A program made the translations under genes and the position numbers. From Candidatus Kapaibacterium thiocyanatum (GTDB taxonomy: Bacteria > Bacteroidota > Ignavibacteria > Kapaibacteriales > Kapaibacteriaceae): a stretch of DNA of 64,000 nt. The notes beneath the pieces were generated by a model. That model saw only the letters and a list, made by a program, of their open reading frames with translations. It did no database searches and was not told the origin of the DNA. Positions 1-64,000 of this stretch are shown here, in pieces; the stretch's first letter is position 1, and every line of letters begins with the position of its first letter. Location: positions 124,001-188,000 of the forward strand of contig MKVH01000013.1 in assembly GCA_001899175.1 (NCBI GenBank). The letters run 5' to 3'.

Positions 1-236
1 GTGCGCTGGCCGCCCACGGTATGGACGAGCCTGATGTCGGTATGTCTCAGCAGGGTCTGGAGGGCATCGTCCGTGATGGTGGTGCCTTCACGCAGTGCTG
101 CGAGGGTGACGGCGCGGTACATGGCGCCGGTGTCGATGTAGACGTATCCGAGGCGTTCGGCGACACGGCGTGCCGTGGTCGATTTCCCGGCTCCTGCCGG
201 TCCATCGATCGTTACAATGATGTTCTTGTCGGGCAT
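1..236 (-). CDS. cmk: Cytidylate kinase, N-terminal part (cut by window edge)
   Basis: The first 78 codons of a cytidylate kinase, which phosphorylates CMP/dCMP to the diphosphate in cytoplasmic pyrimidine nucleotide metabolism. It begins at an ATG ([12 protein letters not shown]) and carries the P-loop GPAGAGKST at residues 11-19, followed by the family-typical stretch [12 protein letters not shown]. The full protein is normally about 220 residues, so roughly two thirds lies beyond the left edge. The P-loop and DTGAMYR signature are seen directly; the identity rests on knowledge of the family. Confidence 0.9.
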
Positions 237-271
237 ATTGATTGCAAAGATACAGCTTCCGGTGGCACTCG

Positions 272-979
272 TCAGATATGCAGGAGAAGGTCGATGGCCA
301 GCTTCGTGTCGGAGAAGTCCGGTAGCACGGCGTCGGCGCCATGATCGGTCAGGGCCTGGACGTCGAACTCCCCTGTCGCCACGGCCAGTGAGCGCATGCC
401 GTTGACGCTGGCGCAGCGGATATCGGGTGGTGCGTCGCCGATGACGACCGTATCGGTCACACCGAAGGGGTTCCGGCCCTCCTGCAGGCGGCGGGCATTG
501 ATGCGTTCGAGGGCGAGCGGCGGGAGCAGGTCGCGGTCCGCATGCTCGCAGCCGAAGGCCCCTGCCATGTCGAAGTGATCGTCGAGGGAGCCCATGGCGA
601 GTTTGTGACGGGCTACGTCCCGTTGATTGCCGGTGACGAGGGCGAGCGTGATGCCGGAATCGTTCAGCGCATGCAGAAGATCCCTGACGCCGGGATGGAC
701 GTGAACGTCGTTCTGCGTGATCGTCTCGAAGGAACGTCGACGGAGGATATCCTCGTAGGCATTCCATCCGTCGTCGAGTACCGCGGCATCGATGCCGAGC
801 GTGACTCCGAGATCACCGACGATGCGGCGGTCCGTACGCCCCGAGAACGAATAGCTGCGAAGAACGTCCGTCGGATCCGAACCGTAGACGGAACGAAAAG
901 CCTCGGCGCAGATACTACGGCCGAGGCCACCGCGGACGCTGAGGAGCGTATGATCGATGTCGAAAAGAAGAAGGCGCAT
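272..979 (-). CDS. HAD-family hydrolase (phosphoglycolate phosphatase-like)
   Basis: A 235-residue haloacid dehalogenase superfamily hydrolase. Motif I (DIDHT, residues 7-11) supplies the nucleophilic Asp and the general acid, motif II is VTGNQ (115-119), and motif IV is GDAPPDI (181-187) for Mg2+ binding. An alpha-helical cap lies between motifs I and II, as in phosphoglycolate phosphatase and beta-phosphoglucomutase relatives. The substrate cannot be told from sequence. It lies 12 bp downstream of the membrane protein gene ending at 992 and 35 bp upstream of cmk, all on the minus strand, so the three may share a transcript. Confidence 0.8.
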
Positions 980-991
980 ACCTGCAAGATA

Positions 992-1582
992 CTAGTCGCG
1001 CCGCTCCTGCGCTTCCAGTTTCGCAGCGACGTGATGATAGAGCACGAGGCCGAGACCACCGCCGAGCAGACTGCTGGCGATGATGGCCAGTGCTGTCGCC
1101 TCGTCGTTCAGCGACATCGCGATGCTGGCCAGACCGCTGACCAGCACGCCGAGGCCGAGACCGGCGAAGAGCATGCCGATGCGCAGCGCACCGTACTTGC
1201 TCGTCGACTCATCCTTCGGAAGTTCGTCGAGGCCCGGATCCATTCCCTTCTCGATCATGGCCAGCTTGATGGCCTTGCGCGATTCGATGCGCCGCCATGC
1301 GATGAGCATGATCAGGAAGATGCAGATGATGGGAAGCGACAATGCGAGGATCGCCGGGATGTTCTCTTGCTTGCCGTCCTGAACGGCCGCCCTGAACTGG
1401 GCGTCGTGCTCCTGCTTCATGGAGTCGAGCACGAAGGCCCGGTATGCCGAATCGTTTCGCAACAGCGAATCCCGATGGGTAGTTTTCGACGTGTCCGCCG
1501 CTCCATCCGCGAAGGCGGGACGGGCGAACGTCAACAGGGTGGCGATGCAGAGCAGAAGTCCACGGACGATATGCATGGTCAT
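992..1582 (-). CDS. Small membrane protein, DUF6249-like
   Basis: A 196-residue protein with an N-terminal signal peptide (hydrophobic stretch ending ARPAFADG), a charged linker, one transmembrane helix near residues 78-96 (LALSLPIICIFLIML) and, after a polar stretch, two more hydrophobic segments rich in Gly and Ala. A short basic/acidic tail (EAQERRD) ends it. The arrangement resembles the DUF6249 family of Bacteroidota membrane proteins, whose function is unknown. It is transcribed divergently from the sigma factor gene at 1711 across a 128-bp gap containing a perfect inverted repeat. Start may be either of two nearby ATGs (1582 or 1576). Confidence 0.6.
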   Translation of the reverse strand: MTMHIVRGLLLCIATLLTFARPAFADGAADTSKTTHRDSLLRNDSAYRAFVLDSMKQEHDAQFRAAVQDGKQENIPAILALSLPIICIFLIMLIAWRRIESRKAIKLAMIEKGMDPGLDELPKDESTSKYGALRIGMLFAGLGLGVLVSGLASIAMSLNDEATALAIIASSLLGGGLGLVLYHHVAAKLEAQERRD

Positions 1583-1643
1583 TCCGATGACGGTGATGTG
1601 ATGGATAGTCTTCGTTCATCGCTTTCGACAACGAAATTCGTCG

Positions 1644-1663
1644 AGGGTTTCATCTGAAACCCT
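1644..1663. promoter_or_regulatory. Perfect 8-bp inverted repeat in divergent intergenic region
   Basis: An 8-bp perfect inverted repeat (AGGGTTTC / GAAACCCT) with a 4-bp spacer lies between the divergent genes starting at 1582 and 1711, 47 bp upstream of the sigma factor start. There is no T-run on either side, so it is unlikely to be an intrinsic terminator. It could be an operator for a dimeric regulator. Function is inferred from position only. Confidence 0.4.
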
Positions 1664-1710
1664 GGCTGGGATATGTTGTCCAAAGGACGCTACATCATTT
1701 CCGGGATATC

Positions 1711-2262
1711 ATGTCCGTACAAACCGATGCCTTTTCGACGCTGGTGACGACCTACAAGGACCGTGCACTGTCGCTGGCATTGCGTCTGCTCAAGGACCGC
1801 GACGATGCCGAGGATGCGTTGCAGGAGGCCTTCGTGAAGGCCTATCAGGGAATGACGGCATTCCGGGGCGAGTCCCGGACGAGCACATGGTTCTTCCGTA
1901 TCGTCTACAACACATGCCTGAACGTTCTCAAGAAACGCCGCCGGCAGCCTGCACACGATGTGCTGGACGAGGATGTCACGTCCGTCTGGACCGAGCCGGT
2001 CGTGTTCGACACGATCGACCGCGCCGTTCTCGAAGACGTCCTGCGTGACGAACTCGAACGGATGCCACCGCTCTATGCTGCCGTCATGGATCTGTTCTAC
2101 GTACAGGAATGCTCGTACGAACAGATATGCAGGATCACGGCGATGCCTCTGGGAACGGTGAAGACACGACTGAACAGAGGCCGTTCGTTGCTTCGTGCGG
2201 CCGTTGTGGCCCGGTGCCCGGATCTCGTCGACACAGGACTGACGGAGAGAACACATGAGTGA
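1711..2262 (+). CDS. RNA polymerase sigma factor, ECF (sigma-70 family)
   Basis: A 183-residue ECF-type sigma factor. Region 2 is visible in DRDDAEDALQEAFVKAY (about residues 30-46) followed by FRGESRTSTWFFRIVYNTC. Region 4 has a helix-turn-helix, YEQICRITAMPLGTVKTRL (about 134-152), where PLGTVKTRL is the recognition-helix signature. The stop overlaps the start of the next gene by 8 bp, the usual layout for a sigma factor with its anti-sigma partner. It would direct RNA polymerase to a small regulon; possible targets include the adjacent transporter genes, but this is inference. Confidence 0.85.
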   Translation: MSVQTDAFSTLVTTYKDRALSLALRLLKDRDDAEDALQEAFVKAYQGMTAFRGESRTSTWFFRIVYNTCLNVLKKRRRQPAHDVLDEDVTSVWTEPVVFDTIDRAVLEDVLRDELERMPPLYAAVMDLFYVQECSYEQICRITAMPLGTVKTRLNRGRSLLRAAVVARCPDLVDTGLTERTHE

Positions 2263-2740
2263 CCACGTACATGACAGGCGGCTGGCGGAGCTGATGGACA
2301 GGCTCGCCATGGGTACGATCACACCCGAAGAGCATCGGATGCTGACCACGCGCCTCGGCCAGAAGGCCATGGACCGCATCATCGATGCCGAACAGGCCCT
2401 CAGGGATTCCATGTCGGCCGTTTCACATACGACGACGACCGAGGCCTTCCTCCCCGCACTGCAGCGCCGTATCGCCGCCCTGCCCACCCGTCCGCGATGG
2501 CTGCGCCTGCTCATACGCTGGAGCGGCGCCATCGGCATCATGATCATGCTGGCCGGTATCGCCACCGTCATCCAGGTCGTGCCCCATGCCTTCATCGATG
2601 TCTCGATGGAACTCCTGCCTTCCAACATTCCCATCGTGAGGGTGCATCACGGCATTCCGCAGGACATCCTGCTCGCCGTCGCCGTGACGCTTTTCTTCGG
2701 CATCATCGCCGTATGGCGCATGGAGACGTCTCGCCGCTGA
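2255..2740 (+). CDS. Probable membrane-bound anti-sigma factor
   Basis: A 161-residue protein with a soluble N-terminal half (1-80) and two transmembrane helices, near 89-109 (WSGAIGIMIMLAGIATVI) and 137-154 (ILLAVAVTLFFGIIAVW). The N-terminus has a helical stretch (LAELMDRLAMGTITPEEH) resembling the start of anti-sigma sensor domains, but I see no HxxxCxxC zinc motif. It overlaps the sigma gene by 8 bp and has a GGAGAG ribosome site 5 bp before its ATG. The function is inferred from context more than from sequence: it probably holds the sigma factor at the inner membrane until a signal is received. Confidence 0.6.
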   Translation: MSDHVHDRRLAELMDRLAMGTITPEEHRMLTTRLGQKAMDRIIDAEQALRDSMSAVSHTTTTEAFLPALQRRIAALPTRPRWLRLLIRWSGAIGIMIMLAGIATVIQVVPHAFIDVSMELLPSNIPIVRVHHGIPQDILLAVAVTLFFGIIAVWRMETSRR

Positions 2741-2754
2741 TTAGTTTTGCGGCC

Positions 2755-3522
2755 ATGCAGCCATTCGTTTCGGTGAAGCATCTGTTCCTGACCTATCCCA
2801 ACGGCTATCAGGCCCTGAGGGACGTATCCTTCGATGTTCACGCGGGCGAATTTCTCGTCGTCATCGGTCTGAGCGGTTCGGGTAAATCCACGCTCATGCG
2901 CACGATCAACCGACTGCTCGAACCGACGGAAGGTTCGATCGTCGTGAACGGTACGGACGTCACGCACGTCGACGGCGAAGCCCTCCGCAGGCACCGAGCC
3001 CGGATCGGCATGATCTTCCAGCACTTCAACCTGATCAAACGGCATAGCGTCCTGCGCAACGTTCTCTACGGCGCGCTCGGCTCTACGCCGACGTGGTCCT
3101 CGCTGGCCGGACGGTTCACGCAGGACCAGCAGTCGATGGCGATGGACAACCTGAACGTGGTCGGCATCGCCGACAAGGCTCGCCAGCGGGCCGATGCCCT
3201 GAGCGGTGGCCAGCAGCAGCGCGTCGCCATCGCACGGGCATTGATGCAGCGGCCGGACCTCCTGCTCGCCGACGAGCCAGTGGCCTCGCTCGATCCCGCT
3301 ACCTCCCATTCCGTGATGAGCTATCTGGAACGCATCAACCGCGACTACGGTACCACGGTGATCTGCAATCTCCACTTCCTCTCCCTCGTCCGCCAGTACG
3401 CTACACGCGTGATCGCCCTGCGGAACGGTGAGAAGGTCTTCGAAGGCCTGCCTGCCGATATCACCGACGAATGGTTCAGGACGATCTATGGCGACGATGC
3501 CGCCGAGGTGGAGATCCGATGA
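2755..3522 (+). CDS. phnC: Phosphonate-type ABC transporter ATP-binding protein
   Basis: A 255-residue ATPase of the PhnC type. Walker A is GLSGSGKST (38-46), the Q-loop is MIFQHFN (86-92), the signature is LSGGQQQRV (149-157) and Walker B is LLLADEP (169-175). The region YGALGSTPTWSSL is characteristic of PhnC proteins. The start was set at the ATG 14 bp after the preceding stop, which gives the usual family length and N-terminus. It overlaps phnE by 4 bp (ATGA), so the two are translationally coupled. Family members power uptake of phosphonate, phosphite or phosphate; the substrate here is not shown because no binding protein gene is adjacent. Confidence 0.85.
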   Translation: MQPFVSVKHLFLTYPNGYQALRDVSFDVHAGEFLVVIGLSGSGKSTLMRTINRLLEPTEGSIVVNGTDVTHVDGEALRRHRARIGMIFQHFNLIKRHSVLRNVLYGALGSTPTWSSLAGRFTQDQQSMAMDNLNVVGIADKARQRADALSGGQQQRVAIARALMQRPDLLLADEPVASLDPATSHSVMSYLERINRDYGTTVICNLHFLSLVRQYATRVIALRNGEKVFEGLPADITDEWFRTIYGDDAAEVEIR

Positions 3523-4526
3523 AACGTAGTTCCACGGCCGCCATCATCGATCTGTGCGCAGGCGCCTACCTCGCAGCCATCGCCGTATGGGTCATCGTTC
3601 CTCGCGTGATCCTCGATACCAGGCCGCCGGCCGCATCCACGACGTCCATCGTCGCCATCGTCGCGGCGGGCCTGCTCCTCGCCATTCTGGGACTCGCGAC
3701 AGGTGCCTCGCTCGGACGTCTGTTCCAGCGCCGTATCGACGGCGATACATGGCAGCATGCCGTGGCATCGCATATCGGCTGGCTCACGCTGGTCAGCACC
3801 GTCATCGCCGGCTGGGTCATCACGGAGATCTCTCCGGTCGACCTCTTCAGCCAGCAGGGCCTGGAAGGTGCGGGACGTATCTTCAAGGCATTGCTGTCCC
3901 CCAACTTCGACATCCTCGGCGAAGCATTGCTGGCGATGGTGGAGACGATCTACCTGGCCTTCATGGCCACGGCCATCGCCGTGCCGTTCTCCTTCGTGCT
4001 GAGCTTCTTCTGCGCACGCAATCTCATGGCCCACAATGGTGTCGCCCGAAGCATCTACGTCGTGCTGCGCGTCTTCACGAACTTCTCGCGGTCCATCGAA
4101 CCGTTGATCTGGGCCATCATCTTCTCGGTATGGGTCGGTATCGGTCCCTTCGCCGGTATGCTCGCCCTCGTCGTCCACACGATCTCATCGCTCACCAAAC
4201 AATACAGCGAGCAGATCGAAGATGTCGACCACGGTCCCATGGAAGCCATCGAAGCCACGGGTGCACGCCGCGCCCAGGTGATATGGTTCGCCGTCGTTCC
4301 CCAATGCGTGATACCGTTCCTGAGCTTCACGATCTATCGCTGGGACATCAACGTGCGCATGGCCACGGTCATCGGTCTGGTAGGCGGTGGCGGTATCGGC
4401 AACATGCTGATCCAGTATCAGGGACTGGCGCGCTGGAACGAAGTCGGAGCCATCGTCATCATCATCGCCATCGTCGTATGGATCTTCGACGTGGTTTCGG
4501 CCAGGGTGCGTCAGGCCCTGCGATAG
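3519..4526 (+). CDS. phnE: Phosphonate-type ABC transporter permease
   Basis: A 335-residue inner-membrane permease. The C-terminal about 200 residues match PhnE: the FTNFSRSIEPLIWA region and the cytoplasmic EAA loop (EAIEATGARRAQVIWFAVVPQ begins near 242), which contacts the ATPase. The N-terminal about 130 residues contain extra transmembrane helices (near 10-30, 42-62 and 86-103), making it longer than the 260-280 residues typical of E. coli-type PhnE. The ATG overlaps the phnC stop. Together they form a transporter core, but no PhnD substrate-binding gene follows. Permease role is confident; substrate is not. Confidence 0.85.
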   Translation: MKRSSTAAIIDLCAGAYLAAIAVWVIVPRVILDTRPPAASTTSIVAIVAAGLLLAILGLATGASLGRLFQRRIDGDTWQHAVASHIGWLTLVSTVIAGWVITEISPVDLFSQQGLEGAGRIFKALLSPNFDILGEALLAMVETIYLAFMATAIAVPFSFVLSFFCARNLMAHNGVARSIYVVLRVFTNFSRSIEPLIWAIIFSVWVGIGPFAGMLALVVHTISSLTKQYSEQIEDVDHGPMEAIEATGARRAQVIWFAVVPQCVIPFLSFTIYRWDINVRMATVIGLVGGGGIGNMLIQYQGLARWNEVGAIVIIIAIVVWIFDVVSARVRQALR

Positions 4527-4605
4527 GGTGCGTGCCGGAGCCACCCAATTCCGGGACGTCCGGAACGTCAACAGGGGCGTTGTTCCACATCATCCGGTCA
4601 GATAC

Positions 4606-4890
4606 ATGACGATCCACAAGGAAGTAGCCACGGAATACACGGCAGCGGAGATCAAGGCCTATCTCGACGACAAGGTGCTGCCCCGGCCGGAGATCAAGGC
4701 CCTGTTTTCGTCGGCGGTATGGCACGGCAACATTCTCGAAGTCAAGAGTCCGCTCGGTCAGGGTACGCTGGACGTACGTGACAGGCTCGTCGTCATCCAC
4801 ATCGAGCTGAGCATTCTGGGTGGTGCGGCCAAGGGCAAGATCGAGTCCAAGCTGGACGAGATGGTGAAGGGAATCGGCAGCGGCCGCTGA
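4606..4890 (+). CDS. Polyhydroxyalkanoic acid system (PHA_gran_rgn-like) protein
   Basis: A 94-residue soluble protein. The pattern of a helical N-terminus, a central W-x-G-N-x-L-E-V-K-S-x-L-G-x-G strand pair and a C-terminal KGKIESKLDEMV helix fits the small polyhydroxyalkanoic acid system family (PF09650), whose members accompany PHA granules or occur as stand-alone proteins of unclear role. The chosen ATG gives the family's usual length. It follows phnE by 79 bp on the same strand. No PHA synthase is in the window, so a granule role is not supported here. Confidence 0.55.
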   Translation: MTIHKEVATEYTAAEIKAYLDDKVLPRPEIKALFSSAVWHGNILEVKSPLGQGTLDVRDRLVVIHIELSILGGAAKGKIESKLDEMVKGIGSGR

Positions 4891-4935
4891 GGTCCGTTTC
4901 GTGTCCCGATCGGCTCCCCGCCTGCTGTCCCGGAC

Positions 4936-4944
4936 TGTGGATAA
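4936..4944 (-). promoter_or_regulatory. DnaA box upstream of dnaE
   Basis: The sequence TGTGGATAA is the exact reverse complement of the consensus DnaA box TTATCCACA. It lies 79 bp upstream of the dnaE ATG, in the 133-bp gap after the preceding gene. The motif is seen directly; binding by DnaA is inferred. A second perfect box occurs in this window at 59485-59493 in front of the HU gene. Confidence 0.5.
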
Positions 4945-5023
4945 AGAAGTACATGCTTTCATTTGGGCCCCTCGGTGATCCGTGGCAATTTGGATTCCCC
5001 GCCCTACGTGAACAGAAGACGCC

Positions 5024-8479
<3,456 letters not shown>

Positions 8480-8520
8480 TGCGACGTTGATCGATGAGCC
8501 ATCCGTCGCGATCCAGGTCC

Positions 8521-9522
8521 CTACTGCCCGTTCGATGATAAACGTCGATAGCTTTCGATGAAGGCTGCCCGTTTGTCGATGAAGACGTTGTGGCTGGCTC
8601 CTTCGATGATGATCGTCCTGTCCTTTCCGAGAACGTCCCGGATGGCCTCGATGTGCACGGGATCGAAGAGTCCGTCATCCATACCGGCGATGAAGCCGAC
8701 CGGCATGAGGGCGATGAGTCTGCGCCACGTTTCGCCCATGTTCAACATCGTGTAGCGTTCGGCCATGTAGATGCCGATCGTCGGCCCCGGCGTCATATCG
8801 CGCATGAGCTTCGCCGCGGAGTCCTGCCGCACGGCGGTCATGATCGTGTCCGCTTCGGATGATTTCACACGTGGCGTATAGGCTCCGGTCTGCATCGCAA
8901 GCGCGAAGCAGCGGCTCGCATAGATGAGTCCGGCCGTATCGAGGGTTCGTATCTGTCGTACCTGTTCCCTGAAGCGTTCCGTCGTATCGGCTCTGTCCAG
9001 CAGCGCCCGGAAGGTGCGTTGGTAGGACAACGGCGAGCTCGCGATGCAGAGCGAGCGGCAGCGATCGGGATGGGCAAGTGCATAGAACGCCGCCAGCGTA
9101 CCGCCCCAGCTATGCCCGAGGAGGTGGAACGTCTTCAGGCCGTACCTCGCGGCAACGGTATCGATGTCCTCATGGAGATCGTCGAAGGTCCATCCGCCAC
9201 GCGGCCGGTATCCCCTGCTTCGTCCGCAGCCTCGTTGGTCGAAGACGATGACGAAGTAGCCTGTCCGTGCCAGTTCCTTCGCGGCTCCGAGTTCGAAACC
9301 GACGCTGTTGTACCCGGGACCGCCATGAACGAAGATCACGGCGGGATCCGCGGGATCTCCGTAGGACTTGTGATAGAGCGTATCGACATTCCCCGCCGAT
9401 GACAGGGCGGGCATGCTGCACCACAGGATGATGGTCAGCATCAACATGACGAGGTACTCCACGCGTGGAATACCGTCGCTGGAATCATGGTCCCGTTCGA
9501 TACCTCTCGTGCGATTCGTCAT
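8521..9522 (-). CDS. Alpha/beta hydrolase, proline iminopeptidase-like
   Basis: A 333-residue alpha/beta hydrolase. The oxyanion motif is HGGPG (66-70), followed by FDQRGCGRS (94-102), the nucleophile elbow GHSWGG (Ser138), an acid in GMDDGLFDP and the catalytic His near 311 (GASHNVF). HGGPG plus DQRGCGRS is the pattern of proline iminopeptidases (S33). A hydrophobic segment (MLMLTIILWCSMPALSSA, 26-43) suggests export or membrane anchoring. The start was placed at the ATG just after the upstream stop at 9533; an ATG at about 9447 (MLMLT) is possible. It is the last gene of the sigma/anti-sigma/CpxP-like operon. Confidence 0.75.
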   Translation of the reverse strand: MTNRTRGIERDHDSSDGIPRVEYLVMLMLTIILWCSMPALSSAGNVDTLYHKSYGDPADPAVIFVHGGPGYNSVGFELGAAKELARTGYFVIVFDQRGCGRSRGYRPRGGWTFDDLHEDIDTVAARYGLKTFHLLGHSWGGTLAAFYALAHPDRCRSLCIASSPLSYQRTFRALLDRADTTERFREQVRQIRTLDTAGLIYASRCFALAMQTGAYTPRVKSSEADTIMTAVRQDSAAKLMRDMTPGPTIGIYMAERYTMLNMGETWRRLIALMPVGFIAGMDDGLFDPVHIEAIRDVLGKDRTIIIEGASHNVFIDKRAAFIESYRRLSSNGQ

Positions 9523-9532
9523 ACGATGGCGG

Positions 9533-10027
9533 TCAGTTCTCGTCGGGACCCTGCCGATGCATGCGCCGTGCACGGCTCATGATGCGCCGTGAGAGTTCTT
9601 CCTGGAACCTGGATTCGAAGACGAGGTACTTCGCATACTGTTCGACCGACAGCAGAGGCCTGACGCCTTCGTTGCGAGCCGCCACGGCATTCATCAGTTC
9701 CTTCGTCTTCTGGGTGAGGGCATCGCTCTTCGCCGTCAGTTCGGACTGCGAGGCCTTCTTGTCCAGGGCCTTCATGACGTCGTCGGCCGCATTGTCGACG
9801 GACTGCTTGGCCGTGAAAACCTGGTTCTGGAGCTTGTTGTAGGCACCGAAGAACTTCTCGACCTGATCGCCCTGCAGGCCGAGGACGTCCAGCAGTTTCA
9901 CCTTCCGGAGATCCTCCACCTTGCGAAGCATGGCTTCGTGATGTTCTTTCCGGGGTTGCGCGACTACCGTGGAGATCATGATCGTCGCGATACCGGCGGT
10001 GAGCAGAAATGTCCGTAGCGTTTTCAT
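9533..10027 (-). CDS. Periplasmic Spy/CpxP-like helical protein
   Basis: A 164-residue exported protein: signal peptide to about residue 24 (TAGIATIMISTVVAQ), then an all-helical, highly charged body (ALDKKASQSELTAKSDALT) ending with basic residues. The layout recalls the Spy/CpxP/heavy-metal-sensor group, which often sits beside ECF sigma systems, although I do not see a clear LTxxQ motif. Its ATG overlaps the anti-sigma factor stop (ATGA), so it is co-expressed with that regulator. A role as an envelope-stress chaperone or sensor is inference. Confidence 0.5.
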   Translation of the reverse strand: MKTLRTFLLTAGIATIMISTVVAQPRKEHHEAMLRKVEDLRKVKLLDVLGLQGDQVEKFFGAYNKLQNQVFTAKQSVDNAADDVMKALDKKASQSELTAKSDALTQKTKELMNAVAARNEGVRPLLSVEQYAKYLVFESRFQEELSRRIMSRARRMHRQGPDEN

Positions 10028-10629
10028 CAAAGTCCTGCGAGAAGCTGTTCTACATCTTCATCCGTAAGGGCGGAAATCGTCCTGGTCGGGGGATCGTCCC
10101 GGTGCTGGCTCACGAGTTGGTCCACGATGTCCTCGTCGTAGAGCGTGGTCACGATGGCATCGGTCGCCTGCGGGACGTGGGCCGTACCGATCGGATTCTC
10201 CATCGAAAGCACCATCCTGTAGGGCTCTTCCGAGGAATCGATCATGTTCTCCATCGCCACGACCGGTTCGGCGATCGGTTCGACGACGGCATTGCGATCG
10301 AGTACGAAGAAGGCCACGGCCGCCACCGTCGCTGCGGGAAGGACGATCCAGCCGAGGAAGGCCGAGGAGCGCCTGGGGCGTTTCTTCAGCCGTTCGACGA
10401 CATGGACCGAGAGGTTCCGCGCCGCATAGTCCATGGCATCGTTGCGGGCCGTACGGCTCATCGCCATACGGACGATCTTCATGTCATCCGCCTCGGTCTT
10501 CAGGTCGGGGTGATGAGCCAGAGCCGACCCGATACGCTCGGTTTCCTCCTGCGACAACAGGCCCGTGGCGTAGTCCGCGAGCACGGACTCGAGGTACTCT
10601 CTCGAGAGTCCGTTATCGCGCGTCGGCAT
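10027..10629 (-). CDS. Membrane-anchored anti-sigma factor
   Basis: A 200-residue protein with a cytoplasmic N-terminus (LESVLADYATGLLSQEETERI, a typical anti-sigma start), one transmembrane helix at about 90-110 (FLGWIVLPAATVAAVAFFVL) and an acidic periplasmic domain of about 90 residues. It overlaps the sigma gene by 17 bp and its stop overlaps the CpxP-like start. The start is uncertain: 10629 (MPTRD) and 10650 (MKPGS) are both possible; I chose the shorter one. The topology and position support a role sequestering the adjacent sigma factor. Confidence 0.7.
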   Translation of the reverse strand: MPTRDNGLSREYLESVLADYATGLLSQEETERIGSALAHHPDLKTEADDMKIVRMAMSRTARNDAMDYAARNLSVHVVERLKKRPRRSSAFLGWIVLPAATVAAVAFFVLDRNAVVEPIAEPVVAMENMIDSSEEPYRMVLSMENPIGTAHVPQATDAIVTTLYDEDIVDQLVSQHRDDPPTRTISALTDEDVEQLLAGL

Positions 10630-11224
10630 CGTGTTCGAGCCAGGTTTCATAGTAGTCACTCGTACGTAGGGCCGTCGCGATCTTCTTGACGGCATGATGG
10701 TAGTTGGCCTTCAAGGCGCCAACGCTGGTGCCGACCATCTGGCTGATCTCGTCGTACGACAGCTCGTCGTAGTACCGGAGGCAGAAGGTCTCACGCTGTT
10801 TTTCGGGGAGCTTCGCGAGCACTCCCTTGAAGTAGTTCTCGAAATCGGATTGTTCACTCTGCTGCGACGGCGGAGGCTGGGTCGATACGACGTCGTGCTC
10901 GTCCTCACCCTCGCCGAAGGCGAAGAAGGAGACGATCCGTTTCCTGCGCCGCATATTGGAGCAGACGTTGACGGTGATCCGGTACAGCCACGTCTGCAGC
11001 GAGCTTTCGCCCTTGAACCTGTCCATTCCCTGGATGGCCCGGATGAAGACGTCCTGTGCGGCGTCCTGGGCGTCCTCCATCGACGAGAGGTAGCGGTAGG
11101 CTATGGAGAGTACGAAACGCTGGTGCCGACGCACGAAGATGGTCGCGGCCCGGTCACGGTCTCCCGTCCGGAACGCTTCCACGAGGTCGGCGTCGTTGTC
11201 CAGTGTCAAAATGGTCGTACTCAC
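10613..11224 (-). CDS. ECF RNA polymerase sigma factor
   Basis: A 203-residue ECF sigma factor. Region 2 reads MEDAQDAAQDVFIRAIQGM (from about residue 50) then FKGESSLQTWLYRITVNVC; region 4 is LSYDEISQMVGTSVGALKANY (from about residue 155) with the recognition helix. Between them is an acidic linker (EGEDEHD). The start codon is GTG at 11224. It heads a four-gene minus-strand operon (sigma, anti-sigma, CpxP-like, hydrolase). The sigma family is clear; the stimulus is unknown but the exported downstream products suggest the envelope. Confidence 0.88.
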   Translation of the reverse strand: MSTTILTLDNDADLVEAFRTGDRDRAATIFVRRHQRFVLSIAYRYLSSMEDAQDAAQDVFIRAIQGMDRFKGESSLQTWLYRITVNVCSNMRRRKRIVSFFAFGEGEDEHDVVSTQPPPSQQSEQSDFENYFKGVLAKLPEKQRETFCLRYYDELSYDEISQMVGTSVGALKANYHHAVKKIATALRTSDYYETWLEHDADAR

Positions 11225-11286
11225 GAATGTGGCCCCGGAAAATACGAGGCTTTGTCACATGAGCGCGTATGGAGGTTTAACGGGCG

Positions 11287-12642
11287 TCAGGCCTTGGCCT
11301 TGAGCCAGCGACGGCCGCGCAGGACCACGAGCCCGACGACGGCGAAGATGGCATAGCCGATGACGATGGCCAGCCAGACGCCGTGCTGGGCGAGCGGCGT
11401 GGCATGCGACAGGACGTAGGCCAGTGGCAGTTGCAGGCCGAGGAGACATCCGGCAGTGATGGCCATGCTCGTGAACGATGCTCCTGCTCCGCTGATGACG
11501 CGTACCGAGACCACGCCGATGGCGAAGAAGATGTAGCCGAAGACCGTCGTATGGAAATACGACGTCGCCTCGCTGATCGTCGTCGGGTTCTTCGAATACA
11601 GTCCGGCGAACCACGATCCTCCGACCCAAATGCCGACAGCCAGCAGGGCCATGAGGATGGTGAGCTGGCGCATGCCCGAGCGATGATAGGCGAAGATACG
11701 CTCGATCTTGCCCGCACCCAGGTTCTGTCCCGTAGCCACTTCGATGGACATCCCCACGGCGAAGACACACATGAAGACGAGCATGTCGACGTTCAGACCG
11801 AGGGTATAGGCAGCGGTGACGGACGTACCGAAGCCGCCGACGATCATGAAGATGAACATCCGGTTGATGCCGACGGAGAGCATCTGGAGCGACGCCGGAA
11901 AGCCCTTCTCCGCTATACGGCCGAGGAGGCCGAAGTCGAGTCTGAACTTCGTGAAATTGAACCGTACGCCCGTCTTTCCCGTCGCGATGGCCCACATCGT
12001 CACGCAGCAGCCGAAGATCTGTGCCGATGCCGTGGCGAGCCCTGCTCCGGCCATACCCATTTCGGGGAACGGGCCGATGCCGAAGATGAGGAAGGGAGCG
12101 ATGACGGCGTTGAAGATCGTCGTGAAGATCAGGACGACCATCGGGAAGACGGGATTACCCGTCGAGCGGACGATGGAGAACGTCTGGAAGTTCAGGAGGT
12201 TGGCGGCGACGCCGATGAAGAGCATGCTCATGTACGACAAGGCATAGGTGCCTACTTCCGTATTCATGCGCATGAGACCCGGTATGCCCGGCATGGCGAT
12301 GTAGAGCAGGATCGTGATCATGAGCGCGATGAGCGCCATTCCTACCGTCGCCTGCGTGGCCGTACGGCCGGCCTCGTCGTGGTTCCCCTCGCCCACGCGC
12401 CGCGATACGATGATGCCCGTACCCACGCCGAAACCGCTCGCCAGCGTGAATACGAAAAAAGCCACCTGATCCGTGGATCCGATGGCTGCGATGGCCGCAT
12501 CGCCCAGTCGACTGACGTAATACCGGTCGATGAGCGAATAGATCATGTTGATGAGAAAGCTGAATGCCATGGGAATGGCGAACAGACGCAACGACCGATC
12601 GACGGGATCGCTCGTGAGATTGACGGTAGATTTCATGTTCAT
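11287..12642 (-). CDS. MATE family multidrug/Na+ exporter
   Basis: A 451-residue polytopic inner-membrane protein with about 12 hydrophobic helices in two homologous halves. The N-terminal half has the MATE pattern PVDRSLRLFAIPMAFSFLIN and SLIDRYYVSRLGDAAIAAIG; each half has Gly/Ala-rich helices and a loop with GNPVFPM. Members export cationic drugs, metabolites or lipid-linked compounds using Na+ or H+ gradients; substrate is unknown here. The start was chosen at MNMKST; an in-frame ATG two codons later is equally good. A TAGGTTTG box (12719-12726) lies upstream without a convincing -33 element. Confidence 0.85.
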   Translation of the reverse strand: MNMKSTVNLTSDPVDRSLRLFAIPMAFSFLINMIYSLIDRYYVSRLGDAAIAAIGSTDQVAFFVFTLASGFGVGTGIIVSRRVGEGNHDEAGRTATQATVGMALIALMITILLYIAMPGIPGLMRMNTEVGTYALSYMSMLFIGVAANLLNFQTFSIVRSTGNPVFPMVVLIFTTIFNAVIAPFLIFGIGPFPEMGMAGAGLATASAQIFGCCVTMWAIATGKTGVRFNFTKFRLDFGLLGRIAEKGFPASLQMLSVGINRMFIFMIVGGFGTSVTAAYTLGLNVDMLVFMCVFAVGMSIEVATGQNLGAGKIERIFAYHRSGMRQLTILMALLAVGIWVGGSWFAGLYSKNPTTISEATSYFHTTVFGYIFFAIGVVSVRVISGAGASFTSMAITAGCLLGLQLPLAYVLSHATPLAQHGVWLAIVIGYAIFAVVGLVVLRGRRWLKAKA

Positions 12643-12743
12643 GGCGCCGCTGTGACGAACATCATTGATGAATGTTTCGTCATGGGGCACGTCAATTATT
12701 CGAAGTAATTTCGGGTCACAAACCTACGTAAACATTACGCTGC

Positions 12744-13850
12744 ATGATCCTTCCGGTTCTATTCCTCTGTTCCGGCCTGTATCTGGCCCGCCTGATATTC
12801 TTCTGGCGAGGGGCCCTCAAGCGACCTCCGCTTTCACCTGCCACCAACGACCATCTCCATGTCAGCGTCATCGTTCCCGCGCGGGACGAGGAACGGAACC
12901 TGGAACGTTGTCTGATGGCCCTCGTAAGCAGCGATTACCCTGCCGACAAGCTCGAAGTCATCGTCGTCGATGATCGTTCGACCGATGGTACGGCAGCCAT
13001 TCTCGACGATTTCGCTGCCCGCTATCCCATGATCCATGCCCTGCATCGCACCGAGGCAGACGTCCATGCGAATCTGAAGGGCAAGCCCGGCGCCCTGCAG
13101 CAGGGGTTCGATTCGGCGCATGGCGATGTCTTCCTGATGACGGACGCCGACTGTCTTCCTCATCCATCGTGGGTCCGCTCCATGACGGAGCCCTTCCGCG
13201 ATCCCACCGTAGGAATGACCGCCGGTATGACGACGATACGGTGCATCTCGGTGCTGGATCACGTCCAGGATGTGGAATGGACGTATACCCAGACCATGGC
13301 ACGCAGTGGTATCAACAATGGTGTGCCCCTCGGATGCTTCGGTAACGATCTCGGCATACGTGCGAGCCTGTACAAGGATCTCGGTGGGTACGGGAACATT
13401 CCGTTCAGTGTGACGGAAGACCTGGCCCTCCTGCAGACCGTTCATAATGCCGGATGGCATGTGCGGTATCTCTGCGAACCGATGGCCACGGTGGAAACCC
13501 TGCCCGTATCGACCCTCGGCGAATACTTCCGGCAGCGCCAGCGGTGGGCCCGCGGTGGTATGGCTCTCGGTGGACGTGCCGCGCTCTTCGTCATCTCGAG
13601 TCTGGCCGTATGGACGGGTATCCTCGTCTCCATCATCACGGCACAGTGGATGTGGCTCCTGGTCTTCTTCGCACTGCGGATCATCGGAGATTCCACGCTG
13701 ATCGCCTATTCTGCCGTTCGTCTGAAGAGATACGGCCTGCTGCCCTGGATCGTACCCTCCGTGTCCCTCCTGCTGCTCACGGAAATCATGCTGCCCATTC
13801 TGGTCACCAGACGGACCGTCGTGTGGAAGAATCAGGTATTCCGTTCCTGA
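12744..13850 (+). CDS. Glycosyltransferase family 2, membrane-associated
   Basis: A 368-residue GT2 enzyme. An N-terminal hydrophobic anchor (1-20) precedes the GT-A domain with SVIVPARDEERN (41-52), VVDDRSTDGT (74-83), the metal-binding TDADC (133-137), a TEDLALL acceptor motif near 222 and RQRQRWARGG near 263, the QxxRW signature of processive or membrane GT2 enzymes. Two or three transmembrane helices follow (about 280-355). The family transfers sugars in polysaccharide or glycolipid synthesis. It overlaps the convergent FAD oxidoreductase gene by 19 bp and is not in an obvious polysaccharide cluster. Confidence 0.85.
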   Translation: MILPVLFLCSGLYLARLIFFWRGALKRPPLSPATNDHLHVSVIVPARDEERNLERCLMALVSSDYPADKLEVIVVDDRSTDGTAAILDDFAARYPMIHALHRTEADVHANLKGKPGALQQGFDSAHGDVFLMTDADCLPHPSWVRSMTEPFRDPTVGMTAGMTTIRCISVLDHVQDVEWTYTQTMARSGINNGVPLGCFGNDLGIRASLYKDLGGYGNIPFSVTEDLALLQTVHNAGWHVRYLCEPMATVETLPVSTLGEYFRQRQRWARGGMALGGRAALFVISSLAVWTGILVSIITAQWMWLLVFFALRIIGDSTLIAYSAVRLKRYGLLPWIVPSVSLLLLTEIMLPILVTRRTVVWKNQVFRS

Positions 13851-16576
13851 CGGGTCACACGTTCCACGAGGGCTGCGAGCGGTTCGAAGTGACGTCCCGT
13901 ATGGTGATGAAGGGCGGCTTCGCATGTGACATTGACGCCATAGTATCCGTCGATCCCACCGTCGATGGCATCGATCTCCCTGCTCATTTCCGCAATGGCA
14001 CTTTTCACGAGCTCGGGATAGTGCAATCCTCTGTCGCCTGCCATACCGCAGCACGTGCTTGACGTCGGGATCACGACGTTACGTGCGCAACGCGCGGCGA
14101 TGGACCGCATGAGCCCACCGGCACCGAGATGGGCCGTACCGCATCCCGGATGCAGGACGACACGGTCGAGAGGTTCCGTGATCGCGATGGTGGGCAGGAT
14201 GTACGTCGCGAGAAAGCGTATGGGATCGAGGAGGTCGACGTCGTGCTCCGACGTCATCCCCTCGATGGTGGCCGCACAGGTGCTGGCGTCGACGACGACG
14301 GGAATCCTGCCATCGGACAGTACCGACAGACGTTCCATCGTGCGTTCCGCCACGATGGATGCGGCATCGTCATGACCGCGTGAGGAGAATACCTGGCCGC
14401 AGCACATGGTCGTGCATCCGGGTACGACGGCTGCACGCAGACCGGCGCGCCGTGCCAGCTCGATGTGGAGATCGACGAGGGAGGTACGGTCTTCCCGCGT
14501 TCCCATCCACCTCGAACCACAGGCCGGCATGAGCCAGATGTCGACGGTCGTCGGTTCCCCGGAACCGATCGGCGTCGGACGACCGAGATGACGATGCCAC
14601 GTGGGGAAGCCGCGATAGTCGGAGTTGATCGCTGCCGTCATGGACTCCACGGCGTCGGCGCCGATGGCTGCGGCCGTGCCGTGAGCGATGGTCTGGGCGA
14701 TGCGCGATGCGGCATCGACGATGTCGAAGTTCCGTGCGAGGAACCGCATCGTGATTCCACTACCCGCGCGTTCGCCACGCAGACGCTTGATCATCGATCC
14801 CGTATCGATACCGACCGGACATACGGTTGCGCACATTCCGTCCGTGGCGCACGTATCGATCCCATCGTAGCGATAAGCTCGTCGTATCGGGCCGCGCAAT
14901 GCGGGTTCGATGACTTCCTCGCGACGCAGGACGATGCGCTGACGGGGCGTGAGCGTGACTTCCCTGCTCGGGCATACATGCTCGCAGAATCCGCATTCGA
15001 TGCAGCGGTCCGTTTCGGGATCCACTGAAGGTACGGGCTTGATGTTCCGGACGTAGGCGTCGGCATCGGTGTCGAGGATGACACCGGGATTCAGGATGTG
15101 GCGTGGATCGACGAGTTTCTTCAACCGCCACATGAGACCGTAGGCCTGCGTACCCCATTCCATTTCCACGAATGGCGTCATGTTGCGTCCGGTGCCGTGC
15201 TCGGCTTTCAACGATCCACCGTAATCGTTCACGACGATGCGGGCGATGTCTTCCATGAACCGACGATACTGGTTCACATCGTCCGCGGTCTCGAAGCGCT
15301 GATTGACGACGAAGTGGATGTTGCCGTCCTTGGCATGACCGAAGATGATGGCTTCCCTGTACCCATGCCGGTCGAACGCTGCATGCACAGCGCGTACGAG
15401 GTCCGCGAGATGGATGGGAGGGACCGCAATGTCCTCGTTGATCATCGTCGTCCCGGCAGGACGCATGGCGCCGATCGACGGCATGAGGCCTTTGCGGACC
15501 TTCCAGTACGAAGCCTGGATCGCAGGGTCGGTCGTCCATTCGGCAGGGCGTCGAAGAGGAAGGTTCGCCGTGAGCTCCCGTGCTGTCGTCATCGACGTCG
15601 ATGCTTCGGACTCCGTCTCCGCCATGAATTCGACGAGTAACGCTGCGTTGCCCCGTTCCGCGCCGCGAACGGCATCGGGAACGTCTGCGAGCCTGCGTAT
15701 GCTGAAGAGCGAAGCATCGTCCATCAGCTCCACCGCCGCCGCTCCCGCATCGCGCAGAGGTGTGATGGCAGCACAGGCATCGTCGAGATCGGCGAAGAGC
15801 AGAATGGACGTGATCTTGTGCCGCGGGTCGGCGACGGTACGGAAGACGACTTCCTCGATGAAGCCGAGCGTTCCTTCCGATCCCACCATCAGACGGCCGA
15901 GGATGCGTGCTGGCTCGTCCTCGTCGAGAAAGGCATTGAGCGAATACCCGACGGTATTCTTGATGCGATACTTGCTTCGTATACGATCCGTCATCGCCGT
16001 ATCCGTACGGATCTCATCGCGCAACGCAGCGATACCTTCGTGGACAGTGGCTGCTTCCTTCCTCAGCACGGCATCGGCATCCGGATCGGCAGTACGGATG
16101 CGTGTGCCATCGGCAAGCATGTACGTCAGACTGTCGATGGTGTGGTAGGAGTTCTGTTCCGTGCCGCAGCACATGCCGCTGGCATTGTTCGCCACGATGC
16201 CGCCGATCATGCAGGCCATGATCGATGCGGGATCCGGACCGATCTTCCGTCCGTACGAGCGCAGGACGGCATTGGCCATACCTCCGCGTACGCCCGGTTC
16301 CACACGAAGGAGCCGGCCGTCGTCTTCAACGGCGCAGCGTTTGAAGTGCTGGGAGAGATCCACGAGGATTCCGTCGGTGACGGCCTGGCCGCTGAGACTC
16401 GTGCCTGCGGCCCTGAAGGTCAGGTGCTGTCCTGTACGGCCGCATTGCAGCAGCAGTTCCCGTACGTCGTCCGCGGAACGCGGCTGTACCACTGCCCTGG
16501 GCACGAGCCGGTACAGGCTCGCATCGTGAGCGAACTTCAGTCGATCGGTCAGTCGTTCCGAGATCGTATATGCCAC
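13832..16576 (-). CDS. FAD-linked oxidase / Fe-S oxidoreductase fusion (GlcD-GlcF type)
   Basis: A 914-residue fusion. Residues about 35-210 form an FAD-binding (PCMH-type) domain (GTSLSGQAVTDG, GGIVANNASGM), followed by the FAD-oxidase C-terminal domain to about 480 (FGHAKDGNIHF, KAEHGTGRNM). Two 4Fe-4S motifs follow, CIECGFCEHVCP near 521 and CATDGMCATVCP near 569, then two cysteine-rich CCG-type domains (TTMCCGQVF and STCCGMAGD). This is the layout of membrane-peripheral D-2-hydroxyacid dehydrogenases (D-lactate or D-2-hydroxyglutarate, Dld/YdiJ-like) feeding electrons to quinone. All cofactor motifs look intact. The substrate is not determinable. Confidence 0.85.
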   Translation of the reverse strand: MAYTISERLTDRLKFAHDASLYRLVPRAVVQPRSADDVRELLLQCGRTGQHLTFRAAGTSLSGQAVTDGILVDLSQHFKRCAVEDDGRLLRVEPGVRGGMANAVLRSYGRKIGPDPASIMACMIGGIVANNASGMCCGTEQNSYHTIDSLTYMLADGTRIRTADPDADAVLRKEAATVHEGIAALRDEIRTDTAMTDRIRSKYRIKNTVGYSLNAFLDEDEPARILGRLMVGSEGTLGFIEEVVFRTVADPRHKITSILLFADLDDACAAITPLRDAGAAAVELMDDASLFSIRRLADVPDAVRGAERGNAALLVEFMAETESEASTSMTTARELTANLPLRRPAEWTTDPAIQASYWKVRKGLMPSIGAMRPAGTTMINEDIAVPPIHLADLVRAVHAAFDRHGYREAIIFGHAKDGNIHFVVNQRFETADDVNQYRRFMEDIARIVVNDYGGSLKAEHGTGRNMTPFVEMEWGTQAYGLMWRLKKLVDPRHILNPGVILDTDADAYVRNIKPVPSVDPETDRCIECGFCEHVCPSREVTLTPRQRIVLRREEVIEPALRGPIRRAYRYDGIDTCATDGMCATVCPVGIDTGSMIKRLRGERAGSGITMRFLARNFDIVDAASRIAQTIAHGTAAAIGADAVESMTAAINSDYRGFPTWHRHLGRPTPIGSGEPTTVDIWLMPACGSRWMGTREDRTSLVDLHIELARRAGLRAAVVPGCTTMCCGQVFSSRGHDDAASIVAERTMERLSVLSDGRIPVVVDASTCAATIEGMTSEHDVDLLDPIRFLATYILPTIAITEPLDRVVLHPGCGTAHLGAGGLMRSIAARCARNVVIPTSSTCCGMAGDRGLHYPELVKSAIAEMSREIDAIDGGIDGYYGVNVTCEAALHHHTGRHFEPLAALVERVTRQERNT

Positions 16577-16619
16577 GGATGTCTCCGTTTCAACGTCAGC
16601 GTATCGAACCGTATCGGCG

Positions 16620-18284
16620 TCAAACCTGGAAGACGCCGTTCTTCATGTCCGGGAGATCGTCGTTATGGGAGGCCACGGCGATACCGCGCGAGATGACGGC
16701 ACGTGTGTCGGTGGGTGAGATGATGCCATCGACCCACAGGCGCGAAGCTGCGTGGATCGGTGTCGTCGTCTCGTCGTATTTCTTCTGTATCTCGTCGAGC
16801 ATGGCCTTCCGTCCTGCTTCGTCGAGCTGTTGTCCCTGCTTTTCGAGAGCGGCCAGCCGGATGGTCAGCAGTGTCTTCGAGGCCTGTGCACCACCCATGA
16901 CGGCGATCTGGGCCGTAGGCCAGGCATAGATGAAGCGCGGATCGTAGGCTTTGCCGCACATGGCATAGTTACCCGCACCGTAGCTGTTGCCCAGGATGAT
17001 GGTGAACTTCGGTACGATACTGTTGGCAACCGCATTGACGAGCTTTGCACCGTCCTTGATGATGCCCCCTTGCTCGGCGCGCGTACCGACCATGAAGCCG
17101 GTGACGTCCTGCAGGAAGACGAGGGGAATACGGCGCTGGTTGCAGTTCAGGATGAAGCGCGCGGCCTTGTCGGCGCTGTCGGAATAGATCACACCGCCAA
17201 CCTGCATCTCCCCCTTCGCGGAGCGCACGATCTCGCGATTGTTCGCGACGATGCCGACGGCCCAGCCGTCGATACGGCCATAGCCGCAGACGATGGTCTT
17301 GCCGTAGTCGGCCTTGTACTCGTCGAATTCACTTCCGTCGAGCAGACGCGCCAGCAACTGGTGCGTATCATAGGGCTTACTGCGTACGTCCGGCATGATG
17401 CCGTAGATCTCGTCCGCATCGTGAAGCGGGGCCACGGGCTCGGTCCGTGAGAACACGGCCTTCCTGCCCTTCGACGGTGCGAACTTGTCCACGAGCGAAC
17501 GGATCGTGCGGATCGCTTCTTCGTCGTTGGCGACCTTGTAGTCCACAACGCCGCTGATGGACGAATGCATCGTGGCGCCGCCGAGCGGCTCGATATCCGT
17601 CTTCTCGCCGATGGCGGCCTCGACGAGGGCCGGGCCTGCAAGGAAGACGCTGCCCGTACCTTCCACGATCAACGCTTCGTCGCTCATGATAGGCAGATAG
17701 GCTCCACCGGCGACGCACGGACCCATGATCGCGGCGATCTGCGGCACTCCGAGGGCCGAGAGCATGGCGTTGTTGCGGAACTGCCTGCCGAAGTGTTCCT
17801 TGTCTGGAAATATTTCGTCCTGCATCGGCAGATAGACACCTGCGGAGTCAACGAGATAGATGATGGGCAGTCTGTTCTCCAGGGCGATTTCCTGGGCACG
17901 CATGTTCTTCTTCGCCGTCATCGGGAACCAGGCACCTGCCTTGACAGTGGCATCATTGGCAACGATCATGCATTCACGGCCGCTCACGACCCCTACCCCA
18001 GTGACGACACCGGCGGACGGTGCGCCGCCTTCTTCTTCGTACATACCATGGGCGGCGAACAGGCCCACTTCGAGGAAGCCGGAGTTCTCGTCGAGAAGCA
18101 TATGGATACGCTCGCGTGCGGTGAGCTTGCCCTTGGCACGATGCCGTTCGATGGCCTTCTTGCCCCCACCGAGCATCTCTCGTTCACCCTTGGCGTCGAT
18201 CACCCGCATGATCTGACGGTTGGCGTCGTAGTTCTTTTCGTACGTGAAGTCGTGGTTGATCGCGGAACCGATCACGCGTGCCAT
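16620..18284 (-). CDS. Acyl-CoA carboxylase carboxyltransferase (beta) subunit
   Basis: A 554-residue biotin-dependent carboxyltransferase, complete. It contains both crotonase-like halves: ARERIHMLLD and LVDSAGVYLPMQ in the first, FLQDVTGFMVGTRAEQGG and GNSYGAGNYAMCGKA in the second, with ATAQIAVMGGAQA-type sequence near the end. These residues match methylcrotonyl-CoA/propionyl-CoA carboxylase beta subunits more than AccD (no zinc finger). It would transfer carboxyl from biotin to an acyl-CoA. No biotin carboxylase gene is adjacent; a separate biotin carrier is encoded at 31084. It follows the secG terminator, so it has its own promoter. Confidence 0.9.
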   Translation of the reverse strand: MARVIGSAINHDFTYEKNYDANRQIMRVIDAKGEREMLGGGKKAIERHRAKGKLTARERIHMLLDENSGFLEVGLFAAHGMYEEEGGAPSAGVVTGVGVVSGRECMIVANDATVKAGAWFPMTAKKNMRAQEIALENRLPIIYLVDSAGVYLPMQDEIFPDKEHFGRQFRNNAMLSALGVPQIAAIMGPCVAGGAYLPIMSDEALIVEGTGSVFLAGPALVEAAIGEKTDIEPLGGATMHSSISGVVDYKVANDEEAIRTIRSLVDKFAPSKGRKAVFSRTEPVAPLHDADEIYGIMPDVRSKPYDTHQLLARLLDGSEFDEYKADYGKTIVCGYGRIDGWAVGIVANNREIVRSAKGEMQVGGVIYSDSADKAARFILNCNQRRIPLVFLQDVTGFMVGTRAEQGGIIKDGAKLVNAVANSIVPKFTIILGNSYGAGNYAMCGKAYDPRFIYAWPTAQIAVMGGAQASKTLLTIRLAALEKQGQQLDEAGRKAMLDEIQKKYDETTTPIHAASRLWVDGIISPTDTRAVISRGIAVASHNDDLPDMKNGVFQV

Positions 18285-18316
18285 GGTAACACCGTAGGAT
18301 GGAATTGGCGGATACG

Positions 18317-18344
18317 AAAAAGGCGTTCACACGGAACGCCTTTC
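18317..18344 (-). terminator. Rho-independent terminator of secG
   Basis: On the minus strand an 8-bp perfect stem (AGGCGTTC / GAACGCCT) with a 5-nt loop is followed directly by a run of five T. It lies about 20 bp after the secG stop and before the carboxylase start at 18284, so it separates the two transcription units. Confidence 0.8.
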
Positions 18345-18363
18345 AACATCATGTCGACGTTGG

Positions 18364-18729
18364 TCACTTGCCTTGTTGTGCGGGTTGCTGCTGCTGGGGC
18401 TGCTGTTGTTGCGGTTGCTGACCGGGAGCGGGAGCGCTCGGTACGGCGACGGGCATTTCGGCACCCTGCGTGACAGGTGCGCGTTCGGCAGTACCCGTGG
18501 GCAGGAAGACCTTGTTGATGACGATGGACAGCAGCATGATGGCGACGGCGAGACCGATCGTGACGTTCTGGAGAACGTTACGGCCTTGTCGAACGCCGAA
18601 CAGGTTGTTCATCTGACCACCGAGGCCACCCATACCGGAGACCATGTCGGCTTTGCCGGGTTGGATCAGCACCGCGCCGATGAGGAAGATCGACATGATC
18701 ACGCAGAGGATGACGAGGAAGATTTCCAT
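18364..18729 (-). CDS. secG: Preprotein translocase subunit SecG
   Basis: A 121-residue SecG, which assists SecYEG-SecA protein export. Helix 1 (about 3-22) is followed by the conserved loop LIQPGKADMVSGMGG, FGVRQGRNVLQNVT and helix 2 (about 62-80). The C-terminus is an unusual tail rich in Gln, Pro and Ala (GQQPQQQQPQQQQPAQQGK) encoded by short CTG/TTG-like repeats. It has its own promoter (18770-18800) and terminator, so it is likely monocistronic. Function is confident from the helix-loop-helix pattern. Confidence 0.9.
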   Translation of the reverse strand: MEIFLVILCVIMSIFLIGAVLIQPGKADMVSGMGGLGGQMNNLFGVRQGRNVLQNVTIGLAVAIMLLSIVINKVFLPTGTAERAPVTQGAEMPVAVPSAPAPGQQPQQQQPQQQQPAQQGK

Positions 18730-18769
18730 GTTGGGTCTGGACGGAATGGTTGCTGGGATTATCGAGCCA

Positions 18770-18800
18770 CAAAAGTACGCAGACCGCAGGTCATGGGCAA
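18770..18800 (-). promoter_or_regulatory. Bacteroidota-type promoter of secG
   Basis: On the minus strand, TTG (18798-18800), 20 bp spacer, then TACTTTTG (18770-18777), an exact match to the -7 consensus TAnnTTTG. It lies 40 bp before the secG ATG and overlaps the end of the upstream TPR gene. Sequence match is seen directly; activity is inferred. Confidence 0.6.
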
Positions 18801-19900
18801 CCCAGTCCCACGCAAATCGGTTTGCTGAAGTCCACGGCCCGTGCGCCGAACCAGGCCAGGAAGGTATCGTAGCGCTGCTCGTTCCTGACGAAGTAGTCGT
18901 TCATCTCCTGCTTGTCGCCCCATGAATACAGCCACCAGAAGTATTCGTTGATCCACCCGCCTTCAAGCACGGTGTTCTGCCATTGCAGGAGGTCGTTGGG
19001 ATATTTCTCGAGATAGCCTGCCTTCACCCACGAGCGGATGAAGCGGGCCCTGAGGCTGACGAGCTGGGCGATGGAGAGGCGTGGAATCCTCCCCTGCCCC
19101 GGAGCCGAAAGGTACTGTGCTGATACGGCCACGTTGTATTCGAAGGCCGTGGGGAAGTTCATCGCACTGGCATCGCGCGGATTGGGCTGGTTCAGCAGGG
19201 CGTCCGAACAGAGATTGATGGGATCGGTGGAATCCCCGATCGCCAGGGCGCTGTTCCAGGTATCGAAGAGTAGCTTGCTGATCTCGCGGGTACGATAGGT
19301 AGAACGTTCGGCCATGAGGAATATCTCACCGTAGAGGACGGCCCAGATCTTGTCCGGACGGTCCACGTGGGCCTTGCAGAGCCAGTAGTAATTGGTCGCG
19401 AAGGCCGGTTCCACCTGCGTGCCCTTAAGCCAGTAGTCCACGGCTTCCTTCCTGTTGCCGTCGATGAAGGCGGCGGCACCGAGTTCGTAATGCAGACGTC
19501 CCGACTTCGGATATGCCTTCAGCCCTTCACGGTAATATGGAAGGGAGCGAGACGAATCGTCGAGAAGGTCGTAACAGTTCCCCATGAGCTGATAGCCCCG
19601 ATCGAGCAGTGACGTATCCCTGTAGATCGGCTCCAGAAGTTCGATGGCGCGTTTGTAGTTCTTCGTCATGGCGATGGCAATGACACGTTCGTACTGGAAC
19701 GGGATGTTCTTCGGATCCAGCGCCAGTGCCTTGTCCCATGCAGCCAGGGCCGCCTCGGCCTGGTTACGGTTCATGTAGTCGATGGCTTTCTGCGCTTCCA
19801 CCTGGGCCCTGTCCTTGTCCGTCTGTGCATGGATGGCGAAGAGGGGCAGGATAACAGTGACGAGAAATGTGATCCAGCGGCTTTTTTGCGATCTTGGCAT
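18791..19900 (-). CDS. Exported TPR-repeat protein
   Basis: A 369-residue protein with an N-terminal signal peptide (FLVTVILPLFAIHAQ) and tetratricopeptide-like helical pairs, clearest at EAALAAWDKALALDPKNIPF (about 45-65), YKRAIELLEPIYRD and YYREGLKAYPKSGRLHYELG (about 120-140). The C-terminal half is aromatic-rich and ends near GARAVDFSKP. TPR proteins scaffold other proteins; no partner is evident. It starts only 35 bp from the divergent lipoprotein gene. I do not recognise a specific family. Confidence 0.65.
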   Translation of the reverse strand: MPRSQKSRWITFLVTVILPLFAIHAQTDKDRAQVEAQKAIDYMNRNQAEAALAAWDKALALDPKNIPFQYERVIAIAMTKNYKRAIELLEPIYRDTSLLDRGYQLMGNCYDLLDDSSRSLPYYREGLKAYPKSGRLHYELGAAAFIDGNRKEAVDYWLKGTQVEPAFATNYYWLCKAHVDRPDKIWAVLYGEIFLMAERSTYRTREISKLLFDTWNSALAIGDSTDPINLCSDALLNQPNPRDASAMNFPTAFEYNVAVSAQYLSAPGQGRIPRLSIAQLVSLRARFIRSWVKAGYLEKYPNDLLQWQNTVLEGGWINEYFWWLYSWGDKQEMNDYFVRNEQRYDTFLAWFGARAVDFSKPICVGLGCP

Positions 19901-19935
19901 GGGGGGTGCATGTTGTTAATATCGAGGAACGTCAC

Positions 19936-20496
19936 ATGAACAGCGTCCTGGCGACTATGACGATGGTCCTGATCGTCGCCATCTTCCTGACCGGTTGCCT
20001 GACGGTCGAAAAGAAATCCTACAAGATTACGATGACGGGGGAACAATCCGGCAAGTGCACGATCACCTACTACAACATCGTGTCGACGAAGGATGACGGC
20101 AAGGATATATCGTTCAAGGACTATGCCGAGCTGGTGACCGACTATCTCGAAGGTACGAAGCTCGAAGATGAACTGGTAGGATGTCGTAACGTCACGAAAC
20201 GTCTGTACACACAGGGCGACAAGCTCTGCGGTGAAATATCCTTCGACTTCGACAGTCTTTCGACCGTCCGGATGTATCGCTACAATGCCGCCGCCCCGTT
20301 GATGATGTACGTATCCGGGCTCAGCAACGAGACGTATGCCACCAGCAACGGTACGTGGGGTGGAGAACGAATGCCGGTCGTATTCTGGGCGGCGAATGCG
20401 AAGGAGCTGACGTTGCAGAATACGGTCACGGAGATCGACACGGGACACGTGGGCCTGGCTCCGCAGTACGAACAGTGGAAACACATGAAACGATGA
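19936..20496 (+). CDS. Putative lipoprotein, unknown function
   Basis: A 186-residue lipoprotein. The N-terminus has a signal II sequence with lipobox LTGC (Cys21), and the mature part is mostly beta-strand (YKITMTGEQSGKCTITYYN) with several Cys residues (36, 77, 96 region). The ATG was chosen for its GAGGAAC ribosome site and the signal sequence. It is followed 67 bp later by another lipoprotein of the TraB/GumN family, so the two may be a unit. I do not recognise the family. Confidence 0.6.
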   Translation: MNSVLATMTMVLIVAIFLTGCLTVEKKSYKITMTGEQSGKCTITYYNIVSTKDDGKDISFKDYAELVTDYLEGTKLEDELVGCRNVTKRLYTQGDKLCGEISFDFDSLSTVRMYRYNAAAPLMMYVSGLSNETYATSNGTWGGERMPVVFWAANAKELTLQNTVTEIDTGHVGLAPQYEQWKHMKR

Positions 20497-20563
20497 GGGG
20501 TACCTTCCCGTCGGTACGCGGCAGTGGTCGCACATTCATTGGAACATCCACGAACGACACAGG

Positions 20564-21454
20564 ATGACGATGCTACGCTTTTCGATGATGATGATCTGTA
20601 CGATCTGTATCGGTTGTGCCGGAACGGGCATGAAGAAGGCGGCCACACCTCCGAGTCTTCTCTGGCGTGTACAGGTTCCGGACGGAACGCAGTCCTACGT
20701 CTTCGGTACGATTCACGTCCGCGACTCGTCGATCTTCATGCAGCGCGACTCCATCCTGATCCTGATGCAACGTTGCAAGGATCTCTATGCGGAGCTGAAT
20801 CTCGATTCGGCCGCCTCGTCCCTCGATCCCTCCGCGATGATGATTCCGGGCGGGAAGACGCTGAAGGACCTGTACTCGCCCGCGGACTATGACCTGATCA
20901 TGAAGGCGCTGAAGGAGAAGCTGGGACCGATGGCCGTCATGGCCGATATGCTGAAGCCCGCCGCCATCGTGGCCCTGCTCAGCCTGGATGGAATGGAGAC
21001 GACTGCCGATCAGGGAATGGACGAATTCCTGTGGTCGGAAGCGCGTCGACGGGGTCTTGATGGACGGAGCCTTGAAACGGTGGACGAACAGCTTTCCGCG
21101 CTGGACGCGATGCCGAACGAGATGCTGACGGAGTTCGTCAAATCCATGGGTGAACAGGATTCATCGTCGAAGGCGCTGCTGAAGGCCTATATCGGTGAAG
21201 ATCTTTCGTCCATCGACGATCAGATGAAGGAACTCGACGCATACGGTCAGTTCTCCGCGGCCATCAACACGCGCCGCAATGCGCGTATGGCCGACCGGCT
21301 GCAGGCAGTCATGAGATCGAAGCCGGTCTTCGTCGCCGTGGGCGCTGCACATCTGCCGGGTAGCAAGGGGCTGCTCGCCGAGCTACGTGAACGGGGCTTC
21401 CTCGTCTCCCCCGTTCTCGGTGGACGTCGCCTCGATATCAGAACGATGAAATGA
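20564..21454 (+). CDS. TraB/GumN family lipoprotein
   Basis: A 296-residue protein with a lipobox (CIGC, Cys18) and the TraB/GumN domain: the N-terminal YVFGTIHV motif (46-52), a middle helical region with AELNLDS, and the C-terminal VAVGAAHLPGSKGLLAEL motif. Two conserved GTIH / GAAHL sequences are hallmarks of this family (PF01963), thought to be metal-dependent proteases related to Tiki; activity in this copy is not known. It probably faces the periplasm from a membrane anchor. Start may be at 20564 or the ATG at 20570. Confidence 0.8.
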   Translation: MTMLRFSMMMICTICIGCAGTGMKKAATPPSLLWRVQVPDGTQSYVFGTIHVRDSSIFMQRDSILILMQRCKDLYAELNLDSAASSLDPSAMMIPGGKTLKDLYSPADYDLIMKALKEKLGPMAVMADMLKPAAIVALLSLDGMETTADQGMDEFLWSEARRRGLDGRSLETVDEQLSALDAMPNEMLTEFVKSMGEQDSSSKALLKAYIGEDLSSIDDQMKELDAYGQFSAAINTRRNARMADRLQAVMRSKPVFVAVGAAHLPGSKGLLAELRERGFLVSPVLGGRRLDIRTMK

Positions 21455-21486
21455 TCGTGTGAGATGCTGGCCACACCGACTGGACG

Positions 21487-22283
21487 TCAGGGTACGCCAA
21501 GGACGATCTTCCGTATGACGGATGCGCGGCGCTGCAACGTCGCCACGTACCCGCCGGGTTGCAGGGAAGGCCCCGCGAACGGTGTATCGAAGGTGTGGGT
21601 AGCCGTCGGCTGCAGGATGCCTGCCGCATCGTGAATCGATACCCTCCAGCGATCATCCCTGTCGTCGTCGATGCCGATACGCCATGCACCACGGATAGGC
21701 TTGGGGGCTACGCCCATACCGGAAATAGTTACGGACGATATATTCTCATCGCTTATGGAGACGATGGACGACAGGACCGTGCGTGCCGCTTCGGCCAATG
21801 CGATGGCGCGTGTCACTGCTGCTTCTTCGAATACCTTCGCCGGAAGGTAGAGAGAGGCCGTCGTATTGGTAATGGAGGTGCGGACGAGGATGACGTTCGT
21901 CAATGGTCCTTGCGACCACGAGTACAACGACTGTCTGAACTGCAGTCCGGGAGGAAATCCCGTTTCTGCGGCAATGTCCTCGCCTTCCCCGTAGTACGCC
22001 AGGTCTCCGTCGTGGAAGCTGGCGGTCAGATCTTCATCGCCGAAGCCGCGACCGATGGTGACCTTGTACCGATCGGCGAGGTGTGAACACGTCCTGATTC
22101 TGCGAGTTGCGGAGCCAGATGTTGCCCGACATTCCCCGTGCGATGCCGAAGCCACCGATCCCGATGCTGGAACGCGTGAATTCGCAAGGACTCGTTGTCG
22201 TGGACAAGGTATGTTCCCTGCCCCCGGAGCGATGCCGACGAACGGAGAAGAGCCAGTATCGTCGCTCCACGAACGAGGTTCAC
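21487..22283 (-). pseudogene. Frameshifted remnant of a T9SS-cargo secreted protein
   Basis: Translation gives one protein in three successive frames. A GTG start at 22283 begins a signal-peptide-like stretch (NLVRGATILALL) and QGTYLVHDNESLR. The next frame carries GIGGFGIARGMSGNIWL and NSQNQDVF. From about 22090 the third frame runs to the stop at 21487 with DRYKVTIGRGFGDEDL and a C-terminal T9SS-like sorting domain (WRVSIHDAAGILQ then LQPGGYVATLQRRASVIRKI). Two +1 shifts near 22175 and 22090, and a probable internal deletion after SITNTTAS, suggest decay, although sequencing error is possible. It lies 16 bp after oppF. Confidence 0.6.
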
Positions 22284-22299
22284 GGGCAGGATCACGGGA

Positions 22300-23310
22300 T
22301 CACTCCACGTATGGACAGGCGACGATCGCTCCGCTCTTCTTGGACTGCATTGGAGGCACCGCATTCGCGCAGTCCGGTCTTGCGATCGGACAACGCGTCC
22401 GGAAGCTGCAACCGCTCGGTTTGTTGAGCGGTGTCGGAATGTCCCCTTCGAGCATGATGCGTTGCTTGTCCTTGCGATGCGGATCGGGCTCCGGTACTGC
22501 GGAGATGAGTGCTCGTGTATACGGATGCGTCGGGTCGAAATAGACGTCGTCAGCCGAACCGATCTCCACCATGCTACCGAGGTACATCACGGCGATACGC
22601 TGGGAGATGTGGTAGACGACGGAGAGGTCGTGAGCGATGAAGAGATAGGACAGGCCGAATTCCTTCTGCAGGTCGTCCATGAGATTGACGACCTGGGCCT
22701 GCACCGACACGTCGAGAGCTGATACCGGTTCGTCACAGACGATCAGGTCGGGATTGGTGGCCAGGGCACGTGCGATGCCGATACGCTGGCGTTGTCCGCC
22801 GGAGAATTCATGCGGGAAGCGTGCTGCGTATTCGGGTTGGAGTCCTACCTTCTCGAGTAGCCATGCGACCTTGTCGTCGATCTGCTTCGACGACATCGAC
22901 GAAGCCTTGTGCAGTTCGAGGGGCTCACCCACGATCTGGCGCACGGACAGACGCGAGTTGAGCGACGAGTACGGATCCTGGAATATCATCTGGATCTTCT
23001 GCCTGAAGGACTTCAGATCCTTCTCGCGCAGCTCCAGGAGGTTCGTCTTCGTGCCGTCTTCCGCGAAGTAGTTGATCTCGCCGCCGAGCGTGACGTCCGG
23101 CGACACATGACGAAGGACATTGACGATGGCGCGGCCGACGGTCGTCTTGCCGCAACCGGATTCCCCTACCAGACCGAGCGTCTCACCACGATTGATCGTG
23201 AAGCTGATGCCGTCGACCGCCTTGACGTCCGCCACGCGGCGCTGGAACACACCGCCGAATACCGGGAAGTAGACTTTCAGGTCCTTGATTTCAAGCAACG
23301 GCTTGCTCAT
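22300..23310 (-). CDS. oppF: Peptide ABC transporter ATP-binding protein (OppF-type)
   Basis: A 336-residue ATPase with Walker [10 protein letters not shown], signature [14 protein letters not shown], Walker [13 protein letters not shown] and the C-terminal oligopeptide domain ([16 protein letters not shown]) with a Cys-containing C-terminus ([14 protein letters not shown]) typical of OppF/DppF. The start at 23310 overlaps the oppD stop (ATGA). It forms the heterodimeric ATPase with OppD that powers the Yej-type permease upstream. A longer start at 23343 is possible but lacks support. Confidence 0.9.
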
Positions 23311-24308
23311 GCTGATACTCCGGCAGGCTCTACGAGATGGCAACGGACGGAATGGCCGGGGACGATTTCACGCAACGGCGGTTCTTCCGTATCGCACTTG
23401 GCGATCTTCACTTCGCATCGCGTGCAGAATTTGCAGCCGACAGGAAGGTTCTGGATACTCGGGACGTTGCCTGGAATGGCCTGCAGACGCTGGTGCTTGG
23501 AACGTTCCTTCTCGGGACGCGGAATGGAGTTCAGCAGCCCCTTCGTATATGGATGGAGCGGCGAGTCGAAGAGGTCCTGGACCGTCGCCACTTCCTGGAT
23601 CTTGCCGCCGTACATGACGATGACGCGATGGCACAGTTCGGCGACCACGGCAAGATCATGCGTGATCAGCACGATGGCCGCTTCCTTGCGGCGGGTCTTG
23701 AGTTCGAGCATCAGCTCCAGGATCTGTGCCTGGATGGTCACGTCGAGTGCGGTCGTCGGCTCGTCGGCGATCAGCACGGCCGGATTGCATGCGAGGGCGA
23801 TGGCGATCATCACGCGCTGGCGCATACCGCCGGAGAACTGGTGCGGATAGTCGTTGATACGCTTCTCGGGATCGGGGATGCCCACTGCACGCAGCATCTC
23901 GATGGCGCGCAGGCGCGCTTCCTTCGCCGACAGCTTCTCGTGAGCCTGCAATACTTCGGCGATCTGCATACCGACACGGAAGACGGGATTCAGCGACGTC
24001 ATCGGCTCCTGGAAGATCATGGCGATCTCCTTGCCGCGGATCTTGTACATGTCCTGATAGGACAGCTTGACGATGTCCATGCCCTTGTACTTGATCTCAC
24101 CGCCCATGATGCGTCCCGGAGGATCCGGAATCAGCTTCATGAGCGACAGGGCCGTAACGGACTTGCCGGAGCCCGATTCGCCCACGATGCCGAGCACTTC
24201 ACCCTTGAAGACATCGAACGAAACGCCGTCGACGGCCTTCGCCCAGTTGCCTTCGATATTGAAGTAGGTCTTGAGGTCGCGGACCTCGACGAGTGGTTCC
24301 TGTGTCAT
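23307..24308 (-). CDS. oppD: Peptide ABC transporter ATP-binding protein (OppD-type)
   Basis: A 333-residue ATPase with Walker [11 protein letters not shown]-loop [14 protein letters not shown], signature [14 protein letters not shown] and Walker [13 protein letters not shown]. The C-terminus has [14 protein letters not shown] and the Cys motif [14 protein letters not shown] found in OppD/DppD. Its start codon shares one base with the yejE stop (TAATG), so translation is coupled. In E. coli the Yej system fuses the two ATPases into YejF; here they are separate proteins. Confidence 0.92.
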
Positions 24309-25426
24309 TAGCGCAGACGCGAGAATACTTTCGGATCGAATGCCTCACGAACGCCTTCTCCGATGAAGACGACGAGCGTGAGGGTGAAGAACATGGCCGC
24401 CATGGGAACCATGACGAGCCAGTACTTGGTAAGGTACTGAAGGCCGACACCGATCATCTGTCCCCACGACGGCGTTGGCGGAGCGAGTCCGAAGCCGAGG
24501 AAGTCGAGGCTGACGAGCGCTGTGATGGCTGCCACGAGAGCGAACGGGAAGAACGTGATGACGGGTACCAGCGTATTCGGGAAGATGTGCTTGAGGAGGA
24601 TCTTGCGCGTCGGAACACCGATCGACACCGCTGCCGCCACGTAGTCCTTCGACTTCTCGCGGTAGAACTGTGCCCGCATCTGCGTACAGATGGCCATCCA
24701 CGCGAAGATGGTGAGGAAGACGGTGAGGAGCAGGAAGGTCGGCTCCACGAAGCTGACGGCGATGATGATCAGGAAGAGGAACGGCAACGAGCTCCATATT
24801 TCCAGGAAGCGCTGCATCAGCATGTCGAACCATCCTCCGATATAGCCCATGAGGGCGCCGATGGGAATGCCGATCAGGTATTCGAGGATGGCCACGAGCA
24901 GGGCGAAGGACAGTGATACGTTGAAACCGTAGGACATGCGCGACAGGACATCGCGGCCCCGGTCATCCGTACCGAGCCACCGCGAACGTCCGTTCGGGTC
25001 GGCCTGGAAGGGTTCGAGGAATTTCTCGTTTCCGGTCGTCGTGAAGTCTTCGTTGGGCCCGAACGGATAGAGGGGCATCAGCACCCAGTTGTCCCCGTTC
25101 TGCTTCTCGAAGCGTTCCTGGAGTGCACGGTAGTCGCACTCGCCATTCTCCCCCGTCATACCGAAGGTCGTGCCACTGAAGAAGCTCGATGGCTTCAACG
25201 ATTCGATGGGGATGATGCTGGCGATGAAGTCGCGGCCCGCCGGCGAATACCACTCCCCTTCGTAGCTGACGACGAGGGCCTTGTTGTTCACGGCCAACGG
25301 CAGAAGGAACGACAGGAGGTACGAGACCGCCAGGATGATGAGCGAGTAGTAGCCTCGGCGCAACGTCTTGAACTTGCGCCAGCGGCGTTGGTTGATGGTT
25401 TGAGGTTTGGATGGAGTCGCACTCAT
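24308..25426 (-). CDS. yejE: Peptide ABC transporter permease, YejE/OppC type
   Basis: A 372-residue inner-membrane permease. The N-terminus (RRWRKFKTLRRGYYSLIIL) and VSYEGEWYSP are like YejE of the microcin C/peptide transporter; LGTDDRGRDVLSRMSYG is the OppC/DppC signature; the EAA loop is AAAVSIGVPTRKILLKHIFPN. A periplasmic insert of about 110 residues between helix 1 and helix 2 is larger than in ordinary OppC (about 300 residues). It pairs with yejB. Family-level similarity is from memory, not a search. Confidence 0.85.
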   Translation of the reverse strand: MSATPSKPQTINQRRWRKFKTLRRGYYSLIILAVSYLLSFLLPLAVNNKALVVSYEGEWYSPAGRDFIASIIPIESLKPSSFFSGTTFGMTGENGECDYRALQERFEKQNGDNWVLMPLYPFGPNEDFTTTGNEKFLEPFQADPNGRSRWLGTDDRGRDVLSRMSYGFNVSLSFALLVAILEYLIGIPIGALMGYIGGWFDMLMQRFLEIWSSLPFLFLIIIAVSFVEPTFLLLTVFLTIFAWMAICTQMRAQFYREKSKDYVAAAVSIGVPTRKILLKHIFPNTLVPVITFFPFALVAAITALVSLDFLGFGLAPPTPSWGQMIGVGLQYLTKYWLVMVPMAAMFFTLTLVVFIGEGVREAFDPKVFSRLR

Positions 25427-25432
25427 GGCAGC

Positions 25433-26668
25433 TTACCGGAAGCGGATGCGCGGGTCGACCAGCGCAAGCATGAAGTCTGAGATGATCGAACCGACCAGCG
25501 TCAGGATGACGTTGATGACGGTGAAGGCGAAGAAGACGTTCGAATCGCGATAGACGATGGCCTCGAACGACAGCTTGCCGATTCCGTCGATGTTGAAGGC
25601 AACCTCGATGAGATAGTTGCTGGCGAGCAGCACGGAGATGACGCTACCGATCGTGGCCATCAGCGGAATGATGGAGTTGCGCATGCCGTGCATCCAGATC
25701 ACGCGCGATTCGCGCAGACCCTTGGCGTAGGCGGTACGGATGAAGTCCTGTCCGAGCGTGTCCAGCAGCGAATTCTTCATGAGCATGGTGAGCGTCGCGA
25801 AGCCGCTGATGGTATAGGCGATGGTCGGAAGGACGAAGTACCAGAGCCTGTCCCCTATCTTTTCGATCAACGACAGTTGATCATAGTCGTTGGACTGGAA
25901 GCCGCCCGTCGGGAATATCTGCAGGAAGGATCCGCCGCCAAGGAGGACGAGCAGCAATGCGCCCAGTGCCCAGCCCGGAATGGAATAACCCACGAAGACG
26001 GCACTCGACGAAATGACGTCGAACGTGCTCCCATGGCGCAGCGCCTTCTGCACACCGAGGTAGAAGCAGATGATGTAGCTGAGGATGAAGCCGATCAGCC
26101 CGAACTGCATCGATACGTGGATGCGGTCCATGATCAGTTCCGTCACGGGCTTGCGATACTGGAAGGACCGGCCGAAGTCGAACGTGAGAAGTCCACTGCG
26201 TTCGAGTCGATAGACCCACACGCTGTTGGCCGTCTTCGACGGATCGATATGCCATTCGTCGAGTCTGACGCTCTGGTTCTCGTATTCGAAGACGGCGAGC
26301 TGGCCTGTCGCGTCCTTCTTGACGATGACGCGATGCCCTTCGCCGACGTTACGCGGCTCGCCGATGGCGGCCTGGTAGTCGTCGACCGGGCGAGGCCACG
26401 TTCCGAGCCAGATGAGGTAACGCTTCCAGATCGGTTCGTTGACCTGATGATAGCGTTGCAATGCCTCGAGCTGACTCGGTGGAATCGCCATCCCCTCGGT
26501 ACCGAGGGCACTTCCCGCACCCTCGGCGCCGTTGCCCTTCTTCAGGGCATTCAGTTGCTGCTCGTACGCGCCACCGGGAGCGTACTGGACGATGAAGAAG
26601 ACAACGATCGTACAACCAAGGAACGTCGGAATCGCCAGAAGCAGACGCCGAATAAAGTACTGGAGCAT
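25433..26668 (-). CDS. yejB: Peptide ABC transporter permease, YejB/OppB type
   Basis: A 411-residue permease. Helix 1 and VVFFIVQYAPGG begin it; a periplasmic insert follows (about residues 35-180), then six-helix core with IPGWALGALLLVLLGGGS, FATLTMLMKNSLLD and EAA loop AYAKGLRESRVIWMHGMRNS. These stretches match YejB, which also carries an N-terminal insert, but the insert here is longer (YejB is about 364 residues). The N-terminal segment is DPP/Opp-B type. It is 6 bp from yejE and 3 bp from yejA, so one operon. Confidence 0.85.
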   Translation of the reverse strand: MLQYFIRRLLLAIPTFLGCTIVVFFIVQYAPGGAYEQQLNALKKGNGAEGAGSALGTEGMAIPPSQLEALQRYHQVNEPIWKRYLIWLGTWPRPVDDYQAAIGEPRNVGEGHRVIVKKDATGQLAVFEYENQSVRLDEWHIDPSKTANSVWVYRLERSGLLTFDFGRSFQYRKPVTELIMDRIHVSMQFGLIGFILSYIICFYLGVQKALRHGSTFDVISSSAVFVGYSIPGWALGALLLVLLGGGSFLQIFPTGGFQSNDYDQLSLIEKIGDRLWYFVLPTIAYTISGFATLTMLMKNSLLDTLGQDFIRTAYAKGLRESRVIWMHGMRNSIIPLMATIGSVISVLLASNYLIEVAFNIDGIGKLSFEAIVYRDSNVFFAFTVINVILTLVGSIISDFMLALVDPRIRFR

Positions 26669-26671
26669 GTG

Positions 26672-28633
26672 TTAGCGTTTGTACTGTTTCCAGAACTTCA
26701 TTTCGATGACCGACTTCGGATCGGCGAGAGCGCTCTTGTTCTTGCGCGCTTCGTCCAGGGCCTGCTGCTTGGCCGGATCGTGCCACCACGTCGTGGCGAT
26801 CGTGCGATAGGCATAGGCGAGCTGGGCATACCTGGGCAGACCGTACTCCGGCATGCCGAAGCGGTTCCAGTGCGCTACGCGGATCCCCTTGGGATTCCAC
26901 CAGAAGCTGGACATGTAGGTCTGATAGGCCAGACCGTCGATCTCGCGGATGATTTCGATCTGATGCTTGATGTCGAACGTCGAATCGTATTCGGCGCAGA
27001 GCTGATCCACGCGGGCGCTCTTGAAGCCCTGGATGTTGTTGTTGTCGTTCTGGTCGGCCAGCTTGCTGAGGAGCGACGTTTCGGGATTGGGGGTGACGAG
27101 GCCACCGTATCCGTAGGCGAAGATCGTGAAGTTACGTTCGTCGACGTTCTTGAGGATGGCGTTCCAGTCCATGAACTTCAGCTTGAGATCGATACCGGCC
27201 TTGCGGAGTTCCTGCTGATACGGCGTCAGGAAGCGCTCCAGCGGCTTCTGGATCGGCAGTTCGATCACGAACGGCTTGCCGTTCTTGGTAAGGAGACCAT
27301 CCGAGTTACGCGTTGCCCATCCTGCTTCGGCCAGCAGCTTCTGCGCCTGCTCCGGATCGTACTGCACGGGCGGGTTGGAAGGGTTGGCGTATACGGTGTT
27401 CGGTTGGAAGGTATTGTAGATTTCGTAGTCGTTGTACAGCAGCTTTTCGACGACGGCCGCACGATTGTACAGCATCTGGAAGGCCTTGCGGATGCGGATG
27501 TCGTCGAACGGCGGCTTGCGCATGTTGAAGGTGACGCCCTGCGTACCCATCGGACCGTCCGTATACATACGACGGCGCAGAACCCAGCCGTTCTTGAGGG
27601 CATCGTACGTGGTATCGTTGATCCACTTCTCCGTGGTCATCATGTTGAACCGATACATGTCGGATTCACCGGACTTGAACTTCTCGTATTCGAGAATTGG
27701 ATTGTCCTTGACCACGAGAACGTTGATGCGATCGAAGTTACCGGTACCCTTGTTCATGGGATAGTCCTTGGCCCAGTAGTCGTCACGGCGCGTCATTGCA
27801 TAGGACTGGCCGGCCTTGATGTCGGACTCGAGGGCGATGTATTCGCCCGAGCCGGACGGCATGTTCATGTTGTACTTCTCGAGGAATTCCTTGCCCGTGA
27901 GATTGCCGATCTCGTGCGACGGCAGGATGAACATCCCCGTACCGAAATACAGGAGGTCACGGAAGTTGACGGTCTTGGCCTTCACTTCGACGATGTACTT
28001 CGACTTCGCGACGGGCGTCTCGAACTTGCCGTAGACGAGGTTGAGCGCTGGTTCGAGGATGGACGGATCGACGAGCAGCTTCCACGTCGCCACCACGTCT
28101 TCTGCCGTCACCGGCTTGCCGTCGGCGAAACGTGCGTTCGGATCGATACGGAAGGTGAACGTCTTCTTGTCGGTGCCGATCTTCCAGTGCGTCGCGATGC
28201 CGGGAGCATAGTCCAGCGTGATAGGATGCTGCGAGATCAGTGTCTCATAACAAATGGCGGCAATATCCTGCGTGTTGACCGTCGTGGAACCCTGGCCATA
28301 CGGACGGAACGTGTTCGGGAACGAGCTTTCCGTATAGGATATCTGACCACCGGTCTTCGCATTCGGATCGGAGACGAGCTTGATGTCTTCGTCGGTCGGC
28401 ACATAGGTCACGAATCCCATACCTTCGGCGATCTTTTCGAATCCCGCGCCACCGAGGGAGTCCGGTACGCTCGGATCTGCTCCGGGCGGCGTATCGAACT
28501 TTTTCCACGTGTTCTTGACGTTGAGGGAATCTGAAGGGGTCGTTGTCTTCCGGCCGCAACCGGAAAGAGCGAGCGATACGACGGCGACAGCCAGTATCGT
28601 CAACGAGAAAAGACCAGGATGCCGACGGACCAT
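26672..28633 (-). CDS. Peptide-binding lipoprotein, SBP family 5 (YejA/OppA-like)
   Basis: A 653-residue substrate-binding protein of family 5. The lipobox LALSGC (Cys about 27) anchors it. RIDPNARFADGKPVTAEDVVATW is the family signature for peptide/nickel-binding proteins, and KAFQMLYNRAAVVEKLLYND and RTYQTYMSSFWWNPKG-type segments follow. It delivers peptides to the YejB-YejE permease. It opens the operon and has a strong Bacteroidota-type promoter upstream (28688-28719). Start at MVRRHPG was chosen because it begins a clean signal peptide. Confidence 0.88.
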   Translation of the reverse strand: MVRRHPGLFSLTILAVAVVSLALSGCGRKTTTPSDSLNVKNTWKKFDTPPGADPSVPDSLGGAGFEKIAEGMGFVTYVPTDEDIKLVSDPNAKTGGQISYTESSFPNTFRPYGQGSTTVNTQDIAAICYETLISQHPITLDYAPGIATHWKIGTDKKTFTFRIDPNARFADGKPVTAEDVVATWKLLVDPSILEPALNLVYGKFETPVAKSKYIVEVKAKTVNFRDLLYFGTGMFILPSHEIGNLTGKEFLEKYNMNMPSGSGEYIALESDIKAGQSYAMTRRDDYWAKDYPMNKGTGNFDRINVLVVKDNPILEYEKFKSGESDMYRFNMMTTEKWINDTTYDALKNGWVLRRRMYTDGPMGTQGVTFNMRKPPFDDIRIRKAFQMLYNRAAVVEKLLYNDYEIYNTFQPNTVYANPSNPPVQYDPEQAQKLLAEAGWATRNSDGLLTKNGKPFVIELPIQKPLERFLTPYQQELRKAGIDLKLKFMDWNAILKNVDERNFTIFAYGYGGLVTPNPETSLLSKLADQNDNNNIQGFKSARVDQLCAEYDSTFDIKHQIEIIREIDGLAYQTYMSSFWWNPKGIRVAHWNRFGMPEYGLPRYAQLAYAYRTIATTWWHDPAKQQALDEARKNKSALADPKSVIEMKFWKQYKR

Positions 28634-28687
28634 GATCGTGGTGCTCCAAATTGTGTAGGCATGCGTATGCGTCAACGGATCGAACAG

Positions 28688-28719
28688 CAAATATACGTGG
28701 CGCCGTTTCCACAGGCCAA
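28688..28719 (-). promoter_or_regulatory. Bacteroidota-type promoter of the yej-type operon
   Basis: On the minus strand, TTG (28717-28719), 21 bp spacer, TATATTTG (28688-28695), an exact TAnnTTTG match, 54 bp upstream of the binding-protein ATG. Seen directly; activity inferred. Confidence 0.6.
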
Positions 28720-28787
28720 GTTTTTGTTTTGCTCACGAAGAGCGCAATTTCGCATATCTCCATGCATCATCAACGTATACGCCCTTC

Positions 28788-29720
28788 ATGAAGACGATCC
28801 TCCCCGAAGACCTTCCCCATCGTGATCGCCACCAGTTGCTGCTCAGCGGCGTCGCCCCCCGTCCCATCGCCTTCGTCGCCAGTCAGGACCGTGAAGGACA
28901 CGTCAATCTGAGCCCGTTTTCCTTCTTCAACGCCTACTCGTCGAGGCCTCCGATCGTGGCCATCGGACCGGCCGTGAGCGCCCGTACGGGTGTGGCGAAG
29001 GACACGTGGCTGAACATTCTGGAAACGGGTGAATGTACCATCAGCGCCTGCACCTATTCGATGGTGGAAAGCGTGAACCTGGCCTCGTGCGAGTACCCGC
29101 GAGGCGTGGACGAATTCGTGAAGTCGGGCTTGACGAAGCGTCCTTCGTCGTATGTGACCCCGCCCGGTGTAGCCGAGTCCCCGTTCATCATGGAATGCCG
29201 GCTGATGGAAAGCATCGAGCTGCGGCGCGATATCGGCGGCAACGGTAATATCCTGTTGCTGGAAGCCATCTGCTTCCATGTATCGGACAGCGTCATGGTG
29301 GATGGACGCATCGATCCGCGGCGGATGGATCTGGTCGCCCGCATGGGCTACAATTACTACAGCCGGGTGTCGCCCGAGGCCGTCTTCGAAGTGCACAAGC
29401 CCACATGGAACGGTATCGGCGTGGATGCGCTGCCCGATCATATCCGCGAAAGCGACATCCTTACCGGAAACGATCTGGCGAAGCTCGCAGGCGTCCAGGT
29501 ATTACCCATGCTCGATGGATCCTTCCCGACCTTCACGTCGGAGTTCACGGCGGATTCCATCGATGTCGAACTGGCCGCCGGCAAGCCTGAAGCCGCACTC
29601 TATGTGTTCATGAATTCAGGACAACGCCACGACAGGAATGCCCGGCACCGTATCGCGCAGGAATTCCTCCGCAAGGCGATGGTGGACGAAGCCTGGCAGA
29701 CCCTGCTCCTAATGGAGTAA
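28788..29720 (+). CDS. Flavin reductase family (FMN-binding split barrel) protein
   Basis: A 310-residue protein. The N-terminal about 200 residues have the flavin reductase/DIM6 split-barrel pattern: SGVAPRPIAFVASQD, NLSPFSFFNAYSSRPPIVAIG, and CTISACTYSMVESVNLAS. The C-terminal about 100 residues, starting near ESDILTGNDLAKLAGVQ, form an extra helical part. Members bind FMN and reduce flavins or act as oxygenase partners; the role is unknown here. It is transcribed divergently from the yej operon and overlaps the convergent T9SS gene by 12 bp. Confidence 0.75.
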   Translation: MKTILPEDLPHRDRHQLLLSGVAPRPIAFVASQDREGHVNLSPFSFFNAYSSRPPIVAIGPAVSARTGVAKDTWLNILETGECTISACTYSMVESVNLASCEYPRGVDEFVKSGLTKRPSSYVTPPGVAESPFIMECRLMESIELRRDIGGNGNILLLEAICFHVSDSVMVDGRIDPRRMDLVARMGYNYYSRVSPEAVFEVHKPTWNGIGVDALPDHIRESDILTGNDLAKLAGVQVLPMLDGSFPTFTSEFTADSIDVELAAGKPEAALYVFMNSGQRHDRNARHRIAQEFLRKAMVDEAWQTLLLME

Positions 29721-31064
29721 GGATGCGGTGTGGATCGTCGACGTCGTGCGGACGACGATACGGTAGGCGCCCGACGGCAACATGCGCGTGTCGATCTGGA
29801 AGCGTACCGCACGGCCGTCGCGTTGTGAAGGCTGGGCCGCCATCAGCATGCGTCCGGTGACGTCGTAGAGTTCGAGACCGATCTCCCCCGCGTCGTCCGT
29901 AGCCACGACGATGGATGCGACGTCGACGACGGGATTGGGTGCGATGCTGACACCGGCGACAGGCCTGCCGCCGTCCTCGTTCACGCCGGTCGTGATGATG
30001 CCCGACTTGAATACGCCGTGACCGTACGTGCCGCAGTAGGCGGCCATCTTTCCTGTCGGGAGCTGATCACGCGTCAGTTCGACGGTGCGTACGATGACGT
30101 CCTGAGGAAGACCGTCGTTCCACTGTTCCCAGCCATCGCCCCAGTTATTGGAGACGAGGATACCTCTCGTGTCGGCCGCAGCGAGAAGGGCGCTGCCCCA
30201 CGTCGGATGTTCGAGAATGCGCCAGATGCGCGTGTTCTCCGTTCCCTTCAGCCTGAACCACGTGCGTCCGGTATCGTTGCTCTTGAACATGCCGGTGCCG
30301 ACGCTGGACGTGCCGACGATGGAGTCCGTACCACAGTAAACGACGTTGGAGTGGAAGCGCGAGGGCCATACGCAGAGGACACGCTTGCCTTCGAGGCCGA
30401 TGGAATCCTTGGACCATGTGACGCCGTTGTCCCGTGACCACAACACGCCCGGCAGGCCGCGACCGTCACCGGCCATGAAGACCAGGGCCGTGTCGGCTTC
30501 GCTGATGGCGATGCTGCGTGTGGATACCGGCTCGTTACCCGGGCGTACGAGCGTCTTGCACGAATCGGTCGACGTCTGGAAACCATCGCTGGTATTGACC
30601 TGTGCCGTCATGATCAGCGGCGGATCGTAGGCACGCACGAGGAACTGTTCGATCTTCATGAGGTCGTTCTCCGGTTGCGTCGACCACTCTTCACCGGCAT
30701 TGGTGGAGCGGACGAGGCCTCCGGTGAAGGAGAAGGGCTTGATGACTGCAGCGATCCAGTAGCGGGAATCGGCGGGTAGACGGAGAATGTCGCGTACGGA
30801 ATATCCCTTCAGGACCGGATCGCTCCACGTTCCCCCATCGTTGCTGCTGATGCGATAGCCCATTCCGGAATAGTATTCCATGTTGGCGTTCGCGTCTTCG
30901 TACAGCGGAGGTGCGGAATCGCCGCATACGACCAGGGCGTCGGGCGAGCTGAAGACCTTGATGCGATGTACGTAGGGTTCCGTTCCGGGCAGTGCTTTCC
31001 ACGTCTGTGCCTGCGTCGCGGCGGTGAAAAGGGAGAGGGCGGCGAGAAGGATGATGTGTTTCAT
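29709..31064 (-). CDS. Secreted Asp-box protein with T9SS C-terminal sorting domain
   Basis: A 451-residue secreted protein. After the signal peptide (LLAALSLFTAATQAQ) come beta-propeller-type repeats marked by Asp-boxes (NAGEEWST, DNGVTWSKD, NDTGRTWFRL, NWGDGWEQW), as in sialidase/YCF48-like proteins. The C-terminal about 80 residues begin with SIAPNPVVDVASIVV and end LPSGAYRIVVRT, the type A sorting-domain pattern recognised by the type IX secretion system. It should be delivered across the outer membrane. It follows the biotin carrier gene by 19 bp. Confidence 0.75.
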   Translation of the reverse strand: MKHIILLAALSLFTAATQAQTWKALPGTEPYVHRIKVFSSPDALVVCGDSAPPLYEDANANMEYYSGMGYRISSNDGGTWSDPVLKGYSVRDILRLPADSRYWIAAVIKPFSFTGGLVRSTNAGEEWSTQPENDLMKIEQFLVRAYDPPLIMTAQVNTSDGFQTSTDSCKTLVRPGNEPVSTRSIAISEADTALVFMAGDGRGLPGVLWSRDNGVTWSKDSIGLEGKRVLCVWPSRFHSNVVYCGTDSIVGTSSVGTGMFKSNDTGRTWFRLKGTENTRIWRILEHPTWGSALLAAADTRGILVSNNWGDGWEQWNDGLPQDVIVRTVELTRDQLPTGKMAAYCGTYGHGVFKSGIITTGVNEDGGRPVAGVSIAPNPVVDVASIVVATDDAGEIGLELYDVTGRMLMAAQPSQRDGRAVRFQIDTRMLPSGAYRIVVRTTSTIHTASLLH

Positions 31065-31083
31065 GTCGATATCGACGAGTTGG

Positions 31084-31596
31084 TCAATGAGTTGGTTCCA
31101 CGGCGCACAGCAACGTGCCCTTTTCCACGGCGATCCCTTCCTGTGCGGTCAGATGCTGGATGATACCGGCGATCGGCGACTTGATGGCATTCTCCATCTT
31201 CATGGCCTCGAGCGTGAACAGGGTGTCGCCCTTCTTGACCGTCGTGCCGGTTGACGTGAGGATGGTCTTCAGAAGTCCGGGCATCGGTGCGGCCACGCGT
31301 ACCACGCGCGACTGCGCGGCCGGCGAAGCCTGGAGGATGGCGAGAAGGGCGTCGTGACGTTCGTCGATGACCTTGGCGGTGTAGGTATAGCCACGCAGGG
31401 AAATGGCGACATGGCTGATGCCGTCGCTCGTGATAACGACGGGAACCGTCGTTCCGTCGATGTCCGCCTGCCATACATGGCGTCGTCCCGTCGGTTCGAG
31501 CCGTACCGTCATACCGTCCGTCGCTGCCGTACCCTTCGCATCGAGATCGACGGCTGCGGAACGGCCGTCGATCTCCGTTGAAACGATGAATCGCAT
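31084..31596 (-). CDS. Biotin carrier protein of an acyl-CoA carboxylase
   Basis: A 170-residue protein whose C-terminal about 75 residues are a biotinyl domain: VAAPMPGLLKTILTSTGTTV, then the biotin-acceptor EAMKMEN and SPIAGIIQHLTAQEG. The N-terminal half is a beta-rich region also seen in pyruvate/propionyl-CoA carboxylase carrier subunits. The ATG chosen (MRFIV) gives the standard start; an upstream in-frame start would add an unconvincing extension. It could serve the carboxyltransferase at 16620, but no biotin carboxylase is nearby. Its own promoter lies at 31621-31651. Confidence 0.85.
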   Translation of the reverse strand: MRFIVSTEIDGRSAAVDLDAKGTAATDGMTVRLEPTGRRHVWQADIDGTTVPVVITSDGISHVAISLRGYTYTAKVIDERHDALLAILQASPAAQSRVVRVAAPMPGLLKTILTSTGTTVKKGDTLFTLEAMKMENAIKSPIAGIIQHLTAQEGIAVEKGTLLCAVEPTH

Positions 31597-31620
31597 TGGA
31601 ATTTCAGTGTGATGTGACTG

Positions 31621-31651
31621 CGAAGATAGGCAGGCCGCAGGCGAGCACCAA
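31621..31651 (-). promoter_or_regulatory. Bacteroidota-like promoter of the biotin carrier gene
   Basis: On the minus strand, TTG (31649-31651), 20 bp spacer, TATCTTCG (31621-31628), matching TAnnTTTG with C for T at position 7. It is 24 bp upstream of the ATG. Seen directly; activity inferred. Confidence 0.5.
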
Positions 31652-31692
31652 CATGTTTGGGAGGTGCGTGCACTCGTCGGAGCGATATGCAT

Positions 31693-32943
31693 CTACGGCT
31701 TGCAGGTCATGAGGAAGAGACGTCCGCCGTACACGCCGAGGGCCTTGAACGCATCCGCCTTGACGTCGTAGACGGTCGGGCCCGCACTGTCGCACATGCG
31801 GCCAAGACGCATGATGTCGAGTTCGACGTCCCACATGACGAGCGTCGTGGCGGACGAGTATCCGACGTAGTGCTTCGTCGGATGGACTGCGAGCCGGGCG
31901 CCCGTGCTGACCCGTCCCTTGACACGATAGCGTTTGCCGTTGACGGCGAAGAACTCTTCGCTGTCGCGCCCGGCATAGACCAGGAAGGCACCGTTGTTCG
32001 AGAACGTCAACGGACCCGTTTCGAGTCCTGCCGAATAATCGGCGTTGTTGAACATGATGACCCTGGTACCGCGCCGCGTCGCACGATAGGCGACGAGCGG
32101 GTCTGCCGGGCTGAGCGTGACGTCCGAGATACCTTCCACGACCGGACTCATCCAGGGCTGGATGTAGTCATCCGTGTACATGTAGACGTAGGCCGGACCG
32201 GTGCTGGCCGCGGAGAATGCACAGACCGTTCCGGAAGGATTCACCTGGAGCATGTTCACGAAGGTCAGGTTGGATGCGAGTTCCTCGTCACCGAGATAGA
32301 CCGTATATCGCGCTCCGTTTCCTATCGCATAGAACGGACGGGCATCGGCCCAGATACCTCCGAGCTGGATGCTCTCGCCTAGTGCGACGTCCTCACCGTT
32401 GCGGACCAGAGCCTGGGAGTTCCCGCGCTGGCCGACGTACCATACGGTGATCCCCGCCGGATCGAAGGCGAACGTACCCGTTGGATTCAGACATCGATAG
32501 GTTCGCTGGCCGTTCGTGAGTACGCGATCGGTTCCGTTGAGGACGACATACCAGAGCTCGTCGCTGGCCGGCGGATACATCAGCGATTCCAGCCCGGTTC
32601 CTTCGATATGCCTGCTTCCTTCGGCGGTGACGATGGACCATTGCGTGTTGCGTTCGCCGATGGTTCCCCAACTGGCTCCACTGCGGGAGAATATCGGTGG
32701 TTCGATCCTGTTGAACGGACCGTAGCGCTTGCCATCGACGTAGAGATGTTCTATTCCCTCGAACGGCTGCGTGATCGCCCACCAGTGTCCTGTGGAATCG
32801 ATACCGTATTTGACGAGCGGTTCCTCGTTGCCGAGAAGCATCGTATCGGTACAGTCGGCATGCATCGTCGTGGTCGCACAGAGCATGACGAGCAGGACAC
32901 TCAGGATCGCGGACGATGGTCGTGGGATGTTCGGCATGAGCAT
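31693..32943 (-). CDS. Exported propeller-like protein, unknown function
   Basis: A 416-residue protein with a signal peptide (ILSVLLVMLCATTTMHA) followed by repeated beta-strand units: HWWAITQPFEGIEHLYVDG, SDELWYVVLNGTDRVL, ITVWYVGQRGNSQAL, PFYAIGNGARYTVYL, LVYAGRDSEEFFAVNG. These look like WD40/PD40-type blades, with tags like VNGKRY and YVDGKRY. There is no clear T9SS sorting domain; the C-terminus ends YGGRLFLMTCKP. The start is the ATG just after a likely gene boundary; an earlier in-frame start would be out of signal-peptide register. I do not recognise the family. Confidence 0.6.
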   Translation of the reverse strand: MLMPNIPRPSSAILSVLLVMLCATTTMHADCTDTMLLGNEEPLVKYGIDSTGHWWAITQPFEGIEHLYVDGKRYGPFNRIEPPIFSRSGASWGTIGERNTQWSIVTAEGSRHIEGTGLESLMYPPASDELWYVVLNGTDRVLTNGQRTYRCLNPTGTFAFDPAGITVWYVGQRGNSQALVRNGEDVALGESIQLGGIWADARPFYAIGNGARYTVYLGDEELASNLTFVNMLQVNPSGTVCAFSAASTGPAYVYMYTDDYIQPWMSPVVEGISDVTLSPADPLVAYRATRRGTRVIMFNNADYSAGLETGPLTFSNNGAFLVYAGRDSEEFFAVNGKRYRVKGRVSTGARLAVHPTKHYVGYSSATTLVMWDVELDIMRLGRMCDSAGPTVYDVKADAFKALGVYGGRLFLMTCKP

Positions 32944-32975
32944 GGACGATGATCGATCGGGTTGTTGTTGAGACG

Positions 32976-33560
32976 TCAGTCGCGTACGTATACCTGCCGT
33001 TCCGTAACGACGCAGCGCAGAGGAACGTCGTGGATGTCGACCGGTACCTTCGCGACCTTCTGGCATTCGTAGGCGAGGCCGATGCTGACGGCATCGGTCG
33101 CCGAAAGGAAGCGGTCGTAGAATCCCCTTCCGTAACCGACCCTGTTGCAGGAGGCATCGAAGGCCGCCAGCGGAACGATGACGACGTCGTTCGTCGTGAA
33201 GCCGTCGTCGTCCGTCGTATCGCCATGTTCATCCGGAACGGGCTCGTGGATGCCGAAGCCGCCCGGCGCCCATCGCGTGGCATGCGTGACCCGTACGTGG
33301 CGCATGACATCGGCTACGACGACAGGAACGTAGACGTCCTTGCCCGTGGCCCAGGCGTATTCGATGAAGGGCATCGTCGCCACTTCCCCACGGATATCGC
33401 GATAGACGTGAATGCGCTTCGCTAGCTGGAAGGCCCTGATCTTGTGAGCCCGCTCGAAGATCAACTGATTCCAGAACGACCGTTCGTCGTCCTTGATGTG
33501 CGCACGCGATTCTAGTGCAGCCGTACGTACCGTCTTCTTCTCCGAAGTGATGTCGTTCAT
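32976..33560 (-). CDS. 5-formyltetrahydrofolate cyclo-ligase
   Basis: A 194-residue enzyme of the MTHFS/YgfA family, which converts 5-formyl-THF to methenyl-THF with ATP in one-carbon metabolism. The signature VPLAAFDASCNRVGYGRGFYDRF region (about residues 127-150) carries the phosphate- and folate-binding GYGRGFYDR, and the N-terminus has a basic AALESRAHIK helix. The ATG overlaps the EamA stop by 4 bp (ATGA), so it is coupled to the transporter. Complete and of normal length. Confidence 0.9.
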   Translation of the reverse strand: MNDITSEKKTVRTAALESRAHIKDDERSFWNQLIFERAHKIRAFQLAKRIHVYRDIRGEVATMPFIEYAWATGKDVYVPVVVADVMRHVRVTHATRWAPGGFGIHEPVPDEHGDTTDDDGFTTNDVVIVPLAAFDASCNRVGYGRGFYDRFLSATDAVSIGLAYECQKVAKVPVDIHDVPLRCVVTERQVYVRD

Positions 33561-34453
33561 GATGTCGTTGTCGTGATGGTTCGACGTGATGCGAGATAAT
33601 CCGGAAGGATCATGCCAGCAAGCATGATGATCGCGCCGACGACCTTGGCCATGGACCAGGATTCGTCGAACGCCACGAAGGCGATGGCCGAAGCGGCGAG
33701 CGGCTCGACGGCGAAGATCATGCCGGCACGGACCGGATGCGTGTATTGCTGGAAGCGCGTCTGCACCCAGGTCGCGAGTACGGAGGCGACGACGGAGCAG
33801 TACAACAGACTCCAGACGATGGAGGTATTCCACGTGAACCGGAAGGCGCCTCCTTCGAGGATGAGTTCGGTGATGCCTGCCAGGATGACCGTCATACCGA
33901 ACTGCATGATGACCAGGGCGTTCTGCTTGTCCGGATCGTCGCGCAGCTCGGACGTCCAGACGTCGATGTAGGTCAGGTAGAATGCCCACAGGAGTGCGCT
34001 GATCAACGTCACGATGTCGCCTATCCTGAATCCGCCCATGCTTGCCTCGGTCAGCAGCCAGAGGCCGACGACGACGATCACCGCAGCGACGAGATGCCTG
34101 GGCCTGATGGATGTGCCCGTGACGCCGCGGTGGATGAACGGGACGAAGATGATGGCCGATCCGGTGATGAAGGCACTCGATGAAGCCGAGATGCTCGTCA
34201 GTCCGACGGACTGGAGCAACAGGCAGATGCCATAGAGACTGCCGAGCGCCATGCCGCGCATCACGAGACGGCGATTCCAGCCACGCATCGCACGTGGCCA
34301 GATGGCGATGGCCATGACGAGGGCGAGGCCGAAACGCAGGAGGACGAAGACGGCCGGAGATGTCGTTACGAGCGCATCCTTGATGATGGCGAACGTACCG
34401 CCCCACAGGCACGTGATCAGCAGAAGCAGTGCTTCGGCTCTCCGTTGCGTCAT
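33557..34453 (-). CDS. EamA/DMT family transporter
   Basis: A 298-residue inner-membrane protein with ten predicted helices in two EamA repeats. The first repeat has LLLITCLWGGTFAIIKDAL and FVLLRFGLALVMAI; the second has AVVASVLATWVQTRFQQY, IFAVEPLAASAIAFV. Members export amino acids or metabolites; substrate unknown. It sits between the M20 peptidase and the folate gene with 4-bp ATGA overlaps on both sides, an arrangement that suggests a peptide-degradation/export unit, though this is inference. Confidence 0.85.
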   Translation of the reverse strand: MTQRRAEALLLLITCLWGGTFAIIKDALVTTSPAVFVLLRFGLALVMAIAIWPRAMRGWNRRLVMRGMALGSLYGICLLLQSVGLTSISASSSAFITGSAIIFVPFIHRGVTGTSIRPRHLVAAVIVVVGLWLLTEASMGGFRIGDIVTLISALLWAFYLTYIDVWTSELRDDPDKQNALVIMQFGMTVILAGITELILEGGAFRFTWNTSIVWSLLYCSVVASVLATWVQTRFQQYTHPVRAGMIFAVEPLAASAIAFVAFDESWSMAKVVGAIIMLAGMILPDYLASRRTITTTTS

Positions 34454-35832
34454 GACGTTCCGTCCTGTCCCATGTTCGTGTAGAACCGTGCGGCCGCCTT
34501 CATGCCTTCATGGAAGTTCGACATGTCGAAGTGTTCGTCCGGCGAATGGGCGTTCTCGTTGTTGAGCCCGAAGCCCATCAGCACCGTCGGAGCCTTGAGC
34601 ACGGTGTCGAAGAGCAGGACGACCGGAATGGAACCACCTTCTCGTGTGAAGCGGCAGCGCTGACCGAACGTTTCCTCCATCGCCCTGGCGGCGGCATGCA
34701 TGGCCTTCGTATCCCTGGGCACGAGGACGGGATCGGCACCGTGGAGATCGGTGACGGTGACGGTCACTCCCTGAGGTGCGATCCGCTGGATGTAGTCGGT
34801 AAACTTCTTTACGATATCGGCGGTGCGCTGATGTGGCACGAGTCGCATGCTGACCTTCGCCATGGCTTTCGCAGGAAGAACGGTTTTCGCACCTTCGCCG
34901 GTGAATCCGCCGAGCATGCCGTTGACGTCCAGTGTGGGCCGTGCCCACAGGCGTTCGAGCGTCGAATATCCTTCTTCGCCATAGAGAGTATCGACACCGA
35001 CGTCATCCTTCAGACGCTGGTCGTCGTATTCGAGTTGTCCGAGCTCCATGCGTTCCGTGTCGTCGAGCGACAGGACTTCGTCGTAGAATCCGGGAACGAG
35101 GATACGTCCGGTCCTTACATCCTTCAGTTGTGCGAGGATACTCGCGAGCGCGTTGAGCGGGTTGTTGACGGCGCCGCCGTACGATCCCGAATGCAGGTCG
35201 CGATCGGGACCCTGGACGTCGATCTGAAGATAGGCCAGGCCGCGCAGTCCGTAGACGAGACCAGGGATACCCGGAGCGAACATTGGTGTATCCGACACCG
35301 CGACGGCATCGCATCGGAGCATGTCCGCATGCTGCCGAACGAAGGGAGCGAGGTTCGGACTGCCGATTTCCTCTTCGCCTTCGATGAGGAACTTGACGTT
35401 GACGGGGAGACCACCGGTCGTGGCGATCAGCGCTTCGAGAGCCTTGACATGCAGGAAGACCTGTCCCTTGTCGTCCGTCGCACCACGGGCATAGATCCTG
35501 CCGTCACGCACTTCGGGCGCGAAGGGCGGCGTGGTCCACAGGTCGATGGGATCGACGGGCTGGACATCGTAGTGACCGTAGAACAATACCGTCGGCTTGT
35601 CGGGTCCGGCACCGAGATGCTCGGCATAGACGATGGGGTGGCCGGGTGTGTCCAGGACGCGGACATCCGGCATGCCGATGGACGTAAGATGTGCCGCGAG
35701 CCATTCGGCGCAACGGCGGACGTCGGGAATCGCCGACGGGTCCGTGCTGACGCTGGGAATGGAGAGGAAGTCGTGCAGTTCCGCATCGAATCGTGCGGCA
35801 TTCTCGGCAAGATAGGTCAGTGTCTCTGTCAT
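34450..35832 (-). CDS. M20 family metallopeptidase (dipeptidase)
   Basis: A 460-residue M20 peptidase of the dipeptidase/CNDP-like group. Zinc ligands and catalytic residues are visible: GHYDVQPVDP (His), RGATDDKGQ (Asp), EGEEEIGSPN (catalytic Glu-Glu), SDTPMF (Asp) and the final His in DEHFDMSNF. The dimerisation (lid) domain falls in the middle, with GPDRDLHSGSYGGAV. It removes amino acids from peptides in the cytoplasm. The ATG at 35832 was chosen over longer in-frame extension because it starts MTETLTYLAEN, typical for the family. Confidence 0.92.
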   Translation of the reverse strand: MTETLTYLAENAARFDAELHDFLSIPSVSTDPSAIPDVRRCAEWLAAHLTSIGMPDVRVLDTPGHPIVYAEHLGAGPDKPTVLFYGHYDVQPVDPIDLWTTPPFAPEVRDGRIYARGATDDKGQVFLHVKALEALIATTGGLPVNVKFLIEGEEEIGSPNLAPFVRQHADMLRCDAVAVSDTPMFAPGIPGLVYGLRGLAYLQIDVQGPDRDLHSGSYGGAVNNPLNALASILAQLKDVRTGRILVPGFYDEVLSLDDTERMELGQLEYDDQRLKDDVGVDTLYGEEGYSTLERLWARPTLDVNGMLGGFTGEGAKTVLPAKAMAKVSMRLVPHQRTADIVKKFTDYIQRIAPQGVTVTVTDLHGADPVLVPRDTKAMHAAARAMEETFGQRCRFTREGGSIPVVLLFDTVLKAPTVLMGFGLNNENAHSPDEHFDMSNFHEGMKAAARFYTNMGQDGTS

Positions 35833-35870
35833 GATCGGGGTGGAATGCTGAAGGATGGTTCGAAAATACG

Positions 35871-37013
35871 CTACGACAGTTCGGTGACGCCTGACATCAG
35901 GGCCTCTTCGTACAGGGCTTCGTACTGGGGGACGATGAGGGAGATGTCGAACTTCTCCACGGCGCGTTTGCGCGCGTTCTCGCTGAAGATGTTGAGCTTC
36001 TTGGGATTGGAGAGCAGTTCGACGCAGTACTTGGCCATGCGTTGCACATCGCCGAGTTCGGCGATGTAGCCCGTATCTCCGTGCGCGACGACTTCCGGAA
36101 TGCCGCCGATGTTCGTGGCCACGACGGGCACCGAACAGCTCATGGCCTCGAGGGCCGACAGACCGAAACTCTCCTGCTGGCTCGGAAGAAGGAAGATGTC
36201 GGCCACGGAAAGGATTTCCGGCAGGGCCGACTGCTTTCCGAGGAACTTCACGTGATCGACGAGACCGAGATCGCGCACGAGCCGTTCGGCTTCGGAACGT
36301 TCGGGGCCATCGCCCACCAGGAGCAGCGTGGCATTGATGCTCTTGCGTACTTCGGAGAGGATGTGGATGCAGTCCTGTACCCTCTTCACCGGACGGAAGT
36401 TGGATACGTGCATGAGAATGTGTTCGCCGTTGCCGCGTATCTGACGTTCCAGTTGCGTGCACCGCGTACGCTGATACAGGTTCGTATCCACGAAGTTAGG
36501 GATCACGCGTATGGACATGTCGGGCGCGAAGTTCTGCCGCGTCTTCTCCTGCAGGAAGCCCGATACGGCCGTCACGACGTCCGAACGCTCCAGTGAGAAC
36601 TTCACGAGAGGATGGAAGGACGGTTCGAGTCCGACGAGGGTGATGTCCGTGCCATGCAGCGTCGTGATGAGGCGCATGGGCTTGGAGCCCTGCATGATCT
36701 CCCGCGCCAGATATCCGCTGATGGCATGCGGAATGGCATAGTGGACGTGCAGGATATCGAGGTTCTCGTACTTGGCGACGTCGATGATCTTGCCTGCCAG
36801 AGCCAGGGTGTAGAGATTGAATTCGAGCAGTGGATACGTCGGCGTCTCCACCTCATGATAGTAGATGTTATCTTGGAACCTGTCCAGCCTCATGGGCTGG
36901 GCATAGGTGATGAAGTGGACGCTGTGACCACGCCGTGCCAGTTCCTGGCCGAGTTCGGTCGCGAGCACACCGCTGCCACCGTATGTTGGATAACAGACCA
37001 TTCCGATACGCAT
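35871..37013 (-). CDS. bshA: N-acetyl-alpha-D-glucosaminyl L-malate synthase
   Basis: A 380-residue GT4 glycosyltransferase. The N-terminus MRIGMVCYPTYGGSGVLATELG and HVHYAIPHAISGYLAR, LHGTDITLVG, SDVVTAVSGFLQ are characteristic of BshA, which joins GlcNAc to L-malate in the first step of bacillithiol synthesis. The nucleotide-sugar motif is PSQQESFGLSALEAMSC with the EX7E glutamates. Its presence implies bacillithiol as the low-molecular-weight thiol. It diverges from the YigZ-like gene, whose start is only 23 bp away. Confidence 0.92.
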   Translation of the reverse strand: MRIGMVCYPTYGGSGVLATELGQELARRGHSVHFITYAQPMRLDRFQDNIYYHEVETPTYPLLEFNLYTLALAGKIIDVAKYENLDILHVHYAIPHAISGYLAREIMQGSKPMRLITTLHGTDITLVGLEPSFHPLVKFSLERSDVVTAVSGFLQEKTRQNFAPDMSIRVIPNFVDTNLYQRTRCTQLERQIRGNGEHILMHVSNFRPVKRVQDCIHILSEVRKSINATLLLVGDGPERSEAERLVRDLGLVDHVKFLGKQSALPEILSVADIFLLPSQQESFGLSALEAMSCSVPVVATNIGGIPEVVAHGDTGYIAELGDVQRMAKYCVELLSNPKKLNIFSENARKRAVEKFDISLIVPQYEALYEEALMSGVTELS

Positions 37014-37036
37014 GCACTTCCTTTTTCCAGTACGTG

Positions 37037-37645
37037 ATGGCAACTGACGAATATTGGACCGTAGCTGCCGAAACGAGAGCCGAAATTACCATCAAACGTT
37101 CGGTCTTCCTTGCCTGTGCGTTACACAGCCCCGCGAGGGAGGACGCGATGGCCTACGTCGAGCGTTTGAGAAAAGAGTTCTTCGATGCCGTTCACCACTG
37201 CTTCGCCTACCGTCTGGGGCAGCATGGTCTCGATTATCGCATGTCCGATGACGGCGAACCGTCGGGTACCGCGGGCAAACCGATCCTCTTCTGTCTCCAG
37301 AAGGCGCAATTGACGGATTCGGTAGTGGTCGTAGTGCGTTATTTCGGCGGAATCAAGCTCGGCACGGGAGGTCTCGCACGGGCGTATTCGGAAGCGGCCA
37401 CGGACGTACTCGCCTCGTGTCCCCGCCGCAAGGTCGTCCAGACCCGTCCGCTCTCCATTTTCTGCACGTACGACGATATCGCCCGTATCACCGGGCTGCT
37501 GGAAGAACTGGATATCCCCTTCCTGCCCATCTATGCCGACGCGGTGACGTTCGACGTCGACGTTCCTCAATCGCAGGTCGACTTCGTCATCGCCCAGGTG
37601 ACGAGCCGCACGAATGCACGGGCGGGATACTCCCTGAGGGACTAG
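37037..37645 (+). CDS. IMPACT (YigZ) family protein
   Basis: A 202-residue protein of the YigZ/IMPACT family. The N-terminal domain has KRSVFLACALHSPAR, HCFAYRLG, SDDGEPSGTAGKPIL and VVVVRYFGGIKLGTGGLARAY, all family signatures; the C-terminal DUF1949-like domain completes it. The family is linked to translation control and RNA or GTPase interactions but its exact action is unsettled. Start is the ATG giving MATDEYWT. It overlaps the next convergent gene by 4 bp. Confidence 0.9.
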   Translation: MATDEYWTVAAETRAEITIKRSVFLACALHSPAREDAMAYVERLRKEFFDAVHHCFAYRLGQHGLDYRMSDDGEPSGTAGKPILFCLQKAQLTDSVVVVVRYFGGIKLGTGGLARAYSEAATDVLASCPRRKVVQTRPLSIFCTYDDIARITGLLEELDIPFLPIYADAVTFDVDVPQSQVDFVIAQVTSRTNARAGYSLRD

Positions 37646-40600
37646 AAGTCCGCTCCGAGCGAGAACAGGTAGACCGGTTGGGAGAATATTCCCGACGCTT
37701 CGCGCCGCCATGCCACGTCGAAACGCAGCGGCAGGCCCAGTGCGAGCGATCGTATGCCGAAACCGGTGCTGTAGAGGATCGGATTGGAAGCGATGTTCCC
37801 ATCCGGCGTATAGGCACGGTTACCGTCGTCGAACGCACCGCCCATGTCGAGGAAGAGCTGGGCCTGCAGACCCTGGAACAGGGCGGGAATGGGGCCGGCC
37901 TGGAAGGCGAAGAGCAGCGGGAACCGGAATTCGGCGTTACCGATGAAGTACTTCGATCCGTAGCGTTCGTTGATCCCCCATCCGCGCAGCGGCCATCCCG
38001 GTCGTGTGAAGGCGAAATCCTCGGGATTGACGAAGGGCCATCCGTTGGCGGAGAAGAAGCGGTTGAACCAGTTGTCCGTACCGCCGATGAAGAATTTCTG
38101 CGGATTGGCGCCCATGCTCATACCGCCTGCACCACGCAGTGCGATCGAATACGCTCCGCCGAGATGGATGTATTCGCGAAGGTCGGTGCGCAGCGTCACG
38201 AAGCCGAGACCGTTGTTGCCGAGTTTCGGCGATCCTTCGACGGTGAGGTTCGCGCGGGTTCCGTCGACCGGAGCCCAGAATCCCTGCAGCGTGTTGTCGT
38301 AGACGTAGGAAGCCTGCGGTACCGTCACGAAGCGGGACAGTGACGGCGACGTCGGGAAGTCGATGTTCTCGCGCGACATGGCCATGGCCTGGATGCCGAG
38401 GTCGAACCGTGAGTATCTGCTGAAGGGATACGATCCCCACAACGTCATGCCGTAGTTGCGCAGACGGAAGAGGACGGAGCCGATGTAGGTATAGCCGGCG
38501 TTGTGGAAGGCCGCCACACGATAGTCGACGATGTCCGGCAGGTAGCCGTAGGACAGGTAGAAGTTGCTGTTGCTGAGATCGAGGAAGAGATTGGCCTGGA
38601 AGTAGATCTCGTGATCGCCCATCATGTCCGTGAACAGCATCTGTGCTGTTCCCTGCGCGCCGTACCAGTTACTGTAGCCGGCATTGCCGGTGATGACGTC
38701 CGGACTGAACGATACGCGATAGTCCTTCGGCGTGAAGTCGGTGTTCACGCTGTCCTTGTTGCCGCCTTCCGTCGCACCCTTCACGACGACGTCCTCGTTC
38801 GGCGGCACGACCTTCTGGCGGCTGAAGTCGATGTCGAAGTTCCCGTAGGCGGCCACACTGTCCGGACGCGGTGCGTCGAGGTTGAGCATGATGGCCGACA
38901 GCGAGTTGCGGTTGTCGAGTTCCTGCTGGCGGAACTTCGTGAGCGGAAGCGTATCGCGCTCTTTCTGCTCGAACGGGAACTTGAGAAGGAAGAGGTCGTA
39001 GCCGACGCGGTTCTGCGACGAGAACAGCATCTTGGTGCCGTCCTTCGTGATCGAGATCTGGCTGACTTCCTGCAGCGAGTTCGTGCGCGCGTGGCGTTCG
39101 CCCGTCGCGAGACTCAGTTCCCAGAGGTTGCCGATACCGTTGTAGTCGGCTACGTAGAGGATGCTGCGATGGTCGGGTGCCACGACGATGGAGTACTTCC
39201 CGACCGAAGGATCGTTCGTGATGCGTCTGATCGAACCGGAGTCGAGCGTGATGCTGTAGATGTCGCGTTGCGAGACGTCATGCGTCCACATCGCGAAGTT
39301 GTCGATGGTCTCGCCGCCATCCACGAATCGTCCGCGATCCGAGATGAAGTAGATCGTGCGGCCGTCGGGGGCCCATGCCGGCTCCATGTCCGTGAAGACA
39401 TCGTTGGTGAGCTGACGTAGCGAGTCATTGTCGATGCCGTAGGCGTACAGGTCGGACTGGGTTCCACCCGGTGCGGCGTCGAAGACGATGTACTTCCCGT
39501 CCGGCGACCACGATACGCCGCCCATCGTCTGGAATCCGAATTCCTTCCTGTCGTATCCCCCGCCGTCGACGTCGATGATGTAGAGGGCGTCCTGGCCGCC
39601 GGACTTGGCACCGACGGCAAGACGTTTCCCGGCAGGATCCCATGAGATGCCGGGTGTGAGGAAGTTCAGCTCCTCGAAATCCGTGCTGCGACCGCTGCTC
39701 TGCAGCTTTCGTACCTTCTTCGTCGCCAGTTCCATGACGTAGAGACCGAAGGTTCCGTCACGGTCGGAAATGAAGGCCACACGCTCACCGTCCGGAGAAA
39801 CGGCCGGCGACGTGTTGTAGAAGTTGTCTTCCTTCTGGTGATTGGTCAGACGCGTCGAATAGTCTTCGACGTATTCGTACTTGTCGACGTCCGGGAAGTA
39901 GAACTTCTTGATGTCCTTCGCCCACTGATCCGACATCTCTTCGTACGTCATGCCGAAGGCAGCACGGAAGGTCTGATTGACGTCGCCGATGGAGCGGAAC
40001 CTGTTGAACACCTCGCCCACCTTGCCCTTGCCGTACTTCTCGGCCACGTACCACCAGAATGCCTGGCCACCGCGATAGGCGAAGTAGCCGTTGAGCTGGT
40101 TCAGGCCGCGGAGGTATTCGCTTACGGCCACGTCGCGCATGAACTGGTCCGTCTTGATGTCCAGCCCACCCGTGCTCGAATATTCCGCGAAGCCTTCGTT
40201 CATCCAGATGGGAATGATGGCGCGGACGTTGTTGCTGAGAAGGGACTGGATGGAGCCGCCGTAGAACATGTCGTTCAGGACGGCATGCACGAGTTCGTGA
40301 TGGATGACGTGGGCGAACTTCTGGTAGTCGCCTTCGAACGGAATCACGATACGGTTCTTGAAGAGCTCGGTCACACCACCGATTCCCTCCGACATGAATT
40401 CGTCGAGGACGTTCGTCTGCTGGAACTGGTTGTGCGAGTTATAGACGATGAAGACGATGCGCTTCGTGATCGAATACGTCAGCGTGCCTTCGATTTCCGT
40501 GAGGGCTTTTTCGGCCTTCAGTGCCGTGAACTTCGCGGCATATTCGCCGCCTTCATGGAAGTAGACGTCGAAGTTCTCCGACTGTATGAAGCGCCACTTG

Positions 40601-40713
40601 AATTTTTCGTATTGAACCTTGTTCTTGCCGAAAGGCAGGCTGCCGCCGATCTGTGCCAGCATGGGCGCTACGGCGAGCATGAGAAGAAGGGAGAGTGAGG
40701 TCAGCCGACGCAT
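37642..40713 (-). CDS. Outer-membrane protein with metalloprotease, propeller and barrel regions
   Basis: A 1023-residue exported protein with three parts. Residues about 40-290 form a gluzincin zinc-protease domain: HHELVH (139-143, HExxH) and NEGFAEY (172-178, the third ligand Glu), with SLLSNNVRAIIPIW between them. Residues about 300-600 form TolB/PD40-like repeats (SPAVSPDGERVAFISDRDG, AWAPDGRTIYFISDRGRF). Residues about 700-1023 are strand-rich with aromatic girdles and end VYLFSLGADF, like an outer-membrane beta-barrel (surface-antigen type). It follows the RNase III gene by 86 bp. Protease active-site residues look intact. The substrate is unknown. Confidence 0.75.
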   Translation of the reverse strand: MRRLTSLSLLLMLAVAPMLAQIGGSLPFGKNKVQYEKFKWRFIQSENFDVYFHEGGEYAAKFTALKAEKALTEIEGTLTYSITKRIVFIVYNSHNQFQQTNVLDEFMSEGIGGVTELFKNRIVIPFEGDYQKFAHVIHHELVHAVLNDMFYGGSIQSLLSNNVRAIIPIWMNEGFAEYSSTGGLDIKTDQFMRDVAVSEYLRGLNQLNGYFAYRGGQAFWWYVAEKYGKGKVGEVFNRFRSIGDVNQTFRAAFGMTYEEMSDQWAKDIKKFYFPDVDKYEYVEDYSTRLTNHQKEDNFYNTSPAVSPDGERVAFISDRDGTFGLYVMELATKKVRKLQSSGRSTDFEELNFLTPGISWDPAGKRLAVGAKSGGQDALYIIDVDGGGYDRKEFGFQTMGGVSWSPDGKYIVFDAAPGGTQSDLYAYGIDNDSLRQLTNDVFTDMEPAWAPDGRTIYFISDRGRFVDGGETIDNFAMWTHDVSQRDIYSITLDSGSIRRITNDPSVGKYSIVVAPDHRSILYVADYNGIGNLWELSLATGERHARTNSLQEVSQISITKDGTKMLFSSQNRVGYDLFLLKFPFEQKERDTLPLTKFRQQELDNRNSLSAIMLNLDAPRPDSVAAYGNFDIDFSRQKVVPPNEDVVVKGATEGGNKDSVNTDFTPKDYRVSFSPDVITGNAGYSNWYGAQGTAQMLFTDMMGDHEIYFQANLFLDLSNSNFYLSYGYLPDIVDYRVAAFHNAGYTYIGSVLFRLRNYGMTLWGSYPFSRYSRFDLGIQAMAMSRENIDFPTSPSLSRFVTVPQASYVYDNTLQGFWAPVDGTRANLTVEGSPKLGNNGLGFVTLRTDLREYIHLGGAYSIALRGAGGMSMGANPQKFFIGGTDNWFNRFFSANGWPFVNPEDFAFTRPGWPLRGWGINERYGSKYFIGNAEFRFPLLFAFQAGPIPALFQGLQAQLFLDMGGAFDDGNRAYTPDGNIASNPILYSTGFGIRSLALGLPLRFDVAWRREASGIFSQPVYLFSLGADF

Positions 40714-40799
40714 GCGTTCGTTCCTTGTCGATGTCAGATAGCCTGACGTCCAGAACCACGGTTTGTTACCAGGCCGTTGAGACGCAACAGCAGGCTGTT

Positions 40800-41660
40800 T
40801 TAGTGAGACGGGGCTTCGTTCTCGTTGCTGGAGTGCCTGCGGCGTCGCGTGCGTTCACGGCGGCGATTCAGGTGTTCCAGGCCGAGCTCTGCGGCCCGTT
40901 GTTCGGCGTCCTTCTTCGTCCGCCCCGTTCCCTTGCCGATGCAGCGGTCGTCCACGTAGACTTCCACCGTGAACTGTTTCTCGTGATCGGGTCCTTCCTC
41001 GAGGACGACGACGTAGCGCGGGGCGGCATGGCCCCTGCTCTGCACGTCTTCCAGCAGGAGACTCTTGAAGTTGGTATCGTGGACGAGACTTTCCTTGACC
41101 ATGATGGGCAGGAGCTTGTTCACGATGAACTTCCGTACCTCGTCGAAGCCACGGTCCACGTAGACGGCAGCGATGATCGCTTCCAGGGCATCGGCGAGCA
41201 TACTGTCGTTGCCGCGCTGGAGCGACTGCTTCGCGCTGAAGCTGAGGAAGAGGAAGTCCTCGAGGTGCATGGCACGGGCGCAGATGGCGAGCGATTTCTT
41301 GTTCACCAGCCAGGAGCGCATCTTCGTGAGTTCGCCCTCGAGCACTTCCCTGTTGTTGTAGAACAGGTATTCGGCCGTCACCATGCCCAGGATGGAATCA
41401 CCGAGGAATTCCAGCCGTTCGTTGGAGCGGTGGTCGGGCGTATTGGCGACCTGGAGGTAGGAACGGTGCGTCAGCGCCTGCTCGAACATGGCCGGGTTGT
41501 GGATAGTGACGCCGAGAGTGGCCTCCAGCTCCGTCACCCGTTGGGCGGACAGGACGTTCATCGGCGGGAACAGTTCACGGGAGACGGCGTCGCCCGATGA
41601 TCCTCTCACCGACGTGAACTTGAGCAGGTTGCTGTAGAGCTGGCGAACGATATCCTTCAC
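40800..41660 (-). CDS. rnc: Ribonuclease III
   Basis: A 286-residue RNase III, which cleaves double-stranded RNA in rRNA maturation and turnover. The catalytic motif is ERLEFLGDS (81-89) with the second metal-site acidic residues near D157 and E160 (LADALEAIIAAVYVDRG). A dsRNA-binding domain occupies about 192-262, and the C-terminus is basic (RRRERTRRRRHS). The N-terminal about 45 residues extend beyond the usual start. It is last in the fatty-acid operon, 34 bp after fabF, the order found in many Bacteroidota. Confidence 0.95.
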   Translation of the reverse strand: MKDIVRQLYSNLLKFTSVRGSSGDAVSRELFPPMNVLSAQRVTELEATLGVTIHNPAMFEQALTHRSYLQVANTPDHRSNERLEFLGDSILGMVTAEYLFYNNREVLEGELTKMRSWLVNKKSLAICARAMHLEDFLFLSFSAKQSLQRGNDSMLADALEAIIAAVYVDRGFDEVRKFIVNKLLPIMVKESLVHDTNFKSLLLEDVQSRGHAAPRYVVVLEEGPDHEKQFTVEVYVDDRCIGKGTGRTKKDAEQRAAELGLEHLNRRRERTRRRRHSSNENEAPSH

Positions 41661-41694
41661 GTACGTCCTCGTCGTGGTGGCCGTACGGCCGTTA

Positions 41695-42954
41695 TCATTC
41701 TTCGAATGCCTTGAAGCATAACGTGGCGTTATGACCGCCGAAGCCGAAGGTATTGCTCAGGGCCGCGCGTATACGGCGCGGTTTGGGCGTATTGGCGACG
41801 TAGTCGAGCGTACAATCCGGGTCGGGGGTGAACTGGTTGATGGTCGGCGGAGCGATCTGTTCCTTCAGCGCCAGGGCCGTGGCCACGGCTTCGACGGCGC
41901 CGGCGGCGCCGAGAAGATGGCCCGTCATCGACTTCGTGGAGCTGACGGACATGGTATCGGCATGATCGCCGAATACCGTGCGGATGGCTGCCGATTCGGA
42001 CCGGTCGTTGAACGGCGTCGACGTACCGTGAGCGTTGATGTAGTCGATATCCGAAGGAAGCAGGCCTGCGTCCTCGATGGCGAGGCGCATGGAGCGTACT
42101 GCACCTTCACCACCCGGAGCGGGTTGCGTGATGTGGAAGGCATCATCGGTAAGACCGATGCCGCAGATTTCCGCATAGATGGTAGCGCCACGATTCATGG
42201 CGTGTTCGAGGGTTTCGAGGACGAGAACGCCTCCCCCTTCACCCATGACGAAGCCGTCCCTGTCCTTGTCGAACGGACGGCTGGCCGTGGAGGGATCGTC
42301 GTTCCGCGTCGAGAGCGCTTTCATGGCGTTGAAGCCACCGATGCCCATGGGGCAGACGACGGCTTCGGAACCACCGGCGAGCATGACGTCGGCCATGCCG
42401 CGCTGCATGATCATGAGCGCATCGGCGATGGAGTGCGACGACGTTGCGCATGCCGATACGGTGCCGTAGTTCGGTCCCTTGAGACCGTAACGAATGGCGA
42501 TATGGCCGGCAGCGATATCGGAGATGAGCATCGGTACGAAGAACGGCGAGATCCGGTCCGGTACGCCGTGTCGTTCGTACAGATTCTGTTGCTGATGGTG
42601 GTAGGTCCACATTCCGCCGATACCGGAACCGAAGATCACGCCCGTACGTTCACGGTTCGTGACTTCGAAGTCGATGCCGGAATCCTCGACGGCCATGATG
42701 GCCGCCGACATGGCGAACTGCGCAAAGAGGTCCATGCGCTGGACCTCCTTGCGCGAGATATGCAGAAGAGGATCGTAATCCTTGACCTCCGCGGCAAAGC
42801 GCGTTTCAAACTGCGTCGCGTCGAACCGTGTGATGGGCGCTGCCCCACTTCGGCCCGACATCATTCCCGACCAGAACGCATCCTTGGTGTTTCCGATGGG
42901 AGTGACGGCACCGAGGCCGGTGACGACGATACGTGGAACGTTATTCCGCGGCAT
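41695..42954 (-). CDS. fabF: 3-oxoacyl-ACP synthase II
   Basis: A 419-residue KAS II for chain elongation in type II fatty acid synthesis. The Cys-His-His triad is intact: Cys169 (VSACATSSH), His309 (NAHGTSTPF) and His346 (SMTGHLLGA). The start at MPRNN gives the standard N-terminus PRIVVTGLGAVTP. It follows acpP by 25 bp. Full length and no disruption. Confidence 0.96.
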   Translation of the reverse strand: MPRNNVPRIVVTGLGAVTPIGNTKDAFWSGMMSGRSGAAPITRFDATQFETRFAAEVKDYDPLLHISRKEVQRMDLFAQFAMSAAIMAVEDSGIDFEVTNRERTGVIFGSGIGGMWTYHHQQQNLYERHGVPDRISPFFVPMLISDIAAGHIAIRYGLKGPNYGTVSACATSSHSIADALMIMQRGMADVMLAGGSEAVVCPMGIGGFNAMKALSTRNDDPSTASRPFDKDRDGFVMGEGGGVLVLETLEHAMNRGATIYAEICGIGLTDDAFHITQPAPGGEGAVRSMRLAIEDAGLLPSDIDYINAHGTSTPFNDRSESAAIRTVFGDHADTMSVSSTKSMTGHLLGAAGAVEAVATALALKEQIAPPTINQFTPDPDCTLDYVANTPKPRRIRAALSNTFGFGGHNATLCFKAFEE

Positions 42955-42979
42955 AGGACCTACCGAAAGTTCAACGGGA

Positions 42980-43216
42980 TCAGGAAGCCTTAGATTCGAT
43001 ATACGTGATTGCGTCGCCGACAGACTGGATCTTTTCGGCATCTGCATCTTCGATCGTCATGTTGAATGCACGTTCGAACTCCATGATGAGCTCTACGGTG
43101 TCGAGCGAGTCCGCACCGAGGTCATTGGTGAACGAAGCACCAGGCGTGACTTGCGATTCTTCAACGCCAAGCTTGTTGACGATGATCTCGGTCACCTTTT
43201 GCGCCACAGTCGACAT
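42980..43216 (-). CDS. acpP: Acyl carrier protein
   Basis: A 78-residue ACP. The phosphopantetheine-attachment Ser is in [11 protein letters not shown] (Ser37), and the four-helix pattern is complete with acidic recognition helix II. The ATG (MSTVAQK) has a GAGGG ribosome site. It carries acyl chains for FabD, FabH, FabG, FabF and PlsX encoded beside it. Confidence 0.97.
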
Positions 43217-43259
43217 AAAAACCCTCAGAGAATTGAGTTGAAGAAACGAACATTCACAG

Positions 43260-44018
43260 TTACATCGCCAGCCCACCGTCCACGTTCAGAACCTGTCCGG
43301 TGATATAGGAAGATTGATCGGAGAGCAGGAAGGAAACCACGCCGGCTATCTCATCGGGACTCGCAGGACGCTTGAGAGGAACCGACTCCGTAAATGCCGA
43401 TTTCTGATCCCCCGTCAATTTGTCCGTCATGTCGGTCTCGACATAGCCCGGAGCGACGCAATTTACTAAAATGTTACGAGAGGCAAGTTCGCGCGCAAGC
43501 GAGCGTGTAAGCCCTACGAGACCGGCTTTCGCCGCACTGTAGTTGACCTGTCCGGCATTGCCGCCGAGGCCTACGATGGAGCCGATGTTGACGATCCGGC
43601 CCGAGCGTTGCGACATCATCGGACGTGCCACGGCACGGCATGCATAGAACACGCCGGTGAGGTTCGTGCGCAGGACGTCGTCCCAGTCCTTCGTACTCAT
43701 CCGCATGATGAGGCCGTCGCGCGTGATGCCTGCGTTGTTGACGAGACCGTCGATGCGACCGGCCGTGGATACGACGTGGTCGATGAGGCCCTTGACGCTC
43801 TCTTCGTTCGAAACGTCGATCTGGAGATACTCCACCGTGCCGCCCGCCGCCACGATTTCCGCACGGATGGCTTCCGCACGTTCGGGTTGCGAATTGTACG
43901 TCGTGAAGACGCGGCCGCCTTCGGCCGCCAGACGTCGTACGATGGCTTCGCCGATACCACGCGATCCGCCCGTCACGATGAATACCTTGCCGTCATGCGT
44001 CGTTGCGGACATAGTCAT
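43260..44018 (-). CDS. fabG: 3-oxoacyl-ACP reductase
   Basis: A 252-residue short-chain dehydrogenase. The NADPH motif is [11 protein letters not shown] (16-26), NNAGITRDG lies near 94-102, and the catalytic triad is Ser147 (IGSIVG), Tyr160 and Lys164 (YSAAK). It reduces 3-oxoacyl-ACP. The ATG overlaps the fabD stop by 4 bp. The C-terminal [13 protein letters not shown] is typical of FabG. Confidence 0.95.
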
Positions 44019-44947
44019 GATCCTTTCGTCGACAAATAGCGTTCTACATCATCGGCCGTATCGATACCGTCGCACTGCACGTTGTCGATCGTTCTCTTCG
44101 CCAGTCCCTGCAGAACCTTGCCGGGACCTATTTCGACGGCTTCGGTGATTCCCGCACGCTGCATCGCTTCCAGGGTCTGCGTCCACAGCACGGGCGACGT
44201 CAACTGCCGGATGGCACTGTCCCTCAGCGCCCCAGCTTCGCGGACGGCCGTCGCGCTGACGTTCACGTAGACGTCGATGCGGGCGTCATGGAAGGTCGTC
44301 GCGTGGATCCGCTCCGCGAGCGGCTTCTCGGCCTCGGCCAGCAAGGGCGAGTGGAACGCGCCGCTGACTTGCAGTTCCTTGACCAGCTTCGCACCGGCCT
44401 CCTTGAAGCGAGGCATGCAGGCGCGAAGATACTCCGCGGAACCGGAGATCACGACCTGTCCGGGCGAATTGAAGTTCGCGGGGACGAGGACGTTGCCGTC
44501 GACGCCATCGAGTTCATCGCAGAGGGTCCGTACGGCCCGGTCGTCGAGGCCGACGACGGCCGCCATCGTACCGGGAATGATCGTACCGGCGTCGAACATC
44601 AGTGTAGCACGGAGCTGGACGAGTTGCAGGGCATCCTCGAAGGACAGTACACCGGCCGCATGGAGGGCCGAGTATTCTCCAAGGGAATGTCCCGCGACGG
44701 CATCCGCATGCTTCTCGATACCAGTTACGGCAAGCAGGGCGGCTTCGTGGACGAACAGGGCCGGCTGCGTATAGCGCGTTTCCCTGAGCGTCGGCTCCGG
44801 ACCGTCCATCATGATCGTGCTGAGGCCGTAGCCCAGAACTTCGTCCGCACGCCGGATGAGATCACGGGCGGCATCGAAGCGCTCGGAGAGATCCCTGGCC
44901 ATGCCCACGTACTGCGAGCCTTGACCTGAAAACATCAATGCCTTCAT
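44015..44947 (-). CDS. fabD: Malonyl-CoA:ACP transacylase
   Basis: A 310-residue FabD. The nucleophile is Ser88 in GHSLGEYSAL and the partner His199 is in SGAFHSPLL; the N-terminal FSGQGSQYVGM is diagnostic. It loads malonyl groups onto ACP. It overlaps fabH and fabG by 4 bp on each side, so the four fab genes are translationally coupled. Confidence 0.96.
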   Translation of the reverse strand: MKALMFSGQGSQYVGMARDLSERFDAARDLIRRADEVLGYGLSTIMMDGPEPTLRETRYTQPALFVHEAALLAVTGIEKHADAVAGHSLGEYSALHAAGVLSFEDALQLVQLRATLMFDAGTIIPGTMAAVVGLDDRAVRTLCDELDGVDGNVLVPANFNSPGQVVISGSAEYLRACMPRFKEAGAKLVKELQVSGAFHSPLLAEAEKPLAERIHATTFHDARIDVYVNVSATAVREAGALRDSAIRQLTSPVLWTQTLEAMQRAGITEAVEIGPGKVLQGLAKRTIDNVQCDGIDTADDVERYLSTKGS

Positions 44948-45951
44948 GCCTTGTCCTTGGTTACGGGATCGAGCGACCAGCGGAGGAGGACGCTGCCCCA
45001 GGTGTATCCTGCGCCGAAGCTGGCGAGGACGACGTTGTCGCCCCGATGCAACTGCCCGTTATGATAGAGTTCCGACAGACACAGCGGAATCGTTCCCGCC
45101 GTCGTGTTGCCGTAGCGCTGGATGTTGACCATCACCTTGTCTTTCGACAGGCCCATGCGCTCGGCTGCCGCATCGATGATGCGGAGGTTCGCCTGGTGCG
45201 GTACGAACCAGGCCACGTCGTCGGCCGTGAGTCCGTTGCGGTGCATGATCTCGTAGGATACGTCGGCCATGCCCTTGACGGCTGCCTTGAAGACGGCCTG
45301 ACCTTCCTGATAGACGAAGTGTTCGCGTGCATCGACGGTTTCGTGGGTGGGTGGACGGAGGCTGCCGCCCGCCTTCTGATGCAGGTGCTGCTCACCGTTG
45401 CCGTCCATGCGGAGAATGTGGTCGAGAACGCCGAACGAATCGTCCTCGGACTTCTCGAGCAGGACGACGCCTCCGCCATCGCCGAAGAGCACGCACGTGG
45501 TGCGGTCCTCGAAGTTGATGATCGAGCTCATCTTGTCCCCGCCGCAGAGCAGGACGTTGCGTACGGCACCGGACTCGACGAGCTTGGCCGCCGTGACGAT
45601 ACCGTAGATGAAGCCCGAGCACGCTGCCGAGAGGTCGAATCCCCAGGCATTGGTCGCACCCAGCTTGCGTTGCAGGATTGCGGCCGATGCCGGGAAGATG
45701 CGATCCGCGGTGACCGTACAGAGGATGATGCAGTCGATGTCGTTCGCCGTGATTCCACGCTGCCGGAGCACCTCCTCGGCGGCCGGAAGAAGGATGTCCG
45801 TGACGCCGCCTTCGGTCGCGAAATGACGTTCACGGATACCGGTACGGGACTGGATCCATTCGTCGTTCGTGTCGATGCGTTCTTCGAACCACTTGTTGTC
45901 GTAGACGTCCGGAGGTACGGAATGGGCGATGGCTGTTATTGTGGCCTTCAT
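44944..45951 (-). CDS. fabH: 3-oxoacyl-ACP synthase III
   Basis: A 335-residue KAS III that starts fatty acid synthesis by condensing acyl-CoA with malonyl-ACP. The triad is Cys111 (LSAACSGFIYG), His252 (VPHQANLRI) and Asn282 (YGNTTAGT). It overlaps plsX by 4 bp. Length and motifs are normal. Confidence 0.96.
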   Translation of the reverse strand: MKATITAIAHSVPPDVYDNKWFEERIDTNDEWIQSRTGIRERHFATEGGVTDILLPAAEEVLRQRGITANDIDCIILCTVTADRIFPASAAILQRKLGATNAWGFDLSAACSGFIYGIVTAAKLVESGAVRNVLLCGGDKMSSIINFEDRTTCVLFGDGGGVVLLEKSEDDSFGVLDHILRMDGNGEQHLHQKAGGSLRPPTHETVDAREHFVYQEGQAVFKAAVKGMADVSYEIMHRNGLTADDVAWFVPHQANLRIIDAAAERMGLSKDKVMVNIQRYGNTTAGTIPLCLSELYHNGQLHRGDNVVLASFGAGYTWGSVLLRWSLDPVTKDKA

Positions 45952-46973
45952 GCGTGTTCCGTCTGTGATGTGGAGGGGGCGGCCAGAGCCGCCTTGATAT
46001 GGCCGTTGACGTCCTTCCGGACGACTTCCACGGCCCGCACGATCATATTGGAAATGGCCACAGGGCTCGACGAGCCGTGGCCGATGATGACGACGCCGTT
46101 GATGCCGAGCAGGGGCACACCACCGTATTCCTGATAGTCCATATCCTTCAGCGCGGACTTCAGTACGGGGGCGAAGGCGCCGATGAGAAGCTTCTGGACG
46201 AGTCCCCTGTCCGCATATGCGCGCAGCTTGGCCTTGAGAAAGCCGAGGACGCTTTCCGCGAACTTGAGGACGATGTTGCCTTCGAAGCCATCGCAGACGA
46301 TGACGTCGACCGTACCGGCCAGCACGTCACGTCCTTCGACGTTTCCGATGAAACGGATGGGCTTCGTCCTGAGCAGGTCGTAGGTTTCCTTCGCGACTTC
46401 CGTTCCCTTGCCCTCTTCCTCGCCCACATTGAGCAGGCCGACGGAAGGATCGTCGACGCCCATCATCTGCTTGCAGTAGACGGAGCCCATCACGGCATAG
46501 TCGCCGAGGAACTTCGGTTTACTGTCAACGTTGGCGCCGACGTCGACGAGAAGACAGGGGCGACCTGTCTTCGTAGGGAAGAAGGAACCGATGGTAGGAC
46601 GGCTCACCCCGGGAAGGCGTCCGCACAACATCGTAGCGGTTGCCATCACGGCTCCGGTGTTTCCACCGGAGACAAAGGCATCCGCTTGGCCATCGCGCAT
46701 GAGAGCGAGGCCGACATACAATGAAGATTGCTGACGGTGTTTGATGATCGAGGAGGGTTCATCGCCCATGCCGACGACGTCGGGAGCATGGACGATGCGA
46801 CAACCGCTCGTCACTTCCTTATTCGCGAGAAGAGGCTGCAATTCTTCCTCGCGACCCACCAGGATGAGTTCCACATCTCCGCCAAGGGTTTTCAGTGCCT
46901 GGATGGCACCGATAACCTCGTTCGCGGGGGCGTGATCACCCCCCATGGCGTCCAGTACGACCCGGACGGGCAT
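45948..46973 (-). CDS. plsX: Phosphate acyltransferase PlsX
   Basis: A 341-residue PlsX, which makes acyl-phosphate from acyl-ACP for phospholipid synthesis. The N-terminus VVLDAMGGDHAP, VSGGNTGAVMA and VCDGFEGNIVLKF are family signatures. The start codon is 4 bp from the rpmF stop. Order rpmF-plsX-fabH is conserved across many bacteria and supports the call. Confidence 0.95.
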   Translation of the reverse strand: MPVRVVLDAMGGDHAPANEVIGAIQALKTLGGDVELILVGREEELQPLLANKEVTSGCRIVHAPDVVGMGDEPSSIIKHRQQSSLYVGLALMRDGQADAFVSGGNTGAVMATATMLCGRLPGVSRPTIGSFFPTKTGRPCLLVDVGANVDSKPKFLGDYAVMGSVYCKQMMGVDDPSVGLLNVGEEEGKGTEVAKETYDLLRTKPIRFIGNVEGRDVLAGTVDVIVCDGFEGNIVLKFAESVLGFLKAKLRAYADRGLVQKLLIGAFAPVLKSALKDMDYQEYGGVPLLGINGVVIIGHGSSSPVAISNMIVRAVEVVRKDVNGHIKAALAAPSTSQTEHA

Positions 46974-46977
46974 AGGA

Positions 46978-47154
46978 TTAATCTACCGTGAGGATCTTGC
47001 GACCGTTATAATAGCCACAGGAGTGGCATACGATATGGGGCTGCTTGGCAGCGCCACAGTTCGGGCAGCTCGATACTGCCGGTGCGAAGGCCTTGTAGTG
47101 CGTACGGCGCTTGGCACCGCGCGACTTGGAATGGCGTCGTTTCGGATTAGGCAT
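46978..47154 (-). CDS. rpmF: 50S ribosomal protein L32
   Basis: A 58-residue bL32: MPNPKRRHSKSR start, HYKAF, and a zinc-ribbon of the CxxC / CxxC type (CPNCGA and CHSCGYYNG). It is a component of the large ribosomal subunit. It lies between the yceD-like gene and plsX, the widely conserved arrangement. The four Cys are present, so the zinc-binding form is predicted. Confidence 0.95.
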   Translation of the reverse strand: MPNPKRRHSKSRGAKRRTHYKAFAPAVSSCPNCGAAKQPHIVCHSCGYYNGRKILTVD

Positions 47155-47169
47155 GACAATACTCCTGGT

Positions 47170-47691
47170 TCAGATATCCTTCAACTTCTTCAATGCTGCC
47201 CATCGTTCGTTCACCACCTCCGGGTCCGTCGCTTCCGCATCACGATCGGCGAGATCGGGATACAGCTCATTGAACGGAACGTCCCGGTATTGCGGTGCGA
47301 CCCGGCGCATGGGCAGGCTCAGCGCCAGTTCCTGGCGGACATCGTCGGTGATGTCGATGTGCCGCGCATCTTCACGTATCGCAATGACGTCTTCGGTTTC
47401 GTCGGCCCCTGCGCCCTGTTCGATGGCACGCGAGGTGTCCTTGACGTATTCCCTTCGAAGCTGGAGCGTGATCGGCTCGTCGAACATCTCGAGTGAGCGG
47501 TCGCATTCCAGCCTGGCTGACGCCTGTACGGTGCATTGGAGGGAAATCCGTTGCTCGTGCTTCGTCAGTGTTCCCTGTACGTGGACGTCTCCCGTGAACT
47601 CGCTGAGGAGGTCCGGAATACGTGCGACGGGAACGGAAATGTCAAAGGGGTGCTCCCCGTCCTGCAGCCCGGAAATCGGTAGTACAATCAT
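47170..47691 (-). CDS. YceD/DUF177 family protein
   Basis: A 173-residue YceD (DUF177) protein. It has the family's acidic beta-rich body with ASARLECDRSLEMFDEPI in the middle and a C-terminal PQYRDVPFNELYPDLADRD. The zinc-type C-x-C motif of some members is not obvious. YceD is linked to 23S rRNA maturation and precedes rpmF in most bacteria, as here (15 bp gap). It opens the fatty-acid operon and has a Bacteroidota-like promoter at 47725-47755. Start was set at MIVLPISG, which fits the family. Confidence 0.8.
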   Translation of the reverse strand: MIVLPISGLQDGEHPFDISVPVARIPDLLSEFTGDVHVQGTLTKHEQRISLQCTVQASARLECDRSLEMFDEPITLQLRREYVKDTSRAIEQGAGADETEDVIAIREDARHIDITDDVRQELALSLPMRRVAPQYRDVPFNELYPDLADRDAEATDPEVVNERWAALKKLKDI

Positions 47692-47724
47692 GGTACCAAA
47701 CGACGGGAATGGAACACAAGACAA

Positions 47725-47755
47725 CGAAAATACGGAGCTATCTCCAATTCACAAA
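47725..47755 (-). promoter_or_regulatory. Bacteroidota-like promoter of yceD-rpmF-fab operon
   Basis: On the minus strand, TTTG (47752-47755), 19 bp spacer, TATTTTCG (47725-47732). The first element fits the -33 TTTG and the second TAnnTTTG with one change. It is 33 bp before the yceD-like ATG. Seen directly; activity inferred. Confidence 0.5.
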
Positions 47756-47773
47756 GGGGCAAGGCCCCGAAGA

Positions 47774-49486
47774 TCAGTCTCCGAGGCTCTTGAGGTTCTG
47801 CTTGGCCGTACCGTTGTTGGGGTTGATCTTGAGGACTTCCCGGTAGTACTTCCTGGCGTTGGCCGCATCGTTCAGGCACTGGTAGCCGACGGCGGTCCAG
47901 AGATGCATGGCTTCGCTTCTGGGGTCGATCTCGAGGCCGGTCTTCGACCTGTCCACGACCTGCTGGCAGCGCTTTGCGGTGAGATCCATGCCGTTCAGAC
48001 GTCCGATGGCACCGATCGCGGCCTGCTTGTCCGAGGCCGAACCGTTCCGTCCGAGCATGACGACCTTTTCGAAGAGGCCCCTGGCACGTGCTTCGTCGTT
48101 CTGGATGAGGGTGATTTCCGCAAGCCGCGAGAGGAAGTACGGCGTCAGGGAATCCTTGGCCACGGCACGTTCATACATTGCCCGAGCGCTGTCCACGAGA
48201 CTGTCGGCGAAGAAGTTGTTGCCGATGAGAACCATGATGCGGGCATCGAGCGAGTCGGAACAGTTGGCGAGACGCATCTTCAGGATGCGCGTCGAAGCCT
48301 CGTTCTTCTGCTGTTGCTGCAGCAGGACTCCGTACCGGAACATGAAGGTGCACTGCTTCGGATCGGCCGTGGCGGCACGGTCCATGACGCTGATGGCCTT
48401 GGCCGTATCCCCTGCCAGGACGAGCGTTGCGCCGTAGTACCAGAGATCCTGGGACTCCAGCGTGGTCGATGCGCTTTCGACCTTGCCGAAGAGCTCTGCC
48501 GACTTGGCCCAGTTCTTGGCGAAGAACTGGCAGCGGGCCATGAGGAGCGAGGCCTTGGAACGCACGGAATCGATCTGGCGTGCGGCATCGTCGAGATGCT
48601 GACGTGCCGAGTCGCATTCGCGCACTTCGTAGAAGGAGTTGCCGAGGTACCAGCTCGCCAGCGGATTACCGGTACCGACGGGGCGCAACTGACGATAGCG
48701 GATGAGGGAGCCTGCCGCTTCGCGGTAGCGCTTGCCGAGGTAGAGGATCTTGCCCTTCTCGAACCACGCCCGTGCATTCTTCGGATCGAGTTGCGTCACC
48801 TTGTCCCATTCGATCAGCGAGCGCTTGAACAGCTCGTTGGCGAGTTCGTTGTCCGATTCCCTGTTCGCCTGCGCCCAGTAGCATTGGGCGAGGTTGAAGT
48901 GGGGCTGGACGAGATCGGGGTCGAGCTTGACGGCTTCTTCGTAGTTCGCGATGGCGAGGTCGAAGACGGGTTGCGGCTTGTAGTTGAAGTAGATGTTGCC
49001 CAGGGCGATGTAGGCATCGGGGCTGGACGCGAACTTGGCCTTCGCCGTCGTAGCCACGAGTTCGGCACTGCCGAGCGAGTCGGCGGCGATGAGCGCGTCC
49101 ACGAGCAGCAGCGAGCTTTGCACGCTGTTCGACTTCTTGATCTGCTTGCGCAGCAGCGATGCGGCTTCGAGGCTGTTTCCGCTCTCCATCAGGGCTTCGG
49201 AATACAGCCAGACGTTTTCGTCACGCTGATTGTCCTCTTCGTACAGACGCTTGCCGTACATCAAGGCCGTATCGGCGATGTCGAGTTCGAGATAGATGCG
49301 CGTGGCCGTAGCCAGAACCTTCTGGTTCGTCGGATGCTTCCTGATGGCGTAGCGGATCTCCTCCACGGCACGTACGTAGTCCTGATCCTTGACATGGGCT
49401 TCGGCCTTATCCAGTTCAGGCTGCGCCATCGCGGCGGACAGGCCCATCAGGAATACGGCGAGCGTGGTGCACAGTGGTTTCATCAT
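47774..49486 (-). CDS. Exported TPR protein of the Ton cluster
   Basis: A 570-residue protein with signal peptide (LAVFLMGLSAAMAQ) and many TPR-like helical pairs, for example NYEEAVKLDPDLVQPHFNLA, WDKVTQLDPKNARAWFEKG and AMYERAVAKDSLTPYFLSRL, ending with YREVLKINPNNGTAKQNL. It is the last gene of the exbB-exbD-exbD-tonB-PstS-like run, 14 bp after the PstS-like gene. A TPR protein commonly accompanies this Bacteroidota cluster and may be a periplasmic scaffold. The start is one of two adjacent ATGs (49486 or 49483). Confidence 0.75.
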   Translation of the reverse strand: MMKPLCTTLAVFLMGLSAAMAQPELDKAEAHVKDQDYVRAVEEIRYAIRKHPTNQKVLATATRIYLELDIADTALMYGKRLYEEDNQRDENVWLYSEALMESGNSLEAASLLRKQIKKSNSVQSSLLLVDALIAADSLGSAELVATTAKAKFASSPDAYIALGNIYFNYKPQPVFDLAIANYEEAVKLDPDLVQPHFNLAQCYWAQANRESDNELANELFKRSLIEWDKVTQLDPKNARAWFEKGKILYLGKRYREAAGSLIRYRQLRPVGTGNPLASWYLGNSFYEVRECDSARQHLDDAARQIDSVRSKASLLMARCQFFAKNWAKSAELFGKVESASTTLESQDLWYYGATLVLAGDTAKAISVMDRAATADPKQCTFMFRYGVLLQQQQKNEASTRILKMRLANCSDSLDARIMVLIGNNFFADSLVDSARAMYERAVAKDSLTPYFLSRLAEITLIQNDEARARGLFEKVVMLGRNGSASDKQAAIGAIGRLNGMDLTAKRCQQVVDRSKTGLEIDPRSEAMHLWTAVGYQCLNDAANARKYYREVLKINPNNGTAKQNLKSLGD

Positions 49487-49500
49487 GTTGTGGACTGTTC

Positions 49501-50463
49501 CTATTCTTCTGGTACAAGGACGATCTTCATGTGTCCGGGTTCGATACCGGCTTCGCCGAACGTTCGCTGCGCCTTCGCATCGCGCGAGAGATAGACCGCG
49601 AATCCCGACGGCAGACTGTATTGACTTGGTGGATCCTTCAGGTAGATATAGACCGGCACGGGATACGGATAGAGGCCCTGCACCAGCCATCCCTGATGGA
49701 CCGGTTTCGGAGAGACCGCGACCCCGTTGGAATCCGTATAGCCGATACGCAACATCTTCACCGACGTGTCGTGGACGAACTGGGAGAGCAGGCCTACGCC
49801 GATGAGATCCTTCGAGGCACGTATGCGCTCACGGACGAATTCGAAGGATGATTGCGTCGGGATCTTCGGCTCGATGGAGGCCAGCTTCCCTCGCGGCCTC
49901 TTCCCGTTCGTGACGAGCTTCATGAGGTTACCGTAGACGGACGAGCCGGCGCCGGGAACGATGAACGTAGGAGCTGGCGTTCCCTTCGGATACTGATCCA
50001 TGTCCACCTGCCCCCCTTCCAGCCACGTCCGGATATGTTCGGCATTGAGCGTATCGCTGGGATAGGACTTCGCGGCATAGAAGACCAGGGCATCGCGTGC
50101 GATGAGCGTCCGTGGGAAGGACGCTGCGCGTCCCGCATCCTGTGCCGAATCTTCGTCCGGCAGAAGGTCCCGCGCCACGATGCATGCCCGCGTTTCCAGC
50201 CGGAACAGATCGGCGAGGGCCTGACGCCCGGATTCCGGAACGAGTTCGATGTGGGCGTCGGGGTAGTCCTTGTCGTAGGCGGCTTTCGCTGCCTTGAAGA
50301 GCGGTTCGATCTCGGCGTCGATGGTGATCGTCGCCGTACCGGACAGCGCCGTTTCCTGGAGCCTCGCCCTGTTCCCTGCCTGCTCTTCGCCACCGCAGGC
50401 GGCGGCGATAAGGGCAATGATCGTCAGGGCGATGGGAATCGGGCTATTCCTCATCATCGTCAT
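49501..50463 (-). CDS. PstS-like substrate-binding lipoprotein
   Basis: A 320-residue lipoprotein (lipobox IAAACG, Cys23) of the PstS-like periplasmic-binding superfamily, with the phosphate-binding-like GAGSSVYG loop, KGTPAPTFIVPG and YPYPVPVYIYLK. No PstC/PstA/PstB genes are near. It instead belongs to a TonB cluster in which a PstS-like protein often replaces a separate transporter role; it may bind a ligand in the periplasm for the Ton system. It overlaps the upstream small membrane gene by 20 bp. Start may be 50463, 50457 or 50454. Confidence 0.7.
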   Translation of the reverse strand: MTMMRNSPIPIALTIIALIAAACGGEEQAGNRARLQETALSGTATITIDAEIEPLFKAAKAAYDKDYPDAHIELVPESGRQALADLFRLETRACIVARDLLPDEDSAQDAGRAASFPRTLIARDALVFYAAKSYPSDTLNAEHIRTWLEGGQVDMDQYPKGTPAPTFIVPGAGSSVYGNLMKLVTNGKRPRGKLASIEPKIPTQSSFEFVRERIRASKDLIGVGLLSQFVHDTSVKMLRIGYTDSNGVAVSPKPVHQGWLVQGLYPYPVPVYIYLKDPPSQYSLPSGFAVYLSRDAKAQRTFGEAGIEPGHMKIVLVPEE

Positions 50464-50641
50464 TGGACCTCCTGCGGGCTAGTATATACATCACGAGACG
50501 AAGCGTACCGAAGAGAATGACGACAATTCCGAAGATCTCGTGGAGAGGCGAGGATAGGCCCTTGAACGGAGAAATGCCGCCGAGGATCGCCATTCCGACA
50601 AGAATGACCAGTATCCTGGCGGCATAGTTGATGACGGTCAT
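50444..50641 (-). CDS. Small membrane protein between tonB and PstS-like gene
   Basis: A 65-residue protein with two transmembrane helices (ILVILVGMAILGG and IFGIVVILFGTLRLVMY) and a charged end (RRRSNDDDEE). It lies 16 bp after tonB and overlaps the PstS-like gene, so it is in the operon. I do not recognise a family. Its position suggests an accessory to the Ton complex. Confidence 0.55.
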   Translation of the reverse strand: MTVINYAARILVILVGMAILGGISPFKGLSSPLHEIFGIVVILFGTLRLVMYILARRRSNDDDEE

Positions 50642-50657
50642 GTCGTACGAGGACCGT

Positions 50658-51452
50658 TTAGTGCAGGCGGAACCGGATAGGTATACGTACCCATACGGAT
50701 ACAGGATTGCCGTTCTGGATACCGGGCGTGAACTGCGTTCCGCGAACGGCCCTGACGGCCTCTTCGTTCAGCAGCGTGTTGTCCGACTCCATCACCTTGA
50801 TGTCCTTGATGCTTCCATCCTTGCCGATCAGTGCCGCGACGAGGACCTGGCCTTCGATACCGTTGCGCTGTGCCATCTTCGGATACTGCACACGGCGCTG
50901 GAGACCTTCATAGTCGAAACCCGGTTCCTTCTCGACGGCCACGAAGTCGTCGACGTCCGGAATTTCCTCGCGCTGTTCGATCTGCAGGTTCGCGTTCGGA
51001 TCCACGCCGATACCGTCGCTGAAACCACCCATGTCGTTGCCATCGCCACCGACGGCCGAGGCACGGTTGATTTCATCCACGTTGGCGAAGTCTTTGGCAT
51101 CCGGGGCGATCAGGGCATCCGGAACCGGAACCGGTGTACCGGCACGTGCGGCCGGACCCGATGCCGCTGCCGGCATGTTGGCAGGCGGCGGTGGGGGCGG
51201 CACATCGGCATCCGTCGGCGGCGGGGCCAGGTTGTCGATGCTCACGCGGACGAGCTTGACCTTGACCACGTTCGGCGGCGGAAACAGCATCGCCATCACC
51301 GTCTTGTACGTGAAGTTGATGAGCAGGAGCAGCAACAGGGCGGCCGTCGTATAGACGAAGGCCCGGACGGTGTTCCGGCTGATGATTTCCTTCAGCTCGG
51401 TGGCACCGTACTTCAACTGCTCGAAGGGGTTCTTTGCAGCGATGGTACTCAT
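50658..51452 (-). CDS. tonB: TonB energy transducer
   Basis: A 264-residue TonB. One N-terminal transmembrane helix (about 32-49, VYTTAALLLLLLINFTY), a Pro-rich linker (VPPPPPPANMPAA), and the C-terminal TonB domain with QRRVQYPKMAQRNGIEGQVL and QFTPGIQNGNPVSVWVRIPIRF. It carries proton-motive energy to outer-membrane receptors. The ATG overlaps the exbD stop by 4 bp. The C-terminal domain is complete. Confidence 0.93.
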   Translation of the reverse strand: MSTIAAKNPFEQLKYGATELKEIISRNTVRAFVYTTAALLLLLLINFTYKTVMAMLFPPPNVVKVKLVRVSIDNLAPPPTDADVPPPPPPANMPAAASGPAARAGTPVPVPDALIAPDAKDFANVDEINRASAVGGDGNDMGGFSDGIGVDPNANLQIEQREEIPDVDDFVAVEKEPGFDYEGLQRRVQYPKMAQRNGIEGQVLVAALIGKDGSIKDIKVMESDNTLLNEEAVRAVRGTQFTPGIQNGNPVSVWVRIPIRFRLH

Positions 51453-52003
51453 AGTCCCTTGATCTCCTCGACGTCCTTGTCTTCCATCGGAGCGACGGTG
51501 AACTTGCGGCTCCGTTCGTTGATACCGGCCTGCTTCAAGCCCTGGATGATCTGCGGCTCGGCCTGGTTCAGTATGTCGAGAACCTCGACGACTCGTCCGT
51601 ACTGGACGTTCTTACCCGACTTCAGCACGACGATACACCTGTTCTTGAGGGCCACGTTCTGATCGACGACGACCTTCATGAGATCTTTTACCGACGACAC
51701 GGGCGTCGGCTGGTCCATACCTTGATTGTAAAAAAGCTTGCCGTCGTCCCGCACGCGGATGGTGAACAGTTCGGACTGTTTCACCTCGACCGGCTTGTCT
51801 ATCTCGGGCGGTACCGACATCTCCATGGTCTGCGGCGTGATCATCGACGTCGTGAGCATGAAGAACGTCAGCAGAAGGAAGGTAATGTCAACGAGCGGGG
51901 TCATGTCCAGACGGAAGCCAAGACGTTTCTTGGCCTTCCGCTTGCCTTTCTTCCCGCGCCGCTGTCCGCCTCCTCCGCCGAGCGCCTCGCCTCCACCTGC
52001 CAT
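51449..52003 (-). CDS. exbD: ExbD/TolR biopolymer transport protein
   Basis: A 184-residue ExbD. The N-terminus is basic (RRGKKGKRKAKKRLGFRLD), followed by the single transmembrane helix DMTPLVDITFLLLTFFM with the conserved Asp for proton flow, and a periplasmic domain. It pairs with ExbB in the inner membrane. It is the second of two ExbD copies and overlaps tonB. Confidence 0.92.
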   Translation of the reverse strand: MAGGGEALGGGGGQRRGKKGKRKAKKRLGFRLDMTPLVDITFLLLTFFMLTTSMITPQTMEMSVPPEIDKPVEVKQSELFTIRVRDDGKLFYNQGMDQPTPVSSVKDLMKVVVDQNVALKNRCIVVLKSGKNVQYGRVVEVLDILNQAEPQIIQGLKQAGINERSRKFTVAPMEDKDVEEIKGL

Positions 52004-52051
52004 AGGTTGGGTCTCCTGTTTTCTCGTATTCCGTTAGGGGTGCAGGCCGGA

Positions 52052-52576
52052 TTATCCGCCCTGCTTCTTGTCCGTGACGAAGTTGAAGGATGTCGCGCGA
52101 TTCTTCCGCATCTCTTCCATCGCATTCTCGATGTACTGATAACGGACACGCCTGTCGGCATCCACTGCGAACCTCGCTCTCGAATTGATGATACGTGCGG
52201 ACTGGATCATGGTCCCGAGCCACTTGAGGTCGGTGACCTTGAACTGCCCGGTCGTCTCCTTCGCACCCGGATACTGCTTCGCCATCATATCCTGGGCGAG
52301 CTTCATGCGATCCTGCTCGTTGACCATGGATACGTAGTAGGCCGTGTCCTTCGTCACCGAATCGATACCGACCTTGATCAGTACCAGATCGTTCTCCGGC
52401 AGCTTCGTCGTGTCTGCCGACGACTGCGGGCGCTTGATGACGAACTTCTGTTCCGACTCCGTTTCGGACTTGAACTTGGCGGTGAACATGAAGAACGTCA
52501 GCAGGAGGAACGTGATGTCCACCAGCGGCGTCATGTCCATCGTCACGCCAATCCGCTTCTTTTTAATCTTCGACAT
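52052..52576 (-). CDS. exbD: ExbD/TolR biopolymer transport protein
   Basis: A 174-residue ExbD. After a short basic N-terminus (KIKKKRIGVTMDMTPLVDITF) comes the transmembrane helix with the proton-carrying Asp and a periplasmic domain. It lies between exbB and the other exbD. Two adjacent ExbD copies are a usual feature of Bacteroidota Ton clusters. Confidence 0.92.
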   Translation of the reverse strand: MSKIKKKRIGVTMDMTPLVDITFLLLTFFMFTAKFKSETESEQKFVIKRPQSSADTTKLPENDLVLIKVGIDSVTKDTAYYVSMVNEQDRMKLAQDMMAKQYPGAKETTGQFKVTDLKWLGTMIQSARIINSRARFAVDADRRVRYQYIENAMEEMRKNRATSFNFVTDKKQGG

Positions 52577-52612
52577 GCCGTATTCCCGTTAGATAAAACG
52601 AAACGGTCCGGA

Positions 52613-53407
52613 TCAATGGTTACCGCCGGTGCGAACCGACAGTGTTTCCATAAGGTCAAGGATCGTTTCATCCATGGTATAGACGAAGTTGTCGACCTTG
52701 GTCGTGAAGAAGTTGTAGGCAACGATCGAGAGGATGGCTGCGAGCAGACCACCGGCCGTGTTGTACAGTGCTTCCGAGATACCGATGGAGAGCATCTGAG
52801 CGGAAACCGTTCCACCGGCACCCAGTGCCTGGAACGACTTGATCATCCCGATGGTGGTACCGAGCAGACCGATCATCGTCGAGATCGAAGCGACCGTCGA
52901 CAGCATGACGAGATTCTTTTCGAGCAGTGGCGTTTCGAGATTCATGTTCTCGTCGATCACACGCTGTACGTCGGCGAGCTTCTGGTCGGGATTCATCTTG
53001 CCATCGTGCTCGACGGCGCGGTAGCGTTCGACGGCAGCACGGAGAACGTTGGCCATGGAACCGCGCTGCGTATCACATTCCTTGATGGCGGCATCGTAGT
53101 TGCCCTTGCCCACGAGTTCGACGATCTTCTTGCCGAACGCATGCATGTTGCTCTTGCCTTCGGCCTTCTTGATGGACAGGAAACGCTCGAACGTATACGT
53201 GATGGCGAGGAGAAGGCAGGCGATGAGAAGGCCCACCAGAATACCACCCGTATAGATCATCCCCCACATGTTCTGGGGATTATGCATGTCGACGACGCCA
53301 GTCTTGGGATCACGGAAGTTGGCATCGGCGCCAAGCAGGAGGTAGAACACCAGGTAGGCGACCACAAGACACGCCACGGTGATGATCACGTTCGTCATGT
53401 TCTTCAT
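52613..53407 (-). CDS. exbB: MotA/TolQ/ExbB proton channel family protein
   Basis: A 264-residue ExbB/TolQ protein with three or four transmembrane helices (residues about 5-25, 50-75, 175-200 and 220-245). The conserved STVASISTMIGLLGTTIGMI and GISEALYNTAGGLLAAILS stretches contain the Thr/Pro-lined proton pathway. It forms the motor with ExbD that energises TonB. First of the exbB-exbD-exbD-tonB order. A 39-bp gap follows the STAS gene. Confidence 0.93.
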   Translation of the reverse strand: MKNMTNVIITVACLVVAYLVFYLLLGADANFRDPKTGVVDMHNPQNMWGMIYTGGILVGLLIACLLLAITYTFERFLSIKKAEGKSNMHAFGKKIVELVGKGNYDAAIKECDTQRGSMANVLRAAVERYRAVEHDGKMNPDQKLADVQRVIDENMNLETPLLEKNLVMLSTVASISTMIGLLGTTIGMIKSFQALGAGGTVSAQMLSIGISEALYNTAGGLLAAILSIVAYNFFTTKVDNFVYTMDETILDLMETLSVRTGGNH

Positions 53408-53446
53408 ACGACACCCTTATTGAAACAGGACTGTTTGTTAACAGCG

Positions 53447-53803
53447 TTATGATGACACGTTCTGACTCGATTTGGCTACTTCCACCGTCGGAAACAAAGG
53501 AAACACCAGCTCGAGTTTTGTTACAGCAAAAATTTGTCCGATGGTACCGTTCATGCCCGCGAGCGCGATGACTCCACCACGCCTCGCCAGCGCCGCGTGT
53601 GCGGCGAGCAATGCACTGATGAAGGATGAATTGAGATAGGAAACGTCGGCGAGATCTACGATCACATGCGGACGCTCGCGCTTCGTCAACCCCACGAACA
53701 CATCGCGTAATGCATCCGTCTCCTCTCCACCAATGAACTGCCCGTTCAGGGATACGATCGTAATTGTCCCTTCGTCCCGTACATCGATCTGCTCGTCAAG
53801 CAT
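53447..53803 (-). CDS. STAS-domain anti-sigma factor antagonist
   Basis: A 118-residue STAS protein. The pattern DLADVSYLNSSFISALLAAH (from about residue 53) includes the conserved Ser that is phosphorylated by an anti-sigma kinase in SpoIIAA-type proteins, here within NSSF. It is soluble. The gene precedes exbB by 39 bp and may be co-transcribed with the Ton cluster. A TAGTTTTG box (53842-53849) lies 38 bp upstream, without a good -33. Target sigma or kinase is not in the window. Confidence 0.8.
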   Translation of the reverse strand: MLDEQIDVRDEGTITIVSLNGQFIGGEETDALRDVFVGLTKRERPHVIVDLADVSYLNSSFISALLAAHAALARRGGVIALAGMNGTIGQIFAVTKLELVFPLFPTVEVAKSSQNVSS

Positions 53804-53917
53804 TCGTTCCTGCCTTGCCGACGCGACTGTACGCGAGCGGCCAAAACTAACAAAAAACGACCAACGCCATTGACGCTTATTGGCGCCAGGGCAAAGGTAT
53901 TACTGCATCATAACATA

Positions 53918-54793
53918 TCAGACCATCGTTCCGGACACGATCCGCGGTATTCCGGCAAGATCGTCGATGACCTCGACGGTCATGCCGGCCTCGCGCGCAA
54001 GGTCGGCCACGATATCGGCCTGTCCGGCCATCACTTCAACCAGCATGTGGCCTCCCGGTTCCAGGGTCCGTTTCATCATATCGATACAACGCCGGAAGAA
54101 CGTGAGTCCGTCCGCATCGTCCGTCAACGCAATGTGAGGTTCGTAGTCCCTCACCTCTTCCTGCAGCGTCGGTATTTCGGACACAGGAATGTACGGAGGA
54201 TTCATGGTTACGAGGTGGAACCGTCCCTCCGGCCATGCGTCCAGGACATCCATCACCTCGACGTCCACCCTGTCCTCCATACCGTGCTCGCGAGCATTCT
54301 CCCTCGCGATCCTTACGGCTCCCGGCGATACGTCCACCGCGAGCCAGTGCGACGTCTTCGCATGAACGGCGATGGCAACCGGAATGCATCCCGAACCGGT
54401 TCCGATATCGAGGCAGCGGGCACCGTCCGTATCCGCAAGGATCCGGATCGCTCGTTGGACGAGGAACTCCGTTTCAGGACGCGGGATGAGGACATCCGGC
54501 GCGACCGTGAACAGGAGTCCATAGAAATCTGCCTTGCCGACGATGTACTGCAGCGGTTCGTGCCGTACCCTCCGTTGTATCATGGCTTTGAGTGCTGCCA
54601 GCTCGTCCTTGCCGAGCGGACGTTCGAAGTCCGTATACAATTGTACGCGCGAACACTCCAGCACGGAGCAGAGCATCAGCTCGACCGTCAATCGGGGTGA
54701 ATCGATATCCTTCTCGCGAAAGTAGTCGGATCCCCACCGGATCAGGTCGAGAACCGTCCACTGCTTCTCAAGCGCCGGCACCGGTCTTCGCAT
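53918..54793 (-). CDS. prmC: Peptide chain release factor N5-glutamine methyltransferase
   Basis: A 291-residue PrmC/HemK. The catalytic NPPY motif is in [10 protein letters not shown] and the SAM site is [15 protein letters not shown]. It methylates the Gln of release factors RF1 and RF2. It overlaps carB by 26 bp at its start, an unusually long overlap. The family is certain from NPPY plus the GxGxG stretch and the N-terminal helical domain. Confidence 0.92.
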
Positions 54794-57700
54794 AGTACTC
54801 CTGGAGCGACGTGGACGTAAAGGTCTCCGTGCGCAATGCCCGGATACCGCTCAGGCTCGCATCGGCGGCCGCCAGCGTCGTGAAGAACGGAACCTTGTAC
54901 TTCATTGCCGTCTGTCCCATCACGTACTCGTCGTAACGGGCATTCTCACCCAGGGGCGTATTGATCACGATATGGACCTCACCGCTGGCGATCTGGTCGA
55001 CGATGCTCGGACGTCCTTCATAGTGCTTGAGCACCGACTGCGCCTGAACGCCGTGCTCCTGGAGGAACTGGGCCGTACCGCGGGTAGCCAGGATGTTGAA
55101 GCCGAGTTCGGCATATCCCCTGGCCATTTCAACGGCACGCTGGGACTTGTCGTGCGTGCTGAGCGAGATGAAGACGTTGCCTTCGGTAGGTAGTGTGTTT
55201 CCGGCGGAGATGTGTGACTTGACGATGGCGCGGCCGAACGAGCTGTCCATACCCATGACCTCTCCCGTGGACCGCATTTCGGGTCCGAGGAAGACGTTCA
55301 CGCGCGGGAACTTGGTGAAGGGGAAGACGGATTCCTTGATGGCCACACGGCCGATGTTCGTTGAGAAGTCCTTCACGCCCATGTCGGCGAGCTTCTCCCC
55401 TACCATGACGCGCGTGGCGATCTGGGCGAGAAGGACGCCCGTCGCCTTCGATACGAAGGGTACCGTCCGCGAAGCACGCGGATTGACCTCCAGGACGTAG
55501 ACGGTGTCGTGCTGGACCGCGAACTGGATGTTAAGGAGACCGATCACGTTCAGTTCCCGGGCGAGCGCACGCGTATAGGTCTTCATGGTCTCGAGCTGCT
55601 CGTCGGTGATGTTGTACGGGGGAAGCACGCAGGACGAATCGCCGGAGTGCACACCGGCTTCCTCGATGTGCTGCATCACGCCGCCGATGACGACCGATTC
55701 ACCGTCGGCGACGGCATCGACGTCGAATTCGTAGGCGTTCTCGAGGAAGTGGTCGATCAGTACCTGTCTGGTGGGATCCTGGGCGATCGCGTTCTGCATG
55801 TAGGTGCGCAGGGACTCCTCACGGTAGCAGATCTGCATGGCGCGGCCTCCGAGCACGTAGCTGGGACGTACCAGGACGGGATAGCCGATACGTTCAGCGA
55901 TGATCACGGCCTCGTCTTCCGAGAGCGACGTTCCCCAGGGAGGACATGCGATGCCCAGCCTGGCCAGCAGATCACCGAAGCGTTTGCGGTCTTCGGCGAG
56001 GTCGATCCCTTCGGGCGACGTTCCGATCAGCGGTACGCCGGCATCGGCAAGACGCTGGGCGAGCTTCAGTGGCGTCTGGCCGCCGAACGTCACCACGACA
56101 CCATCCGGGCGTTCGAGTTCGACGACGTTCATCACGTCCTCGAAGGTCAGCGGTTCGAAGTAGAGTCTGTTCGTCGTGTCGTAGTCGGTGGAGACAGTCT
56201 CGGGATTGCAGTTGATCATGATGGCTTCGTAGCCGATCTTCCGCAGGGCGAAAACGCCCTGGACGCAGCAGTAATCGAATTCGATGCCCTGGCCGATCCG
56301 GTTCGGACCGCTTCCGAGGATGATGACTTTCCTGCTCGTACTCGGTACCGCTTCGTTCTCCTGTCCATAGGTCGAGTAGTGATACGGTGTCTCGGACTCG
56401 AATTCGGCGGCGCAGGTATCGACGGTCTTGTAGACCGGTATCACGCCGAGTTCCTTACGTCGTGCCCTGACCTGGGCTTCGGACGTTCCGGTCATGAGGG
56501 AGATCTGGACGTCGGAGAAGCCCATGTTCTTTATGTGGCGGAAGTCCACGGCCGAGATCGACGCCAGGCCCTGCCCCGATTCCGTACGTTCGATAATGGA
56601 ATGTCCTGTGTCGATGATCTCACGGCACTGCTCGATGAACCACGGATCGTACTTCGTGAGCATGTGGATTTCGTCCGTCGACATTCCGAAGCGGAGCGCA
56701 TCGACGAGGTCGAACATCGATGTCGACGTGCGGATGCGCAGCCGTGAGCGGAGCGGCGCGAGATTGTTCTCGTCGGGACGTTCGAGCGTGCAGAGCTCAA
56801 CCCTGTCGAAGCCGAAACCGTGACGGTTCTGTTCGAGGCTTCGCATGGACTTCTGCAGGGCTTCCTTGAAGGTGCGGCCGAAGGCCATCACCTCGCCGAC
56901 GGATTTCATCTGGACGCCGAGCGTGTTATCCGATTCGCGGAACTTCTCGAAGTCCCAGCGCGGGAACTTGACGACGACGTAGTCGATGGAGGGCTCGAAA
57001 CAGGCAGGCGTCTTCTTCGTGATGTCGTTGAGGATTTCGTCGAGCGTGAATCCGACGGCGAGCTTCGCGGCGATCTTGGCGATGGGGAACCCCGTGGCCT
57101 TGGATGCCAGGGCCGAGCTGCGGGATACGCGCGGATTCATCTCGATCACGATCATGCGGCCGGTCCTGGGATCGATGGCGAACTGGATGTTCGATCCTCC
57201 CGTTTCCACGCCGATCTCGCGGATGATGCGCAGTGCTGCGTCGCGCATGCGCTGGTATTCGCGGTCCGTGAGCGTCTGTGCCGGTGCCACGGTGATGGAA
57301 TCCCCGGTATGCACACCCATCGGGTCCACGTTCTCGATGGAGCAGATGATGACGACGTTGTCCTTCGTGTCCCGCATCACTTCGAGTTCGTACTCCTTCC
57401 ATCCGATCACGCTCTCTTCGACCAGAACGCGGTGGACGGGGCTGGCGACGAGGCCCGAGCGCAGCATTTCACGATACTCTTCCATGTTGTAGGCAATACC
57501 GCCGCCGGTGCCCCCCATCGTGAAAGACGGGCGGATGATGACCGGGAAGCCGATTTGGTCGATCATGGCCATGCCCTGATCGAAGTCGTTCACGAAGCCG
57601 CCGCGCGGCATGTCCATGTCGCAGCGCTTCATCGCCTCGAGAAACTGTTCGCGGTCCTCGGCCATGTTGATCGACTTGATCTGCGAACCGATGAGAGCGA

Positions 57701-58037
57701 TGTCGTACTTCTCGAGGATGCCCCGTTCGTGCAGTGCCATGGCCGCATTGAGGGCGACCTGGCCGCCCATCGTGGGCAGGATGGCGTCCGGACGTTCCTT
57801 GCGGATCACTTCCTCGATGAACTCCGGTGTGATCGGTTCGACGTAGGTCGCGTCGGCCACGTTCGGATCGGTCATGATCGTGGCGGGATTGGAATTGATC
57901 AGTACGACGCGATAGCCTTCCTCCTTGAGCACCTTGCAGGCTTGCGTGCCTGAATAGTCGAATTCGCAGGCCTGGCCGATGACGATCGGGCCGGAGCCGA
58001 TGACGAGAATACAGGAGAGGTCGGTACGACGAGGCAT
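54768..58037 (-). CDS. carB: Carbamoyl phosphate synthase large subunit
   Basis: A 1089-residue CarB, full length. Both ATP-grasp halves are present, with [20 protein letters not shown] and [35 protein letters not shown] in the second. The C-terminal MGS-like allosteric domain follows. It makes carbamoyl phosphate for pyrimidine and arginine synthesis. The small subunit carA is not in the window. pyrB lies 9 bp upstream on the same strand, so the two are an operon. Confidence 0.96.
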
Positions 58038-58046
58038 GGAAGTCCT

Positions 58047-58970
58047 TTACGTGGCTGTAGGTCGGTCAGTAAGAATACGTCGGAGCACCGCCATGCGCAC
58101 GGCTACGCCATGCGAGACCTGACGGTGGATGAGGGTCTGGGGAAGATCGAGGACGTCGGCATCGGCTTCCACGCCGACGTTGACGGGTCCGGGATGGATG
58201 ACGACGGTATCGGGATGCGCCAGGGCACGATCGAGCGTCAGCGCGTATCGGCTGCGATAGTCGTCGAACGACGGTACGATGACGTCAGTCATGCGCTCGC
58301 GCTGGATGCGCAGGAGGTTGATGACCTGGGCCCACTCCAGAGCGTCCGAAATGGACTCGAAGCGCAGGAGGGAACGTATGTCGTCGTCCTCGCCCATCAA
58401 TGCGGGTGGAGCGCAGACGGCGACATCGGCACCGAGTTTGGTGAAGACGTCGATGTTGGAACGCGCCACGCGGCTGTGGCGGATGTCGCCTACGATGCAG
58501 ATACGCATTCCTTCCAGCGTACCACAGCGTTCCATCAGTGCGGAAGCGTCGAGCAGTGCCTGCGTGGGGTGGGCCAGCGATCCTTCGCCGGCATTGATGA
58601 CGGACATCGCCGTATACGAGGCGACGGTTTCGTGCGTGCCGTTATCGGCATGACGCAGGACGATGGCGTCGAAGCCCATGGCTTCGATCGTCAGGACCGT
58701 TTCGCGCAAGGTCTCCCCTTTTTCCACGCTGCTGCCCGACGGCTGGAACAGGACGGTATCCGCGCCCAGGCGATGGGCGGCCGTCTCGAACGATAGTCTG
58801 GTGCGGGTGGAAGCCTCGAAAAAGGCGAGAACGACACGTCTCCCGAAGGCCACGTCATGCTGCTGTGGCTTCAGGCCGTTGCTGGAAAGATATCCATGCG
58901 CCTCGCGGATAATGTCGAGGACGTCATTGGAGGTCAGCGTACGGGTGGACAACAGGTGCGAAACCGGCAT
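58047..58970 (-). CDS. pyrB: Aspartate carbamoyltransferase catalytic subunit
   Basis: A 307-residue ATCase. The carbamoyl-phosphate motif is STRTRLSFE (54-62) and the aspartate site LAHPTQALLDA near 130-140. It makes carbamoyl aspartate in pyrimidine synthesis. The ATG at 58970 was chosen over a TTG 21 bp upstream because it follows a TAAATTTG box by only 5 bp. It follows the HU terminator, so it needs its own promoter. Confidence 0.95.
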   Translation of the reverse strand: MPVSHLLSTRTLTSNDVLDIIREAHGYLSSNGLKPQQHDVAFGRRVVLAFFEASTRTRLSFETAAHRLGADTVLFQPSGSSVEKGETLRETVLTIEAMGFDAIVLRHADNGTHETVASYTAMSVINAGEGSLAHPTQALLDASALMERCGTLEGMRICIVGDIRHSRVARSNIDVFTKLGADVAVCAPPALMGEDDDIRSLLRFESISDALEWAQVINLLRIQRERMTDVIVPSFDDYRSRYALTLDRALAHPDTVVIHPGPVNVGVEADADVLDLPQTLIHRQVSHGVAVRMAVLRRILTDRPTAT

Positions 58971-58975
58971 GAGTG

Positions 58976-58983
58976 CAAATTTA
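58976..58983 (-). promoter_or_regulatory. Possible -7 element of pyrB (leaderless candidate)
   Basis: TAAATTTG on the minus strand is an exact TAnnTTTG match ending 5 bp before the pyrB ATG, between the HU terminator and the gene. A TTG lies 15 bp upstream, too close for the usual spacing. If used, it would give a leaderless message. Weak without the -33 element. Confidence 0.3.
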
Positions 58984-59017
58984 CCATTCAACGTCGAGCA
59001 ATCGGTACGGACAGGGC

Positions 59018-59042
59018 AAAAAAAAGCCCGCCAATGGCGGGC
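59018..59042 (-). terminator. Rho-independent terminator of the HU gene
   Basis: A GC-rich hairpin on the minus strand (GCCCGCC / GGCGGGC, 3-nt loop) is followed by eight T. It lies 17 bp after the HU stop and ends about 48 bp before pyrB. A clean intrinsic terminator. Confidence 0.9.
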
Positions 59043-59059
59043 TTCATGTCAAGCTCGGC

Positions 59060-59404
59060 TTACTTCTTCTTGCCCTTGGCGGCTGCCTTCTTCGGAGCGG
59101 CTGCCTTCTTCGGAGCACCGGCCTTCTTCTCGCCATTGGCGATGGCCTTCAGCTCGCTGCCTGCCGTGAACTTCGGAACCTTGCGAGCGGCGATCTTGAT
59201 GGATTCGCCCGTACGCGGGTTCTTGCCCTTGCGAGCGGCGCGCTTGGAGACACCGAACGTACCGAAACCGATGAGCGATACGGAACCGCCCTTGCCGATT
59301 TCGGACTTGATGGCGTTCAGAGCCGCTACCAGTGCGGCATCGGCCTGCGTCTTCGGCAGACCGGCACCCGAAGCGATCGCTTCGATCAACTCAGCTTTAT
59401 TCAT
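59060..59404 (-). CDS. hup: HU family DNA-binding protein with basic tail
   Basis: A 114-residue HU/IHF protein. The core (1-90) has MNKAELIEAIASGAG, the GFGTFGVSKRAARKGKNPRTG arm and IKIAARKVPKF. A C-terminal tail of about 22 residues repeats AAAPKKAAAKG-type Lys/Ala/Pro, as seen in some Actinobacterial and Chlamydial HU proteins. It bends and packs DNA. It has its own promoter and a DnaA box upstream and its own terminator. Confidence 0.93.
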   Translation of the reverse strand: MNKAELIEAIASGAGLPKTQADAALVAALNAIKSEIGKGGSVSLIGFGTFGVSKRAARKGKNPRTGESIKIAARKVPKFTAGSELKAIANGEKKAGAPKKAAAPKKAAAKGKKK

Positions 59405-59445
59405 TTGTACCCCACAAAAAGCTGTTGAAAAAAATACTTGCGGCA

Positions 59446-59477
59446 CGAAAATATCAAGTGCCCATCGGGTTCCGCAA
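59446..59477 (-). promoter_or_regulatory. Bacteroidota-like promoter of the HU gene
   Basis: On the minus strand, TTG (59475-59477), 21 bp spacer, TATTTTCG (59446-59453), 41 bp before the HU ATG. The -7 element has one change from TAnnTTTG. Same form as the element in front of yceD. Activity inferred. Confidence 0.55.
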
Positions 59478-59484
59478 GCACGAG

Positions 59485-59493
59485 TTATCCACA
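59485..59493 (+). promoter_or_regulatory. DnaA box next to the HU promoter
   Basis: A perfect consensus DnaA box, TTATCCACA, 7 bp upstream of the -33 element of the HU promoter and 80 bp before the HU ATG. The position is well suited to regulation by DnaA. Seen directly; binding inferred. Confidence 0.5.
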
Positions 59494-59507
59494 ATCCTAG
59501 ATTTTAT

Positions 59508-59561
59508 GGGGCTTCCCGGGGGGAGGTACTCCCGAAACCGCCTGTTCATGGGGGTTTGGGG
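59508..59561 (+). other. G-rich stretch between HU and pgpA
   Basis: Four G-runs (4, 6, 5 and 4 long) on the plus strand within 54 bp between the HU and pgpA genes. The loop between runs two and three is too long for a canonical quadruplex. A 5-bp hairpin (GGGAG/CTCCC) lies inside. Otherwise nothing coding is seen in this 163-bp gap apart from the HU promoter and DnaA box. Confidence 0.3.
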
Positions 59562-59567
59562 AGGCCG

Positions 59568-60101
59568 TCAGGGCAGCGGACGGCCATTCGACACGACCAA
59601 CGACACGAGCACGACCTGCAACGCGATGAAGCCGAGATGCAGGCACAGAGCCGCAAAACAGCCGGCGAGCGCGTCGTCGGCCATGACGCTCCATGCCTCC
59701 GTACGCCCGTTGATGACGGATAACGGCCAGGGTTTGCGGATGTCGAACAGGCGGAACAGGACGATGCCCCCGAACCACCACCAGACGGACATATAGGCAT
59801 AGGGCAGCACGAGGACGAGGCTCATTCCCATGGCTTCGTCGATGACGACGGCCGATGGATCGCTCCCCCACCCCGCCTGCACGCGTGGAACGCTCCACAG
59901 TCCGAGGAGACCGAAGACGACTGCCAGAGCGAGGTAGACGTACTGGAGTGTGGCGATGTCGGCCGGGACGAGGATGGCCGGAAGAGCCACGGCGACACTG
60001 CACCACGTACCAGGTGCGACCGGCAGGTAGCCGAGGCCGAGTACGCTGGCAACGATGGCTGCTGGCGACGTGCGCGATGTCGCCTGTACGTCAGGATTCA
60101 C
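59568..60101 (-). CDS. pgpA: Phosphatidylglycerophosphatase A
   Basis: A 177-residue PgpA (DUF64-type) protein with about four transmembrane helices. The family motif GLGYLPVAPGTWCS (residues about 21-34) and VIDEAMGM near 80 carry the catalytic acids. It removes phosphate from phosphatidylglycerophosphate, the step after pgsA. The start was set at GTG 60101 because it gives the family N-terminus and overlaps the pgsA stop by 11 bp; no good ATG exists. Confidence 0.85.
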   Translation of the reverse strand: MNPDVQATSRTSPAAIVASVLGLGYLPVAPGTWCSVAVALPAILVPADIATLQYVYLALAVVFGLLGLWSVPRVQAGWGSDPSAVVIDEAMGMSLVLVLPYAYMSVWWWFGGIVLFRLFDIRKPWPLSVINGRTEAWSVMADDALAGCFAALCLHLGFIALQVVLVSLVVSNGRPLP

Positions 60102-60675
60102 GGCGGAACATCGTTCTGTTGTCGAGGACGTATTCGACGGCGGTCCACAACGTGAACAGCGTGATACCGAGAATGGCCAGATAGGTCGGGGTCGAGTAGA
60201 GCAGCCTGTATGCATCCGATGCCGCCGGTTCCGAAAGCACGTGGCGGGCCCACATGAGGATGAGGACGTAGGCGATGAATGCCATCTGGAGGAAGGTCTT
60301 GACCTTCGCGCTCCGACTGGTGACGAGCGGCTTCCCTTCCGCCGATGCGAGGCTTCGCAGAGCCGTGGTACCGAAGTCGCGGACGACGATGATGATGACC
60401 ATCCACAGCGGCATGATGTCGTGCACGAAGAAGACGACGAAGGCCGCAGTCGTCAATACCTTGTCTGCGAGCGGGTCGAGATAGACGCCCAGCTCGGTCA
60501 CCTCTCCGTATTTCCGTGCGAGCAGACCGTCGAAGTAGTCGGAGACGGCTCCGACGATGAAGAGAACCGCCGCGACGTTGATCGCCCAGGCCGTATCGGT
60601 CAGGGCGAAGACGAGGAAGATCGGCGCGATGAAGAGTCGTGCGAGTGTGATGATGTTGGCGATGGTGAACGTCAC
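60091..60675 (-). CDS. pgsA: CDP-diacylglycerol-glycerol-3-phosphate 3-phosphatidyltransferase
   Basis: A 194-residue CDP-alcohol phosphatidyltransferase with the motif DG-x2-AR-x8-G-x3-D-x3-D seen in DYFDGLLARKYGEV followed by LGVYLDPLADK. Five or six transmembrane helices. It makes phosphatidylglycerophosphate, next to the phosphatase pgpA. I chose GTG 60675 (overlapping the tpiA stop as GTGA, giving the usual FTIANIITLARL start); the ATG at 60690 is an alternative. Confidence 0.88.
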   Translation of the reverse strand: MTFTIANIITLARLFIAPIFLVFALTDTAWAINVAAVLFIVGAVSDYFDGLLARKYGEVTELGVYLDPLADKVLTTAAFVVFFVHDIMPLWMVIIIVVRDFGTTALRSLASAEGKPLVTSRSAKVKTFLQMAFIAYVLILMWARHVLSEPAASDAYRLLYSTPTYLAILGITLFTLWTAVEYVLDNRTMFRRES

Positions 60676-61445
60676 GCCGTTCCCCCGCATTCGCGTGCCG
60701 CCGCCGCGACGATGGTTGCGAAGACGTCGGCCTTGAGCGAAGCCCCGCCGACGAGTGCACCATTGATATCCGGACATGCGAAGAGCTCCGCCGCATTCTC
60801 GGACGTGACGCTGCCGCCGTAGAGGATGGCCGTATCGCAGCCGTTCGATACCAGGAGTGTGCGAATCCTGTCGTGGACTTCCTGCGCCTGACCTGGTGTG
60901 GCCGCGAGGCCCGTACCGATGGCCCATACGGGTTCGTAGGCGATGATACTGGACCTGATGGCCGCGGCACCCGCTCCGGTGATGAGGGCGCTGATCTGAC
61001 GCGTGATGACGTCTGCCGTGATACCCGCTTCGCGTTCGCTCAGTGTTTCGCCCACGCAGGCGATGGGAAGCATTCCTGCATCGAGGACGGCCTTCAGCTT
61101 CCGGGCAACGACGTCGTTCGTCTCATGCTGGTCACGCCGGCGTTCGGAATGCCCGACGATGACGGCGCCACAACCGATTGCCTCGAGCATCAATGCCGAA
61201 ATCTCGCCCGTATAGGCACCCGACGGTTCGTGATGACAGTTCTGTGCGCCGATCTTCATACCACTGTCACCGATAGCGGCGAGGGCACCGGCGATGCCGG
61301 TGTAGGGCGGACAGAGAATGACGTCGACTCCACGACCGATGGCGTCCGCGACGCGTGCATCGCCTGCGAGCGATGTCGCCAGCGAAGCTCCCTGCTGCGG
61401 AAGCGTATTCATCTTCCAGTTTCCTGTCACGATCATAGGTTTCAT
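60672..61445 (-). CDS. tpiA: Triose-phosphate isomerase
   Basis: A 257-residue TIM-barrel enzyme interconverting the two triose phosphates. Lys11 (GNWKMN), His100 (VGHSERR) and the catalytic Glu172 (AYEPVWAIGTG) are present, as is the GGSV phosphate loop near the end. The ATG overlaps the lptC stop by 4 bp. Glycolysis gene embedded among envelope genes. Confidence 0.96.
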   Translation of the reverse strand: MKPMIVTGNWKMNTLPQQGASLATSLAGDARVADAIGRGVDVILCPPYTGIAGALAAIGDSGMKIGAQNCHHEPSGAYTGEISALMLEAIGCGAVIVGHSERRRDQHETNDVVARKLKAVLDAGMLPIACVGETLSEREAGITADVITRQISALITGAGAAAIRSSIIAYEPVWAIGTGLAATPGQAQEVHDRIRTLLVSNGCDTAILYGGSVTSENAAELFACPDINGALVGGASLKADVFATIVAAAARECGGTA

Positions 61446-61987
61446 CGTTGCTCTCCACGAACCCTGAACTTGAAAATGCGATAGGAGGTGAGATACTGGT
61501 CCGACTCGAAGCCCTCGCCTTCGATGGTTTCCTTCGGCGATACGATACGGACGTATTCGGTGGTTGAGAACCGCTCGCGGCTGTTGTCCCATACGAGTCT
61601 CGTCGTCGACAGTGACGTACGCGAGCTGTCGGACCATACGATGACGTTACCGATGGCGACCATGTTCTTCGTCCTGTCGTCGATGATGGCACTGTCGGCC
61701 GTAAGGCGCGCCATGCGTCGTCCGCTCGTGGCGCTGAAGAAATCGACGATGACCGTATCCCCGAGCGTCGTTTCCTGCCTGTCTTCCCAGAGCCTCGCCA
61801 CTGCCGACTGCAGAATGGCCTTTGTACGGATCGAGTCCGTGAATCTCACACGCACATTGTAGGAGATATGCGCCGGCTGCCCTTCCGTGGAGTCGGGTCC
61901 ACGGCGTACCGGACCCGAATGCTGATAGCATCCCGCGAGGCCTGCCGTCACGGCGAGCGCGACGAGAAGAACGAGCGGGCGCCTCAT
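61442..61987 (-). CDS. lptC: LPS export protein LptC
   Basis: A 181-residue LptC-like protein with a lipobox (TAGLAGC, Cys20) and a beta-jellyroll pattern: VDFFSATSGRRMARLTADSAII, GNVIVWSDSSRTSLSTTRLVW, and SPKETIEGEGFESDQYL, where EGEGF is the common end motif. It bridges the LptB2FG pump to LptA in the periplasm. It overlaps kdsA and tpiA by 4 bp each. Confidence 0.82.
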   Translation of the reverse strand: MRRPLVLLVALAVTAGLAGCYQHSGPVRRGPDSTEGQPAHISYNVRVRFTDSIRTKAILQSAVARLWEDRQETTLGDTVIVDFFSATSGRRMARLTADSAIIDDRTKNMVAIGNVIVWSDSSRTSLSTTRLVWDNSRERFSTTEYVRIVSPKETIEGEGFESDQYLTSYRIFKFRVRGEQR

Positions 61988-62769
61988 CGGCCGATGCTCC
62001 AGTGCGCCAGGACGGAACGCAGGAAATCGCCGGAGCGTTCGAGCGGAAGCTGCGTCGCCGCATCGCTCTTCGCATTGGCGGGATCGGGATGGGTCTCGAA
62101 GAACAGACCGTCGACGCCGACCGCCGCAGCGGCACGGGCGAGCGCCGGGATGAATTCCGGACGTCCGCCGCTCTGCGCACCTGCCGACGGTTGCTGGACG
62201 GAGTGCGTGGCGTCGAAGATCACCGGAAATCCCGTGGCCTTCATCGTGACGAGACCGCGGAAATCCACGACGAGATCATGGTATCCGAAGGACGTTCCCC
62301 GCTCGGTGAGCCAGACGGAATCGTTCCCTGCTGCGACGACCTTCGCTGCGGCCTTGGCCATATCGTCGGGCGCCATGAACTGTGCCTTCTTGATGTTCAC
62401 CGTCTTTCCCGTGGCTGCGGCCGCTTCGAGAAGTGACGTCTGACGGCTCAGGAATGCCGGTATCTGGAGCACGTCGACGTATTCCGCCGCATGTGCGGCT
62501 TCCGCGTCGGCATGGATGTCTGTGAGTACGGGCAGGCCGAAGTCGCGTCCCACTTCCGCGAGATAGGACAATGCCTGCTCGTCGCCGATACCCTGGAAGC
62601 TGCCGGAGCTGGTACGGTTCGCCTTGCGGTACGATCCCTTGAAGACCAGTTGTACGGGCAGATCGCGGGTAATGGTCAGCAGATGGTCCGCGACGGTGCG
62701 TACGAGATCTCGCGATTCCACCAGACAGGGGCCGGCGATCACGAGCAAACGGGAGGAGTCTACGTGCAT
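61984..62769 (-). CDS. kdsA: 3-deoxy-8-phosphooctulonate synthase
   Basis: A 261-residue KDO-8-phosphate synthase for LPS inner-core synthesis. GPCLVESRD (about 13-21), FKGSYRKANRTSSGSFQG, LTDIHADAEA and FDATHSVQQP match the family. The start MHVDSSRLL gives standard length. With lptC next to it, this supports a Kdo-containing LPS. It diverges from ftsK across a 102-bp gap. Confidence 0.95.
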   Translation of the reverse strand: MHVDSSRLLVIAGPCLVESRDLVRTVADHLLTITRDLPVQLVFKGSYRKANRTSSGSFQGIGDEQALSYLAEVGRDFGLPVLTDIHADAEAAHAAEYVDVLQIPAFLSRQTSLLEAAAATGKTVNIKKAQFMAPDDMAKAAAKVVAAGNDSVWLTERGTSFGYHDLVVDFRGLVTMKATGFPVIFDATHSVQQPSAGAQSGGRPEFIPALARAAAAVGVDGLFFETHPDPANAKSDAATQLPLERSGDFLRSVLAHWSIGR

Positions 62770-62843
62770 TGGTCTGTTTTTTGATGGGCAAATTATCCAA
62801 ATCCTGCGAGGCCGCGGCATACAGACCGTTGCGGAGGCCCTTC

Positions 62844-62851
62844 GTAACTTT
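62844..62851 (+). promoter_or_regulatory. Possible -7 element of ftsK
   Basis: TAACTTTG on the plus strand is an exact TAnnTTTG match, 20 bp before the ftsK ATG. No TTG is found 19-21 bp upstream (one lies 13 bp upstream), so it is weak. GAGGAAGC just before the start codon is a fair ribosome site. Confidence 0.35.
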
Positions 62852-62871
62852 GCCGCACAAGAGGAAGCATG

Positions 62872-64000
62872 CATGGCACAACGTCCTGAGAACATACCTA
62901 TCCGTCGAATCCCCCAACAGGAAAAGGCCTCAACCGAGGAGGGAGCTCCTGTGTCCGGGAGCGGACGCGTCAGGACGCCGAAGCAGGACAAGGATCTGAT
63001 ACGCCGATACCGCATCACGGCCATCCTTCTGGCCCTCACCGCGATCCTGATGCTCATCGCCCTCCTGTCGTACACGACGCATGACGAGGCGAATGCACAG
63101 TTGACCCTCCGCGACATGATCGGAGTGATCAGGGGCGACGAGGATCTGCGCGTGCGGTTCGAAACGACCCATAACTGGCTTGGCCTTCTCGGCGCGGTAC
63201 TGGCGCACTGGATGTATACGTCGACGATCGGCGTGTGGTCCATCTGCATTCCGGTCCTGATGCTGTTCTGGGCTCGCGCGCTATTCACGCATCAGCGGCT
63301 CGGCCCCCTCCTCACACGCCGCTCGATCGCCACGATCGGAACGGCGACGTTGCTGTCCGCCTTCGTTGGAACGCTGCAACTCGTACCATGGATGTTCACG
63401 ATCGACAGGGAATGGGCCGGAGCCATCGGACAGTTCATCGCCGGCGTCATCTCGCAGTTCATCGGTACGGCCGGATCGGCCGTCGTTCTGCTGGCCGCCC
63501 TTGCCTTCGCCTCCGTCATCGGGTTCGAGATCAACGTTGGTACGCTCGGTGTGCGCCTGCGGCTGCTGGTGTCGACCATGAAGGATCGATTCGCCAGGCA
63601 CAACGTTTCCGCGGCCGGAGACGACGATGCGGGCGACGACATCCTCACGGACGAGGCGACGATGGCCGCTCCGGTGAGCGATCGTGACGACAATGACTTC
63701 ATCAAGGTCGACAAGAGCGCAGGTGGTGCCGTGCTGAAGCCTCTCGGCACGGATGCGAAACCGTCACGGCAACGCAACGACGAGGAACCGGCCGAGATCA
63801 TCCGCAGGAATGCGGGTCCGCAGGCTGGCACTCCACTCGCCCCTTCCGTCCGTATCGTCCGCCCGCTGCCCAAGCCTCCTGCGACTCCACCACCGGTCGA
63901 TGAAGGTGTGGAAGAACCGTTGGAACAGCACGAAGCCGCTACACCGTCGGCCGAACAACCGGAACAGCCCAATATCCTGGACATGGATCTTGTGCAACGA
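62872..64000 (+). CDS. ftsK: DNA translocase FtsK, N-terminal part (cut by window edge)
   Basis: The first 376 codons of an FtsK/SpoIIIE-type DNA translocase, which pumps chromosome ends at the division septum. After a polar N-terminus come four transmembrane helices (about 48-66, 101-118, 122-140, 147-170 and 185-210 region), then a charged, Pro-rich linker (RPLPKPPATPPPVDE). The motor domain with Walker motifs is beyond the right edge. Identity is inferred from this layout plus the family's N-terminal pattern. Confidence 0.75.

Follow-up and report, generated by a model that had tools for sequence, protein, structure and literature searches.

The locus and the gene

The window, which is the whole analysed stretch of 64,000 nucleotides from contig MKVH01000013.1 of Candidatus Kapaibacterium thiocyanatum, carries on its minus strand an open reading frame whose plus-strand reading over the same interval contains five stops. 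From the N-terminus the encoded protein was laid out as signal peptide, peptidase, propeller, disordered linker and barrel (Table 1). An AlphaFold model of the whole protein, with 78 sequences as input, gave a pLDDT of 85.4 and a pTM of 0.83 with three confident regions. A search of the organism's own genome returned this one full-length copy and two further matches to the propeller only. An assembly artefact was ruled out, as full-length rows were recovered from 77 of the 80 fetched loci; among these 80, one (L074) has an in-frame stop and two (L080 and L081) run past the contig ends, and L067 is absent from alignment A1.

Table 1. Features of the gene and of the genes upstream of it, with positions counted in the window
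Feature	Position	Strand	Basis
Whole gene, 1023 aa, ATG start	37642..40713	-	ORF listing
AAGGAA, ribosome-site-like	just 5' of the gene		upstream sequence, assigned by reading
Putative signal peptide, residues ~1-20, without lipobox cysteine	40654..40713	-	read from sequence
Peptidase domain, residues 28-285, predicted Peptidase_MA_2 gluzincin	39859..40632	-	PF13485, AlphaFold, fold match
HELVH, residues 139-143, predicted zinc ligands and general base	40285..40299	-	invariant H139, E140, H143
E173 to E177 in NEGFAEY	40183..40197	-	both invariant in 78 sequences
TolB-like beta-propeller, residues 290-590	38944..39846	-	PD40, TolB 3iax fold match
Variable linker, residues 612-657, mostly pLDDT <50 (614-655)	38743..38880	-	AlphaFold, conservation
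Omp85-type barrel, residues 659-1023	37645..38739	-	strand list, PF01103, BamA/TamA matches
PLRGW, residues 908-912, long loop between strands 11 and 12	37978..37992	-	conservation, model
LFSLGADF C-terminus, beta-signal-like last strand with final Phe	37645..37668	-	sequence
rnc (RNase III), 86 bp upstream	40800..41660	-	named by reading; same strand
fabF, fabG, fabD, fabH, plsX	41695..46973	-	named by reading; same strand

A predicted gluzincin peptidase

The peptidase domain matched Peptidase_MA_2 (PF13485) in a Pfam scan of the full-length protein (E 3.8e-13, 50.2 bits, cut-off 32.4) and again in a second scan of the protein in parts (E 1.5e-14). Residues 26-285 were also modelled separately (pLDDT 84.7), and the nearest solved fold is the M9 collagenase 7wss (VIA Z 16.7, 231 residues, 5.0 Å). 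Structural alignments point to an M9/M1-like fold; in contrast to the M9 peptidase domain, however, that of the present protein belongs to an outer-membrane protein and to the Pfam family Peptidase_MA_2, with 9-15% identity to M9 collagenases. A search of the peptidase profile against the sequences of solved structures returned chance-level rows only.

H139, E140 and H143 of HELVH are invariant in the 78 sequences, as are E173 and E177 of a second motif, NEGFAEY. By gluzincin precedent we take E173 to be the third zinc ligand and E177 a second-shell residue, and the long spacing from HExxH to the glutamate presumably resembles that of M9 collagenases. The preliminary description had placed HExxH+E ligands at 139-143 and in the region of 177, and HELVH and NEGFAEY proved to be the right motifs. 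With a profile score above cut-off, HExxH followed by a downstream glutamate and a zincin fold in the model, the domain is assigned to the Peptidase_MA_2 gluzincins and is predicted to bind zinc and cleave peptides.

A TolB-like propeller and an Omp85-type barrel

PD40 was matched over four stretches in the full-length Pfam scan (E 2e-25), and the propeller, whose nearest fold is that of TolB, aligned with TolB 3iax over 244 residues (Z 27.7, 2.2 Å), while the score against the TolB equivalog TIGR02800 was 116.8 bits, below the cut-off of 343.15. No POTRA domain appeared in the full Pfam scan, a weak result on its own since the same scan also missed Omp85; residues 28-590 are, however, occupied by the peptidase and propeller folds, and the disordered linker is all that remains before the barrel. 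The modelled layout thus lacks the POTRA domains of a BamA or TamA/TamL orthologue. Two POTRA-bearing Omp85 proteins are encoded elsewhere in the same genome.

The barrel was identified from its excised sequence, on which PF01103 scored 34.3 bits (E 2.5e-8, cut-off 24), and the same model exceeded its cut-off in a six-frame search. The folds nearest to the predicted barrel are those of BamA 8xnb (Z 25.9, 311 residues, 3.5 Å) and of the TamA barrel 8us4 (Z 22.8, 284 residues, 3.5 Å). A hand count of the model's strand list gave 16 barrel strands, from 670-681 to 1014-1019, preceded by one extra short strand (659-664). Because the BamA and TamA barrels to which it aligns are closed, and the list yields 16 strands, the barrel is predicted to close.

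P908, R910 and G911 are invariant in the 78 sequences and lie in a loop (868-920 in the AlphaFold model) in which R910 and G911 supply the loop-6 RG motif of the Omp85 superfamily; BamA has (V/I)RG(F/Y) at the corresponding position. By profile and modelled fold, the protein is a member of that superfamily, sharing with BamA, TamA and TamL the barrel fold and the position of the RG motif, and differing from them in its protease and propeller. The outer-membrane barrel that the preliminary description had suspected in the C-terminal part was therefore upheld by structure prediction and PF01103, and its wider claim of a zinc protease, a TolB/PD40 propeller and an outer-membrane barrel in one protein is one on which Pfam, AlphaFold and the fold matches agree.

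Distribution across the phylum and conservation of the zinc site

At E<=1e-50, with at most two first-look candidates scored per genome, the profile matched in 191 of 296 genomes sampled from the phylum and in 120 of 140 genera. A rare fusion was rejected on this count; equally, 105 of the 296 genomes gave no match at this threshold, and the protein is thus not universal. Looser counts (274/296 genomes, and 99/99 in the order) also take in weak matches, of which many or some cover the propeller only.

The survey of HELVH in orthologues that had been proposed for this protein gave a divided answer. HExxH was kept in all 79 readable close relatives among the 80 fetched loci, but in a wider set of 183 homologues (220 profile matches, of which 216 covered peptidase and propeller, less duplicates) the complete zinc site was present in 159 and absent in 24. 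L030 was counted as complete, as HELVH is present and its gap in this set stems from a late start choice. The 24 form two separate clades, which still align with the remainder of the profile; the tree holds 84 sequences, drawn from the 183 by thinning at 62% identity and a length filter, and was built by a quick method with SH-aLRT support only. Of five relatives scanned with Pfam, the three site-less proteins gave no Peptidase_MA_2 match, one of the two active proteins from group B did, and Omp85 was matched in none of the five; the architecture of such relatives was therefore read from profile coverage, Pfam failing on them. As judged from these sequences, the completeness of the zinc site in most homologues and its absence from two clades that keep the architecture are new here.

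Among the domains of the active groups, conservation is highest in the peptidase, with ratios (computed without the short L206) of 1.26 in group A and 1.23 in group B, and in the larger site-less clade the peptidase region is conserved like the rest (1.11 over 13 rows). The latter, together with the match of both site-less clades over all three domains, speaks for an alternative in which the protein would be a BamA-BamB-like fusion serving as an assembly platform, its propeller and barrel doing the work and its peptidase being mainly structural or binding, a proposal made for WD40-Omp85 proteins in passages of PMC4104836. We consider this unlikely for the protein of the window: in its clade no catalytic residue varies among the 78 sequences and no other domain is conserved as well as the peptidase, where a purely structural role predicts otherwise.

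Gene neighbourhood

Homologues of rnc were found at 13 of the 80 loci, at 12 of them as the immediate upstream gene, and homologues of fabF, fabG, fabD, fabH and plsX at 10 to 13; one of those counted for fabG is a weak match on the opposite strand. Directly next to the gene, RNase genes occur most often (rnr at 19 loci, rnc at the 12 above), which suggests that the synteny is partly accidental. At 15 of the 80 loci, 55 of which have more than 3.5 kb of upstream sequence, a TamB/AsmA-like gene lies upstream on the same strand with RNase R in between. These lipid and envelope neighbours, plsX-fab-rnc here and the TamB/AsmA-like gene elsewhere, are a new observation.

One alternative casts the barrel as the counterpart, in the outer membrane, of a TamB/AsmA-like bridge; it would then help to move lipids or envelope precursors, and the protease would regulate it. 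This TAM-like role would accord with the TamB/AsmA-like gene, with the plsX-fab run adjoining the gene in the window's relatives, and with PF04357, which matched in 11 of the 14 carriers searched, out of 15; in ten the match is the neighbour itself, as inferred from frame length, and in eight of those ten it is the sole protein above cut-off. However, three of the 14 gave no match and one more had it elsewhere, and of three such neighbours scanned against Pfam one matched TamB and two only DUF748/AsmA models. Moreover, the carriers fall into two groups at 60% identity and so may represent one inherited block, and in the window's own genome TamB sits on another contig rather than next to the gene. 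A TAM-like role is therefore quite improbable.

Topology and proposed function

The preliminary description went further and proposed a surface protease needing no separate secretion system, in which the barrel would export its own peptidase and propeller in a type Vd-like manner to act outside the cell. The M9 collagenases, the nearest relatives by peptidase fold, are indeed secreted enzymes. For one group of Omp85 proteins that bear an enzyme, passages of PMC4104836 also count export among the options. The reading is weakened, however, because the barrel is of the Omp85 type, whose characterised members have their N-terminal domains in the periplasm, and because PlpD, the type Vd prototype and an enzyme-Omp85 protein tested in vivo, retains its enzyme domain there (both from passages of PMC11116518); the 16 strands would in addition place both termini in the periplasm, and a folded propeller would be unable to pass the lumen. 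On the fold and the PlpD precedent we set the surface protease aside as the least probable of the readings, rather than as disproved, and by analogy the protein most likely faces inward and serves in envelope assembly or quality control.

The computed domains, fold, conservation, spread, two site-less clades and neighbours were brought together in a proposal for which we infer membrane side, protease activity, substrates and assembly role. We give an even chance to an Omp85 outer-membrane protein with an inward protease and propeller that would unite in one chain what BepA and BAM do together, BepA being described in passages of PMC8423444 and PMC13067283 as a zinc protease acting at BAM. Such a protein would be exported by Sec and inserted into the outer membrane, with the gluzincin protease and, behind it, the TolB-like propeller taking the usual place of POTRA domains and both facing the periplasm. 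By comparison with BamB or TolB, the propeller is most likely a docking site for partner or client proteins, while the protease would cleave stalled or misassembled outer-membrane proteins, or process clients, at the barrel. In the site-less versions the chassis would presumably be a non-proteolytic holder or assembly factor. The barrel itself may not insert clients: for PlpD, which also belongs to the Omp85 proteins, no role in assembly has been demonstrated. A literature search found no experimental work on any member.

Relation to known Omp85 systems and significance

In its TolB-like propeller before an Omp85 barrel, without POTRA, the protein has the build by which passages of Heinz and Lithgow (2014, PMC4104836) define WD40-Omp85; section 10 and other passages of that paper name no peptidase before the propeller. 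The same passages define the Metallo-Omp85 group by PF00149, a domain differing from the present peptidase, which matched PF13485 and not PF00149 in the full-length and split Pfam scans. Like the protein as proposed here by analogy, BepA of E. coli is a zinc metalloprotease that works at an assembly barrel of the Omp85 type, but it is a separate periplasmic protein of the M48 family, whereas an M9/M1-like fold is fused to the barrel here. PlpD and the patatin-Omp85 proteins also bear an enzyme domain N-terminal to the barrel (shown to be periplasmic for PlpD), yet this is of the lipase type and is accompanied by POTRA, without propeller or protease.

The literature search, which covered few subscription papers, returned no description of the triple combination of peptidase, propeller and Omp85 barrel, and for WD40-Omp85 only the naming paper, and the branch seems experimentally untouched; a passage of a 2024 paper calls such Omp85 groups not well characterised. 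Tentatively, and with some doubt, the protein could be a phylum-wide outer-membrane quality-control protein uniting protease, docking propeller and Omp85 barrel in a single chain; some lineages would pair it with a TamB/AsmA-like bridge into a "proteolytic TAM", and on two occasions it would have become an assembly factor of unchanged body plan whose protease is dead.

Omp85 proteins build outer membranes, and in this phylum a WD40-Omp85-type build carries a conserved putative zinc protease whose catalytic residues are now named and of which natural versions without the zinc site have been pointed out. With both in hand, the role of proteolysis at an assembly-type barrel becomes testable by point mutants and clade comparisons.

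Domain architecture and predicted fold

The preliminary description had placed a zinc protease, a beta-propeller and an outer-membrane barrel in a single protein of 1023 residues, and this was borne out by the agreement of Pfam, AlphaFold and fold matches; an architecture of peptidase, propeller and Omp85 barrel is well supported. The N-terminus looks like a Sec signal peptide lacking a lipobox, and the Pfam scan returned PD40 repeats along with the peptidase domain. Omp85 was absent from the Pfam scan of the full-length protein; PF01103 (Omp85) scored 34.3 bits (cut-off 24) on the isolated barrel region, which it also matched in a six-frame search. The genome holds one full-length copy, which is its only Peptidase_MA_2 match. 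Elsewhere it encodes a patatin-Omp85 (PlpD-like) protein (Patatin E 2.5e-13, Omp85 E 3.9e-13).

Coordinates of the gene, its peptidase domain and two further features
Feature	Coordinates	Strand	Source
Gene of the present protein	window 37642-40713	minus	ORF call
Peptidase_MA_2	residues 69-268		Pfam scan
YigZ/IMPACT-like ORF	window 36935-37645	plus	sequence reading
Patatin-Omp85 (L152)	G000:C25:195472-196323

The AlphaFold model, built on an alignment of 78 sequences, had a mean pLDDT of 85.4 and a pTM of 0.83. Its propeller was closest to TolB (3iax, Z 27.7, 244 residues, 2.2 A) and its C-terminal part, suspected beforehand to form a barrel, was predicted as one of BamA/TamA type, matching BamA (8xnb, Z 25.9, 311 residues, 3.5 A), F. 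johnsoniae BamA (9n2d, Z 25.1, 311 residues, 3.6 A) and the TamA barrel (8us4, Z 22.8, 284 residues, 3.5 A). From the strand list of the model, rather than its coordinates, 16 membrane strands were counted, the first at residue 670, with an extra short strand ahead of them (659-664). In the predicted model PLRGW sits in the long loop joining strands 11 and 12, which we take to be the place of the BamA loop-6 RG motif.

Modelled alone (pLDDT 84.7), the peptidase was closest to M9 collagenases (7wss, Z 16.7, 231 residues, 5.0 A; 4ar1, Z 16.6, 225 residues, 4.0 A), followed by M1 aminopeptidases at Z 12.3-13.7 among the matches listed. Foldseek E-values were modest (best 9.7e-5), identity to the M9 enzymes in the structural alignments was 9-15%, and a sequence search of solved structures with the peptidase found no relative. 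The likeness of the model to M9 is a fold match and not evidence for collagenase activity.

Occurrence and conservation

A 23-sequence profile matched 191 of the 296 sampled genomes of the phylum, and 120 of 140 genera, at E<=1e-50. With the single protein as query, matches at E<=1e-3 were obtained in 274/296 genomes and, for the window's order, in 99/99, counts which include weak matches, the weakest being other proteins. Among the re-examined genomes listed, families f24, f25, f28 and f46 gave propeller-region or other short matches only. One f47 genome (G231) carried five profile-matching stretches at E<=1e-40, which appear to be three genes in three places on one contig.

Close relatives were sampled as 80 loci retrieved from named contigs in public databases, and the HELVH motif, whose loss in orthologues the preliminary description had said would refute its reading, was kept as HExxH in all 79 that were readable. 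H139, E140, H143, E173 and E177 were invariant in 78/78 aligned sequences, among 86 invariant positions divided between peptidase (38 in 258 residues), propeller (15 in 301), linker (1) and barrel (32 in 365). Conservation did not extend to the whole family, however: the five-residue site was complete in 159 of 183 distinct homologues (158 scored complete, plus L030, whose apparent gap is a start-choice artefact) and missing in 24, which fell into two clades.

A tree of 84 homologues, built after masking the motif columns, required two changes in the state of the site; shuffling gave a mean near 15, and 0/500 shuffles came as low. The tree was midpoint-rooted for drawing only and, since the larger site-less clade lies at that root, it gives by itself no direction of change; because the domain is a zincin, we infer that the site was lost twice. 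The larger clade comprises 22 of the 24 site-less proteins (14 tree rows) from families f23, f32, f34, f35, f36 and f43, which fall outside the window's class and might, at a guess, be Bacteroidia. Here HExxH is gone and scattered single residues remain, such as H139 in one protein and E173 in three. The smaller clade, separate on the tree, consists of two proteins (L069 and L226) from f5, in the window's order, which have lost both HELVH histidines and kept E140, E173 and E177. Active and site-less types occur together in at least two f32 genomes (G178 and G158).

The active homologues split into group A (the window's), group B, marked by FVRGY and a C-terminal PGW, and group C, a third branch of shorter proteins. 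Three group C members (L203, L234 and L236) are active paralogues of roughly 900-970 aa, and the genomes of the latter two carry a group A copy as well. Identity of the peptidase relative to the other two domains stood at 1.26 for group A, 1.23 for group B and, on just 3 pairs, 1.16 for group C; the larger site-less clade gave 1.11 over 13 rows and the f5 clade 0.83 from a single pair. On these ratios the domain has been kept without its chemistry, its relative conservation being somewhat relaxed.

Gene neighbourhood

In the window, genes read as plsX-fabH-fabD-fabG-fabF-rnc precede the present gene on the same strand, and the plsX-fab-rnc order is preserved in close relatives. Over the 80 loci the immediate upstream gene was RNase R at 19 (identified by Pfam on one member) and rnc at 12. 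A TamB/AsmA-like gene stood ahead of rnr at 15/80 loci, and two recurrent genes farther upstream (clusters 10 and 17) read as heptose/LPS-core type. Three TamB/AsmA-like neighbours were scanned with Pfam: that of L130 matched TamB (3.9e-17), those of L143 and L107 DUF748 or AsmA only. PF04357 matched in 11 of the 14 carrier genomes searched (15 carriers in all) and, judging by frame length, the match is probably the TamB/AsmA-like neighbour in 10 carriers, 8 of which have no other protein above the cut-off. Between carriers, copies of the present protein share 49-80% identity, forming 2 groups at 60%. Only 55/80 loci hold more than 3.5 kb of upstream sequence, so absences of neighbours are partly unseen. 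TamB of the window's own genome lies on a different contig from the present gene. At its stop end the gene is overlapped by 4 bases by the YigZ/IMPACT-like ORF, and this convergent pair recurs at most loci where a homologue of the ORF was found.

Relation to known Omp85 proteins

PF00149 is the calcineurin-like phosphoesterase family, and the name 'Metallo-Omp85' may for that reason be a misnomer. Section 10 of Heinz and Lithgow (2014, PMC4104836) terms PF00149 a metalloprotease domain. The WD40-Omp85 group is defined in that paper by a TolB-like propeller and likened to a BamA-BamB fusion; section 10 and other passages of it make no mention of a peptidase ahead of the propeller. WD40-like and metalloprotease Omp85 groups are described as not well characterised (PMC11116518), and the word 'propeller' does not occur in the main texts on F. 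johnsoniae BAM (PMC12611786) and TamL (PMC12045153). The enzyme domain of PlpD, the type Vd prototype, is periplasmic (PMC11116518), and the peptidase and propeller of the present protein are likewise likely to lie on the periplasmic side. Accounts are available of BepA, a zinc protease acting at BAM (PMC8423444, PMC13067283), and of TAM (reviewed in PMC11014939). For the present protein, a role in protease-armed outer-membrane assembly or quality control would have about an even chance of being correct.
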